From assembly GCA_040757085.1 (NCBI GenBank), contig JBFLXJ010000024.1, positions 1 through 64,000 on the forward strand: 64,000 nucleotides of DNA. Reading direction: 5' to 3'. The first letter of the stretch is position 1. Each line of letters starts with the position of its first letter. This document shows, piece after piece, positions 1 through 64,000 of this stretch. The notes under the pieces were generated by a model. It was not told the origin of the DNA. It searched no databases and was given only the letters and a program-made list of their open reading frames with translations. This DNA is from Bacillota bacterium (GTDB lineage: Bacteria; Bacillota; Sulfobacillia; JACIYH01). The position numbers and the translations under genes were made by a program.

Positions 1-131
1 AAAGATCCTTTCTGGGAGACGGTGTATGCTGAGACATGATGATCCAGGGCCACAACCTCAGGAAGGGGACATTTCCTCAGTCCGGTTGAACGTTAATTGG
101 GGTGACATTTTCTCAGTCCGTTGACAGGACA
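1..131. mobile_element. Remnant end of an insertion sequence
   Basis: No gene is seen here. Two near-identical direct repeats, GACATTTCCTCAGTCCG at 68-84 and GACATTTTCTCAGTCCG at 104-120, lie 36 bases apart and are followed by TTGACA. Tandem copies of a GACATTTTCTCNGTCC-type sequence are typical of the multiple terminal repeats of IS21-like and related elements. The transposase, if any, would lie to the left of the window. This is an inference from the repeats alone; the exact element end cannot be fixed. Confidence 0.45.
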
Positions 132-236
132 CCCCCTCATCACCGAGCAGGGTTAGTGGGCTCCAGGTAGAATTCGCCTTTGTAAGCGCCGCCACCCTAT
201 ATGTGAGGGTGGAAACCCGGAATGGAAGGAAGTCTC

Positions 237-965
237 ATGACACCCAAGCCAGACGAGATGCCCGGACAAGCGAACGTTGCGGCCGAACAGCAAAACCGCA
301 CGACCGTCGAGGACAGGGTTTACGAGAGGATAAAGACTGCAATAGCCAAACGTTACATCGGACCCGGCCGGCAACTGGTCGAAGAAACGCTCGCAAAGCA
401 ACTGGGCGTCAGCCGAACACCGGTGCGAGCAGCGATAAGACGCCTGGTCTACGAGGGATTCGTAGAGGTCGTCCCCCATCGCGGGGCTTTCGTAATCAAA
501 CCCACCATAAAGGAAATCGATGATACCTTCGCCGTGAGAATCCAGCTCGAACGCTTGGCTGCACGCCTGGCCGCAGCCAACGCGACCCCGGCGGATATTG
601 ATTACCTGGAGCGACTCGTGAGGGAAGAAGCCAGTAGATTCGACCGCCGCAACGTGGATGCCTACTACCGCGTGAACGACGCCTTCCACCTCAAGATAGC
701 CGAAATGGGGAGCAACAAGACCCTGCACAGGTTCGTGGCAGACGTCCTGTCGAGGGTCAACATCTACCTTATCCTCTTCGACCCATTAGTGCACCTCGAG
801 TTCAACCCCTCCATCGAGGAACACCACTCGATCGTGGATAGGCTCCGGCATCACGATGCTGAGGGCGCAGAGCAGGCCATGTGCGCACACCTGGAAAGCA
901 CGCTGGCCGGCCTCGAGCTGGACAAGGTCCCCGAGCAATACCCTGATGACTATCTGGTCGTGTGA
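237..965 (+). CDS. GntR-family transcriptional regulator, FadR/FCD type
   Basis: A DNA-binding regulator of about 242 residues. The N-terminal winged helix-turn-helix runs from VEDRVYERIKTAI to GFVEVVPHRGAFV and includes the family signature LGVSRTPVRAAIRRL. The C-terminal all-helical FCD ligand-binding domain shows the spaced metal-type histidines (NDAFHLKIAEM and EEHHSIVDRL). I chose the ATG at 237 because AAGGAAG lies just upstream; an ATG 15 bases earlier has no such site. FCD regulators usually sense small carboxylic acids and control neighbouring catabolic genes. Here the nearest gene is convergent and the left side is cut by an IS end, so the target cannot be named. Confidence 0.9.
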   Translation: MTPKPDEMPGQANVAAEQQNRTTVEDRVYERIKTAIAKRYIGPGRQLVEETLAKQLGVSRTPVRAAIRRLVYEGFVEVVPHRGAFVIKPTIKEIDDTFAVRIQLERLAARLAAANATPADIDYLERLVREEASRFDRRNVDAYYRVNDAFHLKIAEMGSNKTLHRFVADVLSRVNIYLILFDPLVHLEFNPSIEEHHSIVDRLRHHDAEGAEQAMCAHLESTLAGLELDKVPEQYPDDYLVV

Positions 966-1055
966 CGCCACCAGCAGGCCCCTTACCCCCTCCCGGGCTA
1001 AGATGGCCAGGATTGGCCGCGCCAGGGCGCCGAGGCACGTGCCCTCCAGGCGAAC

Positions 1056-2894
1056 TCAACCCGGGAAACTCAGGCAGGAGAGGAAAAGGTCCTGGTAGCC
1101 AGGCAGCGTCAACAACTCCACATACCTCACCGACCTCGCCAGAGACGCCGCCTCCCGGCGCTTACCCTGCGAGACGAGGGCCAGGTAGGCCCCCATACCC
1201 GCTGCGTTGCCCGCCCGTACAAACCTCTCCGGAGGTAGCCGCGGGAACATACCCGTCGCCATGGCACTCTCGGGATCGATACCCGTCCCGAAGGCACCCG
1301 CCAGGTATACCACGCGTACTTCCTCCACCCCAGTACCCGTGGTGCGAAGGAGTCCTTCGATGCCCGAACGCACGGCCGCCTTGGCAAGTTGCAACTGCCG
1401 GATGTCCTGCTGCGTCAGGGCAATTCCACCGAGACGGAATTCCAACCCGCCGGGCCCTTCCACCACCCCCGGTTGACCGCGATTTAGCCTGCCGCTTTCG
1501 TCCATGATCCCTTTCTTCAACAGGACCGCCAGAACGTCTATCAGGCCAGCCCCGCAAAAACCCACCGGTTCTCCTCCACCGACCACGCTGAAGCGGACTT
1601 CCTCACCCTGCAGCCACACGCGGTCGATAGCCCCCGCCAGCGCGCGCATCCCCCGGGAAACGTGCCCGCCTTCGAAGGCCGGCCCCGACGCGCAGGAACA
1701 GCTCGTCACCACGCCATCCCGGGCAAGCGCGATCTCCGTGTTGGTGCCCACATCTATCGCGAGCGCCACACCCTGCTGTTCACGGAGCCCGGTGGAAAGC
1801 AGCACAGCCACGTGGTCGCCCCCCACATACCCCGCAACGCACGGCATGAGATACACGTACGCGCCGGGGGCCAGATACATCCCCAGGTCGCGGGCCTTGA
1901 CCTCCAGGGGGCCAGTCAGGGCGGGGACATACGGGGCGCGCGCCAACTGGGACACCCCCAGCCCCAGGAACAGATGATGCATGGCCGTGTTACCGCAAAC
2001 CACGGCCTCCTGGATCTCGGTGGCCTCCCGTCCCATTCGTCCGCAAAGCTCCCGGGCCAGGTCGTTCAGACCCTCGACGATCGCCTCCCTGATCCGCCGG
2101 TAGTTTTCGGGCGCGGCCGCCGCGTAGCCCAGGCGCGAAACCACGTCCTCACCGTACGCAATCTGCGGATTGAGGCGTGCGGCCGCGTGAAGGATTTCTC
2201 CTGTCCCCAGGTCCACCAAGTAGCCCGCCACCTTCGTCGTACCGAGGTCAACCGCCAGTCCGAGCAGGGGGGTGGGCTTGCGATGCAAGGCGACGATCTC
2301 GCCCCCCCGGACCACTGCCCAGCCCCGATACCCCCAGTCCGGCAACGCGTCCGCGAGTGACCGCAGGACGACCGTATCGCAGCGCACGTCCGGCGGCCAG
2401 GATTCCCCGGCGGTGGCACCACCCGCGAGTTCCCTGCAGCCGCCCATCTGGGACCCGACCGCGGCCGCTAGCCGGTCGGCTTCACCCTCCCTCTGTCCCA
2501 CCTGGGGCGGCGTCAACCGGAACTCCACCTGCCGTACCACCGGCTCCAGAGCCACCCGGTCGGCTCCTGCCCCGGCCACCTGCAGCCGATCCCCGCCGCA
2601 CAGCCGGTCGAGCTCTACGGTCACATCCCCGAGCACCCTCGCCCGGCAGGCGAGCCGGTAACCCAGGCCGCTCCTCCACCGGGCAAGGAGTTCAAGTTCG
2701 TCCTCGTCCGCTCCCGACACGCGCCCCGCACCGATCCTCACCCGGCACTGACCACACCGGCCCTGACCACCGCAACTGGGCCTGATGCCCCACCGCACCA
2801 CCTGGCCAGCGACGAGTTGTGCCGCCTCCAGGACAGTCGTACCCTCGCGCACTTCGACCCTGATCCCCGGCGGCTGAAACTCTACTACCGGCAT
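1056..2894 (-). CDS. RACo-like ASKHA ATPase (reductive activator of corrinoid proteins)
   Basis: About 612 residues. The N-terminus is a 2Fe-2S ferredoxin-like domain with the cysteine pattern SCGGQGRCGQC plus a later YRLACRA. After a linker, the C-terminal two thirds is an ASKHA (actin/Hsp70-like) ATP-binding domain of the DUF4445 family, with phosphate-binding motifs AVDLGTTKVAGYL and AIDVGTNTEIAL and a CSCASGPAFEGG segment. Family members use ATP to drive single-electron reduction of the Co(II) state of corrinoid methyl-transfer proteins. The ATG at 2894 follows GGAGAGGGTG. No methyltransferase or corrinoid protein gene is adjacent, so its partner is encoded elsewhere. It is not the 2-hydroxyacyl-CoA dehydratase activator, which is a smaller protein with a different iron-sulfur arrangement. 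Confidence 0.85.
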   Translation of the reverse strand: MPVVEFQPPGIRVEVREGTTVLEAAQLVAGQVVRWGIRPSCGGQGRCGQCRVRIGAGRVSGADEDELELLARWRSGLGYRLACRARVLGDVTVELDRLCGGDRLQVAGAGADRVALEPVVRQVEFRLTPPQVGQREGEADRLAAAVGSQMGGCRELAGGATAGESWPPDVRCDTVVLRSLADALPDWGYRGWAVVRGGEIVALHRKPTPLLGLAVDLGTTKVAGYLVDLGTGEILHAAARLNPQIAYGEDVVSRLGYAAAAPENYRRIREAIVEGLNDLARELCGRMGREATEIQEAVVCGNTAMHHLFLGLGVSQLARAPYVPALTGPLEVKARDLGMYLAPGAYVYLMPCVAGYVGGDHVAVLLSTGLREQQGVALAIDVGTNTEIALARDGVVTSCSCASGPAFEGGHVSRGMRALAGAIDRVWLQGEEVRFSVVGGGEPVGFCGAGLIDVLAVLLKKGIMDESGRLNRGQPGVVEGPGGLEFRLGGIALTQQDIRQLQLAKAAVRSGIEGLLRTTGTGVEEVRVVYLAGAFGTGIDPESAMATGMFPRLPPERFVRAGNAAGMGAYLALVSQGKRREAASLARSVRYVELLTLPGYQDLFLSCLSFPG

Positions 2895-3063
2895 CCCGAC
2901 ACCCTCTCCACCAGGACGTCCCACAACGCGCCGCTGAGGTACCTGCCCAGCGTCACCACCGGGACCACGAACCCTTCCCGCCAGAGACTGGTCACGAAGT
3001 CCAGGTGGTGCCTGCCCCGCCGGGAATCCGGCTCGCGGGGCGGGTGCCTCAGGGAGCGGTCAA

Positions 3064-3336
3064 TTAGGGAGAGGTCAGGGTTCCCCTCCTGCGGAAATCC
3101 GGACTCAACCCCTTTGCAAAACTCACTTTCGGGATGTTCCCCGCCCGGTCCTGCCACTCCACCACCGCTGTGGCCACCATGGTGTTGGTGAGGCTGGGGC
3201 CCAGAACAGGGGCAATAGTCATGGCGAGGATGAGGGAGGGAAAGACCAGGAATATGTCGGCGACGCGCATGAGGGCCTCGTCCACCCACCCGCAGGCGTA
3301 ACCGGAAACGAGCCCGATGACCGCAGGGAGCGGCAC
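3064..3336 (-). pseudogene. Fragment of a DppC/OppC-type peptide ABC transporter permease
   Basis: About 60 residues match the middle of a dipeptide/oligopeptide permease: GLVSGYACGWVDEALMRVAD, FLVFPSLILAMTIA and LGPSLTNTMVATAVVEW. Normal DppC proteins are about 280-300 residues, have an N-terminal transmembrane helix before this part, and continue into the EAA loop after it. Both are missing, and after VVEW the reading becomes unrelated sequence. It lies just downstream of the D-aminoacylase gene on the same strand, where such transporters are often encoded, so a degraded peptide-uptake operon is likely. Confidence 0.7.
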
Positions 3337-3484
3337 TGTGGGTCGGCGTAGAGATGGCGCGCGGGCTCGTGCGGGTCATAGGGACACGGGGATTCGCCGC
3401 CTGCGCTCTACGGGCAACGCCCCACCCGGCCTTTCCAGCCATGCCGCCAGCCTGGCGCCACTCCGGTTTCCGCTGTCCCCTTAC

Positions 3485-5191
3485 CTATCCCTTGTGCCTG
3501 AGAACCTGTCCGGCCAGGGCTCCCGCCTCCTCACCGTTATCCACTGCCACCACACCGTTGACCAGCACGTACTTGATACCCACCGGGTAAGCACAGGGGC
3601 CGGAATGTGTGGCCGTGTTCGCAATGTTTGCGGGGTCGAAGAGGCATAAGTCCGCCCAGAACCCCTCGGCGAGTAAGCCGCGATCGCGAAGCCCCAGCAA
3701 CCCTGCCGGCAAAGACGTCATTTTGCGAACGGCTTCCTCGAGCGGGACGTACCGCTCCTCGCGCACGAACTCTCCCAAGACTCTGGCGTACGTGCCGTAG
3801 TTTCGCGGGTGCGGGGATATCCCCGGCCGCCGCAAATCCGGAATCCTCGCCAGCGTCCAGCCATCTGTCGAAACAGCAGCGAGAGGATGCCGCACGAGGG
3901 CTCGGATGTCCTCAACCCACATCCTGCCGCCCGCGACCTGACAGTATCCCTCATCATCGAGATAAAGGCGGCGCAGCCCTTCCCACGCGTCCTCGGGGTC
4001 GCCCAGCACCCGGCAGGCCTCACGCAGGTTCGCCCCCACCAATTCCGGGTGGCTTGGTGAGTGCACCACGTAACAAGAAGCCAGGGGGTCTTCCGGACCG
4101 GAAACCTTCACCCCGTGCTCGGCCAGCACACGGGCTCTTCCCTCGGCGGCGCGCCGCTCCTTCTCCTCCTGCTCCCGTAGCCGGCTCTTCAGGGCAGCCC
4201 ATTCCCCGGCATTGGTGAGCCTGGCTCGCAGGCTGTCCGCGTCTCGGGGCGATATCTCGAAGTCGGTATAGAAGAAGCTGCCAAGGTTCGACTGTGCAGC
4301 GTACTCCCACGGGTAGAAGTCGCAGATCACGTCGACTCCCTGCGACCTCGCTTCCTCCATGAGGGCGAGCGTCGCGCGAACCTTGCCCCAGTTCTCCTCA
4401 CCAATGGCCTTGTGGTGACTTATGCTACCCGGGATCCCGGCGTCGCGGCATATCGAAATGAACTCCTTCGTCGCGGAAATGAGCAGGTCCGCTTCGCTAC
4501 GCATGTGCGAAACATATGCTCCTCCATAGAGAGCAACCACCCTGCAGAGTTCCACCAGCTCTCCGGTCGTGGCGTTACGGCCAGGAGCATACTCAAGACC
4601 GCTGGAAAGCCCGAACGCCCCCTGCTCCATGCACGCTCGCAGTTCATCTTTCATGGCCTGTAATTGCTCGGGCGACGGTACCGTGGCTTCCCCGCCCGCT
4701 CCCTCCTGGCCCATCACTGCTATCCGCAGAGCACCGTGGCCCACGAAGTGGGCAACATTGATGCCAATGCCACGGCGCTCCAGCTTCTGCATCCAGTCGT
4801 CCAGGGTTTCCCAGTCCCTTTCGCCCAACTCACCAACCGGGACCTGGCTCATCCCGGCCATGCGCTTGGGTGCCTCGTCGGCCAACTGCCCGCGAGCCGG
4901 AAACACACCGTAGCCGCACATCCCCACCGCCTCGGTGGTCACGCCAGCACGGAGGCTGGAAACCGCGTGATTGTGTATGAAAATCGAGTAGTCACTGTGG
5001 CTGTGGAGATCTATGAATCCTGGAGAGCACACGAGGCCATCCGCGTCGATAACCCGCCGAGCTTCGCCTTCATCTACCCCGCCCCTGCGTATCAGCACGA
5101 TTCGCCCGTCCTTGACCCCAATGGCCCCACGGTAAGCACGACTTCCGGTCCCGTCCACCACCCAGGCCCCTTTGATCAAGATGTCGAGCAT
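3485..5191 (-). CDS. N-acyl-D-amino-acid deacylase (D-aminoacylase)
   Basis: A 568-residue amidohydrolase-superfamily enzyme that hydrolyses N-acyl-D-amino acids to D-amino acid and carboxylate. The N-terminal strand-rich domain is MLDILIKGAWVVDGTGSRAY. It is followed by the metal-binding motif GFIDLHSHSDY, the conserved GVTTEAVGMCGYGVFP with the cysteine typical of this subgroup, VGHGALR, HMRSEAD, SISHHKAIG and AVSTDGW. The C-terminal small domain ends with ANTATHSGPCAYPVGIKYVLVNG. The start ATG follows GGGAGG. Length and motifs are intact. Three bases upstream is the stop of a frameshifted relic ORF, and downstream is a permease fragment, so this gene appears to be the survivor of a decayed operon for D-amino acid or peptide use. 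Confidence 0.93.
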   Translation of the reverse strand: MLDILIKGAWVVDGTGSRAYRGAIGVKDGRIVLIRRGGVDEGEARRVIDADGLVCSPGFIDLHSHSDYSIFIHNHAVSSLRAGVTTEAVGMCGYGVFPARGQLADEAPKRMAGMSQVPVGELGERDWETLDDWMQKLERRGIGINVAHFVGHGALRIAVMGQEGAGGEATVPSPEQLQAMKDELRACMEQGAFGLSSGLEYAPGRNATTGELVELCRVVALYGGAYVSHMRSEADLLISATKEFISICRDAGIPGSISHHKAIGEENWGKVRATLALMEEARSQGVDVICDFYPWEYAAQSNLGSFFYTDFEISPRDADSLRARLTNAGEWAALKSRLREQEEKERRAAEGRARVLAEHGVKVSGPEDPLASCYVVHSPSHPELVGANLREACRVLGDPEDAWEGLRRLYLDDEGYCQVAGGRMWVEDIRALVRHPLAAVSTDGWTLARIPDLRRPGISPHPRNYGTYARVLGEFVREERYVPLEEAVRKMTSLPAGLLGLRDRGLLAEGFWADLCLFDPANIANTATHSGPCAYPVGIKYVLVNGVVAVDNGEEAGALAGQVLRHKG

Positions 5192-5196
5192 TGTCT

Positions 5197-5450
5197 AACG
5201 CCTCCCTGACTTGACTTTGACGAACTGGTATTCCACGCGAAAAACTTTTTCCCCTTCGGGATTGCAGCCACGGCCAACACCCGCCCGATCAGGCTGACAA
5301 AGCCCCGCCTGGCGCACCTGGCCGGACGGCTATCCAACTCAAGCAGAACCTGCGCCCCGCCGTACAACATGCGTGTGCCGAAAAGCAGGTTGTCTGCCGA
5401 GATGCGCTCGTTGTGCAGTGTGCCAGCACCCCCTCCGGCGGCATAGGCAT
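5197..5450 (-). pseudogene. Frameshifted relic of an ORF formerly coupled to the D-aminoacylase gene
   Basis: Two minus-strand frames read like parts of one protein: LHNERISADNLLFGTRMLYG through LIGRVLAVA in one frame, then NPEGEKVFRVEYQFVKVKSG ending at a TAG (5199-5197) in another. The junction near 5255 looks like a one-base indel. The stop lies three bases before the D-aminoacylase ATG, as expected for translational coupling. The pattern loosely resembles small hot-dog-fold proteins, but I cannot assign a family. No start codon with a ribosome-binding site is evident. Confidence 0.3.
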
Positions 5451-5645
5451 CCGGCCGCAGCGGCTGAAGCCCGGGCCCGGCTTCTCTGGCACAAGCGCTC
5501 CTGATCGTACGACCAGTGGGAAGGGGGGGATCGTGCTGCCCCCTGGCAGCAAATGCAGCCGCGTCAGGACCAGGCACTGCTTCGGCCGTATCGGTCGCCA
5601 ACCACAAGTACTCGGGATCGGCAGGCCATCCACCGTCGTCTATTG

Positions 5646-5674
5646 TTGACCTACCAGATTATCTGGCTTAGGAT
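5646..5674 (+). promoter_or_regulatory. cysK promoter with an internal operator palindrome
   Basis: TTGACC (5646-5651) and TAGGAT (5669-5674) are separated by 17 bases and fit a sigma-A type promoter. The spacer contains a perfect 13-base palindrome, CCAGATTATCTGG (5654-5666). A dyad between -35 and -10 is a classic repressor site. The convergent Rrf2-family gene beyond cysK is the obvious candidate regulator, but this is an inference. Confidence 0.6.
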
Positions 5675-5737
5675 GAAGACAATAATCCACTCATCTGGGG
5701 TCGCAGGGTGTCCGGAGGTGGAAAGAGGTGGAGGCAG

Positions 5738-5780
5738 GAGGGGTCGAACCCTCAAGGTGAGAATGTGGTCCCGCCACGTT
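5738..5780 (+). other. Two hairpins in the cysK leader; first overlaps a tRNA T-arm-like sequence
   Basis: The roughly 130-base leader can form GAGGG/CCCTC with a 6-base loop (5738-5753) and AATGTGG/CCACGTT with a 5-base loop (5762-5780). Read on the minus strand, the first includes GAGGGTTCGACCCCTCCTGCC, which resembles the T-arm and acceptor 3' strand of a tRNA. No matching tRNA 5' half is present. The T-box core sequence is not convincingly present. Confidence 0.35.
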
Positions 5781-5810
5781 GCGAAACAGAAAGACAGGAG
5801 GCTGACACAA

Positions 5811-6746
5811 GTGCCGGAAACCAAGATTTACGAAGATGTCACCAAGCTCATCGGGCGCACCCCGCTGGTGCGCCTGAACCGGGTCACTTGCGGGTGCGTA
5901 GCCACAGTAGTGGGAAAACTCGAATTCTATAACCCCTGCGGCAGCGTCAAGGATCGCATCGGAGTGAGCATGATCGAAGCGGCGGAGCGGGCCGGCCTGA
6001 TCAGGGAAGACACCGTCATCGTAGAACCCACCAGCGGCAACACCGGCATCGCCCTGGCCTTCGTGTGCGCCGCCAAGGGTTACCGCCTCATCCTGACCAT
6101 GCCTGAGACCATGAGCCTGGAACGGCGGGCACTCCTCAGGGCTCTGGGGGCCGAACTGGTGCTCACCCCGGGGGAGGAAGGTATGAGGGGGGCAGTGCGC
6201 AAGGCCGAGGAGCTGGTCCGCAGCAACCCCCGGTACTTCATGCCGAATCAGTTCGCCAACCCGGCCAACCCGGAAATCCACCGCCGCACTACGGCAGAAG
6301 AGATATGGCAGGACACTGCCGGTCGGGTGGACATCCTGGTGTCGGGGGTAGGCACCGGAGGCACCATCACGGGCGTGGCGGAGGTACTGAAATCCCGCAA
6401 ACCCTCCTTCAAGGCAATCGCGGTGGAACCGGCCAGCTCTCCGGTGCTTTCCGGCGGCCCTCCCGGCCCCCACAAGATCCAGGGAATAGGGGCGGGCTTT
6501 GTCCCCCAGGTACTCAACGTGGAGATCATCGACGAGATCGTGCAGGTGACAAACGAGCAGGCCTTCCAGATGGCACGCCGGCTGGCCCGGGAGGAGGGGC
6601 TGCTTGTCGGCATCTCCTCTGGCGCCGCCGTCCACGCCGCTGTCGAGGTGGCCAGGCGCAGGGAAAATGAGGGCAAGCTGATCGTGGCGATCCTGCCCGA
6701 CACGGGAGAGCGCTACCTCTCCACCGCCCTGTTCCAGGAATCCTAG
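5811..6746 (+). CDS. cysK: Cysteine synthase (O-acetylserine sulfhydrylase)
   Basis: A PLP-dependent enzyme that makes L-cysteine from O-acetylserine and sulfide; 311 residues, the normal family length. The PLP lysine is in [11 protein letters not shown], followed by the substrate loop [11 protein letters not shown], the glycine-rich phosphate-binding loop [28 protein letters not shown] and the C-terminal [11 protein letters not shown] and [11 protein letters not shown]. The reading frame stays open far upstream, but the GTG at 5811 has AGGAGG nine bases before it and starts at the expected position ([21 protein letters not shown]). The cysK stop overlaps the stop of the convergent Rrf2 gene. 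Confidence 0.95.
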
Positions 6747-7186
6747 ATGTAGTACATCAGGGCGCCACTGGAAAGCTCCTCTTCCCGGCGGGCCAGATCG
6801 GCGAGGGTATAGCGCCGCAGAGTGTTCTCGAGCGCTTTGGTGAGCTGGATCCACACCTCCCGCATGGCGCAACGGGACGCCCGCGGGCAGCCTTCGGGCC
6901 GATCCACGCACTCCACTGGGGCCAGGGATCCCTCCGTTATCCGCACCACATCGGCCACCGTAACCTCCGAGGGGCAACGGGACATCTGGATACCTCCGCC
7001 GGTCCCGCGGTGCGTGGCCACAAGGCCAGCCGACTTCAACACGCCAACAAGTTGGGCCAGGTAGTCGGGGGAGATGTCCTGCTGGGTGGCCACCTCCTTG
7101 AGTTGAACCTGGCGACCGGACAGGTGAGCACGGGATATGCTGACCAGAGCCCGACAGGCATAGCGGCTACGTGTGGACAGCTTCAA
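6743..7186 (-). CDS. Rrf2-family transcriptional regulator
   Basis: A 147-residue winged-helix regulator, with the N-terminal HTH reading [17 protein letters not shown]. The recognition region is [19 protein letters not shown], then the wing [20 protein letters not shown]. Three cysteines in [22 protein letters not shown] match the Fe-S cysteine pattern of IscR/NsrR-like members, so redox or cluster sensing is possible; CymR-type members lack them. The TTG at 7186 is chosen because GAGGAGGTGA precedes it and the protein then begins at the family N-terminus. It is convergent with cysK and overlaps it by four bases, suggesting control of cysteine or sulfur metabolism. Confidence 0.9.
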
Positions 7187-7240
7187 AAGTTCACCTCCTC
7201 CCCCCGCCCGGAAAGCGCACAGGCGCACGCCATCAACCCA

Positions 7241-7269
7241 ATGGTAGGCCAACTGATCGATTAAGTCAA
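7241..7269 (-). promoter_or_regulatory. Promoter of the Rrf2-family gene
   Basis: On the minus strand, TTGACT (7269-7264) and TACCAT (7246-7241) are 17 bases apart. The -10 lies about 55 bases upstream of the chosen TTG start. The palindrome of the cysK promoter is not repeated here. Confidence 0.5.
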
Positions 7270-7369
7270 AACGCCCACAGGGATCATGGGAGCGGGGATA
7301 GAATGGCGGCAAGCGGGCCAGCATTCTCAGGGGGAAACAGTCTATGCTGGACGGAGTTCTGGTCGGCGG

Positions 7370-7990
7370 AGTATATTCCTCTCACCGGCATACCGCCAGC
7401 TGCGGGCAGACCTGGAACAGCACGGGCTGACCCACATACGTGCCGAGATTCCCTCGGCCAGCCTCTTCCCCGACGGCGAAACCGCTTGCCTGTATGGCGA
7501 CCTGGAACGCACCCAGGCCAGCGTAGGACGCCACTCTGCAGCAGACGCTTTCACCCCCGCCCTTTCGCCGCGCGATCTGGCAGCGTACTGGTTCGAAAAC
7601 CCCTGAGTGCGCGCCTGGTTTGTCCCCAAGGCTAGACACACGGCCGCCGGCCCGGAAACTGCCGGCGGAGGAGTGGCCGCGTGGCTTTACATGTGCCTGG
7701 GCATGGATCCCCAGGCCGGCATAGCCACCCCCGCCGGAGGCGCCAACCGGCTGCCTCAAGCCCTGGCCGGGCTCTTCCGATCCCTGGGTGCATACGAAGT
7801 GAAGGGCGACGCTGCCGGGCAGATTGCCGGGCAAGCCTGGGATCGCATCAAGGAAGCGTACGCTGACCGGGTGATCGAGATCCTGAGCCGGTATTGCCCC
7901 AACCTGAAGCAAGATATGCTGGGGCGGGTCTCGCTATCGCACCCTTATCCGCCGACTGTACCTCACGGGAGCCGCCACCCATCCCCAGTT
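7370..7990 (+). pseudogene. Relic of a phytoene desaturase-like FAD amine oxidase
   Basis: Pieces of an NAD(P)/FAD-dependent oxidoreductase of the phytoene desaturase type are strung together in one frame: LFPDGETACLYGDLERTQAS and RHSAADAFTP, then a TGA at 7604-7606, then KARHTAAGPETAGGGVAAW, YMCLGMDPQAGIATPAGGAN, RLPQALAGLFRSLGA and finally ADRVIEILSRYCPNLKQDML. Intact members are about 500 residues with an N-terminal GxGxxG dinucleotide fold. Here that fold is absent, large internal stretches are missing and there is an in-frame stop. The 250 bases before it hold only the Rrf2 promoter. Confidence 0.7.
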
Positions 7991-8096
7991 ACGCCTCGGG
8001 GTACGGCGACGTTAGGCTCCCGGTCAAGGGAAGGAAAGAGGCGGGCTGCCCGACGCGGCTATGCAAATGTGGATTCGGGCCAAAGCCGCAGAGGGT

Positions 8097-9539
8097 TCAC
8101 CTCGGGCGGGATGAGGCAAGCTGATGGAAGGCCGGCTTCACCTCGAGCGGGATGGCACATCGGTAGGGCCGTCCCCCGGTACGCTTCAGGAACTCGGCTC
8201 GTGCCTTTTCCAGCACCCCGGGGTTGAGCAGCAGTTCCAGGCCAGCTTGGGCCAGCACCCTGGCCGCCGCGAGCATCCCCGCGTGGCCGATCCCCATGCC
8301 CGCCTGGGCGGTAAACTGCCAGGAATGTCCTGGGGTACCCAGAGCCACGCAGGCCGTACTGAACTGGGCAGTGGGACAGCACCAGCTGACATCTCCCACG
8401 TCCGTGGAGCCACGGGGCGGCAGTTCCTCCCGCGGGGGCGGCACGATGGTGTCGTTGAGCGTCTGCCGACGGAGCAGATCCCGGGTATCAGCATCAAGGA
8501 GCAGCTCGTCGATCATGCTCTCCTTCTGCCCGGGAGGAAACGTCCGCGCGATGCGGCTGGCGAACTCCAGTTCAGCCTGGCCGAAGCGCGGCGGCCCGGC
8601 CACCACCATAGCCCGGGCCAACACCTCTTCCAGCGCCCGGTTAGGGATGAGGTTGTAGATGCCGTCCAGGAACTCCACCTGGTAGGTGGTGCCGGTCATG
8701 AGGGCGGCTCCTTCCGCACACTTCAGCACCCGCTCGTACACTTCCTCCACCTGGTGGCGGTGGGGAGCCCGCACGTAGTACCACACGCTCGCCCGCGCGG
8801 GCACCACGTTGGGCTGCAGACCGCCGTCGGTGATCACGTAATGCACCCGCGCCTTCTCGGGGATGTGCTCCCGCAGGTAGTTCACCCCGACGTTCATGAG
8901 TTCCACCGCATCCAGGGCACTCCGGCCCAGGTGAGGGGCCGCAGAGGCGTGGGAAGCTCGCCCGTAGAATGTGACGTTCATCGAATTGAGGGCCAGGGAA
9001 GTCCCCGTCCGCACCAGGTTCACGTCCCCCGGATGCCAGGTCAGGCAGGCATCCAGTTCCAGGAAGAGGCCTTCCCGGGCCATGAACGCCTTGCCGCTGA
9101 AGTTCTCCTCCGCCGGGCAGCCAAAGTATCGCAGGGTCCCGCCAAGACCCCGTGCCGCCATCTCCTCCCTCAGAGCCAGCACCGCCCCCAGGGCCCCCAC
9201 TCCGAGCAGGTTATGGCCACAGCCGTGGCCGGCGCCGCCCGGCACGAGTTCCTCCCGTTGCGGGGAAACCTTCTGTGACACTCCGGGCAGGGCATCGTAC
9301 TCACCCAGAAACCCGACGGCGGGCCTGCCCTCGCCCCAGGTGGCGACAAAGGCGGTGGGCATGCCGGCCACGCCCCTTTGCACCCGGAAGCCGGCTGCCT
9401 CCAGTGCATGTGCCAGCACGGCCGCCGAACGGTGCTCCTGGAGCCCCAGTTCCGCGAACTGCCAGACCCGGTCGCTCAGTTCGACCAACCTGCCGCGGTT
9501 GTCCTCGACCCACCGAAAAGCTCGCTCTGCCCGATCCAC
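8097..9539 (-). CDS. M20-family amidohydrolase, p-aminobenzoyl-glutamate hydrolase subunit B-like
   Basis: About 480 residues. It matches the AbgB branch of peptidase family M20D: GFLGEYDALPGVSQK, the metal-site stretch GAGHGCGHNLLGVGALGAVL, YFGCPAEENFSGKAFMAREG, TWHPGDVNLVRTGTSLALNS, a dimerisation domain beginning FYGRASHASAAPHLGRSALD, and the late GSTDVGDVSWCCPTAQF. AbgB-type enzymes cleave folate breakdown products or similar aminoacyl amides. The GTG at 9539 follows AAAGGCGG and leaves 31 bases after the yjbQ stop; the frame continues upstream but without homology. It may form an operon with yjbQ and the folate gene 5-formyl-THF cyclo-ligase, which would fit a folate-salvage role. Confidence 0.88.
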   Translation of the reverse strand: MDRAERAFRWVEDNRGRLVELSDRVWQFAELGLQEHRSAAVLAHALEAAGFRVQRGVAGMPTAFVATWGEGRPAVGFLGEYDALPGVSQKVSPQREELVPGGAGHGCGHNLLGVGALGAVLALREEMAARGLGGTLRYFGCPAEENFSGKAFMAREGLFLELDACLTWHPGDVNLVRTGTSLALNSMNVTFYGRASHASAAPHLGRSALDAVELMNVGVNYLREHIPEKARVHYVITDGGLQPNVVPARASVWYYVRAPHRHQVEEVYERVLKCAEGAALMTGTTYQVEFLDGIYNLIPNRALEEVLARAMVVAGPPRFGQAELEFASRIARTFPPGQKESMIDELLLDADTRDLLRRQTLNDTIVPPPREELPPRGSTDVGDVSWCCPTAQFSTACVALGTPGHSWQFTAQAGMGIGHAGMLAAARVLAQAGLELLLNPGVLEKARAEFLKRTGGRPYRCAIPLEVKPAFHQLASSRPR

Positions 9540-9570
9540 TACCGTCCGCCTTTCTCCACGCGCCCGAGCA

Positions 9571-9999
9571 TCACGCGCCCGCCGGGGGTGAGATGACGGG
9601 CAACACCTCGACCCGAAGGCGTCGGCGCCGCGGTCCGTCAAATTCGGCCAGGAATATACCCTGCCACGTCCCCAGGGAAAGCTGGCCTCCGGACACCGGT
9701 ACCAGCACGCTCGAACCCACCAGGGCAGCCTTGATGTGGGCGTGGGCGTTCCCTTCCCGGTGCTGGTACGGCCCCGCGACCGGGACCAGCCGGTCCAGCT
9801 GGGCGAGAATGTCGGAGAGGACCGCCGGGTCTGTGTTCTCCGTCACCAGGACACCCGCTGTGGTATGGGGGCAGAATACCATGCATGCCCCCTCCGGCAC
9901 GCGCACGCGCCGGACCACCTCGTCCACGGAGGCGGTGATGTCCACCATCTCGGCCCGGGCGTGGGTTTGAACCTCAAGCTGCACACCGCTCACCACCAT
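9571..9999 (-). CDS. YjbQ family protein (UPF0047, secondary thiamine-phosphate synthase type)
   Basis: A 142-residue single-domain protein with the family signature motifs FCPHTTAGVLVTENTDP, YQHREGNAHAHIKAALVGSS and GQLSLGTWQGIFLAEFDGP. Some members have weak thiamine-phosphate synthase activity, but the physiological role is unsettled. The ATG at 9999 overlaps the stop of the upstream cyclo-ligase gene by 10 bases, suggesting co-translation. Confidence 0.92.
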   Translation of the reverse strand: MVVSGVQLEVQTHARAEMVDITASVDEVVRRVRVPEGACMVFCPHTTAGVLVTENTDPAVLSDILAQLDRLVPVAGPYQHREGNAHAHIKAALVGSSVLVPVSGGQLSLGTWQGIFLAEFDGPRRRRLRVEVLPVISPPAGA

Positions 10000-10685
10000 C
10001 TGCTCACGTCATTTCGGGATGATCGCGCTCTTCTGATGTCAAGGGGGCCTCCTTCGGTAACCAGGATGTCCACGGGGAGATCATGGGGCAGCACGGGCAG
10101 CTGGTCCACTACCTGCAGGGAGAACGCCAGGCCCACCCGTACGGCCCGCGGCAGGTAGCCCAGGAGCCGGTCATAATACCCTCCCCCGTAGCCCAGCCGG
10201 AAGCCGCGGCGGTCAAAAACCACGCCCGGTACCAGCACGAGGTCTACGAGAGCGGCATCCACCGGCGGGCAGCGGCCCGGGTCGGGCTCCAGAATCCCCT
10301 GATAACCCGGCACGAGATCGGCAGCCAGGTCGCGCACACGCAGGAGGTCAAGAACCCTCCGCTTCCTGTCTACCCGGGGGAGCGCCAGTTCTTTGCCGCT
10401 GGCGACCGCGTCCGCCAGCAAGGGAAAGGTATCTACTTCTTGCCGGAAAGACGCATAACCCAGAACCACCCGGCTCACCTGCCATACCGGATGGGACAGC
10501 AGATGGCTCTTTACCCGCTCGCTGAGCGCCACGACCTCCTCAGGAGCAAGTGCCAGGCGCTGCGCGAGGACCCGGCGCCGGAGCTCGGCCCGTTCCCGCA
10601 CGATTTCATCGCTACCCCGGGCAACAGGAGTGCGGGCAGTTGCCGCTCCACCCGCCGAGCTAGCCGGTGACCTCGGAGAAGCCAT
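9990..10685 (-). CDS. 5-formyltetrahydrofolate cyclo-ligase
   Basis: An ATP-dependent enzyme converting 5-formyl-THF to 5,10-methenyl-THF in one-carbon metabolism. Family motifs include LALPRVDRKRRVLDLLRV (substrate binding), VDLVLVPGVVFDRRGFRLGY, the ATP-binding GYGGGYYDRLLGYLPRAVRV and GLAFSLQVVDQLPVLPHDLP. The C-terminal tail is short and ends in RSSRNDVSRWW. The start is uncertain: an ATG at 10685 and a TTG at 10715 are both in frame, and the first 35 or so residues are low-complexity. It overlaps yjbQ. Confidence 0.92.
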   Translation of the reverse strand: MASPRSPASSAGGAATARTPVARGSDEIVRERAELRRRVLAQRLALAPEEVVALSERVKSHLLSHPVWQVSRVVLGYASFRQEVDTFPLLADAVASGKELALPRVDRKRRVLDLLRVRDLAADLVPGYQGILEPDPGRCPPVDAALVDLVLVPGVVFDRRGFRLGYGGGYYDRLLGYLPRAVRVGLAFSLQVVDQLPVLPHDLPVDILVTEGGPLDIRRARSSRNDVSRWW

Positions 10686-10727
10686 GGTCTGGGATTCCCT
10701 ACCCTTGAGCCGCAATGGTTTTGGGGC

Positions 10728-10865
10728 TCAGGACTCCGGAGTTGCTAACCGTTTGCTAACCGGATACCCCATCCACACCTTCTCCATGGCCTTTACTGCC
10801 TCTCGCTGGGTGTCAGGCAACACGTGGCTGTACACCTCCAATGTAATGACACTCGGGGTCACGCT
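10728..10865 (-). pseudogene. C-terminal tail of a tyrosine recombinase (integrase)
   Basis: One minus-strand frame reads SVITLEVYSHVLPDTQREAV, KAMEKVWMG and ends at the TGA at 10730-10728. TLEVYSHVLPDTQREA is the hallmark C-terminus of phage-type integrases, containing the catalytic-tyrosine region (YSHV). The upstream catalytic R..HxxR parts are absent, and a stop interrupts the frame near 10880. It marks a former integration event at the edge of the relic-rich stretch. Confidence 0.65.
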
Positions 10866-11433
10866 CGAGGACTACTGTCCAGCTGTTCTCCGACCTCTCT
10901 CTAATGTGCCCTCTCATCCTCTTGCGCCCCCCAAGATTAGGGCAGGGCGGAGCGCACCCTACCTTTTCGCCCCGCCCATCTCCGATTCCTTCGGGGCGGC
11001 CATCCATTGACCCACCCGGGTTGGTGGACATTGTGGAAGGGATCTGCGAGACTGCCCTGTACCGTGGGGGTGGTCGCTATCACACGGATTGGGGTGACTA
11101 CGACGTGGTCGAGGACGACGGGTTGGTCCTGGCCGGTTGGAACCTGGTTACCCTCGACTGCTGTGCTGCTCGGGCGGTGGGCTCGCTGGAAATGGGTGAG
11201 AGGAGTTTTGCCCGGATCGGGGAGCAGGTATTCGGAGAAGCTGCGGTGGTTCCGCCCGAGTTGGCCGATGTGCTCGACCGCCATGCCCATCGCCTGTTTG
11301 GGGTAGTGGGTCCTCAGGGCACCGCCGCACCGGGGATGACGTGAGCGCGTCACCCGAACCGGTGACACGGAAACTGTTCTACCGGCTGTGTTCCGTGTCC
11401 GCCCGGCGTCGCCACCCCTGGCGCCGACGCGGG
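10866..11433. other. Relic-like stretch without an identifiable gene
   Basis: About 570 bases. A plus-strand frame from about 11022 to 11344 reads protein-like (TDWGDYDVVEDDGLVLAGWN, then LVTLDCCAARAVGSLEMGER), but it has no ribosome-binding site or convincing start and I recognise no family. It may be a fragment of a lost gene. Nothing else is seen. Confidence 0.3.
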
Positions 11434-11729
11434 TCACCTGCTATCATCGGCCAGGTACCTGCGCACGACGGCGGCCACCAGTGGGCGAAAGTCGCTGCCT
11501 ATACGACCCAACTCGGCGTGTACCTCCAGTTCGCGATGCAGGTCCCACCGCACGCCGGGTACGGGCAGGACCGCCAGGTCGACGTCGGAGAGCGGGTTTG
11601 GTAGGGGGTACCGTAGGAACCGTACAGATAAAGCGCGAGGATGTCGGGCTGAGCCTCGCAATAGCGCGCCATCTCGCCCAGTTCGTCGTCATGCAGCCTG
11701 ATTCGGGAAAAATCCCGGGACAGTCTCAC
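11434..11729 (-). pseudogene. Frameshifted minimal nucleotidyltransferase (MNT type)
   Basis: The first frame reads ARYCEAQPDILALYLYGSYG followed by TPYQ. The continuation NPLSDVDLAVLPVPGVRWDL and HRELEVHAELGRI lies in another frame. Joined, they restore the nucleotidyltransferase core GSxxx...DxDLAVL. A one-base indel near 11605 separates the G-S motif from the catalytic D-x-D. Intact MNT proteins usually pair with a HEPN protein; none is present here. Confidence 0.75.
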
Positions 11730-11774
11730 CGCCCGGACACCTCACGACGGCAGTTCGCTCGTCCTGAAGGTATT

Positions 11775-12167
11775 TTATTCCACCGGCGGGCGCTTGTCCA
11801 TTCGCATATCGGGTGATCGGGGCCACATCTGGATCGGATCGTGCGACGCCCGATCGCAGCCCACGGTGATTGCCCGCTCGGGCACCAGGTCCAGTTGCCC
11901 GCCGAACCAGGGGGCCTGCGCCGGCCGGCTGACTTCGGTGAGTGCGGTCACGTGGGTGCCTAAGGCGGGGTCCGTTCCCGGTTCGTTGAACCCCACGTGC
12001 CCCTTGACCCCTATGCCCACCACGGCCAGGTCTATGTCGCCCGCGCCTGCGATGGCGTGGTCGTAGCGCAGGCATTCCGCAGGCAGATCGTCGACCCAAC
12101 CGCGGGGCAGGTCGCAGCGGGCTTCGTCCAGGTCCCTGCAGGATGGCCAGCAGATCTCGACCTTCAC
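11775..12167 (-). pseudogene. Core fragment of a glucosamine-6-phosphate deaminase-like gene
   Basis: The segment ECLRYDHAIAGAGDIDLAVV, GIGVKGHVGFNEPGT, then THVTALTEVSRPAQAPWFGG and VPERAITVG, matches the central part of NagB, including the GHxGFNEP motif. The N-terminal roughly 110 residues and the C-terminal part are absent: intact NagB is about 240-260 residues. The reading frame is open, but the product could not be a functional deaminase. Confidence 0.75.
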
Positions 12168-12559
12168 CTTGTGGCCTCCTGGCTGAGGCCCGTGAGGAAG
12201 TCGAGCACGATGCGGTTAAACTCGGGGGGCTTCTGCATGTTCAGCATGTGACCCGTGCCGGGGATGATGACCCTGGTCGCCCCGGGAATCCCATTCTGCA
12301 GGATCTCTGCGATACGCAGGATATCGGGGACGTCCCCCTCGCCCACCACGACGAGCGTGGGAGCTTTGATAGCACCGGGCCGCCCCATGGCAGGGGGATT
12401 GATCTTCTGAGACGTGACCGGTGCCTTCCACAGATCAAAGACGGCGAACTGGTCATCCCACATGCGCCTGTCGAGGCAACCGCCGTGGATCAGGACGAGG
12501 AGTTCTCCCTCGCCCTGCACCTCGTAGGAGATGCGGCCCCCCGCGACTTCGCAGTACAC
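12164..12559 (-). pseudogene. Internally deleted alpha/beta hydrolase
   Basis: The start of an alpha/beta hydrolase (GGRISYEVQGEGELLVLIHG, GCLDRRMWDDQFAVF) is joined directly to its end (IKAPTLVVVGEGDVPDILRI, ATRVIIPGTGHMLNMQKPPE). About 120 residues between them, including the GxSxG nucleophile elbow, are missing. The last His (GTGHML) and the acid region (GEGDVPD) remain. The GTG at 12559 would start the remnant. It overlaps the NagB fragment by four bases. Confidence 0.75.
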
Positions 12560-12877
12560 CGGCGGTACCCCCCAACGTGATTTCCTGGATTTGCGCCCTG
12601 GGCCGATCGGCTGCGAGTGGCAGAGGACGGGACTATCTATATAGCCCCGTCGCGGGAAACAGTCAAGACCAGCCCGCTGTTGAACACAGACGCCGAAGGG
12701 AGAAGGCAAAACCGGTTCGTCGCGGGGCGCACTGTTGATATAGTGCTGAAGGGAAGGACAAACCCGGTGTTACGGGCGTGGAGGAATTGCCGGGACCGGG
12801 GTGTGGCCGAGAAGCAGGTCGCTTGGCGAACCCCGCCCGGCCCTTGTGTATCAACGGTTTTCGCCTGCCAGGAACGC
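12560..12877. other. Non-coding or decayed stretch
   Basis: About 320 bases between the hydrolase relic and the small ASCH-like gene. No open frame here resembles a protein, and no clear promoter, hairpin or RNA is seen. Confidence 0.4.
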
Positions 12878-13225
12878 CTAGTCACACACCTCGGAGAAGT
12901 GGATGACCGACACCGTCTCGTCCGGGGATATCTCTCGTCCATAGATGGATTTCAGGAATTCCAGTGCATCTTCCGGGGATTTCATATCCGGGCTCTCCCC
13001 GCGTAGGTCTTCCGGGGTCAGGGCCGAGAGGGGCTTCACTGCCACCCGGTCGATCACCGCCAGGAACACCTTCTTACGCGGCTGGAACCGGTTCCCATAG
13101 GTCACCCAGACCAGGTCGCCCTCCTGATACTTGGCCCTCTTATCACCCAACCTGATGGTGCAGCACTTTTCCCGCGTCAGCAGGTTGGCATGGTACACAC
13201 TGGAGTAAAAGTTCAGGGCCCGCAT
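12878..13225 (-). CDS. Small ASCH/PUA-like domain protein
   Basis: A 115-residue protein beginning MRALNFYSSVYHANLLTREK and containing CCTIRLGDKRAKYQEGDLVW, VTYGNRFQPRKKVFLAVIDR and a C-terminal ETVSVIHFSEVCD. The basic TIRLG motif followed by a beta strand and YxxGDxVWV is characteristic of ASCH-fold RNA-binding proteins, a PUA-like fold. The ATG at 13225 follows a purine-rich GGGGGGAGGAG. The gene appears intact, unlike its right-hand neighbours, and lies just downstream of the methylmalonyl-CoA operon on the same strand. Its function is unknown. Confidence 0.7.
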   Translation of the reverse strand: MRALNFYSSVYHANLLTREKCCTIRLGDKRAKYQEGDLVWVTYGNRFQPRKKVFLAVIDRVAVKPLSALTPEDLRGESPDMKSPEDALEFLKSIYGREISPDETVSVIHFSEVCD

Positions 13226-13288
13226 GCTCCTCCCCCCATCTAGCCGGGCAATCAGCACCGCGTGAACAATCTCCGCGTCAGGCGGTCA

Positions 13289-13768
13289 TCAGCCACGGGC
13301 GATCACCACCAGGGGATCACCGGCGTTGACCGCCGTGCCCCTGTCCACCAGTACCTGCCGCACCGTCCCGGCCACCGGAGCCAGGACTTCATTTTCCATC
13401 TTCATGGCCTCCAGCACGAGCAAAACCTCCCCCGCCTTCACTTCCTGACCGGCGGCCACCTTGACGTCGGAGATCACCCCCGGCAGGGGAGCCCGCACCG
13501 CTTCGCCCTCGACCAGCGGCTCCCGCTCCACCCCGGGGCCCGGCCTCGCCGGGGGTGCACCGCGGGATGCAGCAACGGGCGCGGGCGCAACCCCGGGGCG
13601 CGGCGCCGCCGCGGCCGCCGGAGTGACCACCGGGCCTGCTGCTACAGCCCCACCTGCGGCAACCCCCGCCCGAGGGGCAGCTGCTGCCCCCGCAGGCCGC
13701 GGCGGGGAGATTTCCTCGACCTCCACCTCGAATACCTCTCCGTTTACCACCACCCGGAATTTCCTCAC
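13289..13768 (-). CDS. Biotin carboxyl carrier subunit of methylmalonyl-CoA decarboxylase/carboxylase
   Basis: 159 residues. The N-terminal strand region MRKFRVVVNGEVFEVEVEEI is followed by a long Ala/Pro/Gly-rich hinge (residues about 22-90). The C-terminal biotinyl domain VRAPLPGVISDVKVAAGQEV has the biotin-attachment motif LVLEAMKMENEVLAP. The biotin swings between the carboxyltransferase and its partner site. Its start overlaps the stop of the small gene upstream by four bases (13765-13768), so it is translated with the carboxyltransferase operon. Confidence 0.92.
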   Translation of the reverse strand: MRKFRVVVNGEVFEVEVEEISPPRPAGAAAAPRAGVAAGGAVAAGPVVTPAAAAAPRPGVAPAPVAASRGAPPARPGPGVEREPLVEGEAVRAPLPGVISDVKVAAGQEVKAGEVLLVLEAMKMENEVLAPVAGTVRQVLVDRGTAVNAGDPLVVIARG

Positions 13769-14061
13769 CTGGCTTCCACTCCTTGCCTACCTGCTGCTCT
13801 GCGGCCAAAGAGGCTGGTCCGCGCCGCCATCAACTCCAGCCGGCCCGCCAGCCCCCATGCCGGAATCGGCGCCCCCGCAGGTGCGGGGGCAGGCGCCTCG
13901 AACCGGCGCACGTCAACGATCCGGAAGGCACGGCCGCTCAGTGCCTCCGCCTCCAGGTACCCCGCCAGCGCCGCCGCTATGGCGGCCACAACCGTACCCG
14001 CCACCGGTTCCTGGGACCGGGCACGCAAGCGAACTTCGGGGGCATGCATAACCTCGACCAA
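13765..14061 (-). CDS. Small accessory subunit of the methylmalonyl-CoA decarboxylase complex
   Basis: A 98-residue protein lying between the carboxyltransferase and biotin-carrier genes, the place where clostridial Mmd operons encode a small delta/epsilon-like subunit. It has an Ala-rich amphipathic helix (EPVAGTVVAAIAAALAGYLE), a linker, and the C-terminal pattern SGRAFRIVDVRRFE ... WGLAGRLELMAARTSLFGRR seen in these small subunits. No clear membrane anchor of the OadG kind is present. The proposed TTG start is preceded by AAGGTGA. The assignment rests mostly on position and the C-terminal motif. Confidence 0.65.
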   Translation of the reverse strand: MVEVMHAPEVRLRARSQEPVAGTVVAAIAAALAGYLEAEALSGRAFRIVDVRRFEAPAPAPAGAPIPAWGLAGRLELMAARTSLFGRRAAGRQGVEAR

Positions 14062-14075
14062 TGTGTCACCTTCCG

Positions 14076-15644
14076 CTACAGGGGAATATTGCCATGCTTT
14101 TTGGCCGGGCGTGACTCCCGCTTTTGGGCCAGGGCCTCCAGAGCCCGCGCCACATGCTCACGGGTACGGGCGGGGTCTATTACCGAATCCACATACCCGC
14201 GGGCGGCCGCTACGTAGGGATTGGCAAACCGGTCACGGTATTCCCTGATCTTTTCCTGCCGGAACCGGACGGGATCTTCGGCCCGGGAGATCTCGTCCCG
14301 GAAAATTATGTTGGCGGCCCCCTCGGGACCCATCACCGCGATTTCCGCCGTGGGCCAGGCCAGGGCCTGGTCGCACCCCAGGGCCCGCGCACACATGGCA
14401 AGGTAAGCGCCCCCGTATGCCTTGCGCAGGATGACGGTGACCTTGGGGACGGTCGCCTCCGAGTAAGCGTAGAGGAGCTTCGCTCCGTGCCTGATTATGC
14501 CCCCGTACTCCTGAGCCGTACCGGGAAGGTATCCGGGGGTGTCCACCAGGGTGAGGAGGGGGATGTTGAAGGCGTCACAGAAGCGCACGAAGCGGGCTGC
14601 CTTGTCGGAAGCGTTGATGTCCAGGCACCCAGCCAGTACGCGGGGCTGGTTGGCCACCACGCCCACCACGCGGCCCCCAATGCGTCCAAAACCGACCACG
14701 ATGTTGGCGGCGTAACGGGCGTGGACCTCCAGGAAGTCACCCCCGTCCAGCAGGGGCAGGATGACGTCGTGCACGTCGTAGCCCCGGTTTGGGTCGGTGG
14801 GGACCGCATCCCGCAGGGCGGGATCCTCCCGCTCAACCGGGTCCCCCGTCAGCACGACCGGGGGGTCTTCCATATTGTTGGAAGGCAAGAACGAGAGCAG
14901 GTGCCGCACCATGTGCAGGCACTGGCGGTCGTCTTCGGCGAAAAAGTGGGCCACGCCGCTCACCGTGCTGTGGGTGGCAGCACCGCCCAGCTCTTCCATG
15001 CTGACCTCTTCCCCGGTGACCGCCTTTATCACCTGCGGGCCGGTGATGAACATCTGGCTCGTGCCCTGCACCATGAAAACGAAGTCGGTAAGGGCCGGAG
15101 AATACACGGCCCCGCCCGCGCAGGGGCCCATGATCACCGAGATCTGGGGGATTACCCCCGAGGAAAGCGTGTTGCGGAAGAATATCTCCCCGTACCCGTT
15201 GAGGGCATCCACCCCTTCCTGGATGCGCGCCCCTCCCGAGTCGTTCAGGCCCACGAAGGGCACCCCCGCCCGGAGAGCCATGTCCATGGCCTTGGTGATC
15301 TTGCGCGCGTGCATCTCCCCCAGGCTACCACCGATAACAGTGAAGTCCTGAGAGAACGCGTATACGATGCGGCCGTCTACCCGCCCGTAACCCGTCACCA
15401 CCCCCTCGCCGGGGGCTTCCACTTCCGGCATCCCGAATTCGGTGCACCGGTGACGGACGAAGGGATCGATTTCCACAAAGGTGCCGGGGTCAAACAGGAG
15501 GTCAAGCCTTTCCCGAGCGGTGAGTTTCCCGGCCCGGTGTTGCTTCTCTATCCGCTCGGCACCGCCTCCGGCCTGAACCTTCTCGAGCCTGGAGGCCAGC
15601 TCTGCCAGCTTCTGTCCCATGGTGACTTCCGACTGCTCGTTCAT
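14076..15644 (-). CDS. mmdA: Methylmalonyl-CoA decarboxylase/propionyl-CoA carboxylase carboxyltransferase subunit
   Basis: About 522 residues: a biotin-dependent carboxyltransferase with two crotonase-fold domains. Seen are [20 protein letters not shown], the acyl-CoA site [20 protein letters not shown] and [20 protein letters not shown]. The second domain has [60 protein letters not shown] and the C-terminal [12 protein letters not shown] with [15 protein letters not shown]. It transfers carboxylate between methylmalonyl-CoA and biotin. I prefer the ATG at 15644 with GGGAGA five bases upstream over a GTG 12 bases earlier. In the operon it follows the mutase and epimerase, which fits use in the direction methylmalonyl-CoA to propionyl-CoA. 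Confidence 0.95.
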
Positions 15645-15707
15645 GCCATCTCCCACTTCTCTTCACCGCCAGCGCGAGGCGGGCTTGTTCCACTGCCCCG
15701 GCCACCC

Positions 15708-16136
15708 TCAGGACGGCCCCCGGGAAGGCCTTCCCGGGGAGCCGACGGGAGGCTGCCGGAATTCCAGCAAGACACCGTGGAGCCCCCGCGGATGCAGGAA
15801 AGCCACCCGAGCACCATGCGCCCCCTGCCGCGGCTTCTCATCGACGAGACGGATGCCCGCTTCCCGCGCCCGCGCCAGGGCCTTTTCGATGTCCTCGACC
15901 TCGAGACATACGTGGTGGATGCCCTCTCCCTTGCTCTCCAGGAACTTGCCCACGGGGGAGTCTTCCCGCAGGGGTTGCAGGAGTTCCAGGCGGGCTTCGC
16001 CGGCCGGAAGGAAGGCCAGCCTAACCCCCTGCTCGGGGACTTCTTCCTCCCCTCCCGCTTCCAGTCCCAGGGCCCGGTATGTAGCCAGGGCCTGGGTCAG
16101 ATCCCGCACCGCTATCCCGACGTGGTGCAACCTCAC
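15708..16136 (-). CDS. mce: Methylmalonyl-CoA epimerase
   Basis: A 142-residue vicinal-oxygen-chelate fold enzyme that interconverts the R and S forms of methylmalonyl-CoA, linking the mutase to the biotin enzyme. Metal ligands and motifs seen: [10 protein letters not shown] (His), [10 protein letters not shown] (Glu/Gln region), [19 protein letters not shown] (His), [16 protein letters not shown] (Glu). The GTG at 16136 overlaps the stop of the mutase small subunit (GTGA). A short Pro/Gly/Ser-rich tail follows the fold. Confidence 0.94.
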
Positions 16137-16546
16137 CCGGCCTTCCTCCTCTTTTCCAGTTCTCTGCGGATGTATTCTACCACAACGGAGGTGGGTGTCC
16201 CGGGACCGAACACCTCCGCCACCCCCGCCGCCTTCAGGGCAGGCACGTCCCCCGCCGGGATGATGCCACCCCCGATCACCAGGACGTCTCCCAAACCCTT
16301 TTCCCGCAGGCACTCCACGACGCGGGGAAACAGGGTGCGATGGGCACCGGAAAGGGAACTGAGCCCCACCACGTCGACGTCTTCCTGCAGGGCGCTGGCC
16401 GCGATCTGAGCAGGTGTCTGGCGGATGCCGGTGTAGATGACCTCCATCCCCGCGTCCCGCAAGGCCCGCGCCACCACTTTGGCCCCCCGATCATGGCCAT
16501 CGAGCCCCGGCTTGGCTATCAACACCCGGATGGGTCGCTCCTGCAC
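16133..16546 (-). CDS. Methylmalonyl-CoA mutase small subunit (cobalamin-binding)
   Basis: A 137-residue stand-alone B12-binding domain. The base-off/His-on signature is present: [20 protein letters not shown] (D-x-H-x-x-G), then [20 protein letters not shown] and [20 protein letters not shown]. It pairs with the separate large subunit encoded just upstream, the two-polypeptide arrangement common in Bacillota and archaea. The GTG start at 16546 has GAGGAGGG upstream. It overlaps the epimerase start. Confidence 0.95.
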
Positions 16547-16629
16547 CGAAATCCCTCCTCTGCAGATGCCCGCCGCACCGACAGCCCGGGGCAGGACCCG
16601 CCCCGCGCCGCGCCGGCCCCGAGCGCCTG

Positions 16630-18342
16630 CTAGATCTCGCCCGGGGCCCGGTACTCGCCGAATACCCTCCGCAAGGTGTCGCATATCTCGCCCAGGGTGC
16701 AGCGGGCCCGCACCGCTTCCAGCACGGGAGGAACCAGGTTGGCCGTCCCCCGCGCCGCCCGCTCCAGGTCGTCCAGGGCACGGTGGCAGGCGTCTTCGTC
16801 GCGCTCCCTGCGCAGGCGCTCCAGCTTGGCGCGCTGCCGCTCGGCCACCCCGGGGTCCACCTCCAGCAGACCCGCAGGTGGCTCCTCCTCTTCCTGGAAG
16901 GCATTGACCCCCACCACGATGCGTTCCCTGCGTTCCACTTCCATCTGGTAGCGGTACGCCGCTTCGTGGATCTCCTTCTGGATGAAGCCCCCTTCGATAG
17001 CCTTCACCGCCCCGCCCATGTCGTCGATCCTGCGGATGTAGTCCTCGGCCGCCTCCTCTATGCGTGTGGTCAGGCTTTCGATGCAATAGCTGCCTCCCAG
17101 GGGATCTACGGTGGAGGCGACCCCGCTCTCATAAGCGATGATCTGCTGGGTGCGCAGGGCAATGCGCACCGCTTTCTCGGAGGGCAGGGCCAGCGCCTCG
17201 TCCATGGAGTTGGTGTGCAGGCTCTGGGTTCCTCCCAGTACGGCGGCCAGGGCCTGCAGCGCCACCCGCACCACGTTGTTCTCGGGTTGCTGCGCGGTCA
17301 GGGAACACCCCGCCGTCTGCGTGTGGAAGCGCAGCATCAGGGAACGCGGGTCCTTCGCCCCGAAGCGTTCTTTCATGATGCGGGCCCACAGGCGGCGCGC
17401 CGCCCGGAACTTGGCCACCTCCTCCAGGAAATCGATGTGGCAGTTGAAAAAGAATGACAGCCGGGGGGCGAAGGAGTCCACTTCCAGTCCCCGCTCCCGG
17501 GCGGACTCCACGTAACAGATGGCGTTGGCCAGGGTGAAGGCGATCTCCTGCACGGCCGTGCATCCCGCTTCCCGCATGTGGTAGCCGGAGATGGAAATGG
17601 AGTTCCAGTCCGGGAGGTGGCGGCTGCAGTACTCGATGACGTCCGTCACCAGCCGCAGGGAAGGCCCGGGGGGAAAGATGTAGGTGCCGCGGGCCACGTA
17701 CTCCTTTAGGATGTCGTTCTGGACCGTTCCCTGCAGGCGGGTGGGCTCCACTCCCTGTCGCTCCCCCACCACCTGGTACATGGCCAGGAGGACCGCCGCC
17801 GGGGCGTTGATGGTCATGGAGGTCGACACCCGGCCCAGGGGGATGCCTGCGAACAGGGCGTCCATGTCCTCCACCGAGTCGATGGCCACCCCTACCCGGC
17901 CCACTTCTCCCTCGGCCATGGGGTGATCGGAGTCATATCCCACCTGGGTGGGCAGGTCGAAGGCTACCGAGAGGCCCGTCTGCCCTTGCTCCAGCAGGTA
18001 GCGAAAGCGCCGGTTGGTCTCCTCGGCCGACCCATAGCCGGCGTACTGGCGCATCGTCCAGTGGCGACCCCGGTACATGGTGGGCTGCACCCCGCGGGTG
18101 AAGGGGTACTGTCCGGGGAAGCCCAAATCTCGCAGGTAGAGGAGGCCCGCCGTGTGCTCGGGAGTATAGACTCGATCGAGAGCCAGGCCCGACATGGTAG
18201 CGAACCGGGCCTGACGCTCTGGGTAGCGCTTGAGCACCGGACCCAGCACCTGCTCTTCCCATTGCTGGCGTGCTGCTACCACATCGGTGTCCGGGGCAGG
18301 GAAGCCCACCTTCTCGCCCTCACCAGATTGATCCTCAGCCAT
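16630..18342 (-). CDS. Methylmalonyl-CoA mutase large subunit
   Basis: About 570 residues: the TIM-barrel substrate domain without a fused B12 domain. Diagnostic motifs are [117 protein letters not shown] and [20 protein letters not shown]. It catalyses reversible rearrangement of succinyl-CoA and (R)-methylmalonyl-CoA. The ATG at 18342 has GGAGG eight bases upstream; an in-frame ATG at 18384 is also possible. No MeaB-type GTPase chaperone gene is in the cluster. Confidence 0.95.
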
Positions 18343-18419
18343 GCCCGTGACCTCCCGCTGACTGACCTGGTTTACCCCCTCCATTTCTTCCTGCCCGATG
18401 CCATTTCCTCCCCGGCAAC

Positions 18420-18447
18420 GGGGGGCCTGCCTCCGCGCAGGCCCCCC
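18420..18447 (-). terminator. Strong hairpin between gdh and the mutase gene
   Basis: GGGGGGCCTGC and GCAGGCCCCCC form a perfect 11-base-pair stem with the 6-base loop CTCCGC. It lies 40 bases after the glutamate dehydrogenase stop and before the mutase start. No T tract follows on the minus strand, so it may attenuate or stabilise mRNA ends rather than terminate fully. Confidence 0.5.
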
Positions 18448-18486
18448 TCGCCGCGGAATTTAGCACCGCCAGACCAGCCCGGCAGG

Positions 18487-19740
18487 CTAGCCCAGCCAGC
18501 CTCTCACCCGCATGGCCTGGACCACCCGGTCCACCGCCACCATGAAGGCGGCCTGGCGCATGGGCACATTCTTCTCCTGGTGCATGCGGTACACGGCCGC
18601 GAAGGAGCGCTTCATCATCTGCTCCAGGCGGGCGTTCACTTCCTCCTCGGTCCAGTAGAAGTTCTGCAGGTTCTGCACCCACTCGAAGTAGGAAACCGTC
18701 ACCCCTCCCGCCGAGGCCAGGATGTCGGGGATGACCAGGACGCCGCGGCCGGCCAGGATCTCGTCTCCCTCCGGGGTGGTCGGACCGTTGGCCGCCTCGG
18801 ACACGATCTTGGCCTTCACCTGACCGGCGTTCTGGCTGGTGATCTGGTTCTCCAGTGCCGCCGGGATCAGGATATCGCACTCCAGGGCCAGGAGGTCGGC
18901 GTTGGAAATGTCCCGCGTGCCCGGGGCACCCTTCACCGTGCCCGTGCGGGCCTTGTACTCATCCACCGCCACGGGGTCGATCCCGTCTGGGTTGTATGCC
19001 CCTCCCTTGGAGTCGTTCACCGCAATTACCCTGGCACCGGCTTCCTGCATGAGACGGGCCGCCACGCTGCCGGCGTTACCGTACCCCTGCACCACCACGC
19101 GGGCTCCCTTGACGGGGATCCCCAGCATGCGGGCCGCTTCCAGGGCCACGATGACGCAGCCCCGCCCGGTGGCCTCGCTCCGGCCCAGCGAGCCGCCGAT
19201 GATCAGGGGTTTGCCCGTGATCAGGCCGAAGTTATTGTACCCCCGCAACTGGCTGAACTCGTCTACCATCCAGGCCATGATCTGGGGGTTGGTGTAGACG
19301 TCGGGGGCAGGGATGTCCTTCTCCGGCCCCACGATCTGGGCGATAGCCCGGATGAATCCCCGGCTCAGCCGCTCCAGTTCTCCCTTTGACATCTCCTTGG
19401 GGTTGCAGGCGATGGCACCCTTGCCCCCTCCGTACGGCAACCCGAGGAGCGCACACTTGAACGTCATCCACATGGAGAGGGCCCTGACCTCGTCGGCGTA
19501 CACGCCGGGGTGGTAGCGGATTCCCCCCTTGGTCGGTCCCAGGGCGTCGTTGTGCTGAGACCGGTACCCCGTGAACACCTTGAGGCTGCCGTCATCCATG
19601 CGCACCGGAATGGAAACCTCCAGGAAACGCATGGGCTGCTTGAGGATCTCATAGGCAGCCGGCTCGACCCCCAGGGCCTCCACCGCTTCCTTGATCTGCT
19701 TTTGCACTATGTGGTACGGATTCAGAGTTTCCTGTGTCAC
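18487..19740 (-). CDS. Glutamate dehydrogenase (Glu/Leu/Phe/Val dehydrogenase family)
   Basis: A 417-residue hexameric-type enzyme catalysing oxidative deamination of glutamate to 2-oxoglutarate. Substrate-domain motifs: KVFTGYRSQHNDALGPTKGG, RYHPGVYADEVRALSMWMTF and the catalytic-lysine stretch PYGGGKGAIACNPKEMSKGE; then VGPEKDIPAPDVYTNPQIMA. The Rossmann domain has VVVQGYGNAGSVAARLMQEA. The length matches bacterial NAD-dependent members. The GTG start has GGAGGGG upstream. Its position between the Kor genes and the mutase suggests a catabolic role. Confidence 0.93.
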   Translation of the reverse strand: MTQETLNPYHIVQKQIKEAVEALGVEPAAYEILKQPMRFLEVSIPVRMDDGSLKVFTGYRSQHNDALGPTKGGIRYHPGVYADEVRALSMWMTFKCALLGLPYGGGKGAIACNPKEMSKGELERLSRGFIRAIAQIVGPEKDIPAPDVYTNPQIMAWMVDEFSQLRGYNNFGLITGKPLIIGGSLGRSEATGRGCVIVALEAARMLGIPVKGARVVVQGYGNAGSVAARLMQEAGARVIAVNDSKGGAYNPDGIDPVAVDEYKARTGTVKGAPGTRDISNADLLALECDILIPAALENQITSQNAGQVKAKIVSEAANGPTTPEGDEILAGRGVLVIPDILASAGGVTVSYFEWVQNLQNFYWTEEEVNARLEQMMKRSFAAVYRMHQEKNVPMRQAAFMVAVDRVVQAMRVRGWLG

Positions 19741-19825
19741 TTCATTCCCCTCCTCTACCCCGCCGCGCTAGCATCGGGCCTTCCCGCGCGGCACGGTCAT
19801 CGTGTGCCAGTTCGCGCTGGCACGA

Positions 19826-20389
19826 TCATCGGACATCTTGGGCTGCGCCCACACTCCTGCCCGCGGCCAGCCCGGCACGCAGGGCTTTCCGGTTCAATTC
19901 CTCCGTGCCTTTAGGAACCCGCGCCAATACCGCCCGTTCCAGTACCTCCTCGGAAACCACCTCCGTTAGGGCCACCAGCACTCCCAGGGCCACGATGTTG
20001 GCAACTATCTCCCGCCCCGCCTCTTCGCGAGCAATGCGGGTGATGGGCACCCGCACCACCCGGTAGGGCCCGGGCGGGATGTCAGCCACCAGGTCCTGGT
20101 CCGCCACCAGCAGACCGCCTTCCTTCAGCCCCCCCAGGTACCGCCGGCATGCCTCCGGCGTCATCACCAAAAGCACGTCGGGGCGGATCACCTTGGGGTA
20201 GTCGATCTCCCCATCCGAAATCACCACTTCCGCCCGCGAGGCCCCCCCGCGGGACTCCGGTCCGTAGGACTGGGTTTGCACCGCGTTGCGCCCGGCCAGC
20301 ACGGCCGCCTCGGCCAGGATGATGCCGGCCGTGATCAGGCCCTGCCCCCCGGCCCCGGCCAGACGGGCCTCCCACCTTTCACCTCTCAT
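19826..20389 (-). CDS. korC: 2-oxoglutarate:ferredoxin oxidoreductase gamma subunit
   Basis: About 187 residues of the pyruvate/ketoisovalerate oxidoreductase catalytic (gamma) domain. Seen: RLAGAGGQGLITAGIILAEA, NAVQTQSYGPESRGGASRAE, VVISDGEIDYPKVIRPDVLL and the late NIVALGVLVALTEVVSEEVL with VPKGTEELNRKALRAG. The ATG at 20389 overlaps the end of korB; a GTG nine bases earlier is also in frame. It completes the four-subunit KorDABC complex. Confidence 0.92.
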   Translation of the reverse strand: MRGERWEARLAGAGGQGLITAGIILAEAAVLAGRNAVQTQSYGPESRGGASRAEVVISDGEIDYPKVIRPDVLLVMTPEACRRYLGGLKEGGLLVADQDLVADIPPGPYRVVRVPITRIAREEAGREIVANIVALGVLVALTEVVSEEVLERAVLARVPKGTEELNRKALRAGLAAGRSVGAAQDVR

Positions 20390-21209
20390 CACGGTCACCT
20401 TCTCCGCTCAGGCGAGAGATCAGAGCCTGGTAAGAACGGGTGTACTCGGATACGTCCTCGGTGCGGTGGAACTCACCGATGACCACCCGCCCGCGCAGAT
20501 CCTCCGGCTTCATGCGCCCGGCCTGCGCCACCGTCACCGCCCGCTGGCGGAACCACTCCAGCATCTTCACGGGATCAGCCATGCGGTTGCGCCGCCCAAA
20601 ATAAGTGGGACACTGGGTGAGCACTTCCACGAAAGAGAAACCGTCGTGCGTCAGAGCCCGTGCCACATACTCGATGGTCTGTTGCACGTGGTAGGTGGTG
20701 CTGCGGGCCACGTATGTCGCCCCGGCTGCCTCTACCAGGCGGCAGAGGTCGAAGTCGCGCTCCAGGTGGCCGTACGGCGCGGTGGCGGTGCGGAACCCCT
20801 GCGGCGTGAGCGGGGAGTACTGACCGCTGGTCATGCCGTATATCCCGTTGTTGAAGCACACACACGTGATCCCCATGTTCCGCCGGGCGGCATGGATAAG
20901 GTGGTTTCCCCCGATGGCGGCCAGGTCACCGTCTCCGGCCAGCACCACCACCCGCAGGTCGGGCCGGGCCAGCTTGATACCCGTGGCAAATGCCAGGGCG
21001 CGCCCGTGGGTGGTGTGCAGGGTATCCATGTTCAGGTATCCCACCGCCCGGGAAGAGCAACCGATACCCGACACCACCACGGTGCGGTCCTGGTCCACCC
21101 CCACCCGCAACATGGCCCGGATCACCGCTCCCAGGACGATACCGTGGCCACAGCCGGCACACCAGAGGTGGGGCAGGTGCTCCGATCGTAAGAAGCGCAG
21201 ACCCTCCAA
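20379..21209 (-). CDS. korB: 2-oxoglutarate:ferredoxin oxidoreductase beta subunit (TPP-binding)
   Basis: 276 residues. Motifs are HLPHLWCAGCGHGIVLGAVI (cluster/TPP-site cysteines), TVVVSGIGCSSRAVGYLNMD, HTTHGRALAFATGIKLARPD, and the thiamine diphosphate/Mg motif VVLAGDGDLAAIGGNHLIHA followed by NNGIYGMTSGQYSPLTPQGF. These are standard for the KorB/VorB group. The TTG start at 21209 follows GGAGGTG and lies two bases after the korA stop. Confidence 0.94.
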   Translation of the reverse strand: MEGLRFLRSEHLPHLWCAGCGHGIVLGAVIRAMLRVGVDQDRTVVVSGIGCSSRAVGYLNMDTLHTTHGRALAFATGIKLARPDLRVVVLAGDGDLAAIGGNHLIHAARRNMGITCVCFNNGIYGMTSGQYSPLTPQGFRTATAPYGHLERDFDLCRLVEAAGATYVARSTTYHVQQTIEYVARALTHDGFSFVEVLTQCPTYFGRRNRMADPVKMLEWFRQRAVTVAQAGRMKPEDLRGRVVIGEFHRTEDVSEYTRSYQALISRLSGEGDRDER

Positions 21210-21211
21210 CC

Positions 21212-22309
21212 CTACACCTCCTCAAGCACCGGCAGCAACTCCTCGGGCCGGATGAGTTCCGAATCCACCCGCTGGTATCCGACCACCCGGCAGCGACCAC
21301 AGGCAGCCCGTTCCACCTCGCCCGCGAGCTGGCCCAGGTTCATCTCCGGCACCACGATGGCCTCCACCCGGCCGGCCACCGCCGTCACCTCATGGCGGGG
21401 GAAGGGCCACAGGCAGGCCAGGCGCAGCATCCCCACCCGGTGGCCCCGCTCCCGGGCCATCCGCACCGCCCGCAGGGCGGAACGGGCCACACAACCGTAC
21501 GCAATCACCGCCACGCGGGCATCGTCCAGGTACCAGCGGTCCACCATGGTGAGTTGTTCCCGGCGGCTCTCCACCTTGCCACACAGCCGCCTGATCAGGC
21601 GATCGGCCTCCTCGGGATTCTCCGTCCAGAAACCGGAGGGGTCGTGGTACAGCCCGGTGACCAGCACCCTCTTGCCTTCCCCGAAGTGCACCATGGGCGG
21701 AACATCGGAAGGCGCCCGGCCCGCCCGCGGACGCTCCCCGCGGGGGAGCGTGCCCGGATCGGGCAGTACCACCCGCTCCCGCATGTGGGCCGTAACCTCG
21801 TCAGAGAGCAGGACGACGGGCACCCGCAGTTCATCCGCGATGGCGAATGCTTTCACCGTAAGTACGTACGTCTCGACTACCGAGGAAGGGGAAAGAACCA
21901 CCACCGGGTGGTCGCCGTGGGTTCCCCAGCGGGCCTGCATCACGTCTCCCTGGGCGGGCGAGGTGGGCATCCCCGTAGACGGCCCCACCCGCTGCACGTT
22001 CACCACCACGCAGGGAGTCTCGGTGATAGCCGCGTAGCCCAGGTTCTCCTGCTTGAGGGAAAAGCCGGGGCCCGACGTGGCAGTCATGGCCCGCACCCCG
22101 GCCAGGGATGCTCCGATCACCGCCGCCATGCTGGCGATCTCGTCCTCCATCTGGATGAAAACGCCTCCCACCCGGGGCAGGCGTTCCGCCAGCATCTCCG
22201 CGATCTCGGTCGAGGGGGTGATGGGGTACCCGGCGAAGAAGCGCAGCCCAGCCTCCAGGGCCCCTTCCACGCACGCCTCGTTACCCTGCATCAGCCGGGG
22301 CTGGGACAT
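21212..22309 (-). CDS. korA: 2-oxoglutarate:ferredoxin oxidoreductase alpha subunit
   Basis: 365 residues. It begins MSQPRLMQGNEACVEGALEA and continues GLRFFAGYPITPSTEIAEML, then MEDEIASMAAVIGASLAG, TATSGPGFSLKQENLGYAAI, VVNVQRVGPSTGMPTSPAQG and the C-terminal PEMNLGQLAGEVERAA. The YPITPS motif marks 2-oxoacid oxidoreductases of the Kor/Vor group. The frame is open upstream, but the ATG at 22309 with GGAGG in front is where homology begins. It overlaps korD by 29 bases. Confidence 0.95.
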   Translation of the reverse strand: MSQPRLMQGNEACVEGALEAGLRFFAGYPITPSTEIAEMLAERLPRVGGVFIQMEDEIASMAAVIGASLAGVRAMTATSGPGFSLKQENLGYAAITETPCVVVNVQRVGPSTGMPTSPAQGDVMQARWGTHGDHPVVVLSPSSVVETYVLTVKAFAIADELRVPVVLLSDEVTAHMRERVVLPDPGTLPRGERPRAGRAPSDVPPMVHFGEGKRVLVTGLYHDPSGFWTENPEEADRLIRRLCGKVESRREQLTMVDRWYLDDARVAVIAYGCVARSALRAVRMARERGHRVGMLRLACLWPFPRHEVTAVAGRVEAIVVPEMNLGQLAGEVERAACGRCRVVGYQRVDSELIRPEELLPVLEEV

Positions 22310-22526
22310 GCCGCGCCTCCTCTCGGGCTTCCTCCACCTCGATGGCGAAATCGGGGCACCGCAGTTCGCACAGCAGGCAAACGGTGCATGCCTCCAGGTT
22401 CGCCACCCGGGGGATACCCTGCGCACCCGCCTCCAGCACCTTTGTGGGGCAGAAGGCAATACAGATCCCGCACCGCTTGCACCAGGCCTCATTGACCTTG
22501 ATCTCGCTTGCCCTTTTCCTGGCCAT
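22281..22526 (-). CDS. korD: 2-oxoglutarate:ferredoxin oxidoreductase delta subunit (2x[4Fe-4S])
   Basis: An 81-residue ferredoxin-like subunit with two four-cysteine motifs: CKRCGICIAFCP and CTVCLLCELRCP. It passes electrons from the TPP site to external ferredoxin. The ATG follows GGGAGG. It is the first structural gene of the Kor operon, directly after the GntR-type regulator gene. Confidence 0.95.
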   Translation of the reverse strand: MARKRASEIKVNEAWCKRCGICIAFCPTKVLEAGAQGIPRVANLEACTVCLLCELRCPDFAIEVEEAREEARHVPAPADAG

Positions 22527-22550
22527 AGAATTCCTCCCTGCACTCAGGAA

Positions 22551-23549
22551 TCAGGCCGGGCGCCGGGCATCCAGCAGCGCCGTCCGCAGCAGGTTCAGGG
22601 AACCCGCGTCCGGCCGGTAGACGAACTCGATCACCTCGATCCGCCGGGGCAGCAACCTTTCCACTTCCTTGCGGCGACCCGGAGAAACGATGACCGCTCC
22701 GACCCCGGCGAGAAAAGCGGCCAACTCGCCGGCGTCGCGCGTGGTAGTGGTGACGAGCTGTATATGGTCGATCCCTGCCGCCGCCAGGGATTGCGCCACT
22801 GTGTCGGCAAATGCCTGGGAAATACACACCAGCCCGACCCTCTTCCCCCGCGGGAGCCGGGCAACCCTCACGATGCTGCTCAGGTCGGGGTCGAGGCCTA
22901 TGCCCAGGATTTGCTTCCCCGTGTCACCCAGCATGGACCGCACCTCCTGCAGGTGGAAGAAGGTGGTCACCACCATCTCCACGCCCGCCACGTCGCGCGC
23001 CATGACGTCGGGTTGGCTCTTCCACTCGTCCAGCAGGACGGGCAGAACCGCCACCGCGGGCCCCAGGTGCATCTCCCGGTGAATCTGGCGGGCGAAGTAG
23101 TCCACCTGCTCGCGGTTGCACTCCACGAAGGCTATGCGCACCCGGCGCAGGTGCTCCTTCCGCTCGCGGGCGCGAGCCTGGGCGAGGGAAACGAACTCGT
23201 CCAGGTCAAAGCCCAGGTTGACCGCTTCTTCCAGGCACACGTCGATCAGGCGGGCAAGCCGATCGCGACGCCCACCGCTGCGCCAGGCCTCTTCCCCCCG
23301 GGCCACGTAGGTGCCGCTCCCCTGCCGGCACCTGATGAGCCCTTCTGCCTCGAGCTGGCGGTAGGCCAGGCTCACCGTGTTACGGCTCAGCCCCAGGTGG
23401 CGGGCCATCTCCCGCTCCGTGGGCAGGCGGTCCCCGGGTGCCAGGCTTCCCGTCCGCACCAGGTGTTCCAGGTGCCTCTTCAGTTGCAGGTACAGGGGAA
23501 CACCCTCGGAGCGGTCCAGGTGAAAATCGGCTTTGCTCCACTGCCTCAC
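22551..23549 (-). CDS. GntR-type regulator with a LacI-like ligand-binding domain
   Basis: About 332 residues. The N-terminal winged helix (VPLYLQLKRHLEHLVRTGSL, APGDRLPTEREMARHLGLSR, NTVSLAYRQLEAEGLIRCRQ, GSGTYV) is of the YtrA/HutC kind. After a helical linker with LGFDLDEFVSLAQARARERK comes an alpha/beta domain (RRVRIAFVECNREQVDYFAR, VEMVVTTFFHLQEVRSMLGD, KRVGLVCISQAFADTVAQSL, GVGAVIVSPGRRKEVERLLP) resembling periplasmic-binding folds. The GTG at 23549 follows AGAGGTGG. Only 24 bases separate it from korD, so it is probably co-transcribed with and controls the Kor-Gdh-mutase cluster. Confidence 0.88.
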   Translation of the reverse strand: MRQWSKADFHLDRSEGVPLYLQLKRHLEHLVRTGSLAPGDRLPTEREMARHLGLSRNTVSLAYRQLEAEGLIRCRQGSGTYVARGEEAWRSGGRRDRLARLIDVCLEEAVNLGFDLDEFVSLAQARARERKEHLRRVRIAFVECNREQVDYFARQIHREMHLGPAVAVLPVLLDEWKSQPDVMARDVAGVEMVVTTFFHLQEVRSMLGDTGKQILGIGLDPDLSSIVRVARLPRGKRVGLVCISQAFADTVAQSLAAAGIDHIQLVTTTTRDAGELAAFLAGVGAVIVSPGRRKEVERLLPRRIEVIEFVYRPDAGSLNLLRTALLDARRPA

Positions 23550-23631
23550 GACGCCGGTGCCACCTCTTGGCAATTGGATCCCTATTTAGAGCTATTCGCC
23601 ATGAGATGCCCGATTCCTGCTAGCCCAGAAG

Positions 23632-23661
23632 GCGATTGGACCCAATTGTGGGTCCAATCGC
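23632..23661. promoter_or_regulatory. Perfect 13-bp inverted repeat, probable operator
   Basis: GCGATTGGACCCA and TGGGTCCAATCGC flank the 4-base loop ATTG. It lies about 85 bases upstream of the GntR-type regulator start and 110 bases after the yajC stop. No T run follows on either strand. A partial match, AATTGGATCC, lies at 23572-23581 just before the regulator. This suggests an autoregulatory binding site more than a terminator. Confidence 0.5.
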
Positions 23662-23771
23662 GCGTTCGGGCTAACTGGCTCAAGCGGGCAGCTCCCCCCG
23701 GGCACCCCGCTGATCACCTGTCCCGCTCTGCCTGCTCCGGGGAGTACCACGTCCGGCAGAGAAAAACGCCC

Positions 23772-24077
23772 TCACTCCTTGTCCTTTTCTCTTTCCTTCT
23801 CCTTGTCCTGACCGGTAGAGGAAAGGACGTAACCCACGCCGCTACGCTGCAGCTCCACTTCCACCCGGTCGGCGATGCGAACCAGGAAGGAGTTTTCCCG
23901 CACGGCTGTTACGGTCCCCACGATGCCCCCGGCGGTCACGATGCGGTCACCCGCCCTGATAGAGGCGATCATCTGCTGCCTGCGCCTCTGCTGAACCTGC
24001 TGGGGCCGAATGAGGAGAAACCACATGAGACCGAACATCAGCACGATCCACAGGATACCCACCACCTGCTGATTCAC
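23772..24077 (-). CDS. yajC: Preprotein translocase subunit YajC
   Basis: A 101-residue inner-membrane protein of the Sec accessory complex. One N-terminal transmembrane helix (GILWIVLMFGLMWFLLIRP) is followed by QQVQQRRRQQMIASIRAGDR, IVTAGGIVGTVTAVRENSFL and a highly charged KEKEREKDKE tail. The GTG start follows AAGGAGG. It is four bases downstream of tgt, the usual gene order. Confidence 0.95.
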   Translation of the reverse strand: MNQQVVGILWIVLMFGLMWFLLIRPQQVQQRRRQQMIASIRAGDRIVTAGGIVGTVTAVRENSFLVRIADRVEVELQRSGVGYVLSSTGQDKEKEREKDKE

Positions 24078-24080
24078 CCG

Positions 24081-26257
<2,177 letters not shown>

Positions 26258-26259
26258 GT

Positions 26260-27966
26260 TTACGGCGCAGGGACCGACTGGACGGTCAGGGTACCGGGGC
26301 TCTGCAAGGTGGTACCTCGGTAGTAATACTGCAGGATCTGCTGGTAATTATGCCCGCGTTGGGCCAGGTTCTTCGCTCCGTACTGGGACATGCCCACCCC
26401 GTGGCCCCATCCCGAGCCCACGAAATAAATGCGGGCAGGGAGGAGCCGTCTTCCTACCAGGTATGCCACCACTTCCGGCTCGGCAGGCTGTCCGGGGGGC
26501 TGGGGAGGTCCCCCCGTCCCCCCCGGAGGCACCGGCTCGGGCGGGGGAGCAGGCGGGTACAACCAGGGGGGTGCGCCCGGGGGCAGAGTACCGCCGGTGG
26601 GTCCCTCGGGCACCTGCGGTTTTTCTTCTTGTTTAACCGGAGCAGGCGGCGTGGACCGCCGCAGGACCTCCTTCAGCGCCACCGGTCCGGCGCGGGTAAG
26701 CACCACCGCTGCCCCCAGGTCCAGGGACGTCACCCGGCCGGAGGAATCTACCACCGCCACCTGGTTTTTCAGGGGGGCCGGCCGCACGTAGTCGGCCATG
26801 CCCGGCTCCCGGGGTTCCATATCGAATTTGGCACTCCGCAGCCCCACGCGCAGGTAAAAGGTGTTGGCGGGGAGTACCACCTGGCCCCGCGAGCCTATCA
26901 CGGCCAGTTTCGTCCACCGCCCCGAAACGCCTCGCGGCCCGGCCGGTTCTACCCGGTACACTTCCCCCACGTCGTGACCGGCCGCAGCCATGGCCTGGCT
27001 GATCTCGGCCAGGCTCACTTCCTTTTCCCAGCGGGACCAGGGAGAGTCCTCGTCAAAGTCCGGGACCCCGCGCAGGTAGGGAATAGGTAACGCCCAAACG
27101 TTTTCCACGTTCTCGGTATGGCCACCCGAGGAGGCGTGATAGAACGTGCGGGCCAGACCACCCTGGTACGTGAGCACCTGCCCGCGGGTGGCATCCACCG
27201 CGGCATTGGAATTGGGATCCTCCACCCCTATCCCGCGGTAAGCCTGGTGCGCCGGAGTATCCAGAAGGTCGTATCCGGACCCGGGGCCGCTACCCCCCAG
27301 ACGCCCCACCGCATATGTACGGGCAGCAACAGCCTGGGCTTTGAGTGCCTCCAGGGGCCAGGAGGGAGACATCTCTATCCCCACCACGCCGTACAGATAT
27401 TCCTCCAGGGGGAGGACATTGACCGCCGTCAGCCCGTTACCGTCCCGGTAAATCTCGATCTCTCCCCGGTAGCGGTACCCCTTGCACCAGAGAAATCCGG
27501 CTTCGGGGATGGCAGGTCCCCTTTCCAGGCCCATTCCGGGTGGGAGGGACACGGGACCCCCTCCCAGGGAGACCGACGCCTGGTCCACGGGGGGAGCACC
27601 CACCACCTTCACGCGCAGGGGTCCCGAGAATATCCCCATGGGGATCGGGTCGCCCAGTATGTCCTTCTGGCCCGGAGGAGCGGGTATCCTGACGGGATAC
27701 AGCATGACTCTGATCCCCTGGGGAACCGGGGTCATTTCCCAGACCCAGCCCGTCTCCGTCCGCCCCACGCAACCTCCCGATGCCAGATTCCAGAGTTCAT
27801 GCTGCCCCCGCCCGGTAACCCGCACCTGGGGCTGCGCTACCAGCAGGGCTACCCTCACCGTGCGGGACATGCGGTCCTGGGCCAATACCCCCGTATGGGT
27901 CAGGGGCGCCACAACTGCCAGCACAAGAACAAGGGTTGCTACCAACGCTGCTGCGGCCCGCCGCAT
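26260..27966 (-). CDS. SpoIID/LytB-domain protein
   Basis: About 568 residues with an N-terminal signal or anchor (RRAAAALVATLVLVLAVVAP). The SpoIID domain shows VNVLPLEEYLYGVVGIEMSP, WPLEALKAQAVAARTYAVGR, the acidic NAAVDATRGQVLTYQGGLAR, TFYHASSGGHTENVENVW and the end motif GSGWGHGVGMSQYGAKNLAQ. SpoIID is a lytic transglycosylase acting on glycan chains during engulfment. A roughly 60-residue Pro/Gly/Glu-rich insert (about residues 440-500) separates the last motif. The chosen ATG begins the signal sequence; the open frame before it has no homology. It is divergent from the dehydratase pair. Confidence 0.88.
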   Translation of the reverse strand: MRRAAAALVATLVLVLAVVAPLTHTGVLAQDRMSRTVRVALLVAQPQVRVTGRGQHELWNLASGGCVGRTETGWVWEMTPVPQGIRVMLYPVRIPAPPGQKDILGDPIPMGIFSGPLRVKVVGAPPVDQASVSLGGGPVSLPPGMGLERGPAIPEAGFLWCKGYRYRGEIEIYRDGNGLTAVNVLPLEEYLYGVVGIEMSPSWPLEALKAQAVAARTYAVGRLGGSGPGSGYDLLDTPAHQAYRGIGVEDPNSNAAVDATRGQVLTYQGGLARTFYHASSGGHTENVENVWALPIPYLRGVPDFDEDSPWSRWEKEVSLAEISQAMAAAGHDVGEVYRVEPAGPRGVSGRWTKLAVIGSRGQVVLPANTFYLRVGLRSAKFDMEPREPGMADYVRPAPLKNQVAVVDSSGRVTSLDLGAAVVLTRAGPVALKEVLRRSTPPAPVKQEEKPQVPEGPTGGTLPPGAPPWLYPPAPPPEPVPPGGTGGPPQPPGQPAEPEVVAYLVGRRLLPARIYFVGSGWGHGVGMSQYGAKNLAQRGHNYQQILQYYYRGTTLQSPGTLTVQSVPAP

Positions 27967-28171
27967 CGTGCCCGATCCACCTCCAGCTTCCGCCCCCGCC
28001 TGTACTTCGACAGGTTTCGCCCCACATCCTCTCCCTGCTAAGAAGCGAGACGCTGGCACCGCCGTGCTCGCCCCTGGGAACAAACGGTGAGCGTGCAGGA
28101 AGTGGGACTCCGGGGAACGAAGAGGGGGAACGAAAAACTCTGGCGGGTAATGGCGGGCAGGAGTGGGATCC

Positions 28172-29224
28172 ATGCAGCAGAACGACTTCGGGTACCTGTG
28201 CAGCTATTTCCCGGTGGAACTGGCGATGGCGGCTGGTTACCACCCGGTGCGCCTGTTGCCCGCGGGCCCTGCTCCCGCCGGGGGACTGCTACCCTCGTTT
28301 CTGTGCGCCCCCGTTCGCCACTACCTTACGTGCGCCCTGAACGGGGAATACCGGCACCTGGCCGGGGTGGGCATCACCCATGCCTGCGATGCCATGCAGT
28401 CCCTGGCCCAGGTGTGGCAGGCCACGGTCAAAGAACCACCCCTTTTCCTCCTGCACTTCCCCACCCGCCGCGATGCCGCCGCCCTGGCCCACCTCACAGC
28501 AGCGATGCGGGACCTTGGTGCCCGTCTGCCTGCCATCGTGGACGCGACCGCCCTGGCCGGAGCGGTATCCCGGGCACGGGCACGGCGGCGGCAACTGCAC
28601 CACTTGCTCGAGCACCGTGCGGCCCTCGACCCGGCCACCGTGTGGAACCTGCTCACCGCCCCGTGGTGCGATAACGAGCAGCGTCCAAAACCCGACCGGC
28701 TGCAGGCGCCCGGGCAGGAGCACATACCGGCCGACGGGGGCACCGTCCGGATCGTGCTTTCAGGGAGCATCCTGTCTTCGCCCCGGCTTCTGGAAATAGT
28801 TAGGGAGTCGGGGGGAGTGGTGGTGGGAGACGACCTCTGTTCCGGAGAGCGAGGGCTCGGTCCCCTGCCGCCGGCTGAAGAAGGGGATTCGGTCCCCGGG
28901 GACGACCCCTGGACGGTGCTGGCGCGCCAGTATCTGGACATGCCTCCCTGTCCCTGCCGCCACCCGTCCCTGGAGGAACGGGTGCAGCACCTGCTCCGCC
29001 TGGCACGCGTGCGCCACGCTCAGGGCGTGATCCTCCTGCGGGAGAAATTCTGCGAACCCCACCGGTGGGAAAACCACGCCGTCTCGGCCGGGCTCCGCGG
29101 GCACGGCATCCCCGTACTGGAGCTGGAGACGGAGGGAGGGACGGTGGGGGGCGAAAGGGAACTCACCCGCCTGCAGGCCTTCCTGGAGATGGTGGGCGCA
29201 GAACACGGGGCAGGCGCCCCGTAG
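28172..29224 (+). CDS. 2-hydroxyacyl-CoA dehydratase family subunit (first of a pair)
   Basis: About 350 residues of the HgdB/FldC-type dehydratase family. Seen: LCSYFPVELAMAAGYHPVRL, CAPVRHYLTCALNGEYRHLA, VGITHACDAMQSLAQVW, SGSILSSPRLLEIVRESGGV, VVGDDLCSGER, and the late REKFCEPHRWENHAVSAGLR with GIPVLELETEG. Cysteines (C in LCSYF, HACDA, KFCEPH) are placed as the 4Fe-4S ligands. The ATG at 28172 has AGGAG nine bases upstream. The gene is followed by a second family member 12 bases on. No activator ATPase gene is adjacent. Confidence 0.85.
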   Translation: MQQNDFGYLCSYFPVELAMAAGYHPVRLLPAGPAPAGGLLPSFLCAPVRHYLTCALNGEYRHLAGVGITHACDAMQSLAQVWQATVKEPPLFLLHFPTRRDAAALAHLTAAMRDLGARLPAIVDATALAGAVSRARARRRQLHHLLEHRAALDPATVWNLLTAPWCDNEQRPKPDRLQAPGQEHIPADGGTVRIVLSGSILSSPRLLEIVRESGGVVVGDDLCSGERGLGPLPPAEEGDSVPGDDPWTVLARQYLDMPPCPCRHPSLEERVQHLLRLARVRHAQGVILLREKFCEPHRWENHAVSAGLRGHGIPVLELETEGGTVGGERELTRLQAFLEMVGAEHGAGAP

Positions 29225-29236
29225 GGAGTGGAACCG

Positions 29237-30445
29237 ATGGATGTGCCGCACCTGGGCTGCCTCCCTGCCATGAACAGGTTGCTCACCCGGCACTACCTGG
29301 GGGCGCGCTACCGCACCCTGCTGCACCCCCTCGACCGGCCGCCCCTGGCGTGGGTCACCAGCGGCGCCCCGGTGGAGATCCTGCGCACCATGGGCATCGT
29401 CTGCGTATATCCGGAAAACTACGCTGCCCTGGTGGCCGCCCGCAAACAGGGGGCTGCCCTCTGCCAGATCGCCGAGACGGCCGGGTACTCCCAGGATCTG
29501 TGCTCGTACGCCCGCATCCACCTGGGATCGGTACTGGAGCCTCGCGCGGCTCCCCTGGGAGGGCTGCCCCGACCCGACCTGCTGGTGGCGTGCAACAACA
29601 TCTGCGGCACGGTGGTCAAGTGGTACCAGGAACTCGCCCGCCTGCTGGACGTCCCCCTCTTCTTGCTCGATACTCCCTTCCTTTACGGGGGTAGCGACGC
29701 CGGGGCGATTGCCTATGCGAGACGGCAATTGGACGAGTTGGTGGCGTGGCTGGAGCAGGTCACCAGGCGGCGCCTCGACCCCCACCGCCTGCGCCGGACA
29801 GTGGCACTGGCCGCCCAGGCCACCTCCCTGTGGGAAGAAATCCGGCAGATGGGCCGCTACCGCCCCTCCCCCCTCAACGTCCCCGACCTCTTCATAACCA
29901 TGGGTCCCGTGGTCACGGTGCGGGGAACCCCTCAGGCGGTGGCGTTCTACCGCACCCTGCGAGCAGAACTGCAGGAACGGGTGCGGCAGGGGGTAGCCGC
30001 CGTACCCGGCGAAAAGCTGCGCCTCGTGTGGGACAACATCGCCATCTGGTACCGGCTGTACCGTTTCTTCCGGCCATTCACGGAACGGGGTGCCTGCTTC
30101 GTGGCAGACACCTACACAGCCGGCTGGAGCGTACGCCTGGGGGATGACGATCCGCTCACCGCCCTGGCGCGCGCTTACACTACCGTCTTCCTCAACCAGG
30201 ACGTGGGCACCCGCGCCCACCAGATCGAGGAAATGGTGAGGACGTACGGGGTGGACGCGGTGGTGATGCACCACAACCGCTCATGCAAGCCCTATTCCGG
30301 CATTCAGCCCGTCCTGGCGCGCGCGCTCACGGCGCGCGGCATCCCCGTGCTCATGGTGGAGGCAGACATGGCCGACCCCCGCGCATACGCGGAAGAGGCT
30401 ACCCGCAACCGCGTGGAAGCATTCCTGGAAAGGCTCAGCGGATGA
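29237..30445 (+). CDS. 2-hydroxyacyl-CoA dehydratase family subunit (second of a pair)
   Basis: About 402 residues. Motifs: APVEILRTMGIVCVYPENYA, ETAGYSQDLCSYARIHLGSV, LLVACNNICGTVVKWYQELA, FLLDTPFLYGG, RLVWDNIAIWYRLYRFFRPF, VVMHHNRSCKPYSGIQPVLA and IPVLMVEADMADPRAY. Cysteines in DLCSY, NNICGT and RSCKP match the cluster-binding positions. Such heterodimers dehydrate 2-hydroxyacyl-CoAs or, in related BcrBC/HgdAB systems, carry out difficult reductions after ATP-driven activation. The substrate cannot be told from sequence. The 3' end overlaps the convergent L,D-transpeptidase gene by 11 bases. Confidence 0.88.
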   Translation: MDVPHLGCLPAMNRLLTRHYLGARYRTLLHPLDRPPLAWVTSGAPVEILRTMGIVCVYPENYAALVAARKQGAALCQIAETAGYSQDLCSYARIHLGSVLEPRAAPLGGLPRPDLLVACNNICGTVVKWYQELARLLDVPLFLLDTPFLYGGSDAGAIAYARRQLDELVAWLEQVTRRRLDPHRLRRTVALAAQATSLWEEIRQMGRYRPSPLNVPDLFITMGPVVTVRGTPQAVAFYRTLRAELQERVRQGVAAVPGEKLRLVWDNIAIWYRLYRFFRPFTERGACFVADTYTAGWSVRLGDDDPLTALARAYTTVFLNQDVGTRAHQIEEMVRTYGVDAVVMHHNRSCKPYSGIQPVLARALTARGIPVLMVEADMADPRAYAEEATRNRVEAFLERLSG

Positions 30446-31088
30446 TCACCGGAGTACCGGCCGGGATGTGGCGGTAAAACCACTCCGCATCTTCCAGGGA
30501 AAGGCGTACGCATCCGTGGGAAGCTGGTTGTCCCAGGCGGGCCGCTTCCTCCTCCAGGATGCGCCCCTGCCGGTCCATGGGCACCGAGTGGAACAGATAC
30601 TCCCCCCAGTTGTGGAAGGAAACCCACCACTTGCCCCCCTGCTTGTACTTCTCACTGAAAAACCATTCGCCCCGGTGCTGGATCTTAAACTCTCCCAGCG
30701 GGGTGGGCTTGTCCCCGGTACCGGTGGAGCACACCATGGTGCGCACCAGCTCTTGCCCCCGGTACACGTGGACCCTCTGGGTGGCCACGTCCACCAGCAC
30801 CATCCACCCGCCCTCGGGGTCAACCACGCCCCCTCCCCCGGCCGGATCGTCACCGAGGTGAGTCCCTGCCCCGGGCCCGGGTTGACCCCCGCCGGGATCA
30901 GCATTCCCCCCAGATCCGGCCTCACCGTCGCCGGCCGGGAGACCTCCTGACCCGTCGCCCGCAGGTAACCCTCCCTGCCCGTCCAGGAAAGAGAGCGCAG
31001 GTCCGGTCCCCGCCGCCCAGGCCACCCAGGCGGCCAGGGTCAGGACCGCCAGGAACACGGATACCAATTGTCTTGGCACCTCTCCCAC
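30435..31088 (-). CDS. L,D-transpeptidase (YkuD domain), membrane-anchored
   Basis: 217 residues. An N-terminal hydrophobic anchor (LVSVFLAVLTLAAWVAWAAG) is followed by a Gly/Pro-rich linker of about 60 residues. The catalytic YkuD domain is MVLVDVATQRVHVYRGQELV, GTGDKPTPLGEFKIQHRGEW, HNWGEYLFHSVPMDRQGRI and the active-site SHGCVRLSLEDAEWFYRHIP, with catalytic His and Cys intact. It would form 3-3 cross-links or attach proteins to peptidoglycan outside the membrane. It sits in a spore-envelope neighbourhood. Confidence 0.93.
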   Translation of the reverse strand: MGEVPRQLVSVFLAVLTLAAWVAWAAGTGPALSFLDGQGGLPAGDGSGGLPAGDGEAGSGGNADPGGGQPGPGAGTHLGDDPAGGGGVVDPEGGWMVLVDVATQRVHVYRGQELVRTMVCSTGTGDKPTPLGEFKIQHRGEWFFSEKYKQGGKWWVSFHNWGEYLFHSVPMDRQGRILEEEAARLGQPASHGCVRLSLEDAEWFYRHIPAGTPVIIR

Positions 31089-31103
31089 CTTGCTCCGGGC
31101 TGT

Positions 31104-32318
31104 CTACCTGCCCTCCGTCTTGCCCTTCTCAGCCGGCTTTTCTTTGTCCTTGCCAGCCGGTGGGAGGAACTTCTTCATGAGACCGGGCAGCTCCTTTTCC
31201 ACCCCGGATTTCCCCCACACCTTCTCCAACAGTTCGCTCGGGGAAACGGCCGGTCCCGGCCCGGCCCCCGCATGGCCCGGCGGGGTGAGCTTGCCCCCGG
31301 GGGGACTCCCGACGCCCCCGGGTCCAGCCGGTGTCAGTTGGGATCGCCCTTGTCCGCGGTCATCCCGTCCGGAAGCGGCACCCGGTTTTTCGTCTGGCCT
31401 GGTTCCGGATTCCTCCCCGGATTTGCCCTCTTTCACCTGGCGTCCCCAGGCCTGGCGCAGCACCTGAACTACCGGGCCCTCACGCAACTGTTCCAGGGTG
31501 ACTTCCATCCCCGCCTCCCGGGCGGCCAGGTAAAGGGCCAGGCGACCCGGCGACACGTTCAGGCGTATGGCTTCCTCCCGCACTTCCGGTGCTGCCGCCA
31601 GCCCCTTGACCACCACCTGCAGCCCGCGTTCCCGCAACACCCGGGTGGCGACCGTCACCGCCTCGTCCCGCACGCGGACGGGATCCACCACCGGCTGCCT
31701 GGCTCCGGTGGGAGAAAGTCTCGATTCCGGTGGGCGCTGCTCCGGCCCCGCGCCCGGCCTTCCGGCGACAGGTTCGCCGGGGGCTGCCTCGCCTTGGGGT
31801 GCCGCCAGCAGGGAAGGGCCCCCTACGGGTACGACCGTGACCAGCACCGCCCCCGAGTCCCCGCTGCGCAAATAACCATGCTCGACTGCGCGCAGGGTCA
31901 GGTCCGAGAGCACCTTCTCCAGGCTGCGGCGCCGGTAGCGGAGCCCTGCCAGCACTTTCTCCCCATCGGCATTGAGCGCGCGAGCCACACACACCCTCTC
32001 GCGGGCATCTATCCCAAGTTCCAGGCTGGGGTTGATGTCCACCGACACATATGCCACCACCGGGCCCAGGGCCCAGTAACGCTGGTAGGCCAGTCCGCCG
32101 GGAACCAGGAGCAAAAGGAGCACGCAGGCCAGGACCAGGGCCGGCCGCAGGTAGGCAGACGGCTCCCGACCCCAGGACACTTCTTCCCCGGGCCACCATC
32201 CTCGCCGGGGAACGCGCACGCGCAGGAACTGGCCATCGGGCGTGAGCACGATGGCCATCTCCCCCTGTATCTCCAGTACGACCCCCCGTTTCACTCCCCT
32301 ATCCCCTTCGCTCCTCAC
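31104..32318 (-). CDS. rsgI: RsgI-like membrane anti-sigma factor
   Basis: 404 residues. The N-terminal cytoplasmic RsgI_N domain (RGVVLEIQGEMAIVLTPDGQ, FLRVRVPRRGWWPGEEVSW) is followed by one transmembrane helix (RPALVLACVLLLLLVPGGLA). The outer domain includes VVAYVSVDINPSLELGIDAR and RVCVARALNADGEKVLAGLR, as in RsgI proteins, then a long Pro/Gly/Lys-rich tail. It binds and silences SigI until an external signal arrives. The GTG start overlaps the sigI stop (GTGA), so the pair is co-translated. The tail carries no carbohydrate-binding module. Confidence 0.9.
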   Translation of the reverse strand: MRSEGDRGVKRGVVLEIQGEMAIVLTPDGQFLRVRVPRRGWWPGEEVSWGREPSAYLRPALVLACVLLLLLVPGGLAYQRYWALGPVVAYVSVDINPSLELGIDARERVCVARALNADGEKVLAGLRYRRRSLEKVLSDLTLRAVEHGYLRSGDSGAVLVTVVPVGGPSLLAAPQGEAAPGEPVAGRPGAGPEQRPPESRLSPTGARQPVVDPVRVRDEAVTVATRVLRERGLQVVVKGLAAAPEVREEAIRLNVSPGRLALYLAAREAGMEVTLEQLREGPVVQVLRQAWGRQVKEGKSGEESGTRPDEKPGAASGRDDRGQGRSQLTPAGPGGVGSPPGGKLTPPGHAGAGPGPAVSPSELLEKVWGKSGVEKELPGLMKKFLPPAGKDKEKPAEKGKTEGR

Positions 32319-33034
32319 GGGCGCAGGCTGTCCCGCAGGTAATCCCGCAGGTAAGGGAAATCTTCCAGTAACACCACGGTCAGGGCCAGGATATACTTGC
32401 GGTTGCGTTCCAGCATCTTGCGTCCCAGCCCCAGGTTCGCCTCCAGTTCCCGTACCGGCAACTCGCCCCGGGCCAGCACCTGCCGGCCCAGGAGAGGATG
32501 CGCGGCGAGGTACTGGGCCGCCCGGAGGGCCCGCTGACGGGCGTCCCGGTGCCGGGGGGAAAGCCGGACCAAATCCGCCAGGCTCAACCCCAACTCTTTC
32601 AGCCTCGCCCCGAACCGCGCCACCTCTTCCCGCCTCTCCCAGCTCTCCACGTAGGCCTGGTGCGCCGCCCGCGCTGCCTCCACCTCTGCGAGCGAATAGG
32701 TGCTCCCCTCTTCGTCTTCTTCCTCCAGGGCCGAGAGCGGGATCTCCCGGGCCCCCCGCACCTGGCGCCGGTAGTGGTCAATCAGCCGGCGCCTGATCAC
32801 CATCTCACAGAAACTGAGGAACCCCACCCCGTGATCGGGTCGATAGCTGTCGATGGCCTCGTTGAAGGCCACCAGGGCTACGGACGCCTCGTCGCTGGAA
32901 CCCGTCACGAACCTTCCCCGCACCCGGGCCGCCACGCGCAGTACGAAGGGCCGGTAGTCCCGCAGGAGGAGTTCCCGGGCACCCGAGTCCCCGGCCTGAG
33001 CACGCGCCACCAGGTGGTCAGGGCTGGGACGCAC
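32315..33034 (-). CDS. sigI: RNA polymerase sigma factor SigI
   Basis: 239 residues of the SigI branch of sigma-70 factors. Region 2: ARELLLRDYRPFVLRVAARV, SSDEASVALVAFNEAIDSYR and GVGFLSFCEMVIRRRLIDHY. The C-terminal SigI-C region has SLADLVRLSPRHRDARQRAL and ELEANLGLGRKMLERNRKYI, then LALTVVLLEDFPYLRDYL. In Bacillus SigI responds to heat and wall stress and in clostridia to polysaccharides. It is followed by its anti-sigma partner. Confidence 0.93.
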   Translation of the reverse strand: MRPSPDHLVARAQAGDSGARELLLRDYRPFVLRVAARVRGRFVTGSSDEASVALVAFNEAIDSYRPDHGVGFLSFCEMVIRRRLIDHYRRQVRGAREIPLSALEEEDEEGSTYSLAEVEAARAAHQAYVESWERREEVARFGARLKELGLSLADLVRLSPRHRDARQRALRAAQYLAAHPLLGRQVLARGELPVRELEANLGLGRKMLERNRKYILALTVVLLEDFPYLRDYLRDSLRP

Positions 33035-33083
33035 CTCCTACCACATCCTTTCGAGACATGTGCCCCGATTGCGTCCACACGAG

Positions 33084-33299
33084 CTACCGACGCCAGAACA
33101 AAAAACCCAGCAGGGTGAGGAGAAGGCTGAGCAAGATGCTGGTCATCAGGGGAAAGTAGAGGGTGAACCCATCACGCCGGATTATAATGTCACCCGGCAG
33201 CCTGCCCAGGGGCAGGATACGGGTCCCGAAGGTGATGATGAGCCCGAGGCCCACCAGCACCAGTCCGAAGACGAGCAGCATGCGCCCGAAGTATTCCAA
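33084..33299 (-). CDS. DUF2905 small membrane protein
   Basis: 71 residues with two predicted membrane helices: RMLLVFGLVLVGLGLIITFG and YFPLMTSILLSLLLTLLGFL. Between them is the family signature LPLGRLPGDIIIRRDGFTL. The TTG at 33299, with GGGGGG eight bases upstream, gives the usual family length; an ATG at 33347 would overlap queH. Its function is unknown. It is often encoded near ruvB and queH in clostridia. Confidence 0.85.
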   Translation of the reverse strand: MEYFGRMLLVFGLVLVGLGLIITFGTRILPLGRLPGDIIIRRDGFTLYFPLMTSILLSLLLTLLGFLFWRR

Positions 33300-33303
33300 A
33301 ACC

Positions 33304-33870
33304 TTAACCCCCCTTCTGCCCGCCCCTGTAGTATCTCTCTCGCTCACTGAACACGCACCCGCAGTAACCCTGCCGGTACATGCCCAGCTCGCGAGACCGG
33401 CGCACGGCCTCTTTCCAGCCGGAGCGAAAATCGCGGTAGTAGAAGGGGATGCCCAGGGTGTCCGCCACCTCCCGGCCCACCCGGGCCACCCCCTCGTGGT
33501 TCTGGTAAGGACTCACCAGCAGGGTGGTGGAAAAGGCGTCGTACCCCTCGCACGCAGCCCGGCGAGCCACCTCGTCCAGCCTGATCCGGTAGCAGGTGGG
33601 ACAGCGCCGGGCGGGATCATAGGCATAGGGCAACACGGCTTCCAGGTATTGCTTCAGGTCGTAACGGTCGTCGACCCGGAGATCCACGCCCACTGTTGCC
33701 AGATACTCCCGCAGGGTATCCAGGCGCTTCTCCCATTCTCTGTAGGGGTGGATGTTGGGATTGCAGTAGCAGGCGCTCACCTCGTGCCCTTCCTCCCTGA
33801 GCACATCGAGGGGATAAATGCTGCAGGGACCGCAGCAGGTGTGCAGAAGCAGGCGCATCGCGTGCGTCAC
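33304..33870 (-). CDS. queH: Epoxyqueuosine reductase QueH
   Basis: 188 residues of the DUF208/QueH family, which reduces epoxyqueuosine to queuosine in tRNA, the last step after Tgt and QueA. The cysteine motifs are intact: [31 protein letters not shown] and [28 protein letters not shown] and [20 protein letters not shown] are family-typical. The GTG at 33870 overlaps the ruvB stop; an ATG at 33858 is the alternative. Confidence 0.94.
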
Positions 33871-34907
33871 CTTTCCGAGAAGAAATCCAACTGCCCACCT
33901 GGGGGCTCCATCCCCAGGTGGCGGTATGCCAGAGGAGTCACCATGCGCCCCCGCGGAGTGCGCTGCAGGAAACCCGCCTGAAGGAGATAGGGCTCGTACA
34001 CCTCCTCGATGGTGTCCGGCTCTTCCCCAATTGCCGCCGCCAGCGTCGCCAGGCCCACCGGACCTCCTCCGTACTTAGAGATTATGGTCCGCAACATGTC
34101 CTGGTCAACCCGATCGAGCCCGGCCTCGTCCACCTCGAGAAGCTCCAAACCCTCGCGGGCCACCCGCAGGGTAATTACTCCGTCGGCCCGGACCTGGGCG
34201 TAATCCCGCAGCCGGCGCAGGAGCCGGTTGGCTACCCGCGGGGTGCCGCGCGACCGCCTGGCCACCTCGCGGGCGGCTTCCTCTTCGATCTCCACTCCCA
34301 GGATGGACGCGGCTCTCAAGACGATCTGGGTGAGTTCCCGGGGACGATAGAAGTCCAGGTGCACGATGATGCCGAATCGGTCCCGCAGGGGCGAGGTGAG
34401 CAGGCCCGCCCGGGTGGTGGCCCCCACCAGGGTGAAGCGATTCAGCCGGATGCGGTTGGTGCGGGCAGTGGGACCCTTACCCGACACCCAGTCGAACACG
34501 AAATCTTCCACGGCCGGATACAGGGTTTCTTCCGCCTTGCGGTTGAGGCGGTGGATTTCGTCTATGAAGAGGATCTCCTTTTCCTGCAGGTTGGTCAGGA
34601 TGGCCACCATGTCCCCCGCCCGCTCGATCGCGGGTCCCGACGTCGCCCTGATGCCCACTCCCATTTCGGCGGCCAGGATATATGCCAGCGTGGTCTTGCC
34701 CAGACCCGGGGGTCCGTAAAGCAGTACGTGGTCAAGCTGCTCACCCCGGGCTCGCGACGCTTCCAGGAAGATAGCCAGGCGCTCCTTCACGCTTTCCTGC
34801 CCCACGAACTCAGCCAGGGTGCGAGGGCGCAGGCTCTGTTCGAATAATCGTTCTTCCTCCCGCACCCTCGCACTCACCAGGCGAGCGGGATAAGCATCCT
34901 CGGGCAA
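33867..34907 (-). CDS. ruvB: Holliday junction branch migration ATPase RuvB
   Basis: 346 residues. Seen: [20 protein letters not shown], Walker [21 protein letters not shown], Walker [15 protein letters not shown], sensor motif [36 protein letters not shown], the arginine [20 protein letters not shown], and the winged-helix end [24 protein letters not shown] start is used. It is the third gene of ruvC-ruvA-ruvB. Confidence 0.97.
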
Positions 34908-34926
34908 CCGTCACTCACTCCCATAT

Positions 34927-35616
34927 TCAGCGGGTCTCGGGCGCCTGGCGGCCCAGCCACCGCAGGGCGGCCACGATAACGTCGTCAGCGGTGGCTTCCT
35001 CGCCCAGGGTTTCCAGGGCTGCAGCTATCGCCTCGGCGGTCTCCCGATGGGAATATCCCAGGGCAGAAAGGGCGTCGCGGGCCTGATCCCGCACGGACCC
35101 GGCCTCCGTTGCCCGGCCCGCTGCCTGCCCTGCCGCGGCAAGGTGCCCGCGGGTTGCCAGGGCTGCCCCGGCCCCCTGTGCCGCGGACGACACCGCCGCT
35201 TGGGTGGCCACCTGGACCGGCACCCGATCCCTCAACTCCACCAGCAGCCGCCCCACCGTCTTCCTGCCCACCCCCGGGATACCCCCCAGCAGGGAGGCAT
35301 CCTGGCGGAGCACGGCCTGCCAGAACCGCGCGGGAGGGCACCCCGACACAATGGCCAGGGCCAGCCGGGGCCCCACACCGGATACCCCTTGCAGGGTGCG
35401 GAACAACTCGCGCTCGGCCGTGGTTGAGAACCCGTACAGAGATACGTCGTCCTCTCTCACGAGCAGCTGGGTGTACAGCGTTACCATCTCGCCTGGAGAC
35501 GGAAGGGCCTGCACCGTCCCGGCGGGCACCCTTACCTCGAGCCCCACCCCCCCCACCTCTACCACCGCGCGGCCTGAGCCGGCTTCCACCAGGCGTCCCT
35601 TCAGGTAGGAGATCAC
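34927..35616 (-). CDS. ruvA: Holliday junction DNA-binding protein RuvA
   Basis: 229 residues. OB fold: VISYLKGRLVEAGSGRAVVE, YTQLLVREDDVSLYGFSTTA. Tandem helix-hairpin-helix: LFRTLQGVSGVGPRLALAIV and LLGGIPGVGRKTVGRLLVEL. C-terminal RuvB-binding domain: ARDALSALGYSHRETAEAIA. The linker before it is long and Ala-rich. The GTG at 35616 overlaps the ruvC stop. Confidence 0.95.
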   Translation of the reverse strand: MISYLKGRLVEAGSGRAVVEVGGVGLEVRVPAGTVQALPSPGEMVTLYTQLLVREDDVSLYGFSTTAERELFRTLQGVSGVGPRLALAIVSGCPPARFWQAVLRQDASLLGGIPGVGRKTVGRLLVELRDRVPVQVATQAAVSSAAQGAGAALATRGHLAAAGQAAGRATEAGSVRDQARDALSALGYSHRETAEAIAAALETLGEEATADDVIVAALRWLGRQAPETR

Positions 35617-36113
35617 TGCCCCCCGACCTCCACCCGGGAAAGGGTCTGCCGGCAAAGCAAGCAGCACAGGGCCACCCCCAGGGCGTCGGCGGCGTCCTGA
35701 GGACGGGGGTGTGACTCCAGGCGCAGGGTACGGGCCACCATGTCCTGCACCTGGCTTTTGGTGGCCTTGCCATACCCCACCACCGCCATCTTCACCTGGA
35801 GGGGGGAGTATTCGTATACAGGCAGCCCGGCCTCGGCCGCCGCCAGCAGGGCTACGGCACGGGCCTGTCCCACCGCGAAGGCAGTGAGCTGGTTGCGGCA
35901 GAAGAATATCTCCTCTACCGCCACTGCGGTGGGGGCATATTCCCTGACCACCTGTCGCAGGTCCCGGTAAAGGCTGAGCAGCCGCTCCGGCAAAGGCATC
36001 CCGGCGGGAGTGCGCAGGCAACCATACCCCGCACACACCGGGGCTCCTCCTCGCTCTTCCACCACACCATACCCCAGGGCAGCCGTGCCCGGGTCAATCC
36101 CCAGCACCCGCAA
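35613..36113 (-). CDS. ruvC: Crossover junction endodeoxyribonuclease RuvC
   Basis: About 166 residues of the RNase H-fold resolvase. Acidic residues are visible in VLGIDPGTAALGYGVVEERG, AVAVEEIFFCRNQLTAFAVG and SHPRPQDAADALGVALC. The middle VYEYSPLQVKMAVVGYGKAT is typical. The TTG at 36113, preceded by AAAGGGGA, places the first Asp at the usual position; the frame is open 14 codons further upstream. Confidence 0.94.
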   Translation of the reverse strand: MRVLGIDPGTAALGYGVVEERGGAPVCAGYGCLRTPAGMPLPERLLSLYRDLRQVVREYAPTAVAVEEIFFCRNQLTAFAVGQARAVALLAAAEAGLPVYEYSPLQVKMAVVGYGKATKSQVQDMVARTLRLESHPRPQDAADALGVALCCLLCRQTLSRVEVGGQ

Positions 36114-36178
36114 AAGCAATCCCCTTTGGCGGGTTTCGACGGTAAGCGCGCCCAATCCTGCCCCGCAGCATGCGGGCT

Positions 36179-36703
36179 TCAGTCTCCCAGCCCTTCCAGG
36201 AAGCGGGCCACCTGATCGTCTCCCTCCATCACCATCCCCTGCTGGAGCAACTGGCGGTCCTCGGGCAGGAGGCTTTCGGAGCGCACGGTAGTCAACTCCT
36301 TGAGCAGCAGGTGATCCCGGCTGCGTCCGTAATAGACGGCCACCTTGCCGTCAGAGATGGTCAGGAACCGGTACCTGACCATCTCCGGGCAGACAGCATC
36401 AACCTGCCGCTCCAGCTCTATCCGGGTGGGGCCGAAGGACACCAACGTCCAGCCCGGGTGGCGCGTCATGAACTCTTGCTCCGTGCAACCCACCAGTTCC
36501 GGCCACACGGGCTCCTCCTTTTCCTCCCGGTATCCGCACAGGAGGTAAGTGGTCCGGTACAGCACCCTGGCCCCTTCCAGAACTACGGGGGAGCGGTGCA
36601 CGGCTCGGTCGTGCTCCCGGAAAGACGGTAAGAACACCAGGACCGTGCCCACCACCACGGCCAACACCACGATAGCTAACAAATACCATCTCGCCCCGGA
36701 CAA
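36179..36703 (-). CDS. BofC-like sporulation protein
   Basis: 174 residues with an N-terminal membrane helix (WYLLAIVVLAVVVGTVLVFL). The periplasmic or forespore-side part contains VLYRTTYLLCGYREEKEEPV, the BofC C-domain-like WTLVSFGPTRIELERQVDAV and FLTISDGKVAVYYGRSRDHL. In Bacillus BofC restrains the SpoIVB protease during the sigma-K checkpoint. Its location beside ruvC matches the usual gene order. The start is TTG at 36703. Confidence 0.8.
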   Translation of the reverse strand: MSGARWYLLAIVVLAVVVGTVLVFLPSFREHDRAVHRSPVVLEGARVLYRTTYLLCGYREEKEEPVWPELVGCTEQEFMTRHPGWTLVSFGPTRIELERQVDAVCPEMVRYRFLTISDGKVAVYYGRSRDHLLLKELTTVRSESLLPEDRQLLQQGMVMEGDDQVARFLEGLGD

Positions 36704-36800
36704 AACCAGAACCCCCAGGCATACCTAGCTTGCCCAGGGGACCATTCTTTATGCAGGGGCCCGTTCAACCAGCGGGAGCCGCTGCTTGTGCACCGCCGTT

Positions 36801-37550
36801 TCAACCCGCCAGGCGGCGCATCTCCTCGGCTGCCATGTCGAAGTTGGAAAAAACCCGCTGTACGTCGTCGTGGTCCGAGAGGGCATCCATGAGCCGCAGG
36901 AGTTGCTCGGCCTCCTTGCCCGCCACCCGCACGGTGGACTGGGGCACCATGGTCACCTCAGCGACTTCCGGGTGCATCCCGCTCTCTTCCAGGGCGGCCT
37001 TCACCCGATCCAGGTCCTCGGGAGCAGTAATGACCTCGTAAGATTCCTCATCGCTCTGGAAATCCTCAGCCCCCGCTTCCAGGGCGACCGTGAGGACGGC
37101 GTCCTCGTCTCCTACCTTGCGATCCAGGGATATATAGCCCCGCTTGCGGAACATCCAGCTCACGCATCCGGTTTCCCCCAGGCTTCCCCCGTGGCGGGAA
37201 AACAAATAGCGCAGTTCGCTGGCGGTGCGGTTACGGTTATCGGTGACCACCTCCAGCATGATGGCCACACCGCCGGGACCGTAACCCTCGTAGGTCAGTT
37301 CCTCATAGCTCACACCCTCGAGTTCCCCGGTTCCCCTCTTGATGAGCCGCGCGATGTTCTCGGCAGGCATGTTGGCGTCGCGGGCCTTCTCCACCGCCAT
37401 CCGCAGCCGGGGGTTGGTGTCCACGTTGCCGCCGCCCTGACGCGCGGCCACGATGATTTCCCGCGCCAGCTTGGAGAACAGGTTGCCTCGCTCGGCATCC
37501 TTCTTGGCCTTGGTGTGCTTGATGTTGGCCCACTTGCTGTGACCAGACAT
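36801..37550 (-). CDS. YebC/PmpR-family regulator
   Basis: 249 residues. It opens MSGHSKWANIKHTKAKKDAE, then NPRLRMAVEKARDANMPAEN, the central YEGYGPGGVAIMLEVVTDNR, ELRYLFSRHGGSLGETGCVS and the C-terminal MDALSDHDDVQRVFSNFDMA. YebC proteins were described as transcription regulators; recent work on this family links some members to relieving ribosome stalling at proline stretches. The proline-rich proteins of this window would fit, but that is speculation. Confidence 0.95.
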   Translation of the reverse strand: MSGHSKWANIKHTKAKKDAERGNLFSKLAREIIVAARQGGGNVDTNPRLRMAVEKARDANMPAENIARLIKRGTGELEGVSYEELTYEGYGPGGVAIMLEVVTDNRNRTASELRYLFSRHGGSLGETGCVSWMFRKRGYISLDRKVGDEDAVLTVALEAGAEDFQSDEESYEVITAPEDLDRVKAALEESGMHPEVAEVTMVPQSTVRVAGKEAEQLLRLMDALSDHDDVQRVFSNFDMAAEEMRRLAG

Positions 37551-37568
37551 GCCCTCACCTCGCCGCCA

Positions 37569-37730
37569 TCAGTAATCTACTTTCTGGACGACACCCACTA
37601 CGCCATACCGGCTGCGCACCAGCCAGTGGACGATCACCAGTTGTCCCCCTGCTCTGTGCACCACGTGCCACCGGCGCACACGACCGCGTCCGGTCCGGTG
37701 ACGGGAGCGCGATCCCCGTTGCATGTTCAT
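37569..37730 (-). CDS. Small basic protein of unknown function
   Basis: 53 residues, very rich in Arg/His at the N-terminus (QRGSRSRHRTGRGRVRRWHV) and ending in LVIVHWLVRSRYGVVGVVQK. Its ATG overlaps the stop of the ThiF-like gene (ATGA), with AAAGGGGG just upstream, which supports translation. I do not recognise a family. It could also be an unexpressed frame. Confidence 0.45.
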   Translation of the reverse strand: MNMQRGSRSRHRTGRGRVRRWHVVHRAGGQLVIVHWLVRSRYGVVGVVQKVDY

Positions 37731-38458
37731 TCCCCCTTTTGCCCGGAACAGTAGGGACACCCGGGATCAACGTGACACTTCACCTGCCTGAAGCGTCCGG
37801 TCATTCCATCCAGGAAAAGGTACCGTCGTGACAACGGCTCTCCCAGGCCAAGCAGCACCTTGATGGCTTCGGTGGCCTGCAATATCCCCACGGCCCCTGC
37901 CACCAGAGACCCCAGCCCCTCGGTGAGCACGCCGTCGGAGTCGTCCGGGAAGACGCAGTTCCAGCATGGACCTTCCCCGGGCACCATGGTGAACGCATGG
38001 CCTTCCCACCCCCGTACCGCCGCACCCACCAGGGGCTTCCCTTGGGCAAGGCACAGCCGGTTAAGTTCCTGCCGCCACCGGGCCGAGCGCACGCACCCCA
38101 CGACTACGTCGTACCTGGCCACCAGGTCTGCCATGCTCGCCTGCAGGTACTCCTCGACCCTGACGGCCGGATTCAGCGCCTGCAGCCGCCGCGGGGCGGC
38201 CCCGGCCAGGGCCGACTCCTCACCGCAGGACGAGTAATGCACAAAATCCAGCCCTTCCCCATCTTCCGGTTCCACCAGGCCCAACCGGCCCACGCCCGCC
38301 GCCGCCAGGTACAGGGAAGCGGCCATCCCCTGGCGACCCAAACCTACCAACAGGGCCGAAGCGTGCAGGAGGCGCACCTGGCCCTCCACCCCGAACCCGG
38401 GCAGAAGCAGGTGCCGGCTGTATCTCCTGAGGTCTTCTGCGGTGAGCTGTCCGGTCAT
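37727..38458 (-). CDS. ThiF/MoeB-like E1 protein with a degenerate active site
   Basis: 243 residues, similar in fold to its right-hand neighbour. The N-terminus EDLRRYSRHLLLPGFGVEGQ is classic MoeB/ThiF. The nucleotide-binding loop reads VGLGRQGMAASLY instead of GxGGLGS, and the N-L-x-R-Q adenylation motif is replaced by DFVHYSSCGEES. Two CxxC pairs (PCWNCVF and GCPYCSG) could still bind zinc. It probably does not adenylate a substrate by itself and may form a heterodimer with the intact paralog, as in eukaryotic E1 pairs. The ATG at 38458 has GGAGG six bases upstream. Confidence 0.75.
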   Translation of the reverse strand: MTGQLTAEDLRRYSRHLLLPGFGVEGQVRLLHASALLVGLGRQGMAASLYLAAAGVGRLGLVEPEDGEGLDFVHYSSCGEESALAGAAPRRLQALNPAVRVEEYLQASMADLVARYDVVVGCVRSARWRQELNRLCLAQGKPLVGAAVRGWEGHAFTMVPGEGPCWNCVFPDDSDGVLTEGLGSLVAGAVGILQATEAIKVLLGLGEPLSRRYLFLDGMTGRFRQVKCHVDPGCPYCSGQKGE

Positions 38459-38532
38459 TGACATCCTCCGGTCGCATTTTGCCGTGGACCCCCGCCCCCT
38501 CGCCGCTCCTGCCTCCCCAAACCACAGCAGCC

Positions 38533-39255
38533 TCAGAAGGCCCCGTAGTCATCCGCCAGCCCAGTGATCCGGGGTCCATCCCCACATACCGGGCAACGGG
38601 GGTCACGGGTCAGGGCCACTTCGTCCCAGGTCATGAGGCGGGCATCGTAAAGCAACAGCCTGCCCCGGTACGTTTCCCCTGCCCCCGTGAGGTAGCGGAC
38701 CACGTCCATCGCCTGTAGGCACCCGATCAGCCCCGGCACCGGCCCGAATACCCCCGCTTCCCGGCAGGTGGGCACCGACCCCGGGGGCGGGGGTTCCGGG
38801 AACAGGCAGCGCAGGCACGGTCCCTGTCCCGGGAAGAAGAGGCTGGTCTGCCCTTCGAAACGAAATACCGCTCCGTAAGACAGGGGCTTCCCCAGCAGGT
38901 AGCAGGCGTCGTTCAGGAGGTACCGGGTGGCGAAGTTGTCACAGGCATCGACCACCACGTCGTACGGTGCCAGGACAGATTGAGCGTTTTCCCGCGTCAG
39001 CCGCACGGGGTAGATATCGATCCGGAGATCGGGTCGCAAGCTGCTCAGCTTATCGGCGGCCGACTCCACCTTGGGTCGTCCCAGGTCGGGTGTGGAGTGG
39101 ATCACCTGCCGCTGCAGGTTGGACAGCTCCACAGCATCCCCATCCACCAGCCCAAGCCTGCCGATACCAGCCAGGGCCAGGTACAGACTGGAAGCAGAAC
39201 CGAGGCCGCCGGCCCCTACCACCACTGCTGAAGCCTGCCGGAGGTATCCGTGCAT
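38533..39255 (-). CDS. ThiF/MoeB-type adenylyltransferase
   Basis: 240 residues with an intact E1-like core: SAVVVGAGGLGSASSLYLAL, the acidic LGLVDGDAVELSNLQRQVIH, VVVDACDNFATRYLLNDACY, the zinc pairs PCLRCLF and RCPVCGD, and GVFGPVPGLIGCLQAMDVVR. It lacks the usual N-terminal RYSRQxxLP arm, which the adjacent paralog retains. Such proteins activate the C-terminus of ThiS/MoaD-like sulfur carriers. No ThiS or MoaD gene is adjacent, so the partner is unknown. Confidence 0.88.
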   Translation of the reverse strand: MHGYLRQASAVVVGAGGLGSASSLYLALAGIGRLGLVDGDAVELSNLQRQVIHSTPDLGRPKVESAADKLSSLRPDLRIDIYPVRLTRENAQSVLAPYDVVVDACDNFATRYLLNDACYLLGKPLSYGAVFRFEGQTSLFFPGQGPCLRCLFPEPPPPGSVPTCREAGVFGPVPGLIGCLQAMDVVRYLTGAGETYRGRLLLYDARLMTWDEVALTRDPRCPVCGDGPRITGLADDYGAF

Positions 39256-39315
39256 CCCTACCTCCTGACAGCACGTCCGTGCCGTGCTCTATCGTAGCAA
39301 TGTGCAACAGGCCTG

Positions 39316-40044
39316 TCAACGCACTCCGGACGGAACGGGCGGGACATAAAGCATTCCCGCCGGCACTTCCCCGACAATCACGGCCTGGGCCACGGGAACC
39401 GAGCAGGTGGTTTCCACCCAGCGACTCCAGAAGGGCGTTGCCACCGTTACCCCCAGGATCACCTGCAGGTACAGGGCATACCGGGTTTGGTTGATCCCCG
39501 CCCCCTCGAAGCTGTCCCGAAAGTCCACCCGCGCCGTCCCCACCGGGACCACGCGCACCGGGAGGCGGGGTCCCCACCCCGCCCAAAGGCCGTTTCCCAG
39601 CACCTGCCCCAGCGGAATATGCAACAACCACTGGTCCTGGCGGCGCATCTCTTCCTGCAGGGTGGCCAGTACCCGGGCCGCCATGCGCTGCAACAGAGCG
39701 GTATCGGGTTGGACATACCGCACCTGACCCTGATCCCCGGGTTGTACCCGGATAAGGGTCTGGTCCGAGAATTCCGCCATGGCCTGATCCAGGGCCCGGT
39801 AGACGGCCTGGTTGGCCAGCAGGACGGCCTCTCCTTCCGCGCGCGCCCAGAGGGACGGCATCACCCGCTGCGCGGCCACCCAACCAGCCAGGGCCAGGAC
39901 CACCAGCAAGCTCCCCGCTATACCAAACCAGGCCCGGCTGCGCCGGGAAGCACGCCCCCTTCTTCCCGTTCCGCCCGGGATCCCGGCCGCCAGACGCCAC
40001 TTGGGATACAGGAGAGAACGATACCACCAGCCCCGGAGACTCAC
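39316..40044 (-). CDS. yunB: Sporulation protein YunB
   Basis: 242 residues. A basic N-terminus and one membrane helix (WFGIAGSLLVVLALAGWVAA) are followed by LANQAVYRALDQAMAEFSDQ, VQPDTALLQRMAARVLATLQ, IPLGQVLGNGLWAGWGPRLP, FEGAGINQTRYALYLQVILG and PVAQAVIVGEVPAGML. These are the YunB family landmarks. YunB is made in the mother cell and is needed for normal spore formation in Bacillus. Confidence 0.92.
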   Translation of the reverse strand: MSLRGWWYRSLLYPKWRLAAGIPGGTGRRGRASRRSRAWFGIAGSLLVVLALAGWVAAQRVMPSLWARAEGEAVLLANQAVYRALDQAMAEFSDQTLIRVQPGDQGQVRYVQPDTALLQRMAARVLATLQEEMRRQDQWLLHIPLGQVLGNGLWAGWGPRLPVRVVPVGTARVDFRDSFEGAGINQTRYALYLQVILGVTVATPFWSRWVETTCSVPVAQAVIVGEVPAGMLYVPPVPSGVR

Positions 40045-40094
40045 GCTGTCATCCTCGCCAGCCAGCTTATGCCGGGCCGGCGGCCCGGGTGCCG

Positions 40095-41354
40095 TTACGG
40101 AGTCCAGCGCACCCGCACGAATCGTCGCCAGCCCACCTGGAGGATGCTACCGTCGGGGGCTTCGAGGGAGGCTTGCGGGTCTGTCACCTGTAGCCCGTTG
40201 AGGCGTACCCCCCCTTGCTCGATCAGGCGCCGGGCCTCGCTGTGCGAAGAGGCCAGTCCCGCCAGCACCAGCAATCGGGGCAGCCACACCAGCACGGGGG
40301 CGTCGGGGAGGGACCCGGGCATCTCAGGCACCCCGGCCTCCCGGAGGGAAATGGTCTTCTCGGGGACGTCGGCGGGGATCTCCCGGCGGGAGAACACACG
40401 CACGAAGCGCTCCTCGGCTGCCTCCGCCGCCCCGGTCCCGTGGTAGATGGTGACGATTTCGCGGGCCAGGCGCATCTTGGCCTCGCGGGGATTTAGTTGA
40501 CCTGCCTCCATGTCGCGGGCCATAGCCCTGATCTCGGCCATGGGAACATCGGTGCAAAGTTCAAAGTAAGAAGGGAGCAGGCTGTCGGGAACCGACATCA
40601 CCTTGCCGTACATCTGGTCGGGAGGTTCGGTGATGCCGATGTAATTGCCCAGGGACTTGGACATTTTCTGGACCCCGTCCAGCCCGACCAGGAGGGGCAT
40701 GGTGAGCACCACCTGGGCCCCCAGGCCGTATTCCCGCATCACCTCCCGGGTAAGCAGGAAGTTGAAGGTCTGGTCAGTTCCCCCCAGTTCCACGTCGGTA
40801 CGGGTGGCAATGGAATCGTAGGCCTGCGCCAGGGGGTAGAGGAACTCGTGTACGCTGATGGGCCGACCTTCCCGGAAGCGAGCGGCAAACTCGTCCCGCT
40901 CCAGCATGCGGGCCACCGTGTAGCGGGAGCAGAGTTCCACCACCTGGTAGAAGTTGAGCTTTCCCAGCCAGTGGGAGTTGAAGAGGATCTCGGTACGCTC
41001 CCGGTCCAGGATGCGGTAAACCTGTTCCTCGTAGGTGCGAGCGTTGGCGCGCACCTGCTCCTCGGTGAGGGGCTTGCGGGTCTCCGACCGCCCGGAGGGA
41101 TCCCCGATGCGCCCGGTGAAATCCCCGATGATAAACATCACCAGGTGTCCCATATCCTGGAACTGGCGCAGCTTCCGCAGCACCACCGCGTGCCCCAGGT
41201 GGATGTCGGGGGCGCTGGGGTCGGCCCCCAGCTTGACCCGCAGAGGACGCCCGGTTTCCCGGGCCTCCTGGAGCTTGTGCTCCAGTTCCTCGGGCGACCA
41301 CACCCCCACCGTACCCCGTAACAGCATCTCCATTTGCGCACGGATCTCGCTCAA
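40095..41354 (-). CDS. tyrS: Tyrosine-tRNA ligase
   Basis: About 419 residues. The class I motifs are KLGADPSAPDIHLGHAVVLR (HIGH-type HLGH) and LDGVQKMSKSLGNYIGI (KMSKS). FIIGDFTGRIGDPSGRSETR, YPLAQAYDSIATRTDVELGG and TDQTFNFLLTREVMREYGLG form the tyrosine site, and a C-terminal S4 domain follows (ASSHSEARRLIEQGGVRLNG). The TTG at 41354 is preceded by GGGAAGG and by an extended -10 promoter 33 bases upstream. Confidence 0.95.
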   Translation of the reverse strand: MSEIRAQMEMLLRGTVGVWSPEELEHKLQEARETGRPLRVKLGADPSAPDIHLGHAVVLRKLRQFQDMGHLVMFIIGDFTGRIGDPSGRSETRKPLTEEQVRANARTYEEQVYRILDRERTEILFNSHWLGKLNFYQVVELCSRYTVARMLERDEFAARFREGRPISVHEFLYPLAQAYDSIATRTDVELGGTDQTFNFLLTREVMREYGLGAQVVLTMPLLVGLDGVQKMSKSLGNYIGITEPPDQMYGKVMSVPDSLLPSYFELCTDVPMAEIRAMARDMEAGQLNPREAKMRLAREIVTIYHGTGAAEAAEERFVRVFSRREIPADVPEKTISLREAGVPEMPGSLPDAPVLVWLPRLLVLAGLASSHSEARRLIEQGGVRLNGLQVTDPQASLEAPDGSILQVGWRRFVRVRWTP

Positions 41355-41386
41355 ACCTTCCCACTCCCCGTTCCCTACCTCGCGCC

Positions 41387-41395
41387 ATTGTACCA
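41387..41395 (-). promoter_or_regulatory. Extended -10 promoter of tyrS
   Basis: TGGTACAAT on the minus strand is an extended -10 (TGnTACAAT). Its -35 region is weak. The implied leader is about 25 bases, too short for a T-box riboswitch. Confidence 0.5.
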
Positions 41396-41590
41396 CGTGC
41401 TTGTCCCCCTGGCCAGGGGATGCGTACGCCGCGGACCAAGAAGACACCCGAACAGTGCCGTTGCGAGAATAGTAACTGCAGAGGCATTTACGTGAAACGT
41501 GTATCAATATGGCATCAAACCTGGAAAAAACCCGGAAGGAGGCGGACCACCCGGTGACGAAGAACAGGTACCGGAAGGAGGCATGGCTGC

Positions 41591-43819
41591 GTGCGTGCTG
41601 TGGTCAGGGTAGGCGTGGCCCTGTTTATCCTCGTCCTGGCCCTTACCCTGGGTGTGGGGGTCGGGTTCCTGGCCGCCGGCATCTACCGGGTTCGGCCCGT
41701 CCTGGCCGCCATGGAGCCGGATCCGGCCCTGTCCAGCCTGATTTATGACGCCAGCGGCAACCTGGTGACAGCCATACCGGGGCGGGAAAAGCGCATCTAC
41801 GTGGACCTCAAGGATATCCCGCAACACGTGCAGGAGGCCTTCTTGGCCGCCGAGGATGCCCGCTTCCGCTACCATGCGGGAGTGGATTTCCGGGCCATCG
41901 CGCGCGCCCTCTGGGAGGACATCGCTTCCGGCCGCATTGCCCAGGGCGGCAGCACCATCACTCAGCAACTTGCCCGCAATGCCTTCCTGACCCAGGAACG
42001 TACGCTGAGCCGGAAAGTCCAGGAGGCCATCCTGGCCGTCATGCTGGAACGGGAGTACACCAAGGACCAGATCCTGGAGATGTATTTGAACCAGATATTC
42101 CTCGGCCACGGCGTCTACGGGGTGCAGGCAGCCGCTCAGCTCTACTTCGGGAAGGATGCCCGTGACCTCACGGTGGCAGAAGGAGCCATGCTGGCGGGCA
42201 TCACGAGAGCTCCCAGTGTTTACTCTCCCTACGTGAACTTCTCCCTGGCCAAGCAGATGCAGTCGGTGGTACTGGACCAGATGGTCAAGTACGGGTTCCT
42301 CGACCGCGCCCTGGCAGACAAGGCGGCCGCCCAGCCCATCAAGCTGGTGGGTCTGGCTAACGCCCAGGCGTACCCGGCTCCCTGGTTCGTAGACTACGTG
42401 CTGGAATACCTGCTGGCCCGCTACCCGGCCGATCTGGTGTTCCACGGTGGCCTCAAAGTGTACACCACCCTGGACACCCGTATCCAGAAGGCAGCCGAGC
42501 AGGCCGTCAAGCTGCTGGACCGCCCCTTCCCTCTCAAGGAAGACCAGCCCTCGGTCCAAGCGGCCGTGGTGGTCATGGATACGGAAACGGGGTACTTGCG
42601 GGCCATCGTGGGCGGCCGCGACCATCGTAAGCTACGCGCATTTAACCGCATCCTGGCCAAGAGACAGCCCGGTTCGGCGTTCAAGCCCATCATCGATTAT
42701 GCCGCCGCCTTCGAGGCCGGCTGGGGAACGGGGATGCTGGTGGACGATGCCCCCGCCGCCTGGCCGGACCCGTACTCTCCAGACGGCTTCTTTCGACCCA
42801 ACAACTACGACTCCAAGTTTGAGGGGCTCATGACCGTGCGGCGGGCGCTGGAAGAGTCCCGCAACGTGCCCGCGGTGAAGGTACTCGACGCCATCGGTGT
42901 TAGGGCAGGAGTGGAGATGGCCCAGAGGCTGGGGATCACCACCCTGGTCACCTCCGGCAAACACAATGACATGGGCCTGGCCACGGCCCTGGGCGGGGTG
43001 ACGGAAGGAGTGCGGCCGCTGGACATGGCCGTGGCATTCGCCGCCTTCGCCAACGGAGGGGTAAGGGTGCAGCCCCTGGCCGTGCTCAAGGTCGTGGACA
43101 GGGATGGCAACGTGCTCGAGCAGTCCCAGCCCCAGCGTCAGGTGGTGATCTCCCGGGAAACGGCGTACATGATGACCGACTGCCTGAAGGGGGTGATGAC
43201 CAAACCGTGGGGAACGGGCCGGGCGGCGGCCATCGGACGGCCAGCCGCGGGCAAGACGGGAACGACCAGCGACTGGCGGGATGCCTGGTTCGTCGGGTAC
43301 ACGCCCCAACTCGTGACCGCGGTGTGGATGGGTTATGACGAGGACAAAACCATGCCTCCGGGCACCACCGGGGGCGGGTACCCCGCCCGCATCTGGAAGG
43401 AAGTCATGACCGAGGCCACCCGGAACCTGCCCCCCCTCGATTGGGAAAAGCCCGCAGGCCTGGTATCCCTTCCCGTATGCAACAAATCGGGCAAGCTGCC
43501 TTCGCCCCTTTGCCCCGACGACCAGGTGACCCAAGAGCTCTTCCACCGGGGTACAGAGCCCACGGGCATTTGTGATGTGCACGTACTGGTCACGATTTGC
43601 CCCGAAAGTGGCTTGCTGGCCACCCCGTTCTGCCCCAACCCGCAGGAGAAGGTGATGATCCGGCGCCCCCAGGTCTACCCCGCCGATCCCAAGGGAAGAG
43701 TGCCACTCGACGCCGCAGAAGAGGCGCCCCGGGAGTACTGCGGGGTTCATGCTTCCGGTGGACCAGTCCTTCCCGGAAGCCGTCCTTCCGTTCTTCCTCC
43801 TCCGGCTTCTCCTCCGTGA
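41591..43819 (+). CDS. Class A penicillin-binding protein 1A
   Basis: 742 residues: a bifunctional peptidoglycan glycosyltransferase and transpeptidase. One N-terminal membrane helix (GVALFILVLALTLGVGVGFL). The glycosyltransferase domain has AFLAAEDARFRYHAGVDFRA, RIAQGGSTITQQLARNAFLT and YLNQIFLGHGVYGVQAAAQL. The transpeptidase has the active Ser at about residue 362 in GSAFKPI, the second motif ESRNVPA and KTGTTSDWRDAWFVGYTPQL. Paired cysteines decorate the C-terminal tail (VCNKSGKLPSPLC, ICPESGLLATPFC), a zinc- or disulfide-like repeat. The GTG start has AGGAGG nine bases upstream. Confidence 0.95.
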   Translation: MRAVVRVGVALFILVLALTLGVGVGFLAAGIYRVRPVLAAMEPDPALSSLIYDASGNLVTAIPGREKRIYVDLKDIPQHVQEAFLAAEDARFRYHAGVDFRAIARALWEDIASGRIAQGGSTITQQLARNAFLTQERTLSRKVQEAILAVMLEREYTKDQILEMYLNQIFLGHGVYGVQAAAQLYFGKDARDLTVAEGAMLAGITRAPSVYSPYVNFSLAKQMQSVVLDQMVKYGFLDRALADKAAAQPIKLVGLANAQAYPAPWFVDYVLEYLLARYPADLVFHGGLKVYTTLDTRIQKAAEQAVKLLDRPFPLKEDQPSVQAAVVVMDTETGYLRAIVGGRDHRKLRAFNRILAKRQPGSAFKPIIDYAAAFEAGWGTGMLVDDAPAAWPDPYSPDGFFRPNNYDSKFEGLMTVRRALEESRNVPAVKVLDAIGVRAGVEMAQRLGITTLVTSGKHNDMGLATALGGVTEGVRPLDMAVAFAAFANGGVRVQPLAVLKVVDRDGNVLEQSQPQRQVVISRETAYMMTDCLKGVMTKPWGTGRAAAIGRPAAGKTGTTSDWRDAWFVGYTPQLVTAVWMGYDEDKTMPPGTTGGGYPARIWKEVMTEATRNLPPLDWEKPAGLVSLPVCNKSGKLPSPLCPDDQVTQELFHRGTEPTGICDVHVLVTICPESGLLATPFCPNPQEKVMIRRPQVYPADPKGRVPLDAAEEAPREYCGVHASGGPVLPGSRPSVLPPPASPP

Positions 43820-43856
43820 AGGCTTTCCGCGCGTTCCCGCAGGGAGATGCTACGCC

Positions 43857-44588
43857 ATGAGTGTAAGCGATCCCAAGATCTCTGCTCTGGCTACCGTGGG
43901 GGAACTTGCTGCTACTCTGGTACATGAAATAAAGGGGCCCCTCGCCGTCGCGGACGGTTACATACAACTCCTGCACAACCAGATCCATGATGTAAGGTGC
44001 CGGGACATTTGCCAGAAGGTGAGGAGTCAACTGGAACACATTGACCACCTCGTCCAGGGACTTCTGTTCCTGGCCCGCTCCCAACGACCCAACTGGCGAC
44101 TGTGCCGGGCCGACGAGATCGTCAAGAATGCCATCAGCCTGATCCAGGCCACGGCCCTTGCCCGCGGTGTGGAGATCCGCGTCACCGGGCTGGCCCGCGC
44201 CCCCGAGATCTGCGCCGACGCCGGTCAGATGACCCACGTCATCCTGAACCTCGTGCTCAACGCCCTGGAAGCTATGCCTTCCGGGGGCACCGTCTGGGTG
44301 CGCCTGCGTTGCCTGCCGTCGTCCCGCGGGCTCGTCATCACCGTCGCGGATAACGGGCCGGGGATCCCGCACGAGATCAGGAGCAGGCTGTTCCAACCCT
44401 TCGTGACCACCAAAGAAGGAGGGACCGGGCTGGGACTGACCATCTGCCGCAATATCGTCAGCCAGCACGGCGGCAACATCCGCATCCGCAGCGGCAAGAG
44501 GGGGACCATCGTACAGGTCAGCCTGCCCCCGGCAGATACCCGCCTGGTGGCCCCCGAGCGCTCGGCGGCGCCCGTCGCCAGTTGCTGA
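43857..44588 (+). CDS. Sensorless histidine kinase, sporulation-kinase-like
   Basis: 243 residues, cytoplasmic, with no sensor domain. The H-box is GELAATLVHEIKGPLAVADG; the ATPase domain has N-box HVILNLVLNALEAMPSGGTV, G1 VADNGPGIPHEIRSRLFQPF, and F/G2 VTTKEGGTGLGLTICRNIVS. This HATPase type is closest in pattern to the NtrB/KinB-like kinases that feed Spo0F in spore formers. No response regulator is adjacent. The ATG follows AGGGAG. Confidence 0.88.
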   Translation: MSVSDPKISALATVGELAATLVHEIKGPLAVADGYIQLLHNQIHDVRCRDICQKVRSQLEHIDHLVQGLLFLARSQRPNWRLCRADEIVKNAISLIQATALARGVEIRVTGLARAPEICADAGQMTHVILNLVLNALEAMPSGGTVWVRLRCLPSSRGLVITVADNGPGIPHEIRSRLFQPFVTTKEGGTGLGLTICRNIVSQHGGNIRIRSGKRGTIVQVSLPPADTRLVAPERSAAPVASC

Positions 44589-45748
44589 ACGGGGGCTCGC
44601 CTCCGGGTTCGCAGGCGATGGCGGGGGGAACATTGCATCCCGCGGACAAGCAGGGCTGGCCGGGAGTATCGGTGATCATACCGGTGGCCCCCTGCTCGGC
44701 AGACCCCGCCGGGCGTGGGAAACTGCCTGCGGTCCAGAGCATGAAGCGGCAGCAATACCCGGGGCCCCTGGAAGTGATCGTCGCCAGTGCCCTACTGCCG
44801 CCCGACAACCCCGCACCCGCGGCGGGCTATCCGGCCGCGGCCGAGCCCGATGCCAGCGGCGGGCCGCCCGCGAGCGCTACGGACAAGGTGCGCAACCTCT
44901 GGACCGGGGTCAAGCGGGCTCGTCACCGCATCCTCGTCTTCTGCGACGCCGACGTGGAAGTGCCATCCACCCTCCTGCGCGAACTCGTACAGGCCTTGTC
45001 CCAACCGGAGGCGGGACTCTCCTACGCGCTACCTTGCTGGACGGGGGCGCGATCGGGAGGTCCCCTCCTCCTTCAGGCCTGGGCAAACGCCCAGGTGGGT
45101 GCCTTCCTGCTCCCCATCGCCAGGTACGCCCGGCGACGACCGGTCACCGGAGCCCTGGTGGTCATCCCCCGGCAAGTGCTGGAGGAGATAGGCGGCGTGG
45201 CGGCCCTCGCTGGCTACCTGGCAGACGATGCCCGTCTGGGGGACCTGGTACAGACCGCGGGGTACCGGGCCATCCCTTGCGGTTGGGTCCGGGTGGCGAG
45301 CGGGAACCGGGGCTGGGGAGAGGCTCTGTCCACCTTCCTGCGCTGGCTCCTCACCCTGCGCCACCACACCCCTCTCGCTTACACCCTGTCGTATCTCACC
45401 CACTGGGTGACTGCCGGCCTCATCTGGGGCCTGTGGATGCAAGCCCGGGGAGCAAACCCCCTCTGCGCCTGGGTGCCCCTGGTGGCAGCGGCTGTGGCCC
45501 GCGTGTGGTCGGCGTCTCTTCCGGCCCGGTATGCACGTGCCCCCGATCCCTGGGTGGCCGTGCTGGCGCCCCTCGCGGATCTGGTGGCCGCGGTACTGTG
45601 GCCGGCTCCCCTCCTGGTGCGCCGGGTCACCTGGGCGGGAACCACCTTCCGCGTCCTCGGCGGGGGACGCGTCCTCCCCGTGCGCGCACCGGGTGATACA
45701 GGGACCTCGCACGCGACGAAACGAAACAGCCCCGCGGGACGTCAATAA
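44582..45748 (+). CDS. Membrane glycosyltransferase, family 2/ceramide glucosyltransferase-like
   Basis: Up to 388 residues. The GT-A core shows GVSVIIPVAPCSADPAGRGK, a DKVRNLWTGVKRARHRILVF segment, the D-x-D-like FCDADVEVPSTLLRELVQAL, PVTGALVVIPRQVLEEIGGV, then LADDARLGDLVQTAGYRAIP. The C-terminal half holds several membrane helices (LAYTLSYLTHWVTAGLIWGL and VAVLAPLADLVAAVLWPAPL). The pattern of D1, DAD and xDDxxL resembles HpnI/ceramide glucosyltransferases. The start may be TTG at 44582, overlapping the kinase stop, or ATG at 44618. Confidence 0.8.
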   Translation: MLNGGSPPGSQAMAGGTLHPADKQGWPGVSVIIPVAPCSADPAGRGKLPAVQSMKRQQYPGPLEVIVASALLPPDNPAPAAGYPAAAEPDASGGPPASATDKVRNLWTGVKRARHRILVFCDADVEVPSTLLRELVQALSQPEAGLSYALPCWTGARSGGPLLLQAWANAQVGAFLLPIARYARRRPVTGALVVIPRQVLEEIGGVAALAGYLADDARLGDLVQTAGYRAIPCGWVRVASGNRGWGEALSTFLRWLLTLRHHTPLAYTLSYLTHWVTAGLIWGLWMQARGANPLCAWVPLVAAAVARVWSASLPARYARAPDPWVAVLAPLADLVAAVLWPAPLLVRRVTWAGTTFRVLGGGRVLPVRAPGDTGTSHATKRNSPAGRQ

Positions 45749-45779
45749 ATGGCGAGAATCCAGGAAGGGAGTCCCGACC

Positions 45780-47957
45780 TTGCTATCACCTCGGCGCCGC
45801 GCACTGCACGCTGGCCTGTTCCTCCTCACCGTCGTGCTCATGGCCATCTCCGTGACCCAGGCGTGGCAATTGCTTCCTCCCGGGTCTCCTCCGGCGGCAC
45901 ACTCGCCTGCAAACGCCACCAGCACCTCCCAGGACGGATCGAGCACCGGGGGATCCGGCGCTGGAGGCGGGCAGCCCGGCTCCGCAGGTGGTGAGCGCGG
46001 ACAAGAGCAGGGAAACGCCGCGCCGGGCATGGAGGGGCCACCCGTACCGGTGCGGGCGAGGGGCATCTATGTGACCTCGCACGTAGCGGGCATGCCGGGG
46101 CGGCTCGAACAACTCACGGCCCACATCAAGGGCTCGGGGCTGAACGCCATGGTAATCGACCTTAAGGACAACTCAGGCACCGTTCCCTACCCGCTACCTG
46201 TCCCCCTCCTCAGCGAAATCAAGGCCGTCCGCCCCCGCATCGACGATCTGCCCGCCCTGGTCCGACACCTCAAATCCCAGGGGATATACCTCATCGCTCG
46301 CATAGTGGTTTTCCAGGATCCCGTGCTGGTCAACGCCCGGCCCGAGTGGGCCATTCGGGATCAGCAAGGGAAACCCTGGCGTGATCAACACGGGTGGTAC
46401 TGGCTTAACCCGTACTCACGGGACGTGTGGGAATATAACGTGGATCTAGCCGAACAGGCGGTGAAGCTGGGCTTCGACGAAGTGCAGTTCGACTACGTGC
46501 GTTTCCCGGACAACCCCCAGCGGGTAGCCAGGACGGCAGTGCTGGATAACCCCGAGGGTCTCACCCGCACGGAGGCCATCCTTGCCTTCCTGCGGCTGGC
46601 CCGCGAGAGGCTGGCGGGAAAGGCCTTCCTCTCCGCCGACGTATTCGGTCTTGCCACCACCGCGGCAGACGACATGGGCATCGGCCAGGACTTCTCCGCC
46701 ATCTGCCAGGTGGTGGACTACATCTCCCCCATGGTCTACCCCTCTCACTACTACAACCCCGGGATATACGGCCTGCCGGTTCCCGAGGCCGATCCCTACC
46801 AGGTGGTGAAACGGGCCCTCCAGGATGCCAAGGCCAAGGCGCGGGGTACACGGGCCATGATCCGGCCCTGGCTCCAGGACTTCAGCCTCCGCATTCCCTA
46901 CGGCCGGGCGGAAGTGGAAGCACAGATCCGGGCCGCCCACGAAGAGGGAATCGACCAGTGGTTGTTGTGGAATCCCGAGAATGTCTACACTGCGGGGGTG
47001 GATTACCGGGCCGCCCAGGCCCCACAGGCCCCAGCCAACGAACTGGGAAGGGTACTCATCCTGGAATACCACCACATCGGTCCCCAGGAGGGTCGCTGGA
47101 CCCGGACTCCCCAGAACTTCCGGGCCGATCTGGAACGCCTATATCGCGAAGGGTACCGGTTGATCGGCCTCACCGATTACCTGCAGGGCAGGATCTCCGT
47201 TCCCGCCGGCTTTTCCCCCGTAATCCTCACCTTCGACGACTCCTCTCCCGGCCAGTTCAGGCTCCTGGACCCCGGGCAGGAGCCGCCTCCGTCACCCCGC
47301 CGCGACGGCCCCCTCCCTCGCCCGCTTAAGGTGGGCGATCGTTACATCGACCCCGACTGCGCGGTAGGGGTTTTGCTCGACTTTTGCGCGCAGCACCCCG
47401 ACTTCGGCCGGGCGGCCACCTTCTACGTCCTCTTCCCCACTCCTTTCGGACAGGCGGACTGCTGGAGGGAGAAGCTCGTCTTCCTGCACGAGATGGGGAT
47501 GGAAATCGGCAACCACACCATGAGCCACGCCAGCCTGAAGAACCTCGGCCCGGACGAGATCCAGCGGGAGTTGGCCCTTCCCCAGGCCCGGGTGCAGGAG
47601 GTTTTGCCCGGTTACCTGATGACCTCCCTCGCCCTGCCCTTCGGTGAAGCACCCGCGCAACGCAACTTGCTGCTGGCCGGAGAGTATAAGGGAGCCGCCT
47701 ATCGCCACCTGGGCGTCATGGTGGTGGGTGCAGAACCGGCCCCCTCGCCAGCTGCCCGGTCCTTCCGGCCCGATGCCATCCCCCGGGTGCAAGTTTTCGC
47801 GGAGGAGCTCGACAAGTGGCTGTCGTTCCTCGCCAGCCACCCCGGGGAACGATACGTCTCCGACGGTGATCCCGGGCGCCTCAGCTTTCCACCCGCCCTG
47901 GCCGAACGACTCCACCCCGAATGGGATGGGAGGGTAACACCCTCCGGGGAGAGGTGA
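45780..47957 (+). CDS. DUF4015 glycoside-hydrolase-like domain fused to a polysaccharide deacetylase
   Basis: About 725 residues. A signal/anchor (AGLFLLTVVLMAISVTQAW) and a Ser/Gly linker precede a DUF4015 TIM-barrel-like domain (residues about 90-410: RGIYVTSHVAGMPGRLEQLT, MVIDLKDNSGTVPY, FDEVQFDYVRFPDNPQRVAR, DYISPMVYPSHYYNPGIYG, QWLLWNPENVY). The second half is a NodB-type deacetylase: ILEYHHIGPQEGRW, the metal Asp-Asp VILTFDDSSPGQF, MGMEIGNHTMSHASLKNL with the His pair, and SLALPFGEAPAQRNL. It likely acts on wall or exopolysaccharide glycans outside the cell. The TTG start follows AGGAAGGGA. Either domain is common; the fusion is notable. Confidence 0.85.
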   Translation: MLSPRRRALHAGLFLLTVVLMAISVTQAWQLLPPGSPPAAHSPANATSTSQDGSSTGGSGAGGGQPGSAGGERGQEQGNAAPGMEGPPVPVRARGIYVTSHVAGMPGRLEQLTAHIKGSGLNAMVIDLKDNSGTVPYPLPVPLLSEIKAVRPRIDDLPALVRHLKSQGIYLIARIVVFQDPVLVNARPEWAIRDQQGKPWRDQHGWYWLNPYSRDVWEYNVDLAEQAVKLGFDEVQFDYVRFPDNPQRVARTAVLDNPEGLTRTEAILAFLRLARERLAGKAFLSADVFGLATTAADDMGIGQDFSAICQVVDYISPMVYPSHYYNPGIYGLPVPEADPYQVVKRALQDAKAKARGTRAMIRPWLQDFSLRIPYGRAEVEAQIRAAHEEGIDQWLLWNPENVYTAGVDYRAAQAPQAPANELGRVLILEYHHIGPQEGRWTRTPQNFRADLERLYREGYRLIGLTDYLQGRISVPAGFSPVILTFDDSSPGQFRLLDPGQEPPPSPRRDGPLPRPLKVGDRYIDPDCAVGVLLDFCAQHPDFGRAATFYVLFPTPFGQADCWREKLVFLHEMGMEIGNHTMSHASLKNLGPDEIQRELALPQARVQEVLPGYLMTSLALPFGEAPAQRNLLLAGEYKGAAYRHLGVMVVGAEPAPSPAARSFRPDAIPRVQVFAEELDKWLSFLASHPGERYVSDGDPGRLSFPPALAERLHPEWDGRVTPSGER

Positions 47958-48003
47958 CGGGCCCAGGGCTGATAAGGTAAGATGATGGCAGGAAGGGAAT
48001 CAT

Positions 48004-49053
48004 ATGGTACCGGAGGGGATGACCGGTATGGGGCGCTCCTGGTTGGTCCTTGCGCTGGGTTTGCTGGGAACTGCCCTGGCCGTGGCCTACGTGCTGTGGC
48101 CGGAACCCCCCCTCCACCCGACCGGCTACACCTACCACGTCCAGGGCGGATTTGCCGGGTTCGACCTAACTCTGGAACTGGATGCCTCTGGAGAATGGAC
48201 GTACCGGGACGCCAAAGATCCCTCGCGGCACACATCGGGCCGTCTTTCTCCTCAGCAGGCCGCCGCCCTGACCCGTCTGGCCCACGAGGTGGACTGGCCC
48301 CACCTTCCCGACCGGTTCACAAGTCAACCCGCACCAGCCGACGAACTGTTCCGCACCGTGGAAGTGCGGGCCTCCGGCCGGCGGTATCGGGTCACGGTGG
48401 GTAGTGTGGCCCCCATCCCCGAGCCTTTAACGAACCTGCTCAACTTCCTCGAGGGAGTGCGCCGCGAAGCCGAGGCCAAGCTGCCCTCCCGGTTCAGCCT
48501 GGTGGCAGAAGGTCCCACCCTGTACCTGACCGGGGGGACGGGCCAGAAAATCAAGCTGCTCGAACTCGCCCAGTTGCCGGACACCTTCCGACCCCAGGGA
48601 AGTGATACCGAATTCGGGGTGGGAAAGGACAGTTTCGGACCCTGCGCCCTGTCGCCGGGTGGCACGCGGGTGGCCTGGGCCACGATGGGGCTCCATCCCC
48701 TGGTGGGGTACCTCACCGTGCGGGAACCCCGGCCCGTTCCCCTGGACCTGTACTTTGAAGGCAGCATCCAGGCCGTGTCGTGGGCTCCGCAGGACGATTA
48801 CCTGGTCGTGCAGGTGCTCTCGCCCGCCGGAGGCAGTTCCCTGTACGCGTACGCCGTCCCCCGGCGTGCCCGTATACCATTCCCCGGCCGCAACCAGTTC
48901 CCTCCCTCCGGGTACCGGGTGTCCATCAGGGGCTGGAAAGACGGGCACACTCTGTTGTTCCGAGTCGAGAACCTTCCCGGCACGGCCCCCCCGGAAGCCG
49001 GGGAATGGACGTGGGATCTCAGGACCGGTAAGGTGGCCGAGGACCAACGCTGA
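48004..49053 (+). CDS. Membrane-anchored protein with an emfourin-like domain and a beta-propeller-like part
   Basis: About 349 residues. An N-terminal anchor (SWLVLALGLLGTALAVAYVL) is followed by a roughly 110-residue domain: VQGGFAGFDLTLELDASGEW, GRLSPQQAAALTRLAHEVDW, LFRTVEVRASGRRYRVTVGS, IPEPLTNLLNFLEGV. This order of GGFAG, a Leu-rich helix and a final PEPL-helix resembles protealysin inhibitor (emfourin) proteins. The C-terminal half has repeat-like strands as in TolB/PD40 propellers (CALSPGGTRVAWATMGLHPL, AVSWAPQDDYLVVQVLSPAG). The function is unknown; a protease-sensing or inhibitory role is an inference. The ATG has AGGAAGGGA upstream. Confidence 0.65.
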   Translation: MVPEGMTGMGRSWLVLALGLLGTALAVAYVLWPEPPLHPTGYTYHVQGGFAGFDLTLELDASGEWTYRDAKDPSRHTSGRLSPQQAAALTRLAHEVDWPHLPDRFTSQPAPADELFRTVEVRASGRRYRVTVGSVAPIPEPLTNLLNFLEGVRREAEAKLPSRFSLVAEGPTLYLTGGTGQKIKLLELAQLPDTFRPQGSDTEFGVGKDSFGPCALSPGGTRVAWATMGLHPLVGYLTVREPRPVPLDLYFEGSIQAVSWAPQDDYLVVQVLSPAGGSSLYAYAVPRRARIPFPGRNQFPPSGYRVSIRGWKDGHTLLFRVENLPGTAPPEAGEWTWDLRTGKVAEDQR

Positions 49054-49062
49054 CCCCTGACG

Positions 49063-49091
49063 TTGTTTATCAAGTTTGGTTATGATACAAT
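49063..49091 (+). promoter_or_regulatory. Promoter of the beta-lactamase-like gene
   Basis: TTGTTT (49063-49068) and TACAAT (49086-49091) are exactly 17 bases apart, in an AT-rich pocket unlike the surrounding GC-rich sequence. Confidence 0.6.
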
Positions 49092-49102
49092 TTTTTTCGC
49101 AC

Positions 49103-49123
49103 AACCCGGCTCGCCGCCGGGTT
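49103..49123 (+). other. Leader hairpin before the beta-lactamase-like gene
   Basis: AACCCGGC and GCCGGGTT form an 8-base-pair stem with the loop TCGCC, near the predicted 5' end of the transcript and 18 bases before the ribosome-binding site. It could stabilise the mRNA. There is no T run after it. Confidence 0.45.
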
Positions 49124-49152
49124 ACTTATGTGACAGAATCGAGGTGAACGCT

Positions 49153-50037
49153 GTGAGGAAGCGCGTGCTATTCAGCATATTGCTGATCATGATTCCCGTC
49201 GCCATGGTCACCGCCGCGGGGGCACCGCTGGCGGCACCGGGCTGGACGGCGAATACATGGCACCCGGGGTACGAACCCCTCAAGGCGCAGATCATGGCCT
49301 GCCTGGCCGGCGATCCGGCCACCTACGGCGTGTATTTCCTTGATCTGGAGTCGGGCAAGAGCTTCGGTATCAACGCCGATCTGCCCATACCCCAGGCCAG
49401 CACGGTGAAGGTACCCATCGTGCTGTACGTGAACCATCTGGTGGCACAGGGCCGGGCAAGCTGGAGCGATCGTGTTGCCTACCAGCCTGCTACCGACCAC
49501 CGTACCGGGGCCGGGGCCCTGCAGTTCTTCGCCCGGCCGGGAGACACCTACTCCCTGCGGGTGCTGTCAAACCTGGCCATCACCCTTTCCGACAACGTGG
49601 CCAAGGCCATGCTGGTCAGGCACCTGGGAGCCTCGAACATCAAGCGGTTCATGGCCTCGCTGGGTGCATCCCATCCCAACATCAACGGGGAGGAACCCAC
49701 CACCGCCCGGGATATGGCCATCTACCTGCAGGCCATCCTGCGGCTGGCGCGGGAAAACCCCGAACTGGGCTGGAGAATGATCGACGACCTGTCCCACACC
49801 ATCTGGCACGTGGGCCTGCCCGGACAGTTGCCGCCCGGAATTCAGGTGGCGCATAAAGAGGGCGACATCACGGGAGTATCCAACGACGTGGGCATCGTAT
49901 TCTCGTCTCACCCGTACATCCTCTGCATCCTCTCGGATGGTCAGCAGGATATCGAGGCCGGGTTCAGAAAGATATCCGAGATCTCCCGGCTGGTCTACGA
50001 CTACCAGGAGCAGGTCTACCGCTCCCTGGGACGGTAA
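49153..50037 (+). CDS. Secreted class A beta-lactamase-like serine hydrolase
   Basis: About 294 residues with a signal peptide (FSILLIMIPVAMVTAAGAPL). The catalytic SxxK is STVK at residues 83-86 (IPQASTVKVPIVLYVNHLVA), the SxN motif is SDN at about 146-148 (LAITLSDNVAKAMLVRHLG), and the third element is HKEGDITGVSNDVGIVF. Class A architecture is intact, but the ExxLN omega-loop motif is replaced by EEPTTARDMAIYLQAIL. That makes it more like the beta-lactamase-related wall-processing proteins than an efficient lactamase. The GTG start follows GAGGTGA. Confidence 0.85.
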   Translation: MRKRVLFSILLIMIPVAMVTAAGAPLAAPGWTANTWHPGYEPLKAQIMACLAGDPATYGVYFLDLESGKSFGINADLPIPQASTVKVPIVLYVNHLVAQGRASWSDRVAYQPATDHRTGAGALQFFARPGDTYSLRVLSNLAITLSDNVAKAMLVRHLGASNIKRFMASLGASHPNINGEEPTTARDMAIYLQAILRLARENPELGWRMIDDLSHTIWHVGLPGQLPPGIQVAHKEGDITGVSNDVGIVFSSHPYILCILSDGQQDIEAGFRKISEISRLVYDYQEQVYRSLGR

Positions 50038-50071
50038 CTCCCGTGCAGGATGCGGAGGTGCAAGCTCTGGC

Positions 50072-50500
50072 ATGGAAATGGCCCGGCACGAACTCAGAGA
50101 CAGGATTAACGACTCCCCGTTCTACAGGCTGATGGGCATCCGCCTGGTAGAAATCGAACCGGGCCGCTCGCGGCTGGAGGCGGACGTGGGGAACCAGCAC
50201 CTGAACGTATACGGCACCGCCCACGGAGGCCTGTGTGCTGCCCTGGTGGATTGCGCCGTGGGAACCGCCCTGATCGGTGACCTGGGTCAGGTGACCAGGC
50301 CCTCTCCCACCGTAGAGATGAAGATCAACTACCTGGCTCCCGTTACCGGAGGCAGGCTGGTGGCAGAAGGTCGCCTCCTGCACCGCGGACGCACCCTGGC
50401 TGTGGGTATGGCCGAGATCAGGGACGGCGAAGGGACTCTGGTGGCCGTCGGCACGGCCACCTACCTGTCCGGGGGAAAGGAACCCAACACCTTGAGGTAG
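50072..50500 (+). CDS. PaaI-family hot-dog thioesterase
   Basis: 142 residues: INDSPFYRLMGIRLVEIEPG, NVYGTAHGGLCAALVDCAVG (the HGG active-site region), PSPTVEMKINYLAPVTGGRL and the final GTLVAVGTATYLSGG. PaaI-type enzymes hydrolyse acyl- or aryl-CoA thioesters. The ATG at 50072 has GGAGG about 13 bases upstream; another ATG follows two codons later. The 3' end overlaps the convergent pheA gene by 40 bases. Confidence 0.9.
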   Translation: MEMARHELRDRINDSPFYRLMGIRLVEIEPGRSRLEADVGNQHLNVYGTAHGGLCAALVDCAVGTALIGDLGQVTRPSPTVEMKINYLAPVTGGRLVAEGRLLHRGRTLAVGMAEIRDGEGTLVAVGTATYLSGGKEPNTLR

Positions 50501-51315
50501 GTGGCAAGTTGTCCCAGTTCGGCCAGCGCCTCTGCGAGGGCGGGATCATCCACATGGCCCTCGCAGTCCACATAGAAGATGTACTCCCAGGGACGAGCCC
50601 GGGAAGGGCGGGACTCCAGCCGGGTGAGATTGATACCGCGGCGGGCGAACGCTCCCAGGCAAGAGTACAGCGCCCCCGGCCGGTGGGCCGTTCCCATGAT
50701 CAGGGTGGTCTTGGCCGGCCCGGCGAAACACAGGGGTTCCCGGCTGATGACGAAGAACCGGGTCTGGTTGTCGGGGCGATCTTCGATCCCCCTGGCCAGC
50801 ACGTCCAGGCCGTATATGGAGGCCGCTCTGCTGCTGGCGATGGCCCCCGCCCCGCGCAGTCCCCGCTCCCGGATGTGACGGGCGCTCCCTGCGGTGTCAG
50901 CGGCCGCTACGGCTTCCAGCCCGTGCCGGCGCAGAAAGTTACTGCACTGGGCCAGGGCCTGGGGATGGGAGTAAACCCGCCTGATCTCTTCCAGGCGCTG
51001 ACCGGGCAGGGCCAGCAGGCAGTGGCTGACGGGGAGGATCACTTCTCCCCGCACATACAGGGCGAACCCGCGCAGCAGGTCGCTGGTCTCGTTGATGGAT
51101 CCGGCATAGGAGTTCTCCACCGGCACTACGCCCAGATCGGCTCTGCCCTCCTGCACGGCCCGGAAAACGTCCTCCACCGTGGCACACGCCAGCGGATGGG
51201 GATCCTCCCGCTCACCCCATCTCTCCCAATAGCGCCATATGGCTTCCTCGCTGAAAGCACCGGGTTCCCCCTGAAACGCAACTTTCACCATTTGTGGATA
51301 CAAACCCCCAACCAT
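50461..51315 (-). CDS. pheA: Prephenate dehydratase
   Basis: 284 residues. The catalytic domain has VAFQGEPGAFSEEAIWRYWE, GRADLGVVPVENSYAGSINE, SHPQALAQCSNFLRRH and the TRF motif DNQTRFFVISREPLCFAG. The C-terminal ACT domain is TLIMGTAHRPGALYSCLGAF, RRGINLTRLESRPSRARPWE and YIFYVDCEGHVDD, with the ESRP motif that binds phenylalanine for feedback control. It makes phenylpyruvate in phenylalanine synthesis. The homologous part begins at an ATG at 51291; the first ATG is 24 bases earlier. Confidence 0.95.
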   Translation of the reverse strand: MVGGLYPQMVKVAFQGEPGAFSEEAIWRYWERWGEREDPHPLACATVEDVFRAVQEGRADLGVVPVENSYAGSINETSDLLRGFALYVRGEVILPVSHCLLALPGQRLEEIRRVYSHPQALAQCSNFLRRHGLEAVAAADTAGSARHIRERGLRGAGAIASSRAASIYGLDVLARGIEDRPDNQTRFFVISREPLCFAGPAKTTLIMGTAHRPGALYSCLGAFARRGINLTRLESRPSRARPWEYIFYVDCEGHVDDPALAEALAELGQLATYLKVLGSFPPDR

Positions 51316-51437
51316 GCGTCTGTCCGGACTTTTCCCCAGAATAGCGGGGAGTGCCCGGACTCGTCAACCGGACCGCCGCCACGTGCGGCCGTCGCCAGCC
51401 CCTGCTCCATATACTGACCGGGGAAGGAGGCGGGTAC

Positions 51438-52946
51438 ATGGACACCTTAACCCTGACCGCAACACCACTGGTGGACGCCCTGACAGAATACGCGCGCCAA
51501 GGTGTGATCAGGTTCCACATGCCCGGACACCGGGGAGGCCAAGGCTGCCCGGATGTCCTGCGGGATTGGCTGGGCGAGGCTATGCGGCTGGACGCCACCG
51601 GCGTATTGGGCCTGGACGACCTCCACCAGCCCGGCGGCGTACTGCAGATCACCCAGGAACTGGCTGCCCGGTGCTTTGGAGCCGACCATACCTTCTTCCT
51701 GGTAAACGGCACCTCGGCGGGCGTCCACGCCATGATCCTTGCCACCTGTGGCCCAGGAGACAAGATCATCGTCGCTCGCAACCTCCACAAGTCTGCCCTG
51801 GCCGGGCTGGTGCTGTCGGGTGCCCACCCCATCTATGTCCAGCCCGAACTCGACTCTGAACTGGGCATCAGCATGGGCGTGGAAGCCCACGCGGTCGCCG
51901 CCGCCCTCGAGACCCATCCCGAGGCCCGGGCCGTGCTGGTGGTCAGCCCCACCTATTACGGCGTCACCAGCGATCTGGAGGCCCTGGCCGCCCTCGCGCA
52001 CAGCTATGACGTCCCCCTGCTGGTGGACGAGGCCCATGGCCCTCACTTCCGCTTTCACCCCGCTCTCCCCACCCCCGCCCTGGAGGCGGGGGCAGACGCC
52101 GCCGCCCAGGGCATCCACAAGATCCTCTCCGGCCTGACCCAGGCCTCTATGCTCCACCTGCGCGGCAACCGGGTGGACGTCACCCGCATGCAGTATGTGC
52201 TCCGGATCCTGCAGAGCACCAGCGCCTCGTATCTGCTCATGGCCTCCCTGGACGCCGCGCGCGCGCAAATGGCCAGAGAGGGCTACCGCCTGTGGGAGAA
52301 GGCTCTCCACCTGGCCGCACTGCTGCGCGAGGGAGTGGCCGCCATCCCCGGCCTGGCCACCTTCGGCCGGGAGCGCGTGGGCAGGCCCGGCGTCCACGAC
52401 CTGGACCTGACCAAGGTCACCGTGCATGTCGCCGGCCTGGGTATCAACGGTCCCGAAGCCGAGCACATCCTGCGCTACCGTTACGGCATCCAGGCGGAGA
52501 TGTCTGACCTGTACAACCTGCTCTTCATCGTGGGATACGGCAACACCCGTGAGGAGGTACTCTACCTCCTGGGTGCCCTGGCAGCCTTGGCCCGGGAAGC
52601 AGGCGCCTGCCACAATCCGTCGTCGGGCTCATACTCCGCCCCGGATTCCCCCACCTCCTGCGGCACACCTGATACCGTCCGGGTACCTCCTCTGCCGCCC
52701 GTACCCCCGCTCCAACTGCTCCCCCGAGAGGCCTTCTTCCGGCCCTCCCGCCCGGTGTCGCTCGAGCATGCCCGCGGTATGATCTCTGCCGAAACGGTCA
52801 CCTGCTATCCGCCGGGAATACCGGTGCTGTGTCCGGGCGAACTGGTCACCCCCGAGGTTCTCGACTACCTCCTGGCGATCCGCTCCGCAGGGTTGCGCAT
52901 CTCCGGTCCCGCCGATCCCGATCTCCGCTACCTGCGGGTCCTCTAA
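51438..52946 (+). CDS. Orn/Lys/Arg decarboxylase family PLP enzyme
   Basis: About 502 residues. Fold-type I decarboxylase: RFHMPGHRGGQGCPDVL, DATGVLGLDDLHQPGGVLQI, TFFLVNGTSAGVHAMILATC, ARNLHKSALAGLVLSGAHPI, VVSPTYYGVTSDLEALA, LLVDEAHGPHFRFHPALP and the PLP-lysine stretch AQGIHKILSGLTQASMLHLR. The C-terminal small domain ends ISAETVTCYPPGIPVLCPGE. This is the short Bacillota YaaO/SpeA type that makes agmatine, cadaverine or putrescine; the substrate cannot be fixed. The ATG follows AAGGAGG. Confidence 0.92.
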   Translation: MDTLTLTATPLVDALTEYARQGVIRFHMPGHRGGQGCPDVLRDWLGEAMRLDATGVLGLDDLHQPGGVLQITQELAARCFGADHTFFLVNGTSAGVHAMILATCGPGDKIIVARNLHKSALAGLVLSGAHPIYVQPELDSELGISMGVEAHAVAAALETHPEARAVLVVSPTYYGVTSDLEALAALAHSYDVPLLVDEAHGPHFRFHPALPTPALEAGADAAAQGIHKILSGLTQASMLHLRGNRVDVTRMQYVLRILQSTSASYLLMASLDAARAQMAREGYRLWEKALHLAALLREGVAAIPGLATFGRERVGRPGVHDLDLTKVTVHVAGLGINGPEAEHILRYRYGIQAEMSDLYNLLFIVGYGNTREEVLYLLGALAALAREAGACHNPSSGSYSAPDSPTSCGTPDTVRVPPLPPVPPLQLLPREAFFRPSRPVSLEHARGMISAETVTCYPPGIPVLCPGELVTPEVLDYLLAIRSAGLRISGPADPDLRYLRVL

Positions 52947-53005
52947 CCGTGTCGCCAAAGCCTCCTGAAACCCACGGTCGCATATAGATTAGCCGGGGTG
53001 AGGAA

Positions 53006-54589
53006 GTGGAGGCCCTCCTGACCAACATGTGGACCACGGTGAGACCGAGCCCCAGCGGGCAGGCCCTGGTTTCCGCCGTCGTGCTCGAATCCACCCGGCC
53101 TCCCACCCGGTGGCATCTGGAGACGCGGGGCCCCCTGGAACTGGAACTGCATGTGGAAGGACTGGCCCTCAACTTCCCTCCGGCCCGCCTGCCCGTCCTG
53201 GACGGTCTCGTGCACGAGGTATCCGTCGGCCCACACGATGGTGCGATCACAACTGCCATCCACCTGGACCACCCATCTGCCCCCACCCTGGCCCTGGAGG
53301 GGGACGGGCCGTTTCGCCTGCTATGCTGGTTTGACCGTTCTCTCCTCCGGCAAATTATGGGTGGAGTCAAGGTACTTGTGGACCCCGGCCACGGGGGGAA
53401 AGATGCCGGGGGGCGGGGCCCCATCAACCTGGTCGAAAAGAACGTGACCCTGAAAGTGGCGCGCTACCTGGTCGGAGAACTGCGGGCATGGGGTGCCCAC
53501 CCCCTGGTAACCAGGCATGACGACCGCGACGTGCCGGCCAGCCACCGCTTTCTGCCGGCCCGGGAAGGGCAGGCCCGGATAGTGGTCAGCCTGCATACCG
53601 ACCGCCTGCGCGACCCCACCGTGCGCGGGGTGCGGACCCTTTACTGGACCTCCCACCCGGGGAGCCGCGACCTCGCCCACCACATCCACCATTGCCTCCT
53701 GGAACGTACCGGCTTCCCCAGCCGGGGCGTACGCCAGGCCAGGCCTCCGGACCCGCGGGTGGCGGTACCGGCCGTAACCGTGGAGCTGGTGTGCATCAGC
53801 AACATGCTGGACGAAGCCTGGCTGCGCAGCACCACCTTCCTGGCGCGGGCAGCCCAGGCCATCACTCGCGGCATCAAAGACTACCTGTTCTCGACTGCTT
53901 CCCAGGCACGTCCTCCCGAGACCCGCAGGGCGGGAGTCGTGCCGCAGGTCTGCTTCTCTGCCATCCCCGTGCGCACCCACGTGCTATCCGAGCAGGACGA
54001 CATGGTCCAGGTGGTGGCCCGCTACACGCGGGGAATCGCGGAACCAGGTGACGTCATCTGCGTGGCCGAGTCCCCTCTGGCGGTAACCCAGGGACGTGCC
54101 ATCGTATCTTCCCAGGTAAAGCCCGGCCTGGCCGCCCGCGTGCTGAGCAAGTTTCCCGACCCCGACGGGAGCCTGGGTACCCCTCAGGCCATGCAACTGG
54201 CCATTTCCGAAGTGGGGCTGGGCCGTATCCTCGTGGGCGGGTTAGCCGCTGCCCTGGGTAGAGCTGCGGGCCGGCGGGGCGACTTCTTCCGGGTGGCCGG
54301 GCAGGCCCTGGCCCAAATCGACGACATCGCGGGGACCATGCCCCCCTATGACCGCCACGTGGTCCTGGGGCCCCGGGACCCCCAGAAGGTGGCGGATTCT
54401 ATCAAGCGGGCCACCGGGGTAGACGCCCTGGTCGCCGACGTCAATGACATCCGTTGTGTGGACATCCTGGGATCCACGAGCGATTACCCGGAGGCCGCCC
54501 TCACCGAGGCCCTGCGGGAGAACCCCTTCGGCAACGACGATCAGTGCACGCCGATAGTCGTGCTCAAACCCCTGCGGCGCGACCACTGA
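53006..54589 (+). CDS. AMIN + N-acetylmuramoyl-L-alanine amidase + F420:gamma-glutamyl ligase-like fusion
   Basis: One uninterrupted 527-residue frame with three parts. Residues about 15-113 form a beta-rich AMIN-like region (RWHLETRGPLELELHVEGLA, GPFRLLCWFDRSLL). Residues 119-295 are an Amidase_3 domain with zinc ligands H129 (VDPGHGGKDAGG), E144 (NLVEKNVTLKV) and H197 (IVVSLHTDR) and catalytic-type E260 (VTVELVCISNMLDEAWL). Residues 318-525 match CofE/F420-0:L-glutamate ligase-like proteins (IPVRTHVLSEQDDMVQVVAR, GSLGTPQAMQLAISEVGLGR, AQIDDIAGTMPPYDRHVVLG, RENPFGNDDQCTPIVVL). No signal peptide is visible, unusual for a wall amidase. The GTG start follows GGTGAGGAA. Confidence 0.85.
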   Translation: MEALLTNMWTTVRPSPSGQALVSAVVLESTRPPTRWHLETRGPLELELHVEGLALNFPPARLPVLDGLVHEVSVGPHDGAITTAIHLDHPSAPTLALEGDGPFRLLCWFDRSLLRQIMGGVKVLVDPGHGGKDAGGRGPINLVEKNVTLKVARYLVGELRAWGAHPLVTRHDDRDVPASHRFLPAREGQARIVVSLHTDRLRDPTVRGVRTLYWTSHPGSRDLAHHIHHCLLERTGFPSRGVRQARPPDPRVAVPAVTVELVCISNMLDEAWLRSTTFLARAAQAITRGIKDYLFSTASQARPPETRRAGVVPQVCFSAIPVRTHVLSEQDDMVQVVARYTRGIAEPGDVICVAESPLAVTQGRAIVSSQVKPGLAARVLSKFPDPDGSLGTPQAMQLAISEVGLGRILVGGLAAALGRAAGRRGDFFRVAGQALAQIDDIAGTMPPYDRHVVLGPRDPQKVADSIKRATGVDALVADVNDIRCVDILGSTSDYPEAALTEALRENPFGNDDQCTPIVVLKPLRRDH

Positions 54590-54599
54590 AACCGTTGGG

Positions 54600-54990
54600 G
54601 ATCAAGGCTTTCCCGCAACCACTCCTGGGGCATTCTGGCAGCGGAGCCGGGAATGGCCCAGCCGTTCGGCCACCACCTTCGGGTGCACCCCCTGCCGGAG
54701 CAGGATCGTGGCTTGGGTGGCCCTCCGCAGGGGCAGCACGCCGACGGCCTTCGCCCCGGGGGCGTACGGGGACGCCACGGCGATCCCCGCGCCGCCAAGC
54801 AGGACGGCGCGGGCCAGTGCTAGGGCGACGGGCGCCCCGACTGTCCCGTCGGCGTCCACCACGAGGAGCCGGAGGGCGGGCAGGTCGGCGGAGAGGCCCG
54901 CAGGCCATGAAGGAGGCCAGAGAGGGCCCGGGCCTCGTTGAAGGCGGGGAGCACGATCCAGGTGATCGTGTCCAAGGGGCACCATGTCGC
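54600..54990 (-). pseudogene. Relic: frameshifted glycosyltransferase 2 start joined to an integrase tail
   Basis: Reading minus strand, DTITWIVLPAFNEARALSGL is the start of a family 2 glycosyltransferase. After a frameshift, DLPALRLLVVDADGTVGAPV continues its nucleotide-binding core. Further on, in the second frame, QATILLRQGVHPKVVAERLG followed by HS is the HxxR-helix part of a tyrosine recombinase. Neither protein is complete, so this is a junction of two decayed genes. Confidence 0.7.
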
Positions 54991-55056
54991 GAGCGCGCGG
55001 GTCTGTCTTGACGCCCTACCGTTGGTCTGTTATTTTGGATGCAGGAGTGATGGCAT

Positions 55057-55260
55057 ACGAAAACCACGCTGTATGTTGACCGAAATCTGTTGGAGGAAGC
55101 GGCGAAGCTGGCCGGGTTCAAGAGCTTCACGGAGACGATCCACGCGGCCCTCTCCGAGTTCGTCCGCAGGAAGCGCCTCGAGCAACTCGCCGCCGCCCTG
55201 GGCACCGTCGACCTCGCGCTCGACGACCGGGCGCTGGAGGAGCTGCGCCGCGATGGCTGA
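55057..55260 (+). CDS. VapB-type antitoxin with an ACG at the start position
   Basis: A 67-codon frame reads KTTLYVDRNLLEEAAKLAGF, KSFTETIHAALSEFVRRKRL, EQLAAALGTVDLALDDRALE and ELRRDG. It is a ribbon-helix-helix antitoxin of the type that pairs with PIN toxins. GGAGTGA lies seven bases before the first codon, which is ACG where ATG is expected; an in-frame TGA is just upstream and no ATG, GTG or TTG lies nearby until a TTG at codon 12. The antitoxin may start at ACG or may be damaged. Its stop overlaps the toxin start by eight bases. Confidence 0.7.
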   Translation, partial: TKTTLYVDRNLLEEAAKLAGFKSFTETIHAALSEFVRRKRLEQLAAALGTVDLALDDRALEELRRDG

Positions 55261-55666
55261 CCGCTTCCTGGCCGACACTTCCCTCTGGATCGAGGCCCTG
55301 CGGCCGGGCGGACGGTCGGACATCGCGGCGTGGCTGAAGCAAGCCATACTCCGCGACTCGGTCGTGCTAGCCCAGCCCGTACTGGCCGAGCTACTGATAG
55401 GGGCGCGCGATGAGAGGCAGTCCGAAGAGCTCAAGAAGAAACTCGGCGCCCTGCCGCTCTTGGAGGTGGGAGGCCAGGTGTGGGAGCGGGCAGCTTCCCT
55501 GGGCTTCAGACTGCGCCGCCGGGGGCGCATGGTGCCGCTGGTGGATCTCTTGATCGCGGCGTCGGCCCTGGAGGGCTCGTGCGTGCTGGCCCACAGGGAC
55601 GAGCACTTCGAGGTGGTCAGGGAAATCGAACCGGCGCTACGCACCATCGACTTTCTCGTGTCGTGA
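55253..55666 (+). CDS. VapC-type PIN-domain ribonuclease toxin
   Basis: 137 residues of a PIN nuclease. The acidic site is complete: D8 (FLADTSLWIEAL), E46 (PVLAELLIGARDERQ), D98 (VPLVDLLIAASALE) and D116 (LAHRDEHFEVV). VapC enzymes cleave tRNA or rRNA when not bound by VapB. It overlaps the antitoxin gene, the usual operon form. Confidence 0.9.
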   Translation: MADRFLADTSLWIEALRPGGRSDIAAWLKQAILRDSVVLAQPVLAELLIGARDERQSEELKKKLGALPLLEVGGQVWERAASLGFRLRRRGRMVPLVDLLIAASALEGSCVLAHRDEHFEVVREIEPALRTIDFLVS

Positions 55667-55918
55667 GGAATAGCGCCTCGGCTTTCGCCCCAGCTCACGG
55701 CCCCCGATGTCGCGCACAGTGAAATCCCTCCGCGCCACCTCTGGTGCCTCCCCTCGGGGTTTGTCCCAGGGTGGCCAGATTTTCGTCTGCGGCCCGATGG
55801 GTAAGTTACATGCCCCCCTGACACGCTGCCTTTCCACCGCCCCCGCAACCTCGGTGAAAGTGGCTCTGCAGTGGACCCGCGATTCGACCGTCAGCCTGAA
55901 GAGCCGTCCCGATCTGCC

Positions 55919-57229
55919 TCAGCGGTCGCCTCCCGGCGTCCCCGGGAAAAGTGGCGACTTGGAGGTCAGGCCCTCGGCGCGCAGTTTGACCTCGACCTGT
56001 ACGTCCACAGGCAAGCGTCCGTAAATCTTATCCCAGTGCTCCCTCACGGCAAACCACTGTTGCGGTCGTTTCCGGTACAACCACCAGCCGAAGCCGAACA
56101 CGTCGGCTCCCATTTCCTGGGTTCGGCGCAGCGCGCTGGCGAGGTCCTGCGTGAGCGCCGTGGCCAGCGCTCGTTCGAGCTGCTTGAGCCTGGCCGGCTC
56201 GATGAAGTAGGTGGGGGTAAGTTCTTCGCGGAGTTCTGCCGCAACACGCAGGCGCGTTTGCCCTCTCAACTGGCCGCCTTCGGTCATCAGTTTGATTTCC
56301 GGGCGGTACGACAGCACGCGCGCCGTGATCGGGGCCCCCGAGTCGGGGGCGGTGGCCCGGATGAGTGGCCGCCTTGCCCTGCGCAGCGTTAACGAAACGG
56401 CTAATGATTCGTTCTGCGGAAGCGCACCCACCATGCGATCTCCCCTGAATACCGCCAATCCCGCGGCGCGAACCTCCGGGGTGGGCGGAACCGTACCCGG
56501 GGCCGCCGTGGTCCGGCCGCCGGCCTGGCCACCCGCCCGGTCGGGACTCCCCGATTGCCCCCCGGGTAAGGCCTGGGCTTCCGGGGGAACGATTTCGACC
56601 ATTGCCGCCACCGGCTGCATGCCCTCGGCGTGCAGGGCGAGGCCGAAGCGGCCAGCAGGCGTGGCGATGGTGGCCCCGGTGTCAGCCGCCAGTTCCAGCA
56701 GGGCGACCAAGCCTGCCCCCGGGATATCAGCCAACCGCGGCTGAAAACGCAATAGCTCTTCCGCCCGGCCGGGGGTAACGATGAGCTGGGCGGCGCGGCG
56801 CGCCTGTGCATCTCGGGTCAGGAAGTCCCACAGGCTGGCGACACCCCTGTCACGAGCCACCTGCTCCGACATGACCACCGCCTGCAGGTGGGACAGCGCC
56901 GGCGTGCGGGGCAGGTATTCACACAGAAGATGGAAGCCTTCGCTTACGGCGTCGGTCTCAACCGCCCGCACCCACACACGCGGCGCATCGGCACCGCCCT
57001 CGCCGCCCCCACCGCCCCCTGCCGCCCCGGCTGCTGCACCCCCTGCCAGCATGCGCGGCACCATAATCTGGAAGGTGACCCGCAGGGCGCGGGTGTTCCC
57101 CCGGTCGACGCCCATCGCCACCACATGGGCCGTGCGCTCCGGGTCTTCCGCATCCCAGCAGCCGGAGAGGACCATACATACCAGGGCCAAGCACGCCAGC
57201 GGAACAAGTTTGCCTCGGGGGAGGCTCAC
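55919..57229 (-). CDS. Ger(x)C-family germination lipoprotein
   Basis: About 436 residues. The lipoprotein signal is LVPLACLALVCMVLSGCWDA (lipobox LSGC). Family features: ERTAHVVAMGVDRGNTRALR, FHLLCEYLPRTPALSHLQAV, VMSEQVARDRGVASLWDFLT and the C-terminal LTQDLASALRRTQEMGADVF, GFGWWLYRKRPQQWFAVREH and LPVDVQVEVKLRAEGL. A Gly/Pro-rich insert lies around residues 235-265. It is the C subunit of a germinant receptor in the spore inner membrane. The GTG start overlaps the gerB stop. Confidence 0.92.
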   Translation of the reverse strand: MSLPRGKLVPLACLALVCMVLSGCWDAEDPERTAHVVAMGVDRGNTRALRVTFQIMVPRMLAGGAAAGAAGGGGGGEGGADAPRVWVRAVETDAVSEGFHLLCEYLPRTPALSHLQAVVMSEQVARDRGVASLWDFLTRDAQARRAAQLIVTPGRAEELLRFQPRLADIPGAGLVALLELAADTGATIATPAGRFGLALHAEGMQPVAAMVEIVPPEAQALPGGQSGSPDRAGGQAGGRTTAAPGTVPPTPEVRAAGLAVFRGDRMVGALPQNESLAVSLTLRRARRPLIRATAPDSGAPITARVLSYRPEIKLMTEGGQLRGQTRLRVAAELREELTPTYFIEPARLKQLERALATALTQDLASALRRTQEMGADVFGFGWWLYRKRPQQWFAVREHWDKIYGRLPVDVQVEVKLRAEGLTSKSPLFPGTPGGDR

Positions 57230-58389
57230 GGCCGGGCCCTCCTTGCCCGCACAGGGGAGGCATGCCGTCGCCCCGTGGACCTGGGGGTGTGCCCTGACCG
57301 CGCCGAACCGGTGACCTGCCGGCGGCGCCACAAAAGCCCCAGGACCACCACGGCTGGCAGGAGCGTCTGGAGAGCCGCGGAGACGATGCCACCCCAGAAC
57401 AGGACCCGGCTGTACACGGTGCGCTGGGAGGGCACGTTGAGGGCGAATACCGCGGTCAGGGCGGCCAGCAGGGGGATCAGGGGACGGTGGTCACCAAGCC
57501 CCAGGATGCACCCGGCAGCCCGCGCCTGTACGATGAAGAGGAGGGCGATTTTGGCGAAGGAGACGAGCATCCAGATGGTTGCGACTGCCACCTCGATTCG
57601 TTCCAGCAGGGGGGGCACCCGCACCACCCGCAGACCCTCGAGGAACGAAAAGGGTATGCGGGAGAGGTTGTACCATCCCAGGATCCCCTGATCCACGGCG
57701 AGCAGGCCCCCCGTCACCACCCAGGTGATGAGCAGGCCTGCCAGCAAAGGTCCCGAGCGCCGCGTCCCGCCCAGAGCCGGCAGCAGCATGCCCAGCGCCA
57801 CCACCTCCCCAAAAGGGAAGGCGGAAATGGGGGCGCCCCGCAGGGCGGGAAGAGGGCCGCGGGCAAAAACGGGAAACAGCAGGCGGGGGTCGAACTGGCC
57901 CACAAGAAGCGCGACGCTGGGGATGAGGCCCGCAACGAGCAGCGCCACGGTTATTCCCCCGGCCCTCGCCACCGGTTCGGTGCCGTAGAACGCACCCCCA
58001 ATCCCCTGGGTCACGAGCAGGACCATGTTGGCCCACAGGGGAGTCACGCGGAGGAAGGTTTCCTTGATGAAGGCGCTGCTCGCCCGCAGGGTGGTGTACG
58101 TCATGAAGAGGAATACGGCCAGCAGCAGGGTGCCCAGCAACTTACCCCCTGCCTTTCCCAAACCTTCCTCTGCTGCCTCTATCAGGTCCTTCCCCGGGGC
58201 CAGGCTGGCTACCGCCAGCAGCAGCAGTACCACAGCTACTCCGTTGAAGCCGCCCATGAGATTGGCCACCCAGGCATCCTGTTCCGCCATCTCCGCCACC
58301 AGGGAGGGCACCAGGAGCAGATAGCGCGGCCAGATGAGGATGAACAGGAGTAATGCCGCCTGTCCGGGAGAAATGCGTACTTCCTTCAT
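57226..58389 (-). CDS. GerAB-type germinant-receptor permease subunit
   Basis: 387 residues with about ten predicted membrane helices. It begins MKEVRISPGQAALLLFILIW and includes AWVANLMGGFNGVAVVLLLL, LFMTYTTLRASSAFIKETFL, AFPFGEVVALGMLLPALGG and a late VAVATIWMLVSFAKIALLFI. These are endospore germination permease features (APC superfamily). The subunit binds the germinant. The ATG overlaps the gerA stop (ATGA). Confidence 0.92.
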   Translation of the reverse strand: MKEVRISPGQAALLLFILIWPRYLLLVPSLVAEMAEQDAWVANLMGGFNGVAVVLLLLAVASLAPGKDLIEAAEEGLGKAGGKLLGTLLLAVFLFMTYTTLRASSAFIKETFLRVTPLWANMVLLVTQGIGGAFYGTEPVARAGGITVALLVAGLIPSVALLVGQFDPRLLFPVFARGPLPALRGAPISAFPFGEVVALGMLLPALGGTRRSGPLLAGLLITWVVTGGLLAVDQGILGWYNLSRIPFSFLEGLRVVRVPPLLERIEVAVATIWMLVSFAKIALLFIVQARAAGCILGLGDHRPLIPLLAALTAVFALNVPSQRTVYSRVLFWGGIVSAALQTLLPAVVVLGLLWRRRQVTGSARSGHTPRSTGRRHASPVRARRARP

Positions 58390-60095
58390 CGCCGCTCCCC
58401 CGTCTTCCCGCCCGTCGTGCGCGCGCCCGGGCCCGGCGGCTGGGGTGACGGCTTCCGCTGCGGGCGCAGGCCGCCCGGCTCCTTGGGCCTGCGCACCATC
58501 ACCCACCAGGGCACCCGCACCATGAAGTCCTTTAAGTCACTGGCGACAAGAGGGGCGACGGGCGAAAGGTAGGGCGTACCGAACGAACGAAGCGCCGAGA
58601 GGTAATAGAGGCCCACCATGAACCCCCAGCTCACGCCGACCAGGCCAAACATGCCCGCCAGAATGGTAAACAAGACCCGCGGCAGCCACAGGGTGGCAGC
58701 CCCTGCGTAGAAGGGAACCAGGAACGAGGTGATGGCCGTGACTGCGGTGACGATCAGCATCAACGGGCTTATGAGAGAGGCCCGCGTGGCCGCCTCGCCC
58801 ACCACCACCGCTCCCACCACGCTCACCGCCTGGCCCACCTGCCGGGGCAGACGCGACCCGGCCTCCCGCAGTACTTCGAAGGCGCCCCCCATGAGGAGCG
58901 CTTCTCCCAGGGAGCTGACGGGAATGCCCTCCCGTCCAGCCGCAACGCGGGCAAAGAAGGTGGTGGGGATGAGTTCCTGGTGGAAGCTGACCAGAGCCAC
59001 ATACAGGGCGGGAAGAGTTAAGCTCGCCTGGATGCCGATGAACCTCATCAGGCGGGCCATAGTGGCTACTACAGGCTGAAGGTAGTAGTCGTCGGCAGCC
59101 TGGAACAGGACACCTATGTTTAGCGGTGCCACCAGCGCGGAGGGGCTCCCGTCGACGAGTATGGCCGCTCGGCCTTCCAGCAGGTTCCCCACCACCCGGT
59201 CCGGTCGTTCGGTGACCAGGACCACGGGAAACAGGCGTAACCTGGCATCGATAATGTGGTCTTCCAGATAGCCGGTGTCGAGCACCCCGTCTATCCGGAT
59301 GCCCCTGAGACGTTCCACGATCTCCCGTATGACGTCTGGCCGGGCCAAGTTCTGCAGGTATACCACCGCCACCCGGGTGCGCGAAATATCCCCTACCTGC
59401 AGGGTGAATACCTGCAGGTCGGGGTGGGGGAGGCGCCGCCGGATCTGAGCCAGGTTGGATTCCAGGTCCTCGGTCAGACCATCGTGGGGCCCCCGCAGCG
59501 ATGCCTCCAGCGTGGGCTCGTCGATCCCCCGGCTGCGCGGTGCCTGCGTCCCCGCCAGGAGCACCCTGTCCGACCCCTGCAGGAAAATGGCCGTCTGTCC
59601 ACGGCAGATGCCCTCCAGTACCGCGCGCCTGCTGCCGGCCTGCTGTAACTCTCCGGTCTCAATCAGGGCTTCCCCGAGGTATTCCAGCCGCTCGGACGGG
59701 GAACGCAAGCGCCGGTACCTTTTCTCTGCTTCCTCGGTTTTGTTGCCCACGAGCGGACTCACCACACTCTGAGCGACCACCCCCTTGGGCACCAGAGACG
59801 ACAGATAGGCGATCAGTATCCGGGTGTCGGGATCCACTGCCGGGCGCAGGCTACGTGTCACCAGGTCGGGCGGGGAACCAAGGGCATCCCGCAGCCACTG
59901 CTCCACCTCCGCGATCGAAGCAGGTGCCGGATCCTCGGGCAGCGGCCGCCGGAGTCCCTGTTCGTTCCTTTTCACGCTGGACGCGTGTCCCCGTGCGCCG
60001 CGGTCGTGCAGGCTACCATCGCCCGTCTTGCCCCCGGCGGTTCTCCTCAACATGCGCCCCAGCCACTTCCAGGTGATGCCCAGACTCCACCGCAT
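58386..60095 (-). CDS. GerA-type germinant-receptor A subunit
   Basis: 569 residues. The N-terminal soluble half includes DPDTRILIAYLSSLVPKGVV, GICRGQTAIFLQGSDRVLLA, SRGIDEPTLEASLRGPHDGL and TEDLESNLAQIRRRLPHPDL. The membrane half shows GNLLEGRAAILVDGSPSALV, SFHQELIPTTFFARVAAGRE and GVSWGFMVGLYYLSALRSFG with PYLSP. It is the first gene of gerA-gerB-gerC, normally made in the forespore under sigma-G. The ATG has AAGGTG upstream. Confidence 0.94.
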   Translation of the reverse strand: MRWSLGITWKWLGRMLRRTAGGKTGDGSLHDRGARGHASSVKRNEQGLRRPLPEDPAPASIAEVEQWLRDALGSPPDLVTRSLRPAVDPDTRILIAYLSSLVPKGVVAQSVVSPLVGNKTEEAEKRYRRLRSPSERLEYLGEALIETGELQQAGSRRAVLEGICRGQTAIFLQGSDRVLLAGTQAPRSRGIDEPTLEASLRGPHDGLTEDLESNLAQIRRRLPHPDLQVFTLQVGDISRTRVAVVYLQNLARPDVIREIVERLRGIRIDGVLDTGYLEDHIIDARLRLFPVVLVTERPDRVVGNLLEGRAAILVDGSPSALVAPLNIGVLFQAADDYYLQPVVATMARLMRFIGIQASLTLPALYVALVSFHQELIPTTFFARVAAGREGIPVSSLGEALLMGGAFEVLREAGSRLPRQVGQAVSVVGAVVVGEAATRASLISPLMLIVTAVTAITSFLVPFYAGAATLWLPRVLFTILAGMFGLVGVSWGFMVGLYYLSALRSFGTPYLSPVAPLVASDLKDFMVRVPWWVMVRRPKEPGGLRPQRKPSPQPPGPGARTTGGKTGERR

Positions 60096-60311
60096 GGCTC
60101 AACACCTTCTAGATAGGACCCGTTTGCTAGTTTTGCCATTCCCTGGGCACCGTATCCCACCCTGGCCGGATATGGAGGAAGCAGTACGTGAAAGGTCCAG
60201 CCCAGGGCGAGAATCCGTGCTCAGTTCCTGCTTCGTGCACCGCGGCCGGCCGTGAGGACAGGGTGCCCCGGCCGCACCCTGCACTCCCACGGGCGAGCCT
60301 GGTAGAATTCC

Positions 60312-60340
60312 TTGACCATCACAATATTTGACTGTATCAT
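60312..60340 (+). promoter_or_regulatory. Promoter of the MarR-arsM operon
   Basis: TTGACC (60312-60317) and TATCAT (60335-60340) are separated by 17 AT-rich bases. It lies 19 bases before the predicted TTG start of the MarR-type gene, so the leader is very short. The regulator may bind across the spacer. Confidence 0.6.
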
Positions 60341-60358
60341 CCTACCGCAGGTGCGGAA

Positions 60359-60865
60359 TTGGACGAACCGAATGCCTCAGCCCTGCGGCTGCGGGAACTC
60401 ATGAGGAGGTTGGTCCGCGGCATCGGTTTGCTGGAGCGCGGAGATGCCGCCTGCTGCGGGATCACGCTTTCCCAGTGCCACGCCCTCGGCGAGGTCGCGG
60501 CCCAAGAAGGACTGACGCCCGGCGAACTGGCTGCCCGCCTCGGTATCGATCCCAGCGCCGTCACGCGCATCGCAGATGCCCTGGTGCAGAACGGGCTGGT
60601 GCGAAGAGAAGGAGATCCGTCCGACCGCAGGGTGGTACGCCTGGTGCTGACGCCGGAAGGCCGTCACTTCTGGTCGCGCGTGCAGGAAGCCATGCTGGAG
60701 CGCTCGCGGGCACTCCTGCAGCGTCTGCCGCCGGACCGGCGACCGCTCGTGCTCGCCGCACTGGCAGACCTGGTAGAGGCCCTGGAAAAAGAGGGCTACC
60801 TTGGATCCGTTGAAGGAGGACGGTGCCATGGAGGAGCTACAACGGGCAGTGCTGGCCCGCTATGA
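60359..60865 (+). CDS. MarR-family transcriptional regulator
   Basis: 168 residues. LERGDAACCGITLSQCHALG is followed by the winged helix: EGLTPGELAARLGIDPSAVT, RIADALVQNGLVRREGDPSD and RRVVRLVLTPEGRHFWSRVQ. Cysteines (two in ACCG, one in SQCH) near the first helices could ligate a thiophilic metalloid. It uses a TTG start with a weak ribosome-binding site. The 3' end overlaps the arsM fusion by 38 bases, so it probably controls that gene. Confidence 0.88.
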   Translation: MDEPNASALRLRELMRRLVRGIGLLERGDAACCGITLSQCHALGEVAAQEGLTPGELAARLGIDPSAVTRIADALVQNGLVRREGDPSDRRVVRLVLTPEGRHFWSRVQEAMLERSRALLQRLPPDRRPLVLAALADLVEALEKEGYLGSVEGGRCHGGATTGSAGPL

Positions 60866-62033
60866 CGAGATCGCACGCTCGTGCGAAAGGGAACCGGGGG
60901 AGGAAAGCGGACTGGGCTGCGCCCGCCTGGCCGAGCTGGTGCAGCTTTTCCCCGGGGAAGTCCTGCTCGACATAGGGAGCGGCCCCGGCCTGGAAACGAT
61001 CGAGCTGGCTCGGCTGGTCAACCCTGCCCCGGCGTTTGGGCTGGACGCCCTGCCGTCCATGGTGGAGGTGGCCGAGGAGAACGCAAGAAAGGCGGGGGCA
61101 TCCAACGCCCGTTTCCTGGTCGGACGCATGGAGGCCATTCCTCTGGAAGACGGTTGCGTCGATGTGGTGGTGTCCAACTGCGTGATCAACCTGTCCCCGG
61201 ACAAGGAGCGGGTGATGAGAGAGATCTGGCGGGTACTCCGCCCCGGGGGCCGGGTTGCCGTGGCCGACATGGTCTGGCTGGGCCCGCCTCCAGCCCTGCT
61301 GCGGACTGACCCCGAAGCCTGGGCCTGCTGCATAGGGGGCGCACTAGAAGCCACGGAGTACCCGCTGCTGTTTGAGAGGGTCGGGTTCACAGACGTGCGC
61401 TTGCAGATACTGGGGACGTTCGATCCGGCAGGCCTATCCTCGTGCTGTCCCCAGGGTACCGCCCGGGGGGCAGACGGGCTTGAACCCAGCACGGGGCCAG
61501 AGGCTCCGCCTGCCACGCCGTCCTGCTGCTGCGCTTCCCGCCAGCCAGCAGCACTGGCGAGCGCCCTGGTCACGGCCCGGAAACCGGGGCCCCCGGGCGG
61601 CACCGTCGAGGTGAGGGAAGCGCGGTCCGAGGACCTGGGTCTCGTGCTGCGCATCTTGCAGGCGGCGGGCTTGCCCACCGCGGGCGTGTCGGAGCACCTC
61701 GGGTCGTTCCTCCTGGCCTGTACCCCCGAGGGCAGGGTGGTGGGAGTGGCGGGGCTCGAGCGCTACTCTGCCAGTGCCCTGTTGCGCTCGCTGGTGGTGC
61801 TCCCCTCCTGGCGCCGCCAGGGGCTGGGACGCCGCCTGGTGACGGCCCAGCTTTCCCGCCTCGCCCCCGGCACTCCCGTCTACCTCCTCACCACCAGCGC
61901 CCAGAGATACTTCGCTTCCCTGGGCTTCCAGGCCATTCCCCGCGGAGAGGTACCACCGGAAGTGAAGGAATCCCTCGAGTTCCGGGAAGCCTGTCCTCAG
62001 TCTGCGACCGCAATGTACTTGCGCGTCTATTGA
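60828..62033 (+). CDS. arsM: Arsenite methyltransferase fused to an ArsN2-like GNAT acetyltransferase
   Basis: 401 residues. Residues 1-205 form a SAM methyltransferase of the ArsM type: VLLDIGSGPGLETIELARLV, VDVVVSNCVINLSPDKERVM (C118), WRVLRPGGRVAVADMVWLG and AWACCIGGALEATEYPLLFE (C167/C168). A cysteine-rich linker follows (SSCCPQG, then PSCCCASRQ near 232-238). Residues 258-400 are a GNAT domain matching ArsN2: LQAAGLPTAGVSEHLGSFLL, LRSLVVLPSWRRQGLGRRLV, YLLTTSAQRYFASLGFQAIP and EACPQSATAMYL. The methyltransferase detoxifies As(III); ArsN-type GNATs acetylate arsenic-containing amino acids. The ATG has AAGGAGGA seven bases upstream. Confidence 0.88.
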   Translation: MEELQRAVLARYDEIARSCEREPGEESGLGCARLAELVQLFPGEVLLDIGSGPGLETIELARLVNPAPAFGLDALPSMVEVAEENARKAGASNARFLVGRMEAIPLEDGCVDVVVSNCVINLSPDKERVMREIWRVLRPGGRVAVADMVWLGPPPALLRTDPEAWACCIGGALEATEYPLLFERVGFTDVRLQILGTFDPAGLSSCCPQGTARGADGLEPSTGPEAPPATPSCCCASRQPAALASALVTARKPGPPGGTVEVREARSEDLGLVLRILQAAGLPTAGVSEHLGSFLLACTPEGRVVGVAGLERYSASALLRSLVVLPSWRRQGLGRRLVTAQLSRLAPGTPVYLLTTSAQRYFASLGFQAIPRGEVPPEVKESLEFREACPQSATAMYLRVY

Positions 62034-62406
62034 GCAGAACACCGCCCTCAGGCTCCCAACGCAGCCACGTCCTGCCGGCTCCCAGCAGGTTGCAACTCAC
62101 CGGGGCCCTGCAACGGCCACAATGGAGGGGGCAAAAGGGTCCAGCCACCGTAAAGGGGCAAGTAGCCCGAACCAACCCCTCCAGGCCGGTTCCAGCATGC
62201 ACTGCCAAACCCATACCATCGGTAAGCACATGGCGCTGGCTGCGCCGGAAGCCTCACCCGCATCGGCCTCGATCCTTCAATCACCAGCGGGGCAGAGATT
62301 TTTGGGAGAGAGTTGATGAGGTGGATTTTGCCGAAATCTCGCTCCGTATGGTGATATAAGACGCTCTCCTCGCCGAGCAACACTTCCCTGATTGCAGCAC
62401 CTGTAC
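62034..62406. other. Intergenic stretch without a recognisable gene
   Basis: About 370 bases between the arsM fusion and the metallo-hydrolase relic. It may contain the rotted 3' end of that relic. No promoter, RNA or repeat is evident. Confidence 0.4.
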
Positions 62407-62882
62407 TCACTCGGACAAGAACAGATCGCCGCTGAACAGCCATCCCTCGTCGGGTTCTAACAGGCAAATGTGGTCGTCGCTGTGACCGGGTGTGTGGAGG
62501 ACTGCGAATCGGTAGCGGCCGGTGTAAAGGCGGTCAGGAATCACCACGGCGGCCGACCGCGGGGGTACCCCCAGGCAAAACGCTGGTAGGAACGCAGGCG
62601 GGCCGTCCATGTCGACGGGCCGCTAATGCGCGGAACGGCAAGCGGGTGGGCAAGGACAGGACTGGTACCGAACTGCTGTTGCAGAATAAAGTTGTTACCG
62701 ATGTGGTCCTCATGGTGGTGGGTGTTCACCACGGTCTGAACGGGGTAGGAAGCAAAAGCGCTTGATATCTCTTCGGCCACGTACGCCGGACCGGTATCAA
62801 TCAAAAGCCCGTCTACATAGCAACAGGCCATCGTGTAAACCGGCTTGCCTTCAAAAAGGCGTCCCATAATAAACTGGGTCAC
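62407..62882 (-). pseudogene. Frameshifted, truncated metallo-beta-lactamase-fold hydrolase
   Basis: The first frame reads YVDGLLIDTGPAYVAEEISS and VVNTHHHEDHIGNNFILQQQ (HxHxDH-type zinc motif, here HHHEDH). After a frameshift near 62600, the second frame reads FAVLHTPGHSDDHICLLEPD and EGWLFSGDLFLSE, then a TGA. The protein lacks the last 80 or so residues of the family, including the final His. Confidence 0.75.
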
Positions 62883-63421
62883 GGGCCCGAACTCCCTAAC
62901 GACGACCTCCCGTTTGAGAAGCAGGGGCTGCTACCACGTGTCGGCCCAAACCAGGCCGCCCTCCGAGCCCACTCCTTTGCCAGCAGGCCGCCCCGGCCCT
63001 GCTCCCGTTGCAGGGCGCCGTAGTCGGCATGACTCCACTCAACCGACCAGTTGAACCGCCGCAGGCAGCCTTGCCCGGCAACCCAGCAAGGTGCGGCAAC
63101 CACCACCCAGCATATTGGGCAACTCCCACCGCCCCAAAAGGATACCCGTCCCTGACCAGGGGTGCGGCGGGAGCCCGCATCGACCCAATATCGACCCTGG
63201 ACCCGAGCAAACTTGCCCCCCGCATCGCTTGCGGCCATGGCACAACAGCGAGAAGTACCACGATCAGGGCTCACCTGGCTACTCAGCGTACTGGCATCCG
63301 AACCGTGGATCACGCGGCAGGTTCCTCCCGCGCGCACACGGTCGGACGACGCCCGTTCTGCGCAGCAAAATGAACGGGGCTACCTGGAAGCGGCATATAG
63401 CACAACCGTTAGCCCAGGCCC
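62883..63421. other. Intergenic stretch without a recognisable gene
   Basis: About 540 bases. Open frames here have no recognisable protein features, and I see no RNA, repeat or hairpin. It ends at the promoter of the toxin-antitoxin pair. Confidence 0.4.
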
Positions 63422-63430
63422 TGGTATAAT
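63422..63430 (+). promoter_or_regulatory. Extended -10 promoter of the DUF433/DUF5615 pair
   Basis: TGGTATAAT matches a perfect -10 with the TGn extension. No good -35 is seen 17 bases upstream. GAGGTGA and a TTG start follow 20 bases later. Confidence 0.55.
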
Positions 63431-63449
63431 ACGAGCGAGGTGATCGAAC

Positions 63450-63737
63450 TTGGCCCTTCCGCACCCCGAAGTCGCCCACCCCCACATCACCCGGGTCCCC
63501 GGTTGCTGCGGTGGCCGCCCGATCATACGCGGCACCCGATTCCCCGTCAGTTCGGTAGTCTTCTACGTCCTGCGGCAGGGAATGACCCCCGAAGAACTCG
63601 TCCGCGAATTCCCCCACCTGACGCTGGCCCAGGTGTACGACGCTCTCTCGTACTACTACGACCACAAAGAAGAAATCGACCAGGAAATGCGCGCAAATAC
63701 GGTGCCTTCAGCCCCTGACTCGCAGGAAGGAAACTGA
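63450..63737 (+). CDS. DUF433-family antitoxin
   Basis: 95 residues: HITRVPGCCGGRPIIRGTRF, PVSSVVFYVLRQGMTPEELV, REFPHLTLAQVYDALSYYYD and HKEEIDQEMRANT. This is a small HTH-containing DUF433 protein, the partner type of DUF5615 PIN-like toxins (VapBC45-like). The TTG has GAGGTGA six bases upstream. The stop and the toxin start share one base (TGATG). Confidence 0.88.
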   Translation: MALPHPEVAHPHITRVPGCCGGRPIIRGTRFPVSSVVFYVLRQGMTPEELVREFPHLTLAQVYDALSYYYDHKEEIDQEMRANTVPSAPDSQEGN

Positions 63738-64000
63738 TGGCCACCATCCGGCTTTACCTCGACGAAGATGTGCACCCACTGCTGGCTGCAGTACTGCGCG
63801 ATCGCGGGTACGATGTCCTGACCACTGCAGAGGCCGGCATGATCGGCAGGTCCGACGCAGAGCAACTCGACTTCGCCACGTCCCAGGGCCGCGTCCTTTT
63901 CACGCACAACGTCCGCGACTACATGCGCCTTGCGCAAGAATACCCCCGCACACGGCGGTCCCACGCCGGCGTCATCCTTGCGCCCCAAATGCCCTTCAAG
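63737..64000 (+). CDS. DUF5615 PIN-like toxin (cut by the window end)
   Basis: The first 88 residues are present: MATIRLYLDEDVHPLLAAVL, RDRGYDVLTTAEAGMIGRSD, AEQLDFATSQGRVLFTHNVR and DYMRLAQEYPRTRRSHAGVI. The DEDV and THNxRDY acidic motifs are those of the Mut7-C/PIN-like nuclease fold. The 3' end runs past base 64000. It pairs with the DUF433 gene. Confidence 0.88.
   Translation, partial: MATIRLYLDEDVHPLLAAVLRDRGYDVLTTAEAGMIGRSDAEQLDFATSQGRVLFTHNVRDYMRLAQEYPRTRRSHAGVILAPQMPFK

Follow-up and report, generated by a model that had tools for sequence, protein, structure and literature searches.

The window, a 64,000-nucleotide stretch of DNA from a Bacillota bacterium of the class Sulfobacillia, carries a gene in which an amidase and a CofE-like ligase are joined in one protein (Table 1). 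Pfam matched Amidase_3 at aa 123-291 (E=2.6e-32) and F420_ligase at aa 322-382 (E=4.8e-8), the latter over the curated cut-off with the N-terminal part of the domain alone scoring. The fusion was modelled with AlphaFold2 from a 59-row alignment of window proteins, related loci and loci cut from whole genomes, and the model had a mean pLDDT of 93. No Pfam model matches aa 1-117, but a Foldseek comparison with the PDB matched E. coli AmiC (4bin) over both the AMIN and amidase parts, and we therefore regard this region as AMIN-like. In the predicted structure it also matches the B2 domain of PilQ (4aqz). Amidase_3 catalytic domains in the PDB matched the model with a TM-score of 0.90 and an rmsd of 1.5-1.8, and A. 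fulgidus CofE (2phn, 7uld) matched with probability 1.00, E-values of 3.9e-7 to 4.2e-6 and TM-scores of 0.52-0.55 on the target. The first strand (aa 4-14) was modelled confidently, so that the GTG start fits and leaves no space for a signal peptide. Pfam and AlphaFold2/Foldseek thus agree with the first-pass annotation, which had described a single frame of AMIN-like, zinc amidase and CofE-like parts, and the zinc site that it called intact has all four residues (H129, E144, H197, E260).

Table 1. Features of the fusion locus and of related loci.
Feature	Position	Strand	Basis or remark
PLP-dependent Orn/Lys/Arg decarboxylase (OKR_DC_1)	51438..52946	+	59 bp upstream of fusion, same strand; 30 further related loci have one nearby
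GCATATAGATTAGCCGGGG, 19 bp just 5' of fusion start	52980..52998	+	Conserved in three congeneric genomes
Fused gene, AMIN-like + Amidase_3 + CofE-like ligase	53006..54589	+	527 aa, GTG start, TGA stop
AMIN-like N-terminal beta domain, aa 1-117, without signal peptide	53006..53356	+	Model pLDDT ~95; Foldseek 4bin, 4aqz
Amidase_3 domain, aa 118-297	53357..53896	+	Pfam, Foldseek, residue conservation
Metal/catalytic residues	H129 53390-53392; E144 53435-53437; H197 53594-53596; E260 53783-53785	+	
Variable linker, aa 298-317	53897..53956	+	pLDDT <50 at aa 308-312; alignment with relatives
CofE-like (PF01996) ligase domain, aa 318-527	53957..54586	+	Pfam, Foldseek, alignment with CofE
Small membrane-anchored protein	L134:5265-5813		Equivalents in L135-L139, L172-L191, L152, L044
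Loci with histone-deacetylase-family and hydantoinase/oxoprolinase-like genes downstream	L172, L173, L175, L177-L179, L181-L183, L185-L187, L189, L191		

The decarboxylase gene is the probable operon partner of the fusion. The 19-bp element between the two genes is a candidate promoter -10-like or ribosome-binding region; the conserved GCATATAGATTAG element has one exact copy in the window genome, and no genome-wide regulon was found for it. Directly downstream of the fusion, a short frame at 54602-54985 (-) resembles the C-terminus of a tyrosine recombinase by eye, with no Pfam match. A PIN-domain protein (54938-55666, +) is probably a toxin of the VapC type whose antitoxin gene immediately precedes it, and a spore germination operon lies at 55919-60095 (-), with GerAC and GerAB identified by Pfam and a GerAA-like gene by eye. 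The frame at 60801-62033 (+) appears by eye to hold an arsenite-methyltransferase-like domain and a GNAT acetyltransferase.

The same uninterrupted fusion frame was found in two further congeneric genomes, which keep the junction open at the place where the first-pass annotation had allowed for a missed stop or indel. Indels among the congeneric fusions are multiples of three, and the linker between the amidase and CofE-like parts evolves fast and varies in length by whole codons. Relative to the nearest relative, dN/dS (Nei-Gojobori) was 0.25 for the AMIN, 0.13 for the amidase and 0.08 for the CofE-like domain. In the three species of the genus that were compared, purifying selection acts on each of the three domains. 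An assembly or frameshift artefact was rejected on the strength of the congeneric fusions, the dN/dS values and the in-frame indels. The fusion of amidase and CofE-like ligase in one protein is real, which confirms the earlier observation.

The ligase domain alone was used as a query against 84,980 species genomes and returned 346 relatives. The best 80 of these 346 were kept and, with nine further loci, gave the 89 loci analysed here. The loci are clustered by descent, so that counts among them are not independent; gene order does differ between clades. Amidase and ligase are fused at 16 of the 89 loci and lie within 250 bp of each other at 59, where the amidase is upstream on the same strand in 49, often overlapping the ligase start, and divergent in 10. 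Nine more loci have a same-strand amidase at up to 6 kb. A clear full-length amidase is missing at 5/89 loci, three with a weak or partial match and two with none. Hosts of the pair include Moorella, Pelotomaculum, Desulfotomaculum, Desulfofundulus, Tepidanaerobacter, Thermanaeromonas, Ammonifex, Limnochordaceae and Fermentithermobacillaceae. The fused and separate states are related by about four changes on the ligase tree, and well-supported branches force at least two. The homologues are therefore not always two adjacent genes, the case that the first-pass annotation had named as a refutation, even if most are adjacent. A plasmid search returned distant amidase matches only, and a search of the available literature found no description of an amidase paired with a CofE-like protein. 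The amidase-ligase pair is conserved in the Bacillota and, as a module, apparently undescribed.

The amidase half shares with CwlD and AmiC-type amidases (PF01520) the Amidase_3 fold, the zinc ligands and the catalytic Glu, and with AmiC the AMIN-like N-terminal domain. In contrast to these enzymes, the fusion has no signal peptide or membrane segment and has a C-terminal ligase, and it scores 67.6 bits against the CwlD equivalog TIGR02883 (cut-off 221.55). A hydrophobic N-terminus was found in none of 84 related amidases, in line with the first-pass call of no signal peptide, whereas neighbouring CwlD genes in the same loci have one. H129, E144, H197 and E260 are kept in 82, 84, 82 and 78 of these 84 amidases, respectively. 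Both His zinc ligands are lost in the L037/L070 lineage, and L055, L061, L079 and L091 have another residue, mostly Lys, in place of the catalytic Glu; the amidase-ligase pair is kept in all of these. Amidase catalysis is therefore not always needed, and the earlier view of a protein that both cuts and ligates is unproven. The same losses, together with the missing secretion signal, would fit a mainly regulatory or scaffolding role, in which the amidase half serves as a sensor of muropeptides or precursors and governs the ligase, much as CwlM controls MurA. Mycobacterial CwlM is likewise a cytoplasmic amidase homologue, and clades of it without zinc ligands exist (PMC4946905). It is likened to the amidase half by these features and not by orthology, and it regulates MurA and has no ligase partner. 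Since all four residues are kept in most members, the window protein included, we consider such a role quite unlikely.

The ligase half resembles CofE (2phn, 7uld; PF01996) in fold and in the general order of conserved motifs, and its conserved IDD and DVND align, by sequence only, with the metal-site region that holds the CofE active-site Asp residues. It differs from CofE in being fused to or paired with an amidase, in a genome where no F420 pathway was found, and in lacking, in the alignment, a segment of ~25 residues that corresponds to the hairpin covering F420 in CofE (PMC10861534). A genuine F420 or folate gamma-glutamyl ligase with an incidental amidase fusion would account for the F420_ligase match over the Pfam cut-off. 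This reading is strongly disfavoured and has hardly any chance of being right. Against the CofE equivalog TIGR01916 (NCBIfam) the fusion scores 14.3 bits with a cut-off of 180.65, and the sole CofD-family match in the window genome is YvcK, with no CofD orthologue found; an F420 role was rejected on these grounds. A folate role was rejected because FolC is present (E 4.6e-116). The missing hairpin and the presence of three CofE-like paralogues in one genome also speak against both roles. Besides the fusion, these are a copy adjoining a SpoVB-like flippase (L048) and a copy in one frame with TPR repeats (L049:6749-8998 (-); C24:81372-82001 in its own genome). There is a precedent for recruitment of a CofE homologue outside F420 biosynthesis in Chlamydia CT611/FolC2 (COG1478), which has another substrate in a genome without F420 biosynthesis (PMC1971073). 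FolC2 replaces FolC, whereas the window genome keeps its FolC. In another clade, seen in related genomes, a CofE-like domain lies C-terminal to a full-length asparagine-synthase-like amidotransferase in a Pfam-checked frame of 965 aa (L052:7655-10549 (-)), and similar asparagine-synthase + CofE-like open frames of 900-969 aa occur in related genomes (L018, L019, L021, L027).

The most prominent neighbour association, revealed by gene clustering, is with amino-acid decarboxylases. A decarboxylase lies within 1.6 kb at 53 of the 89 loci, always on the same strand. OKR_DC_1 is upstream at 17 loci (window included) and downstream at 14, and the non-homologous pyruvoyl-dependent arginine decarboxylase, PvlArgDC, is downstream at 20 and upstream at 2. 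Further lineages have PvlArgDC beside the ligase (L044, L045/L046 and L152), and OKR_DC_1 recurs in L151. The window genome has just two OKR_DC_1 genes in 2.67 Mb, so that chance adjacency is estimated at roughly half a percent per locus. The occurrence of two non-homologous decarboxylases in several arrangements suggests that the decarboxylase product is what matters, and their recurrence indicates an amine other than glutamate. With such neighbours and without the F420-covering hairpin, the glutamate ligation proposed in the first-pass annotation has no specific support. Known CofE-family enzymes (CofE, FolC2) do take L-Glu as the amine (PMC10861534, PMC1971073), which counts against polyamine ligation. 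It fits, as does the decarboxylase linkage, a ligase that makes small-molecule conjugates such as gamma-glutamyl-agmatine or glutamyl-polyamine for storage, transport or detoxification, with the amidase fold acting on the conjugate and not on peptidoglycan. This explanation is unlikely, since the amidase is close to peptidoglycan amidases (TM 0.90) and has an AMIN-like domain, and the neighbours encode lipid II flippases, L,D-transpeptidase and glutamate racemase. Recurrent wall-gene neighbours are a SpoVB-like flippase (after the fused genes), the Amj flippase, L,D-transpeptidase, CwlD and D,D-carboxypeptidase.

To place the ligase in a wider context, a sample of the phylum was searched, and a ligase homologue was found in 114 of 299 genomes. 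Some ligase-bearing genomes lack SpoIVA and have LpxC, which marks them as diderm and non-sporing. In one of them, G088, a lysine/ornithine decarboxylase is ~94% identical (own count) to 5gjm from Selenomonas ruminantium. Through this similarity G088 is assigned as a probable Selenomonas relative. Exactly one ligase homologue is present in 146 of 150 genomes of its class (123 of 124 good genomes). A strict link to sporulation was rejected for the wider family because its hosts include such non-sporing genomes; the forespore connection suggested earlier is still plausible for the several clades with SpoVB, CwlD and Amj neighbours. In a 90-row tree the amidase-linked clade is sister to the Selenomonas-class clade, and a SpoVB/AsnB-linked clade lies apart.

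The near-universal presence of the sister clade in the Selenomonas class is of interest because cadaverine or putrescine is found there on the alpha-carboxylate of peptidoglycan D-Glu (PMC10628300, PMC12826042), the reaction proposed here. The polyamine activity of the family is a proposal, and the ligase partner in that class differs from the amidase. At 26/26 Selenomonas-class loci the ligase adjoins a small protein that has a membrane segment at its N-terminus and is matched by no Pfam model. The same protein (hhalign E=2.5e-14) is encoded ahead of the ligase in L152 and L044, two loci where the ligase lies next to PvlArgDC. Glutamate racemase lies within three genes of the ligase at 21 of the 26 loci. 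This neighbourhood is possibly incidental, since the gene string MurI-rph-rdgB is common in its own right. Separately, in 14 loci (Table 1) the CofE-like gene is closely followed by genes for a histone-deacetylase-family and a hydantoinase/oxoprolinase-like protein; the histone-deacetylase family includes acetylpolyamine hydrolases.

That the ligase of the Selenomonas class has a quite different partner, which is no amidase, also bears on muropeptide recycling. In this reading, which is close to the idea of the first-pass annotation, one bifunctional enzyme would act on muropeptides that are imported or come from the forespore. The amidase would strip off their stem peptides in the cytosol, and the ligase would couple an amino acid, glutamate or another, to the lactyl or peptide carboxylate so exposed. 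The substrate of CofE carries a lactyl carboxylate, as does muramic acid, and the CofE fold, the zinc site intact in most members, the missing secretion signal and the CwlD and SpoVB neighbours of some clades are all consistent with recycling. Besides the change of partner, several amidases that keep the ligase have lost catalytic residues, and the recurrent adjacency of two unrelated decarboxylases is left unexplained. We therefore give recycling a small chance.

A ligase that is fused to or side by side with an amidase, and usually near a polyamine-making enzyme, may be an enzyme that attaches polyamines to the wall. We tentatively favour, at a probability of about 40%, a cytosolic ligase that joins a decarboxylated amino acid to carboxylates of peptidoglycan precursors, on account of the fused or adjacent amidase, the decarboxylase linkage, the wall-gene neighbours, the Selenomonas-class sister clade, the CofE fold and the lack of an F420 or folate role. 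Attachment of decarboxylated amino acids to wall-precursor carboxylates is the simplest account of the neighbour and clade links. Slightly more doubtful is the wider proposal that the Bacillota CofE-like family is the enzyme linking polyamines to peptidoglycan D-Glu, and that in clostridial spore formers a cytosolic amidase is fused or paired with it and decarboxylation products of Arg or a related amino acid are used. Substrate, amine, direction and ligation site are in each case what we infer. The decarboxylase would supply the amine, either agmatine or a diamine. In a step that takes a nucleoside triphosphate and a pair of metal ions, the CofE-like domain would activate a carboxyl group of a peptidoglycan precursor or of a muropeptide, for which the free alpha-carboxylate of D-Glu is the most likely candidate, and would couple the amine to it. 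The MurNAc-peptide substrate would be bound by the AMIN-amidase domain, which in members with an intact catalytic site may also free or edit the stem peptide. The partner would thus hold the ligase to its substrate, as AMIN-amidase in clostridial spore formers and as membrane-anchored protein in the Selenomonas class. Against polyamine ligation, a decarboxylase is lacking within 1.6 kb at 36 of the 89 loci, and none was found near the 26 Selenomonas-class ligases examined.

Taken as a whole, the first-pass interpretation is partly supported. Whether or not the ligase acts on polyamines, the locus belongs to a conserved amidase-ligase-decarboxylase module with a ligase that is F420-like by family name in a window genome without the F420 pathway. 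Wall polyamine modification was described in the 1980s; in diderm Firmicutes it serves to anchor the outer membrane. To our knowledge, no gene has been assigned to polyamine attachment to peptidoglycan D-Glu, and a search of the available literature found no paper naming one. We also know of no measured activity for any member of this CofE-like family, and of no polyamine-modified wall from Moorella, Pelotomaculum or the window's class. If the proposal is true, the family would provide a candidate gene for wall polyamine modification, and polyaminated peptidoglycan or spore cortex would occur in groups where none is known. Polyamine-wall chemistry would then extend to monoderm spore formers, and the question would become testable.
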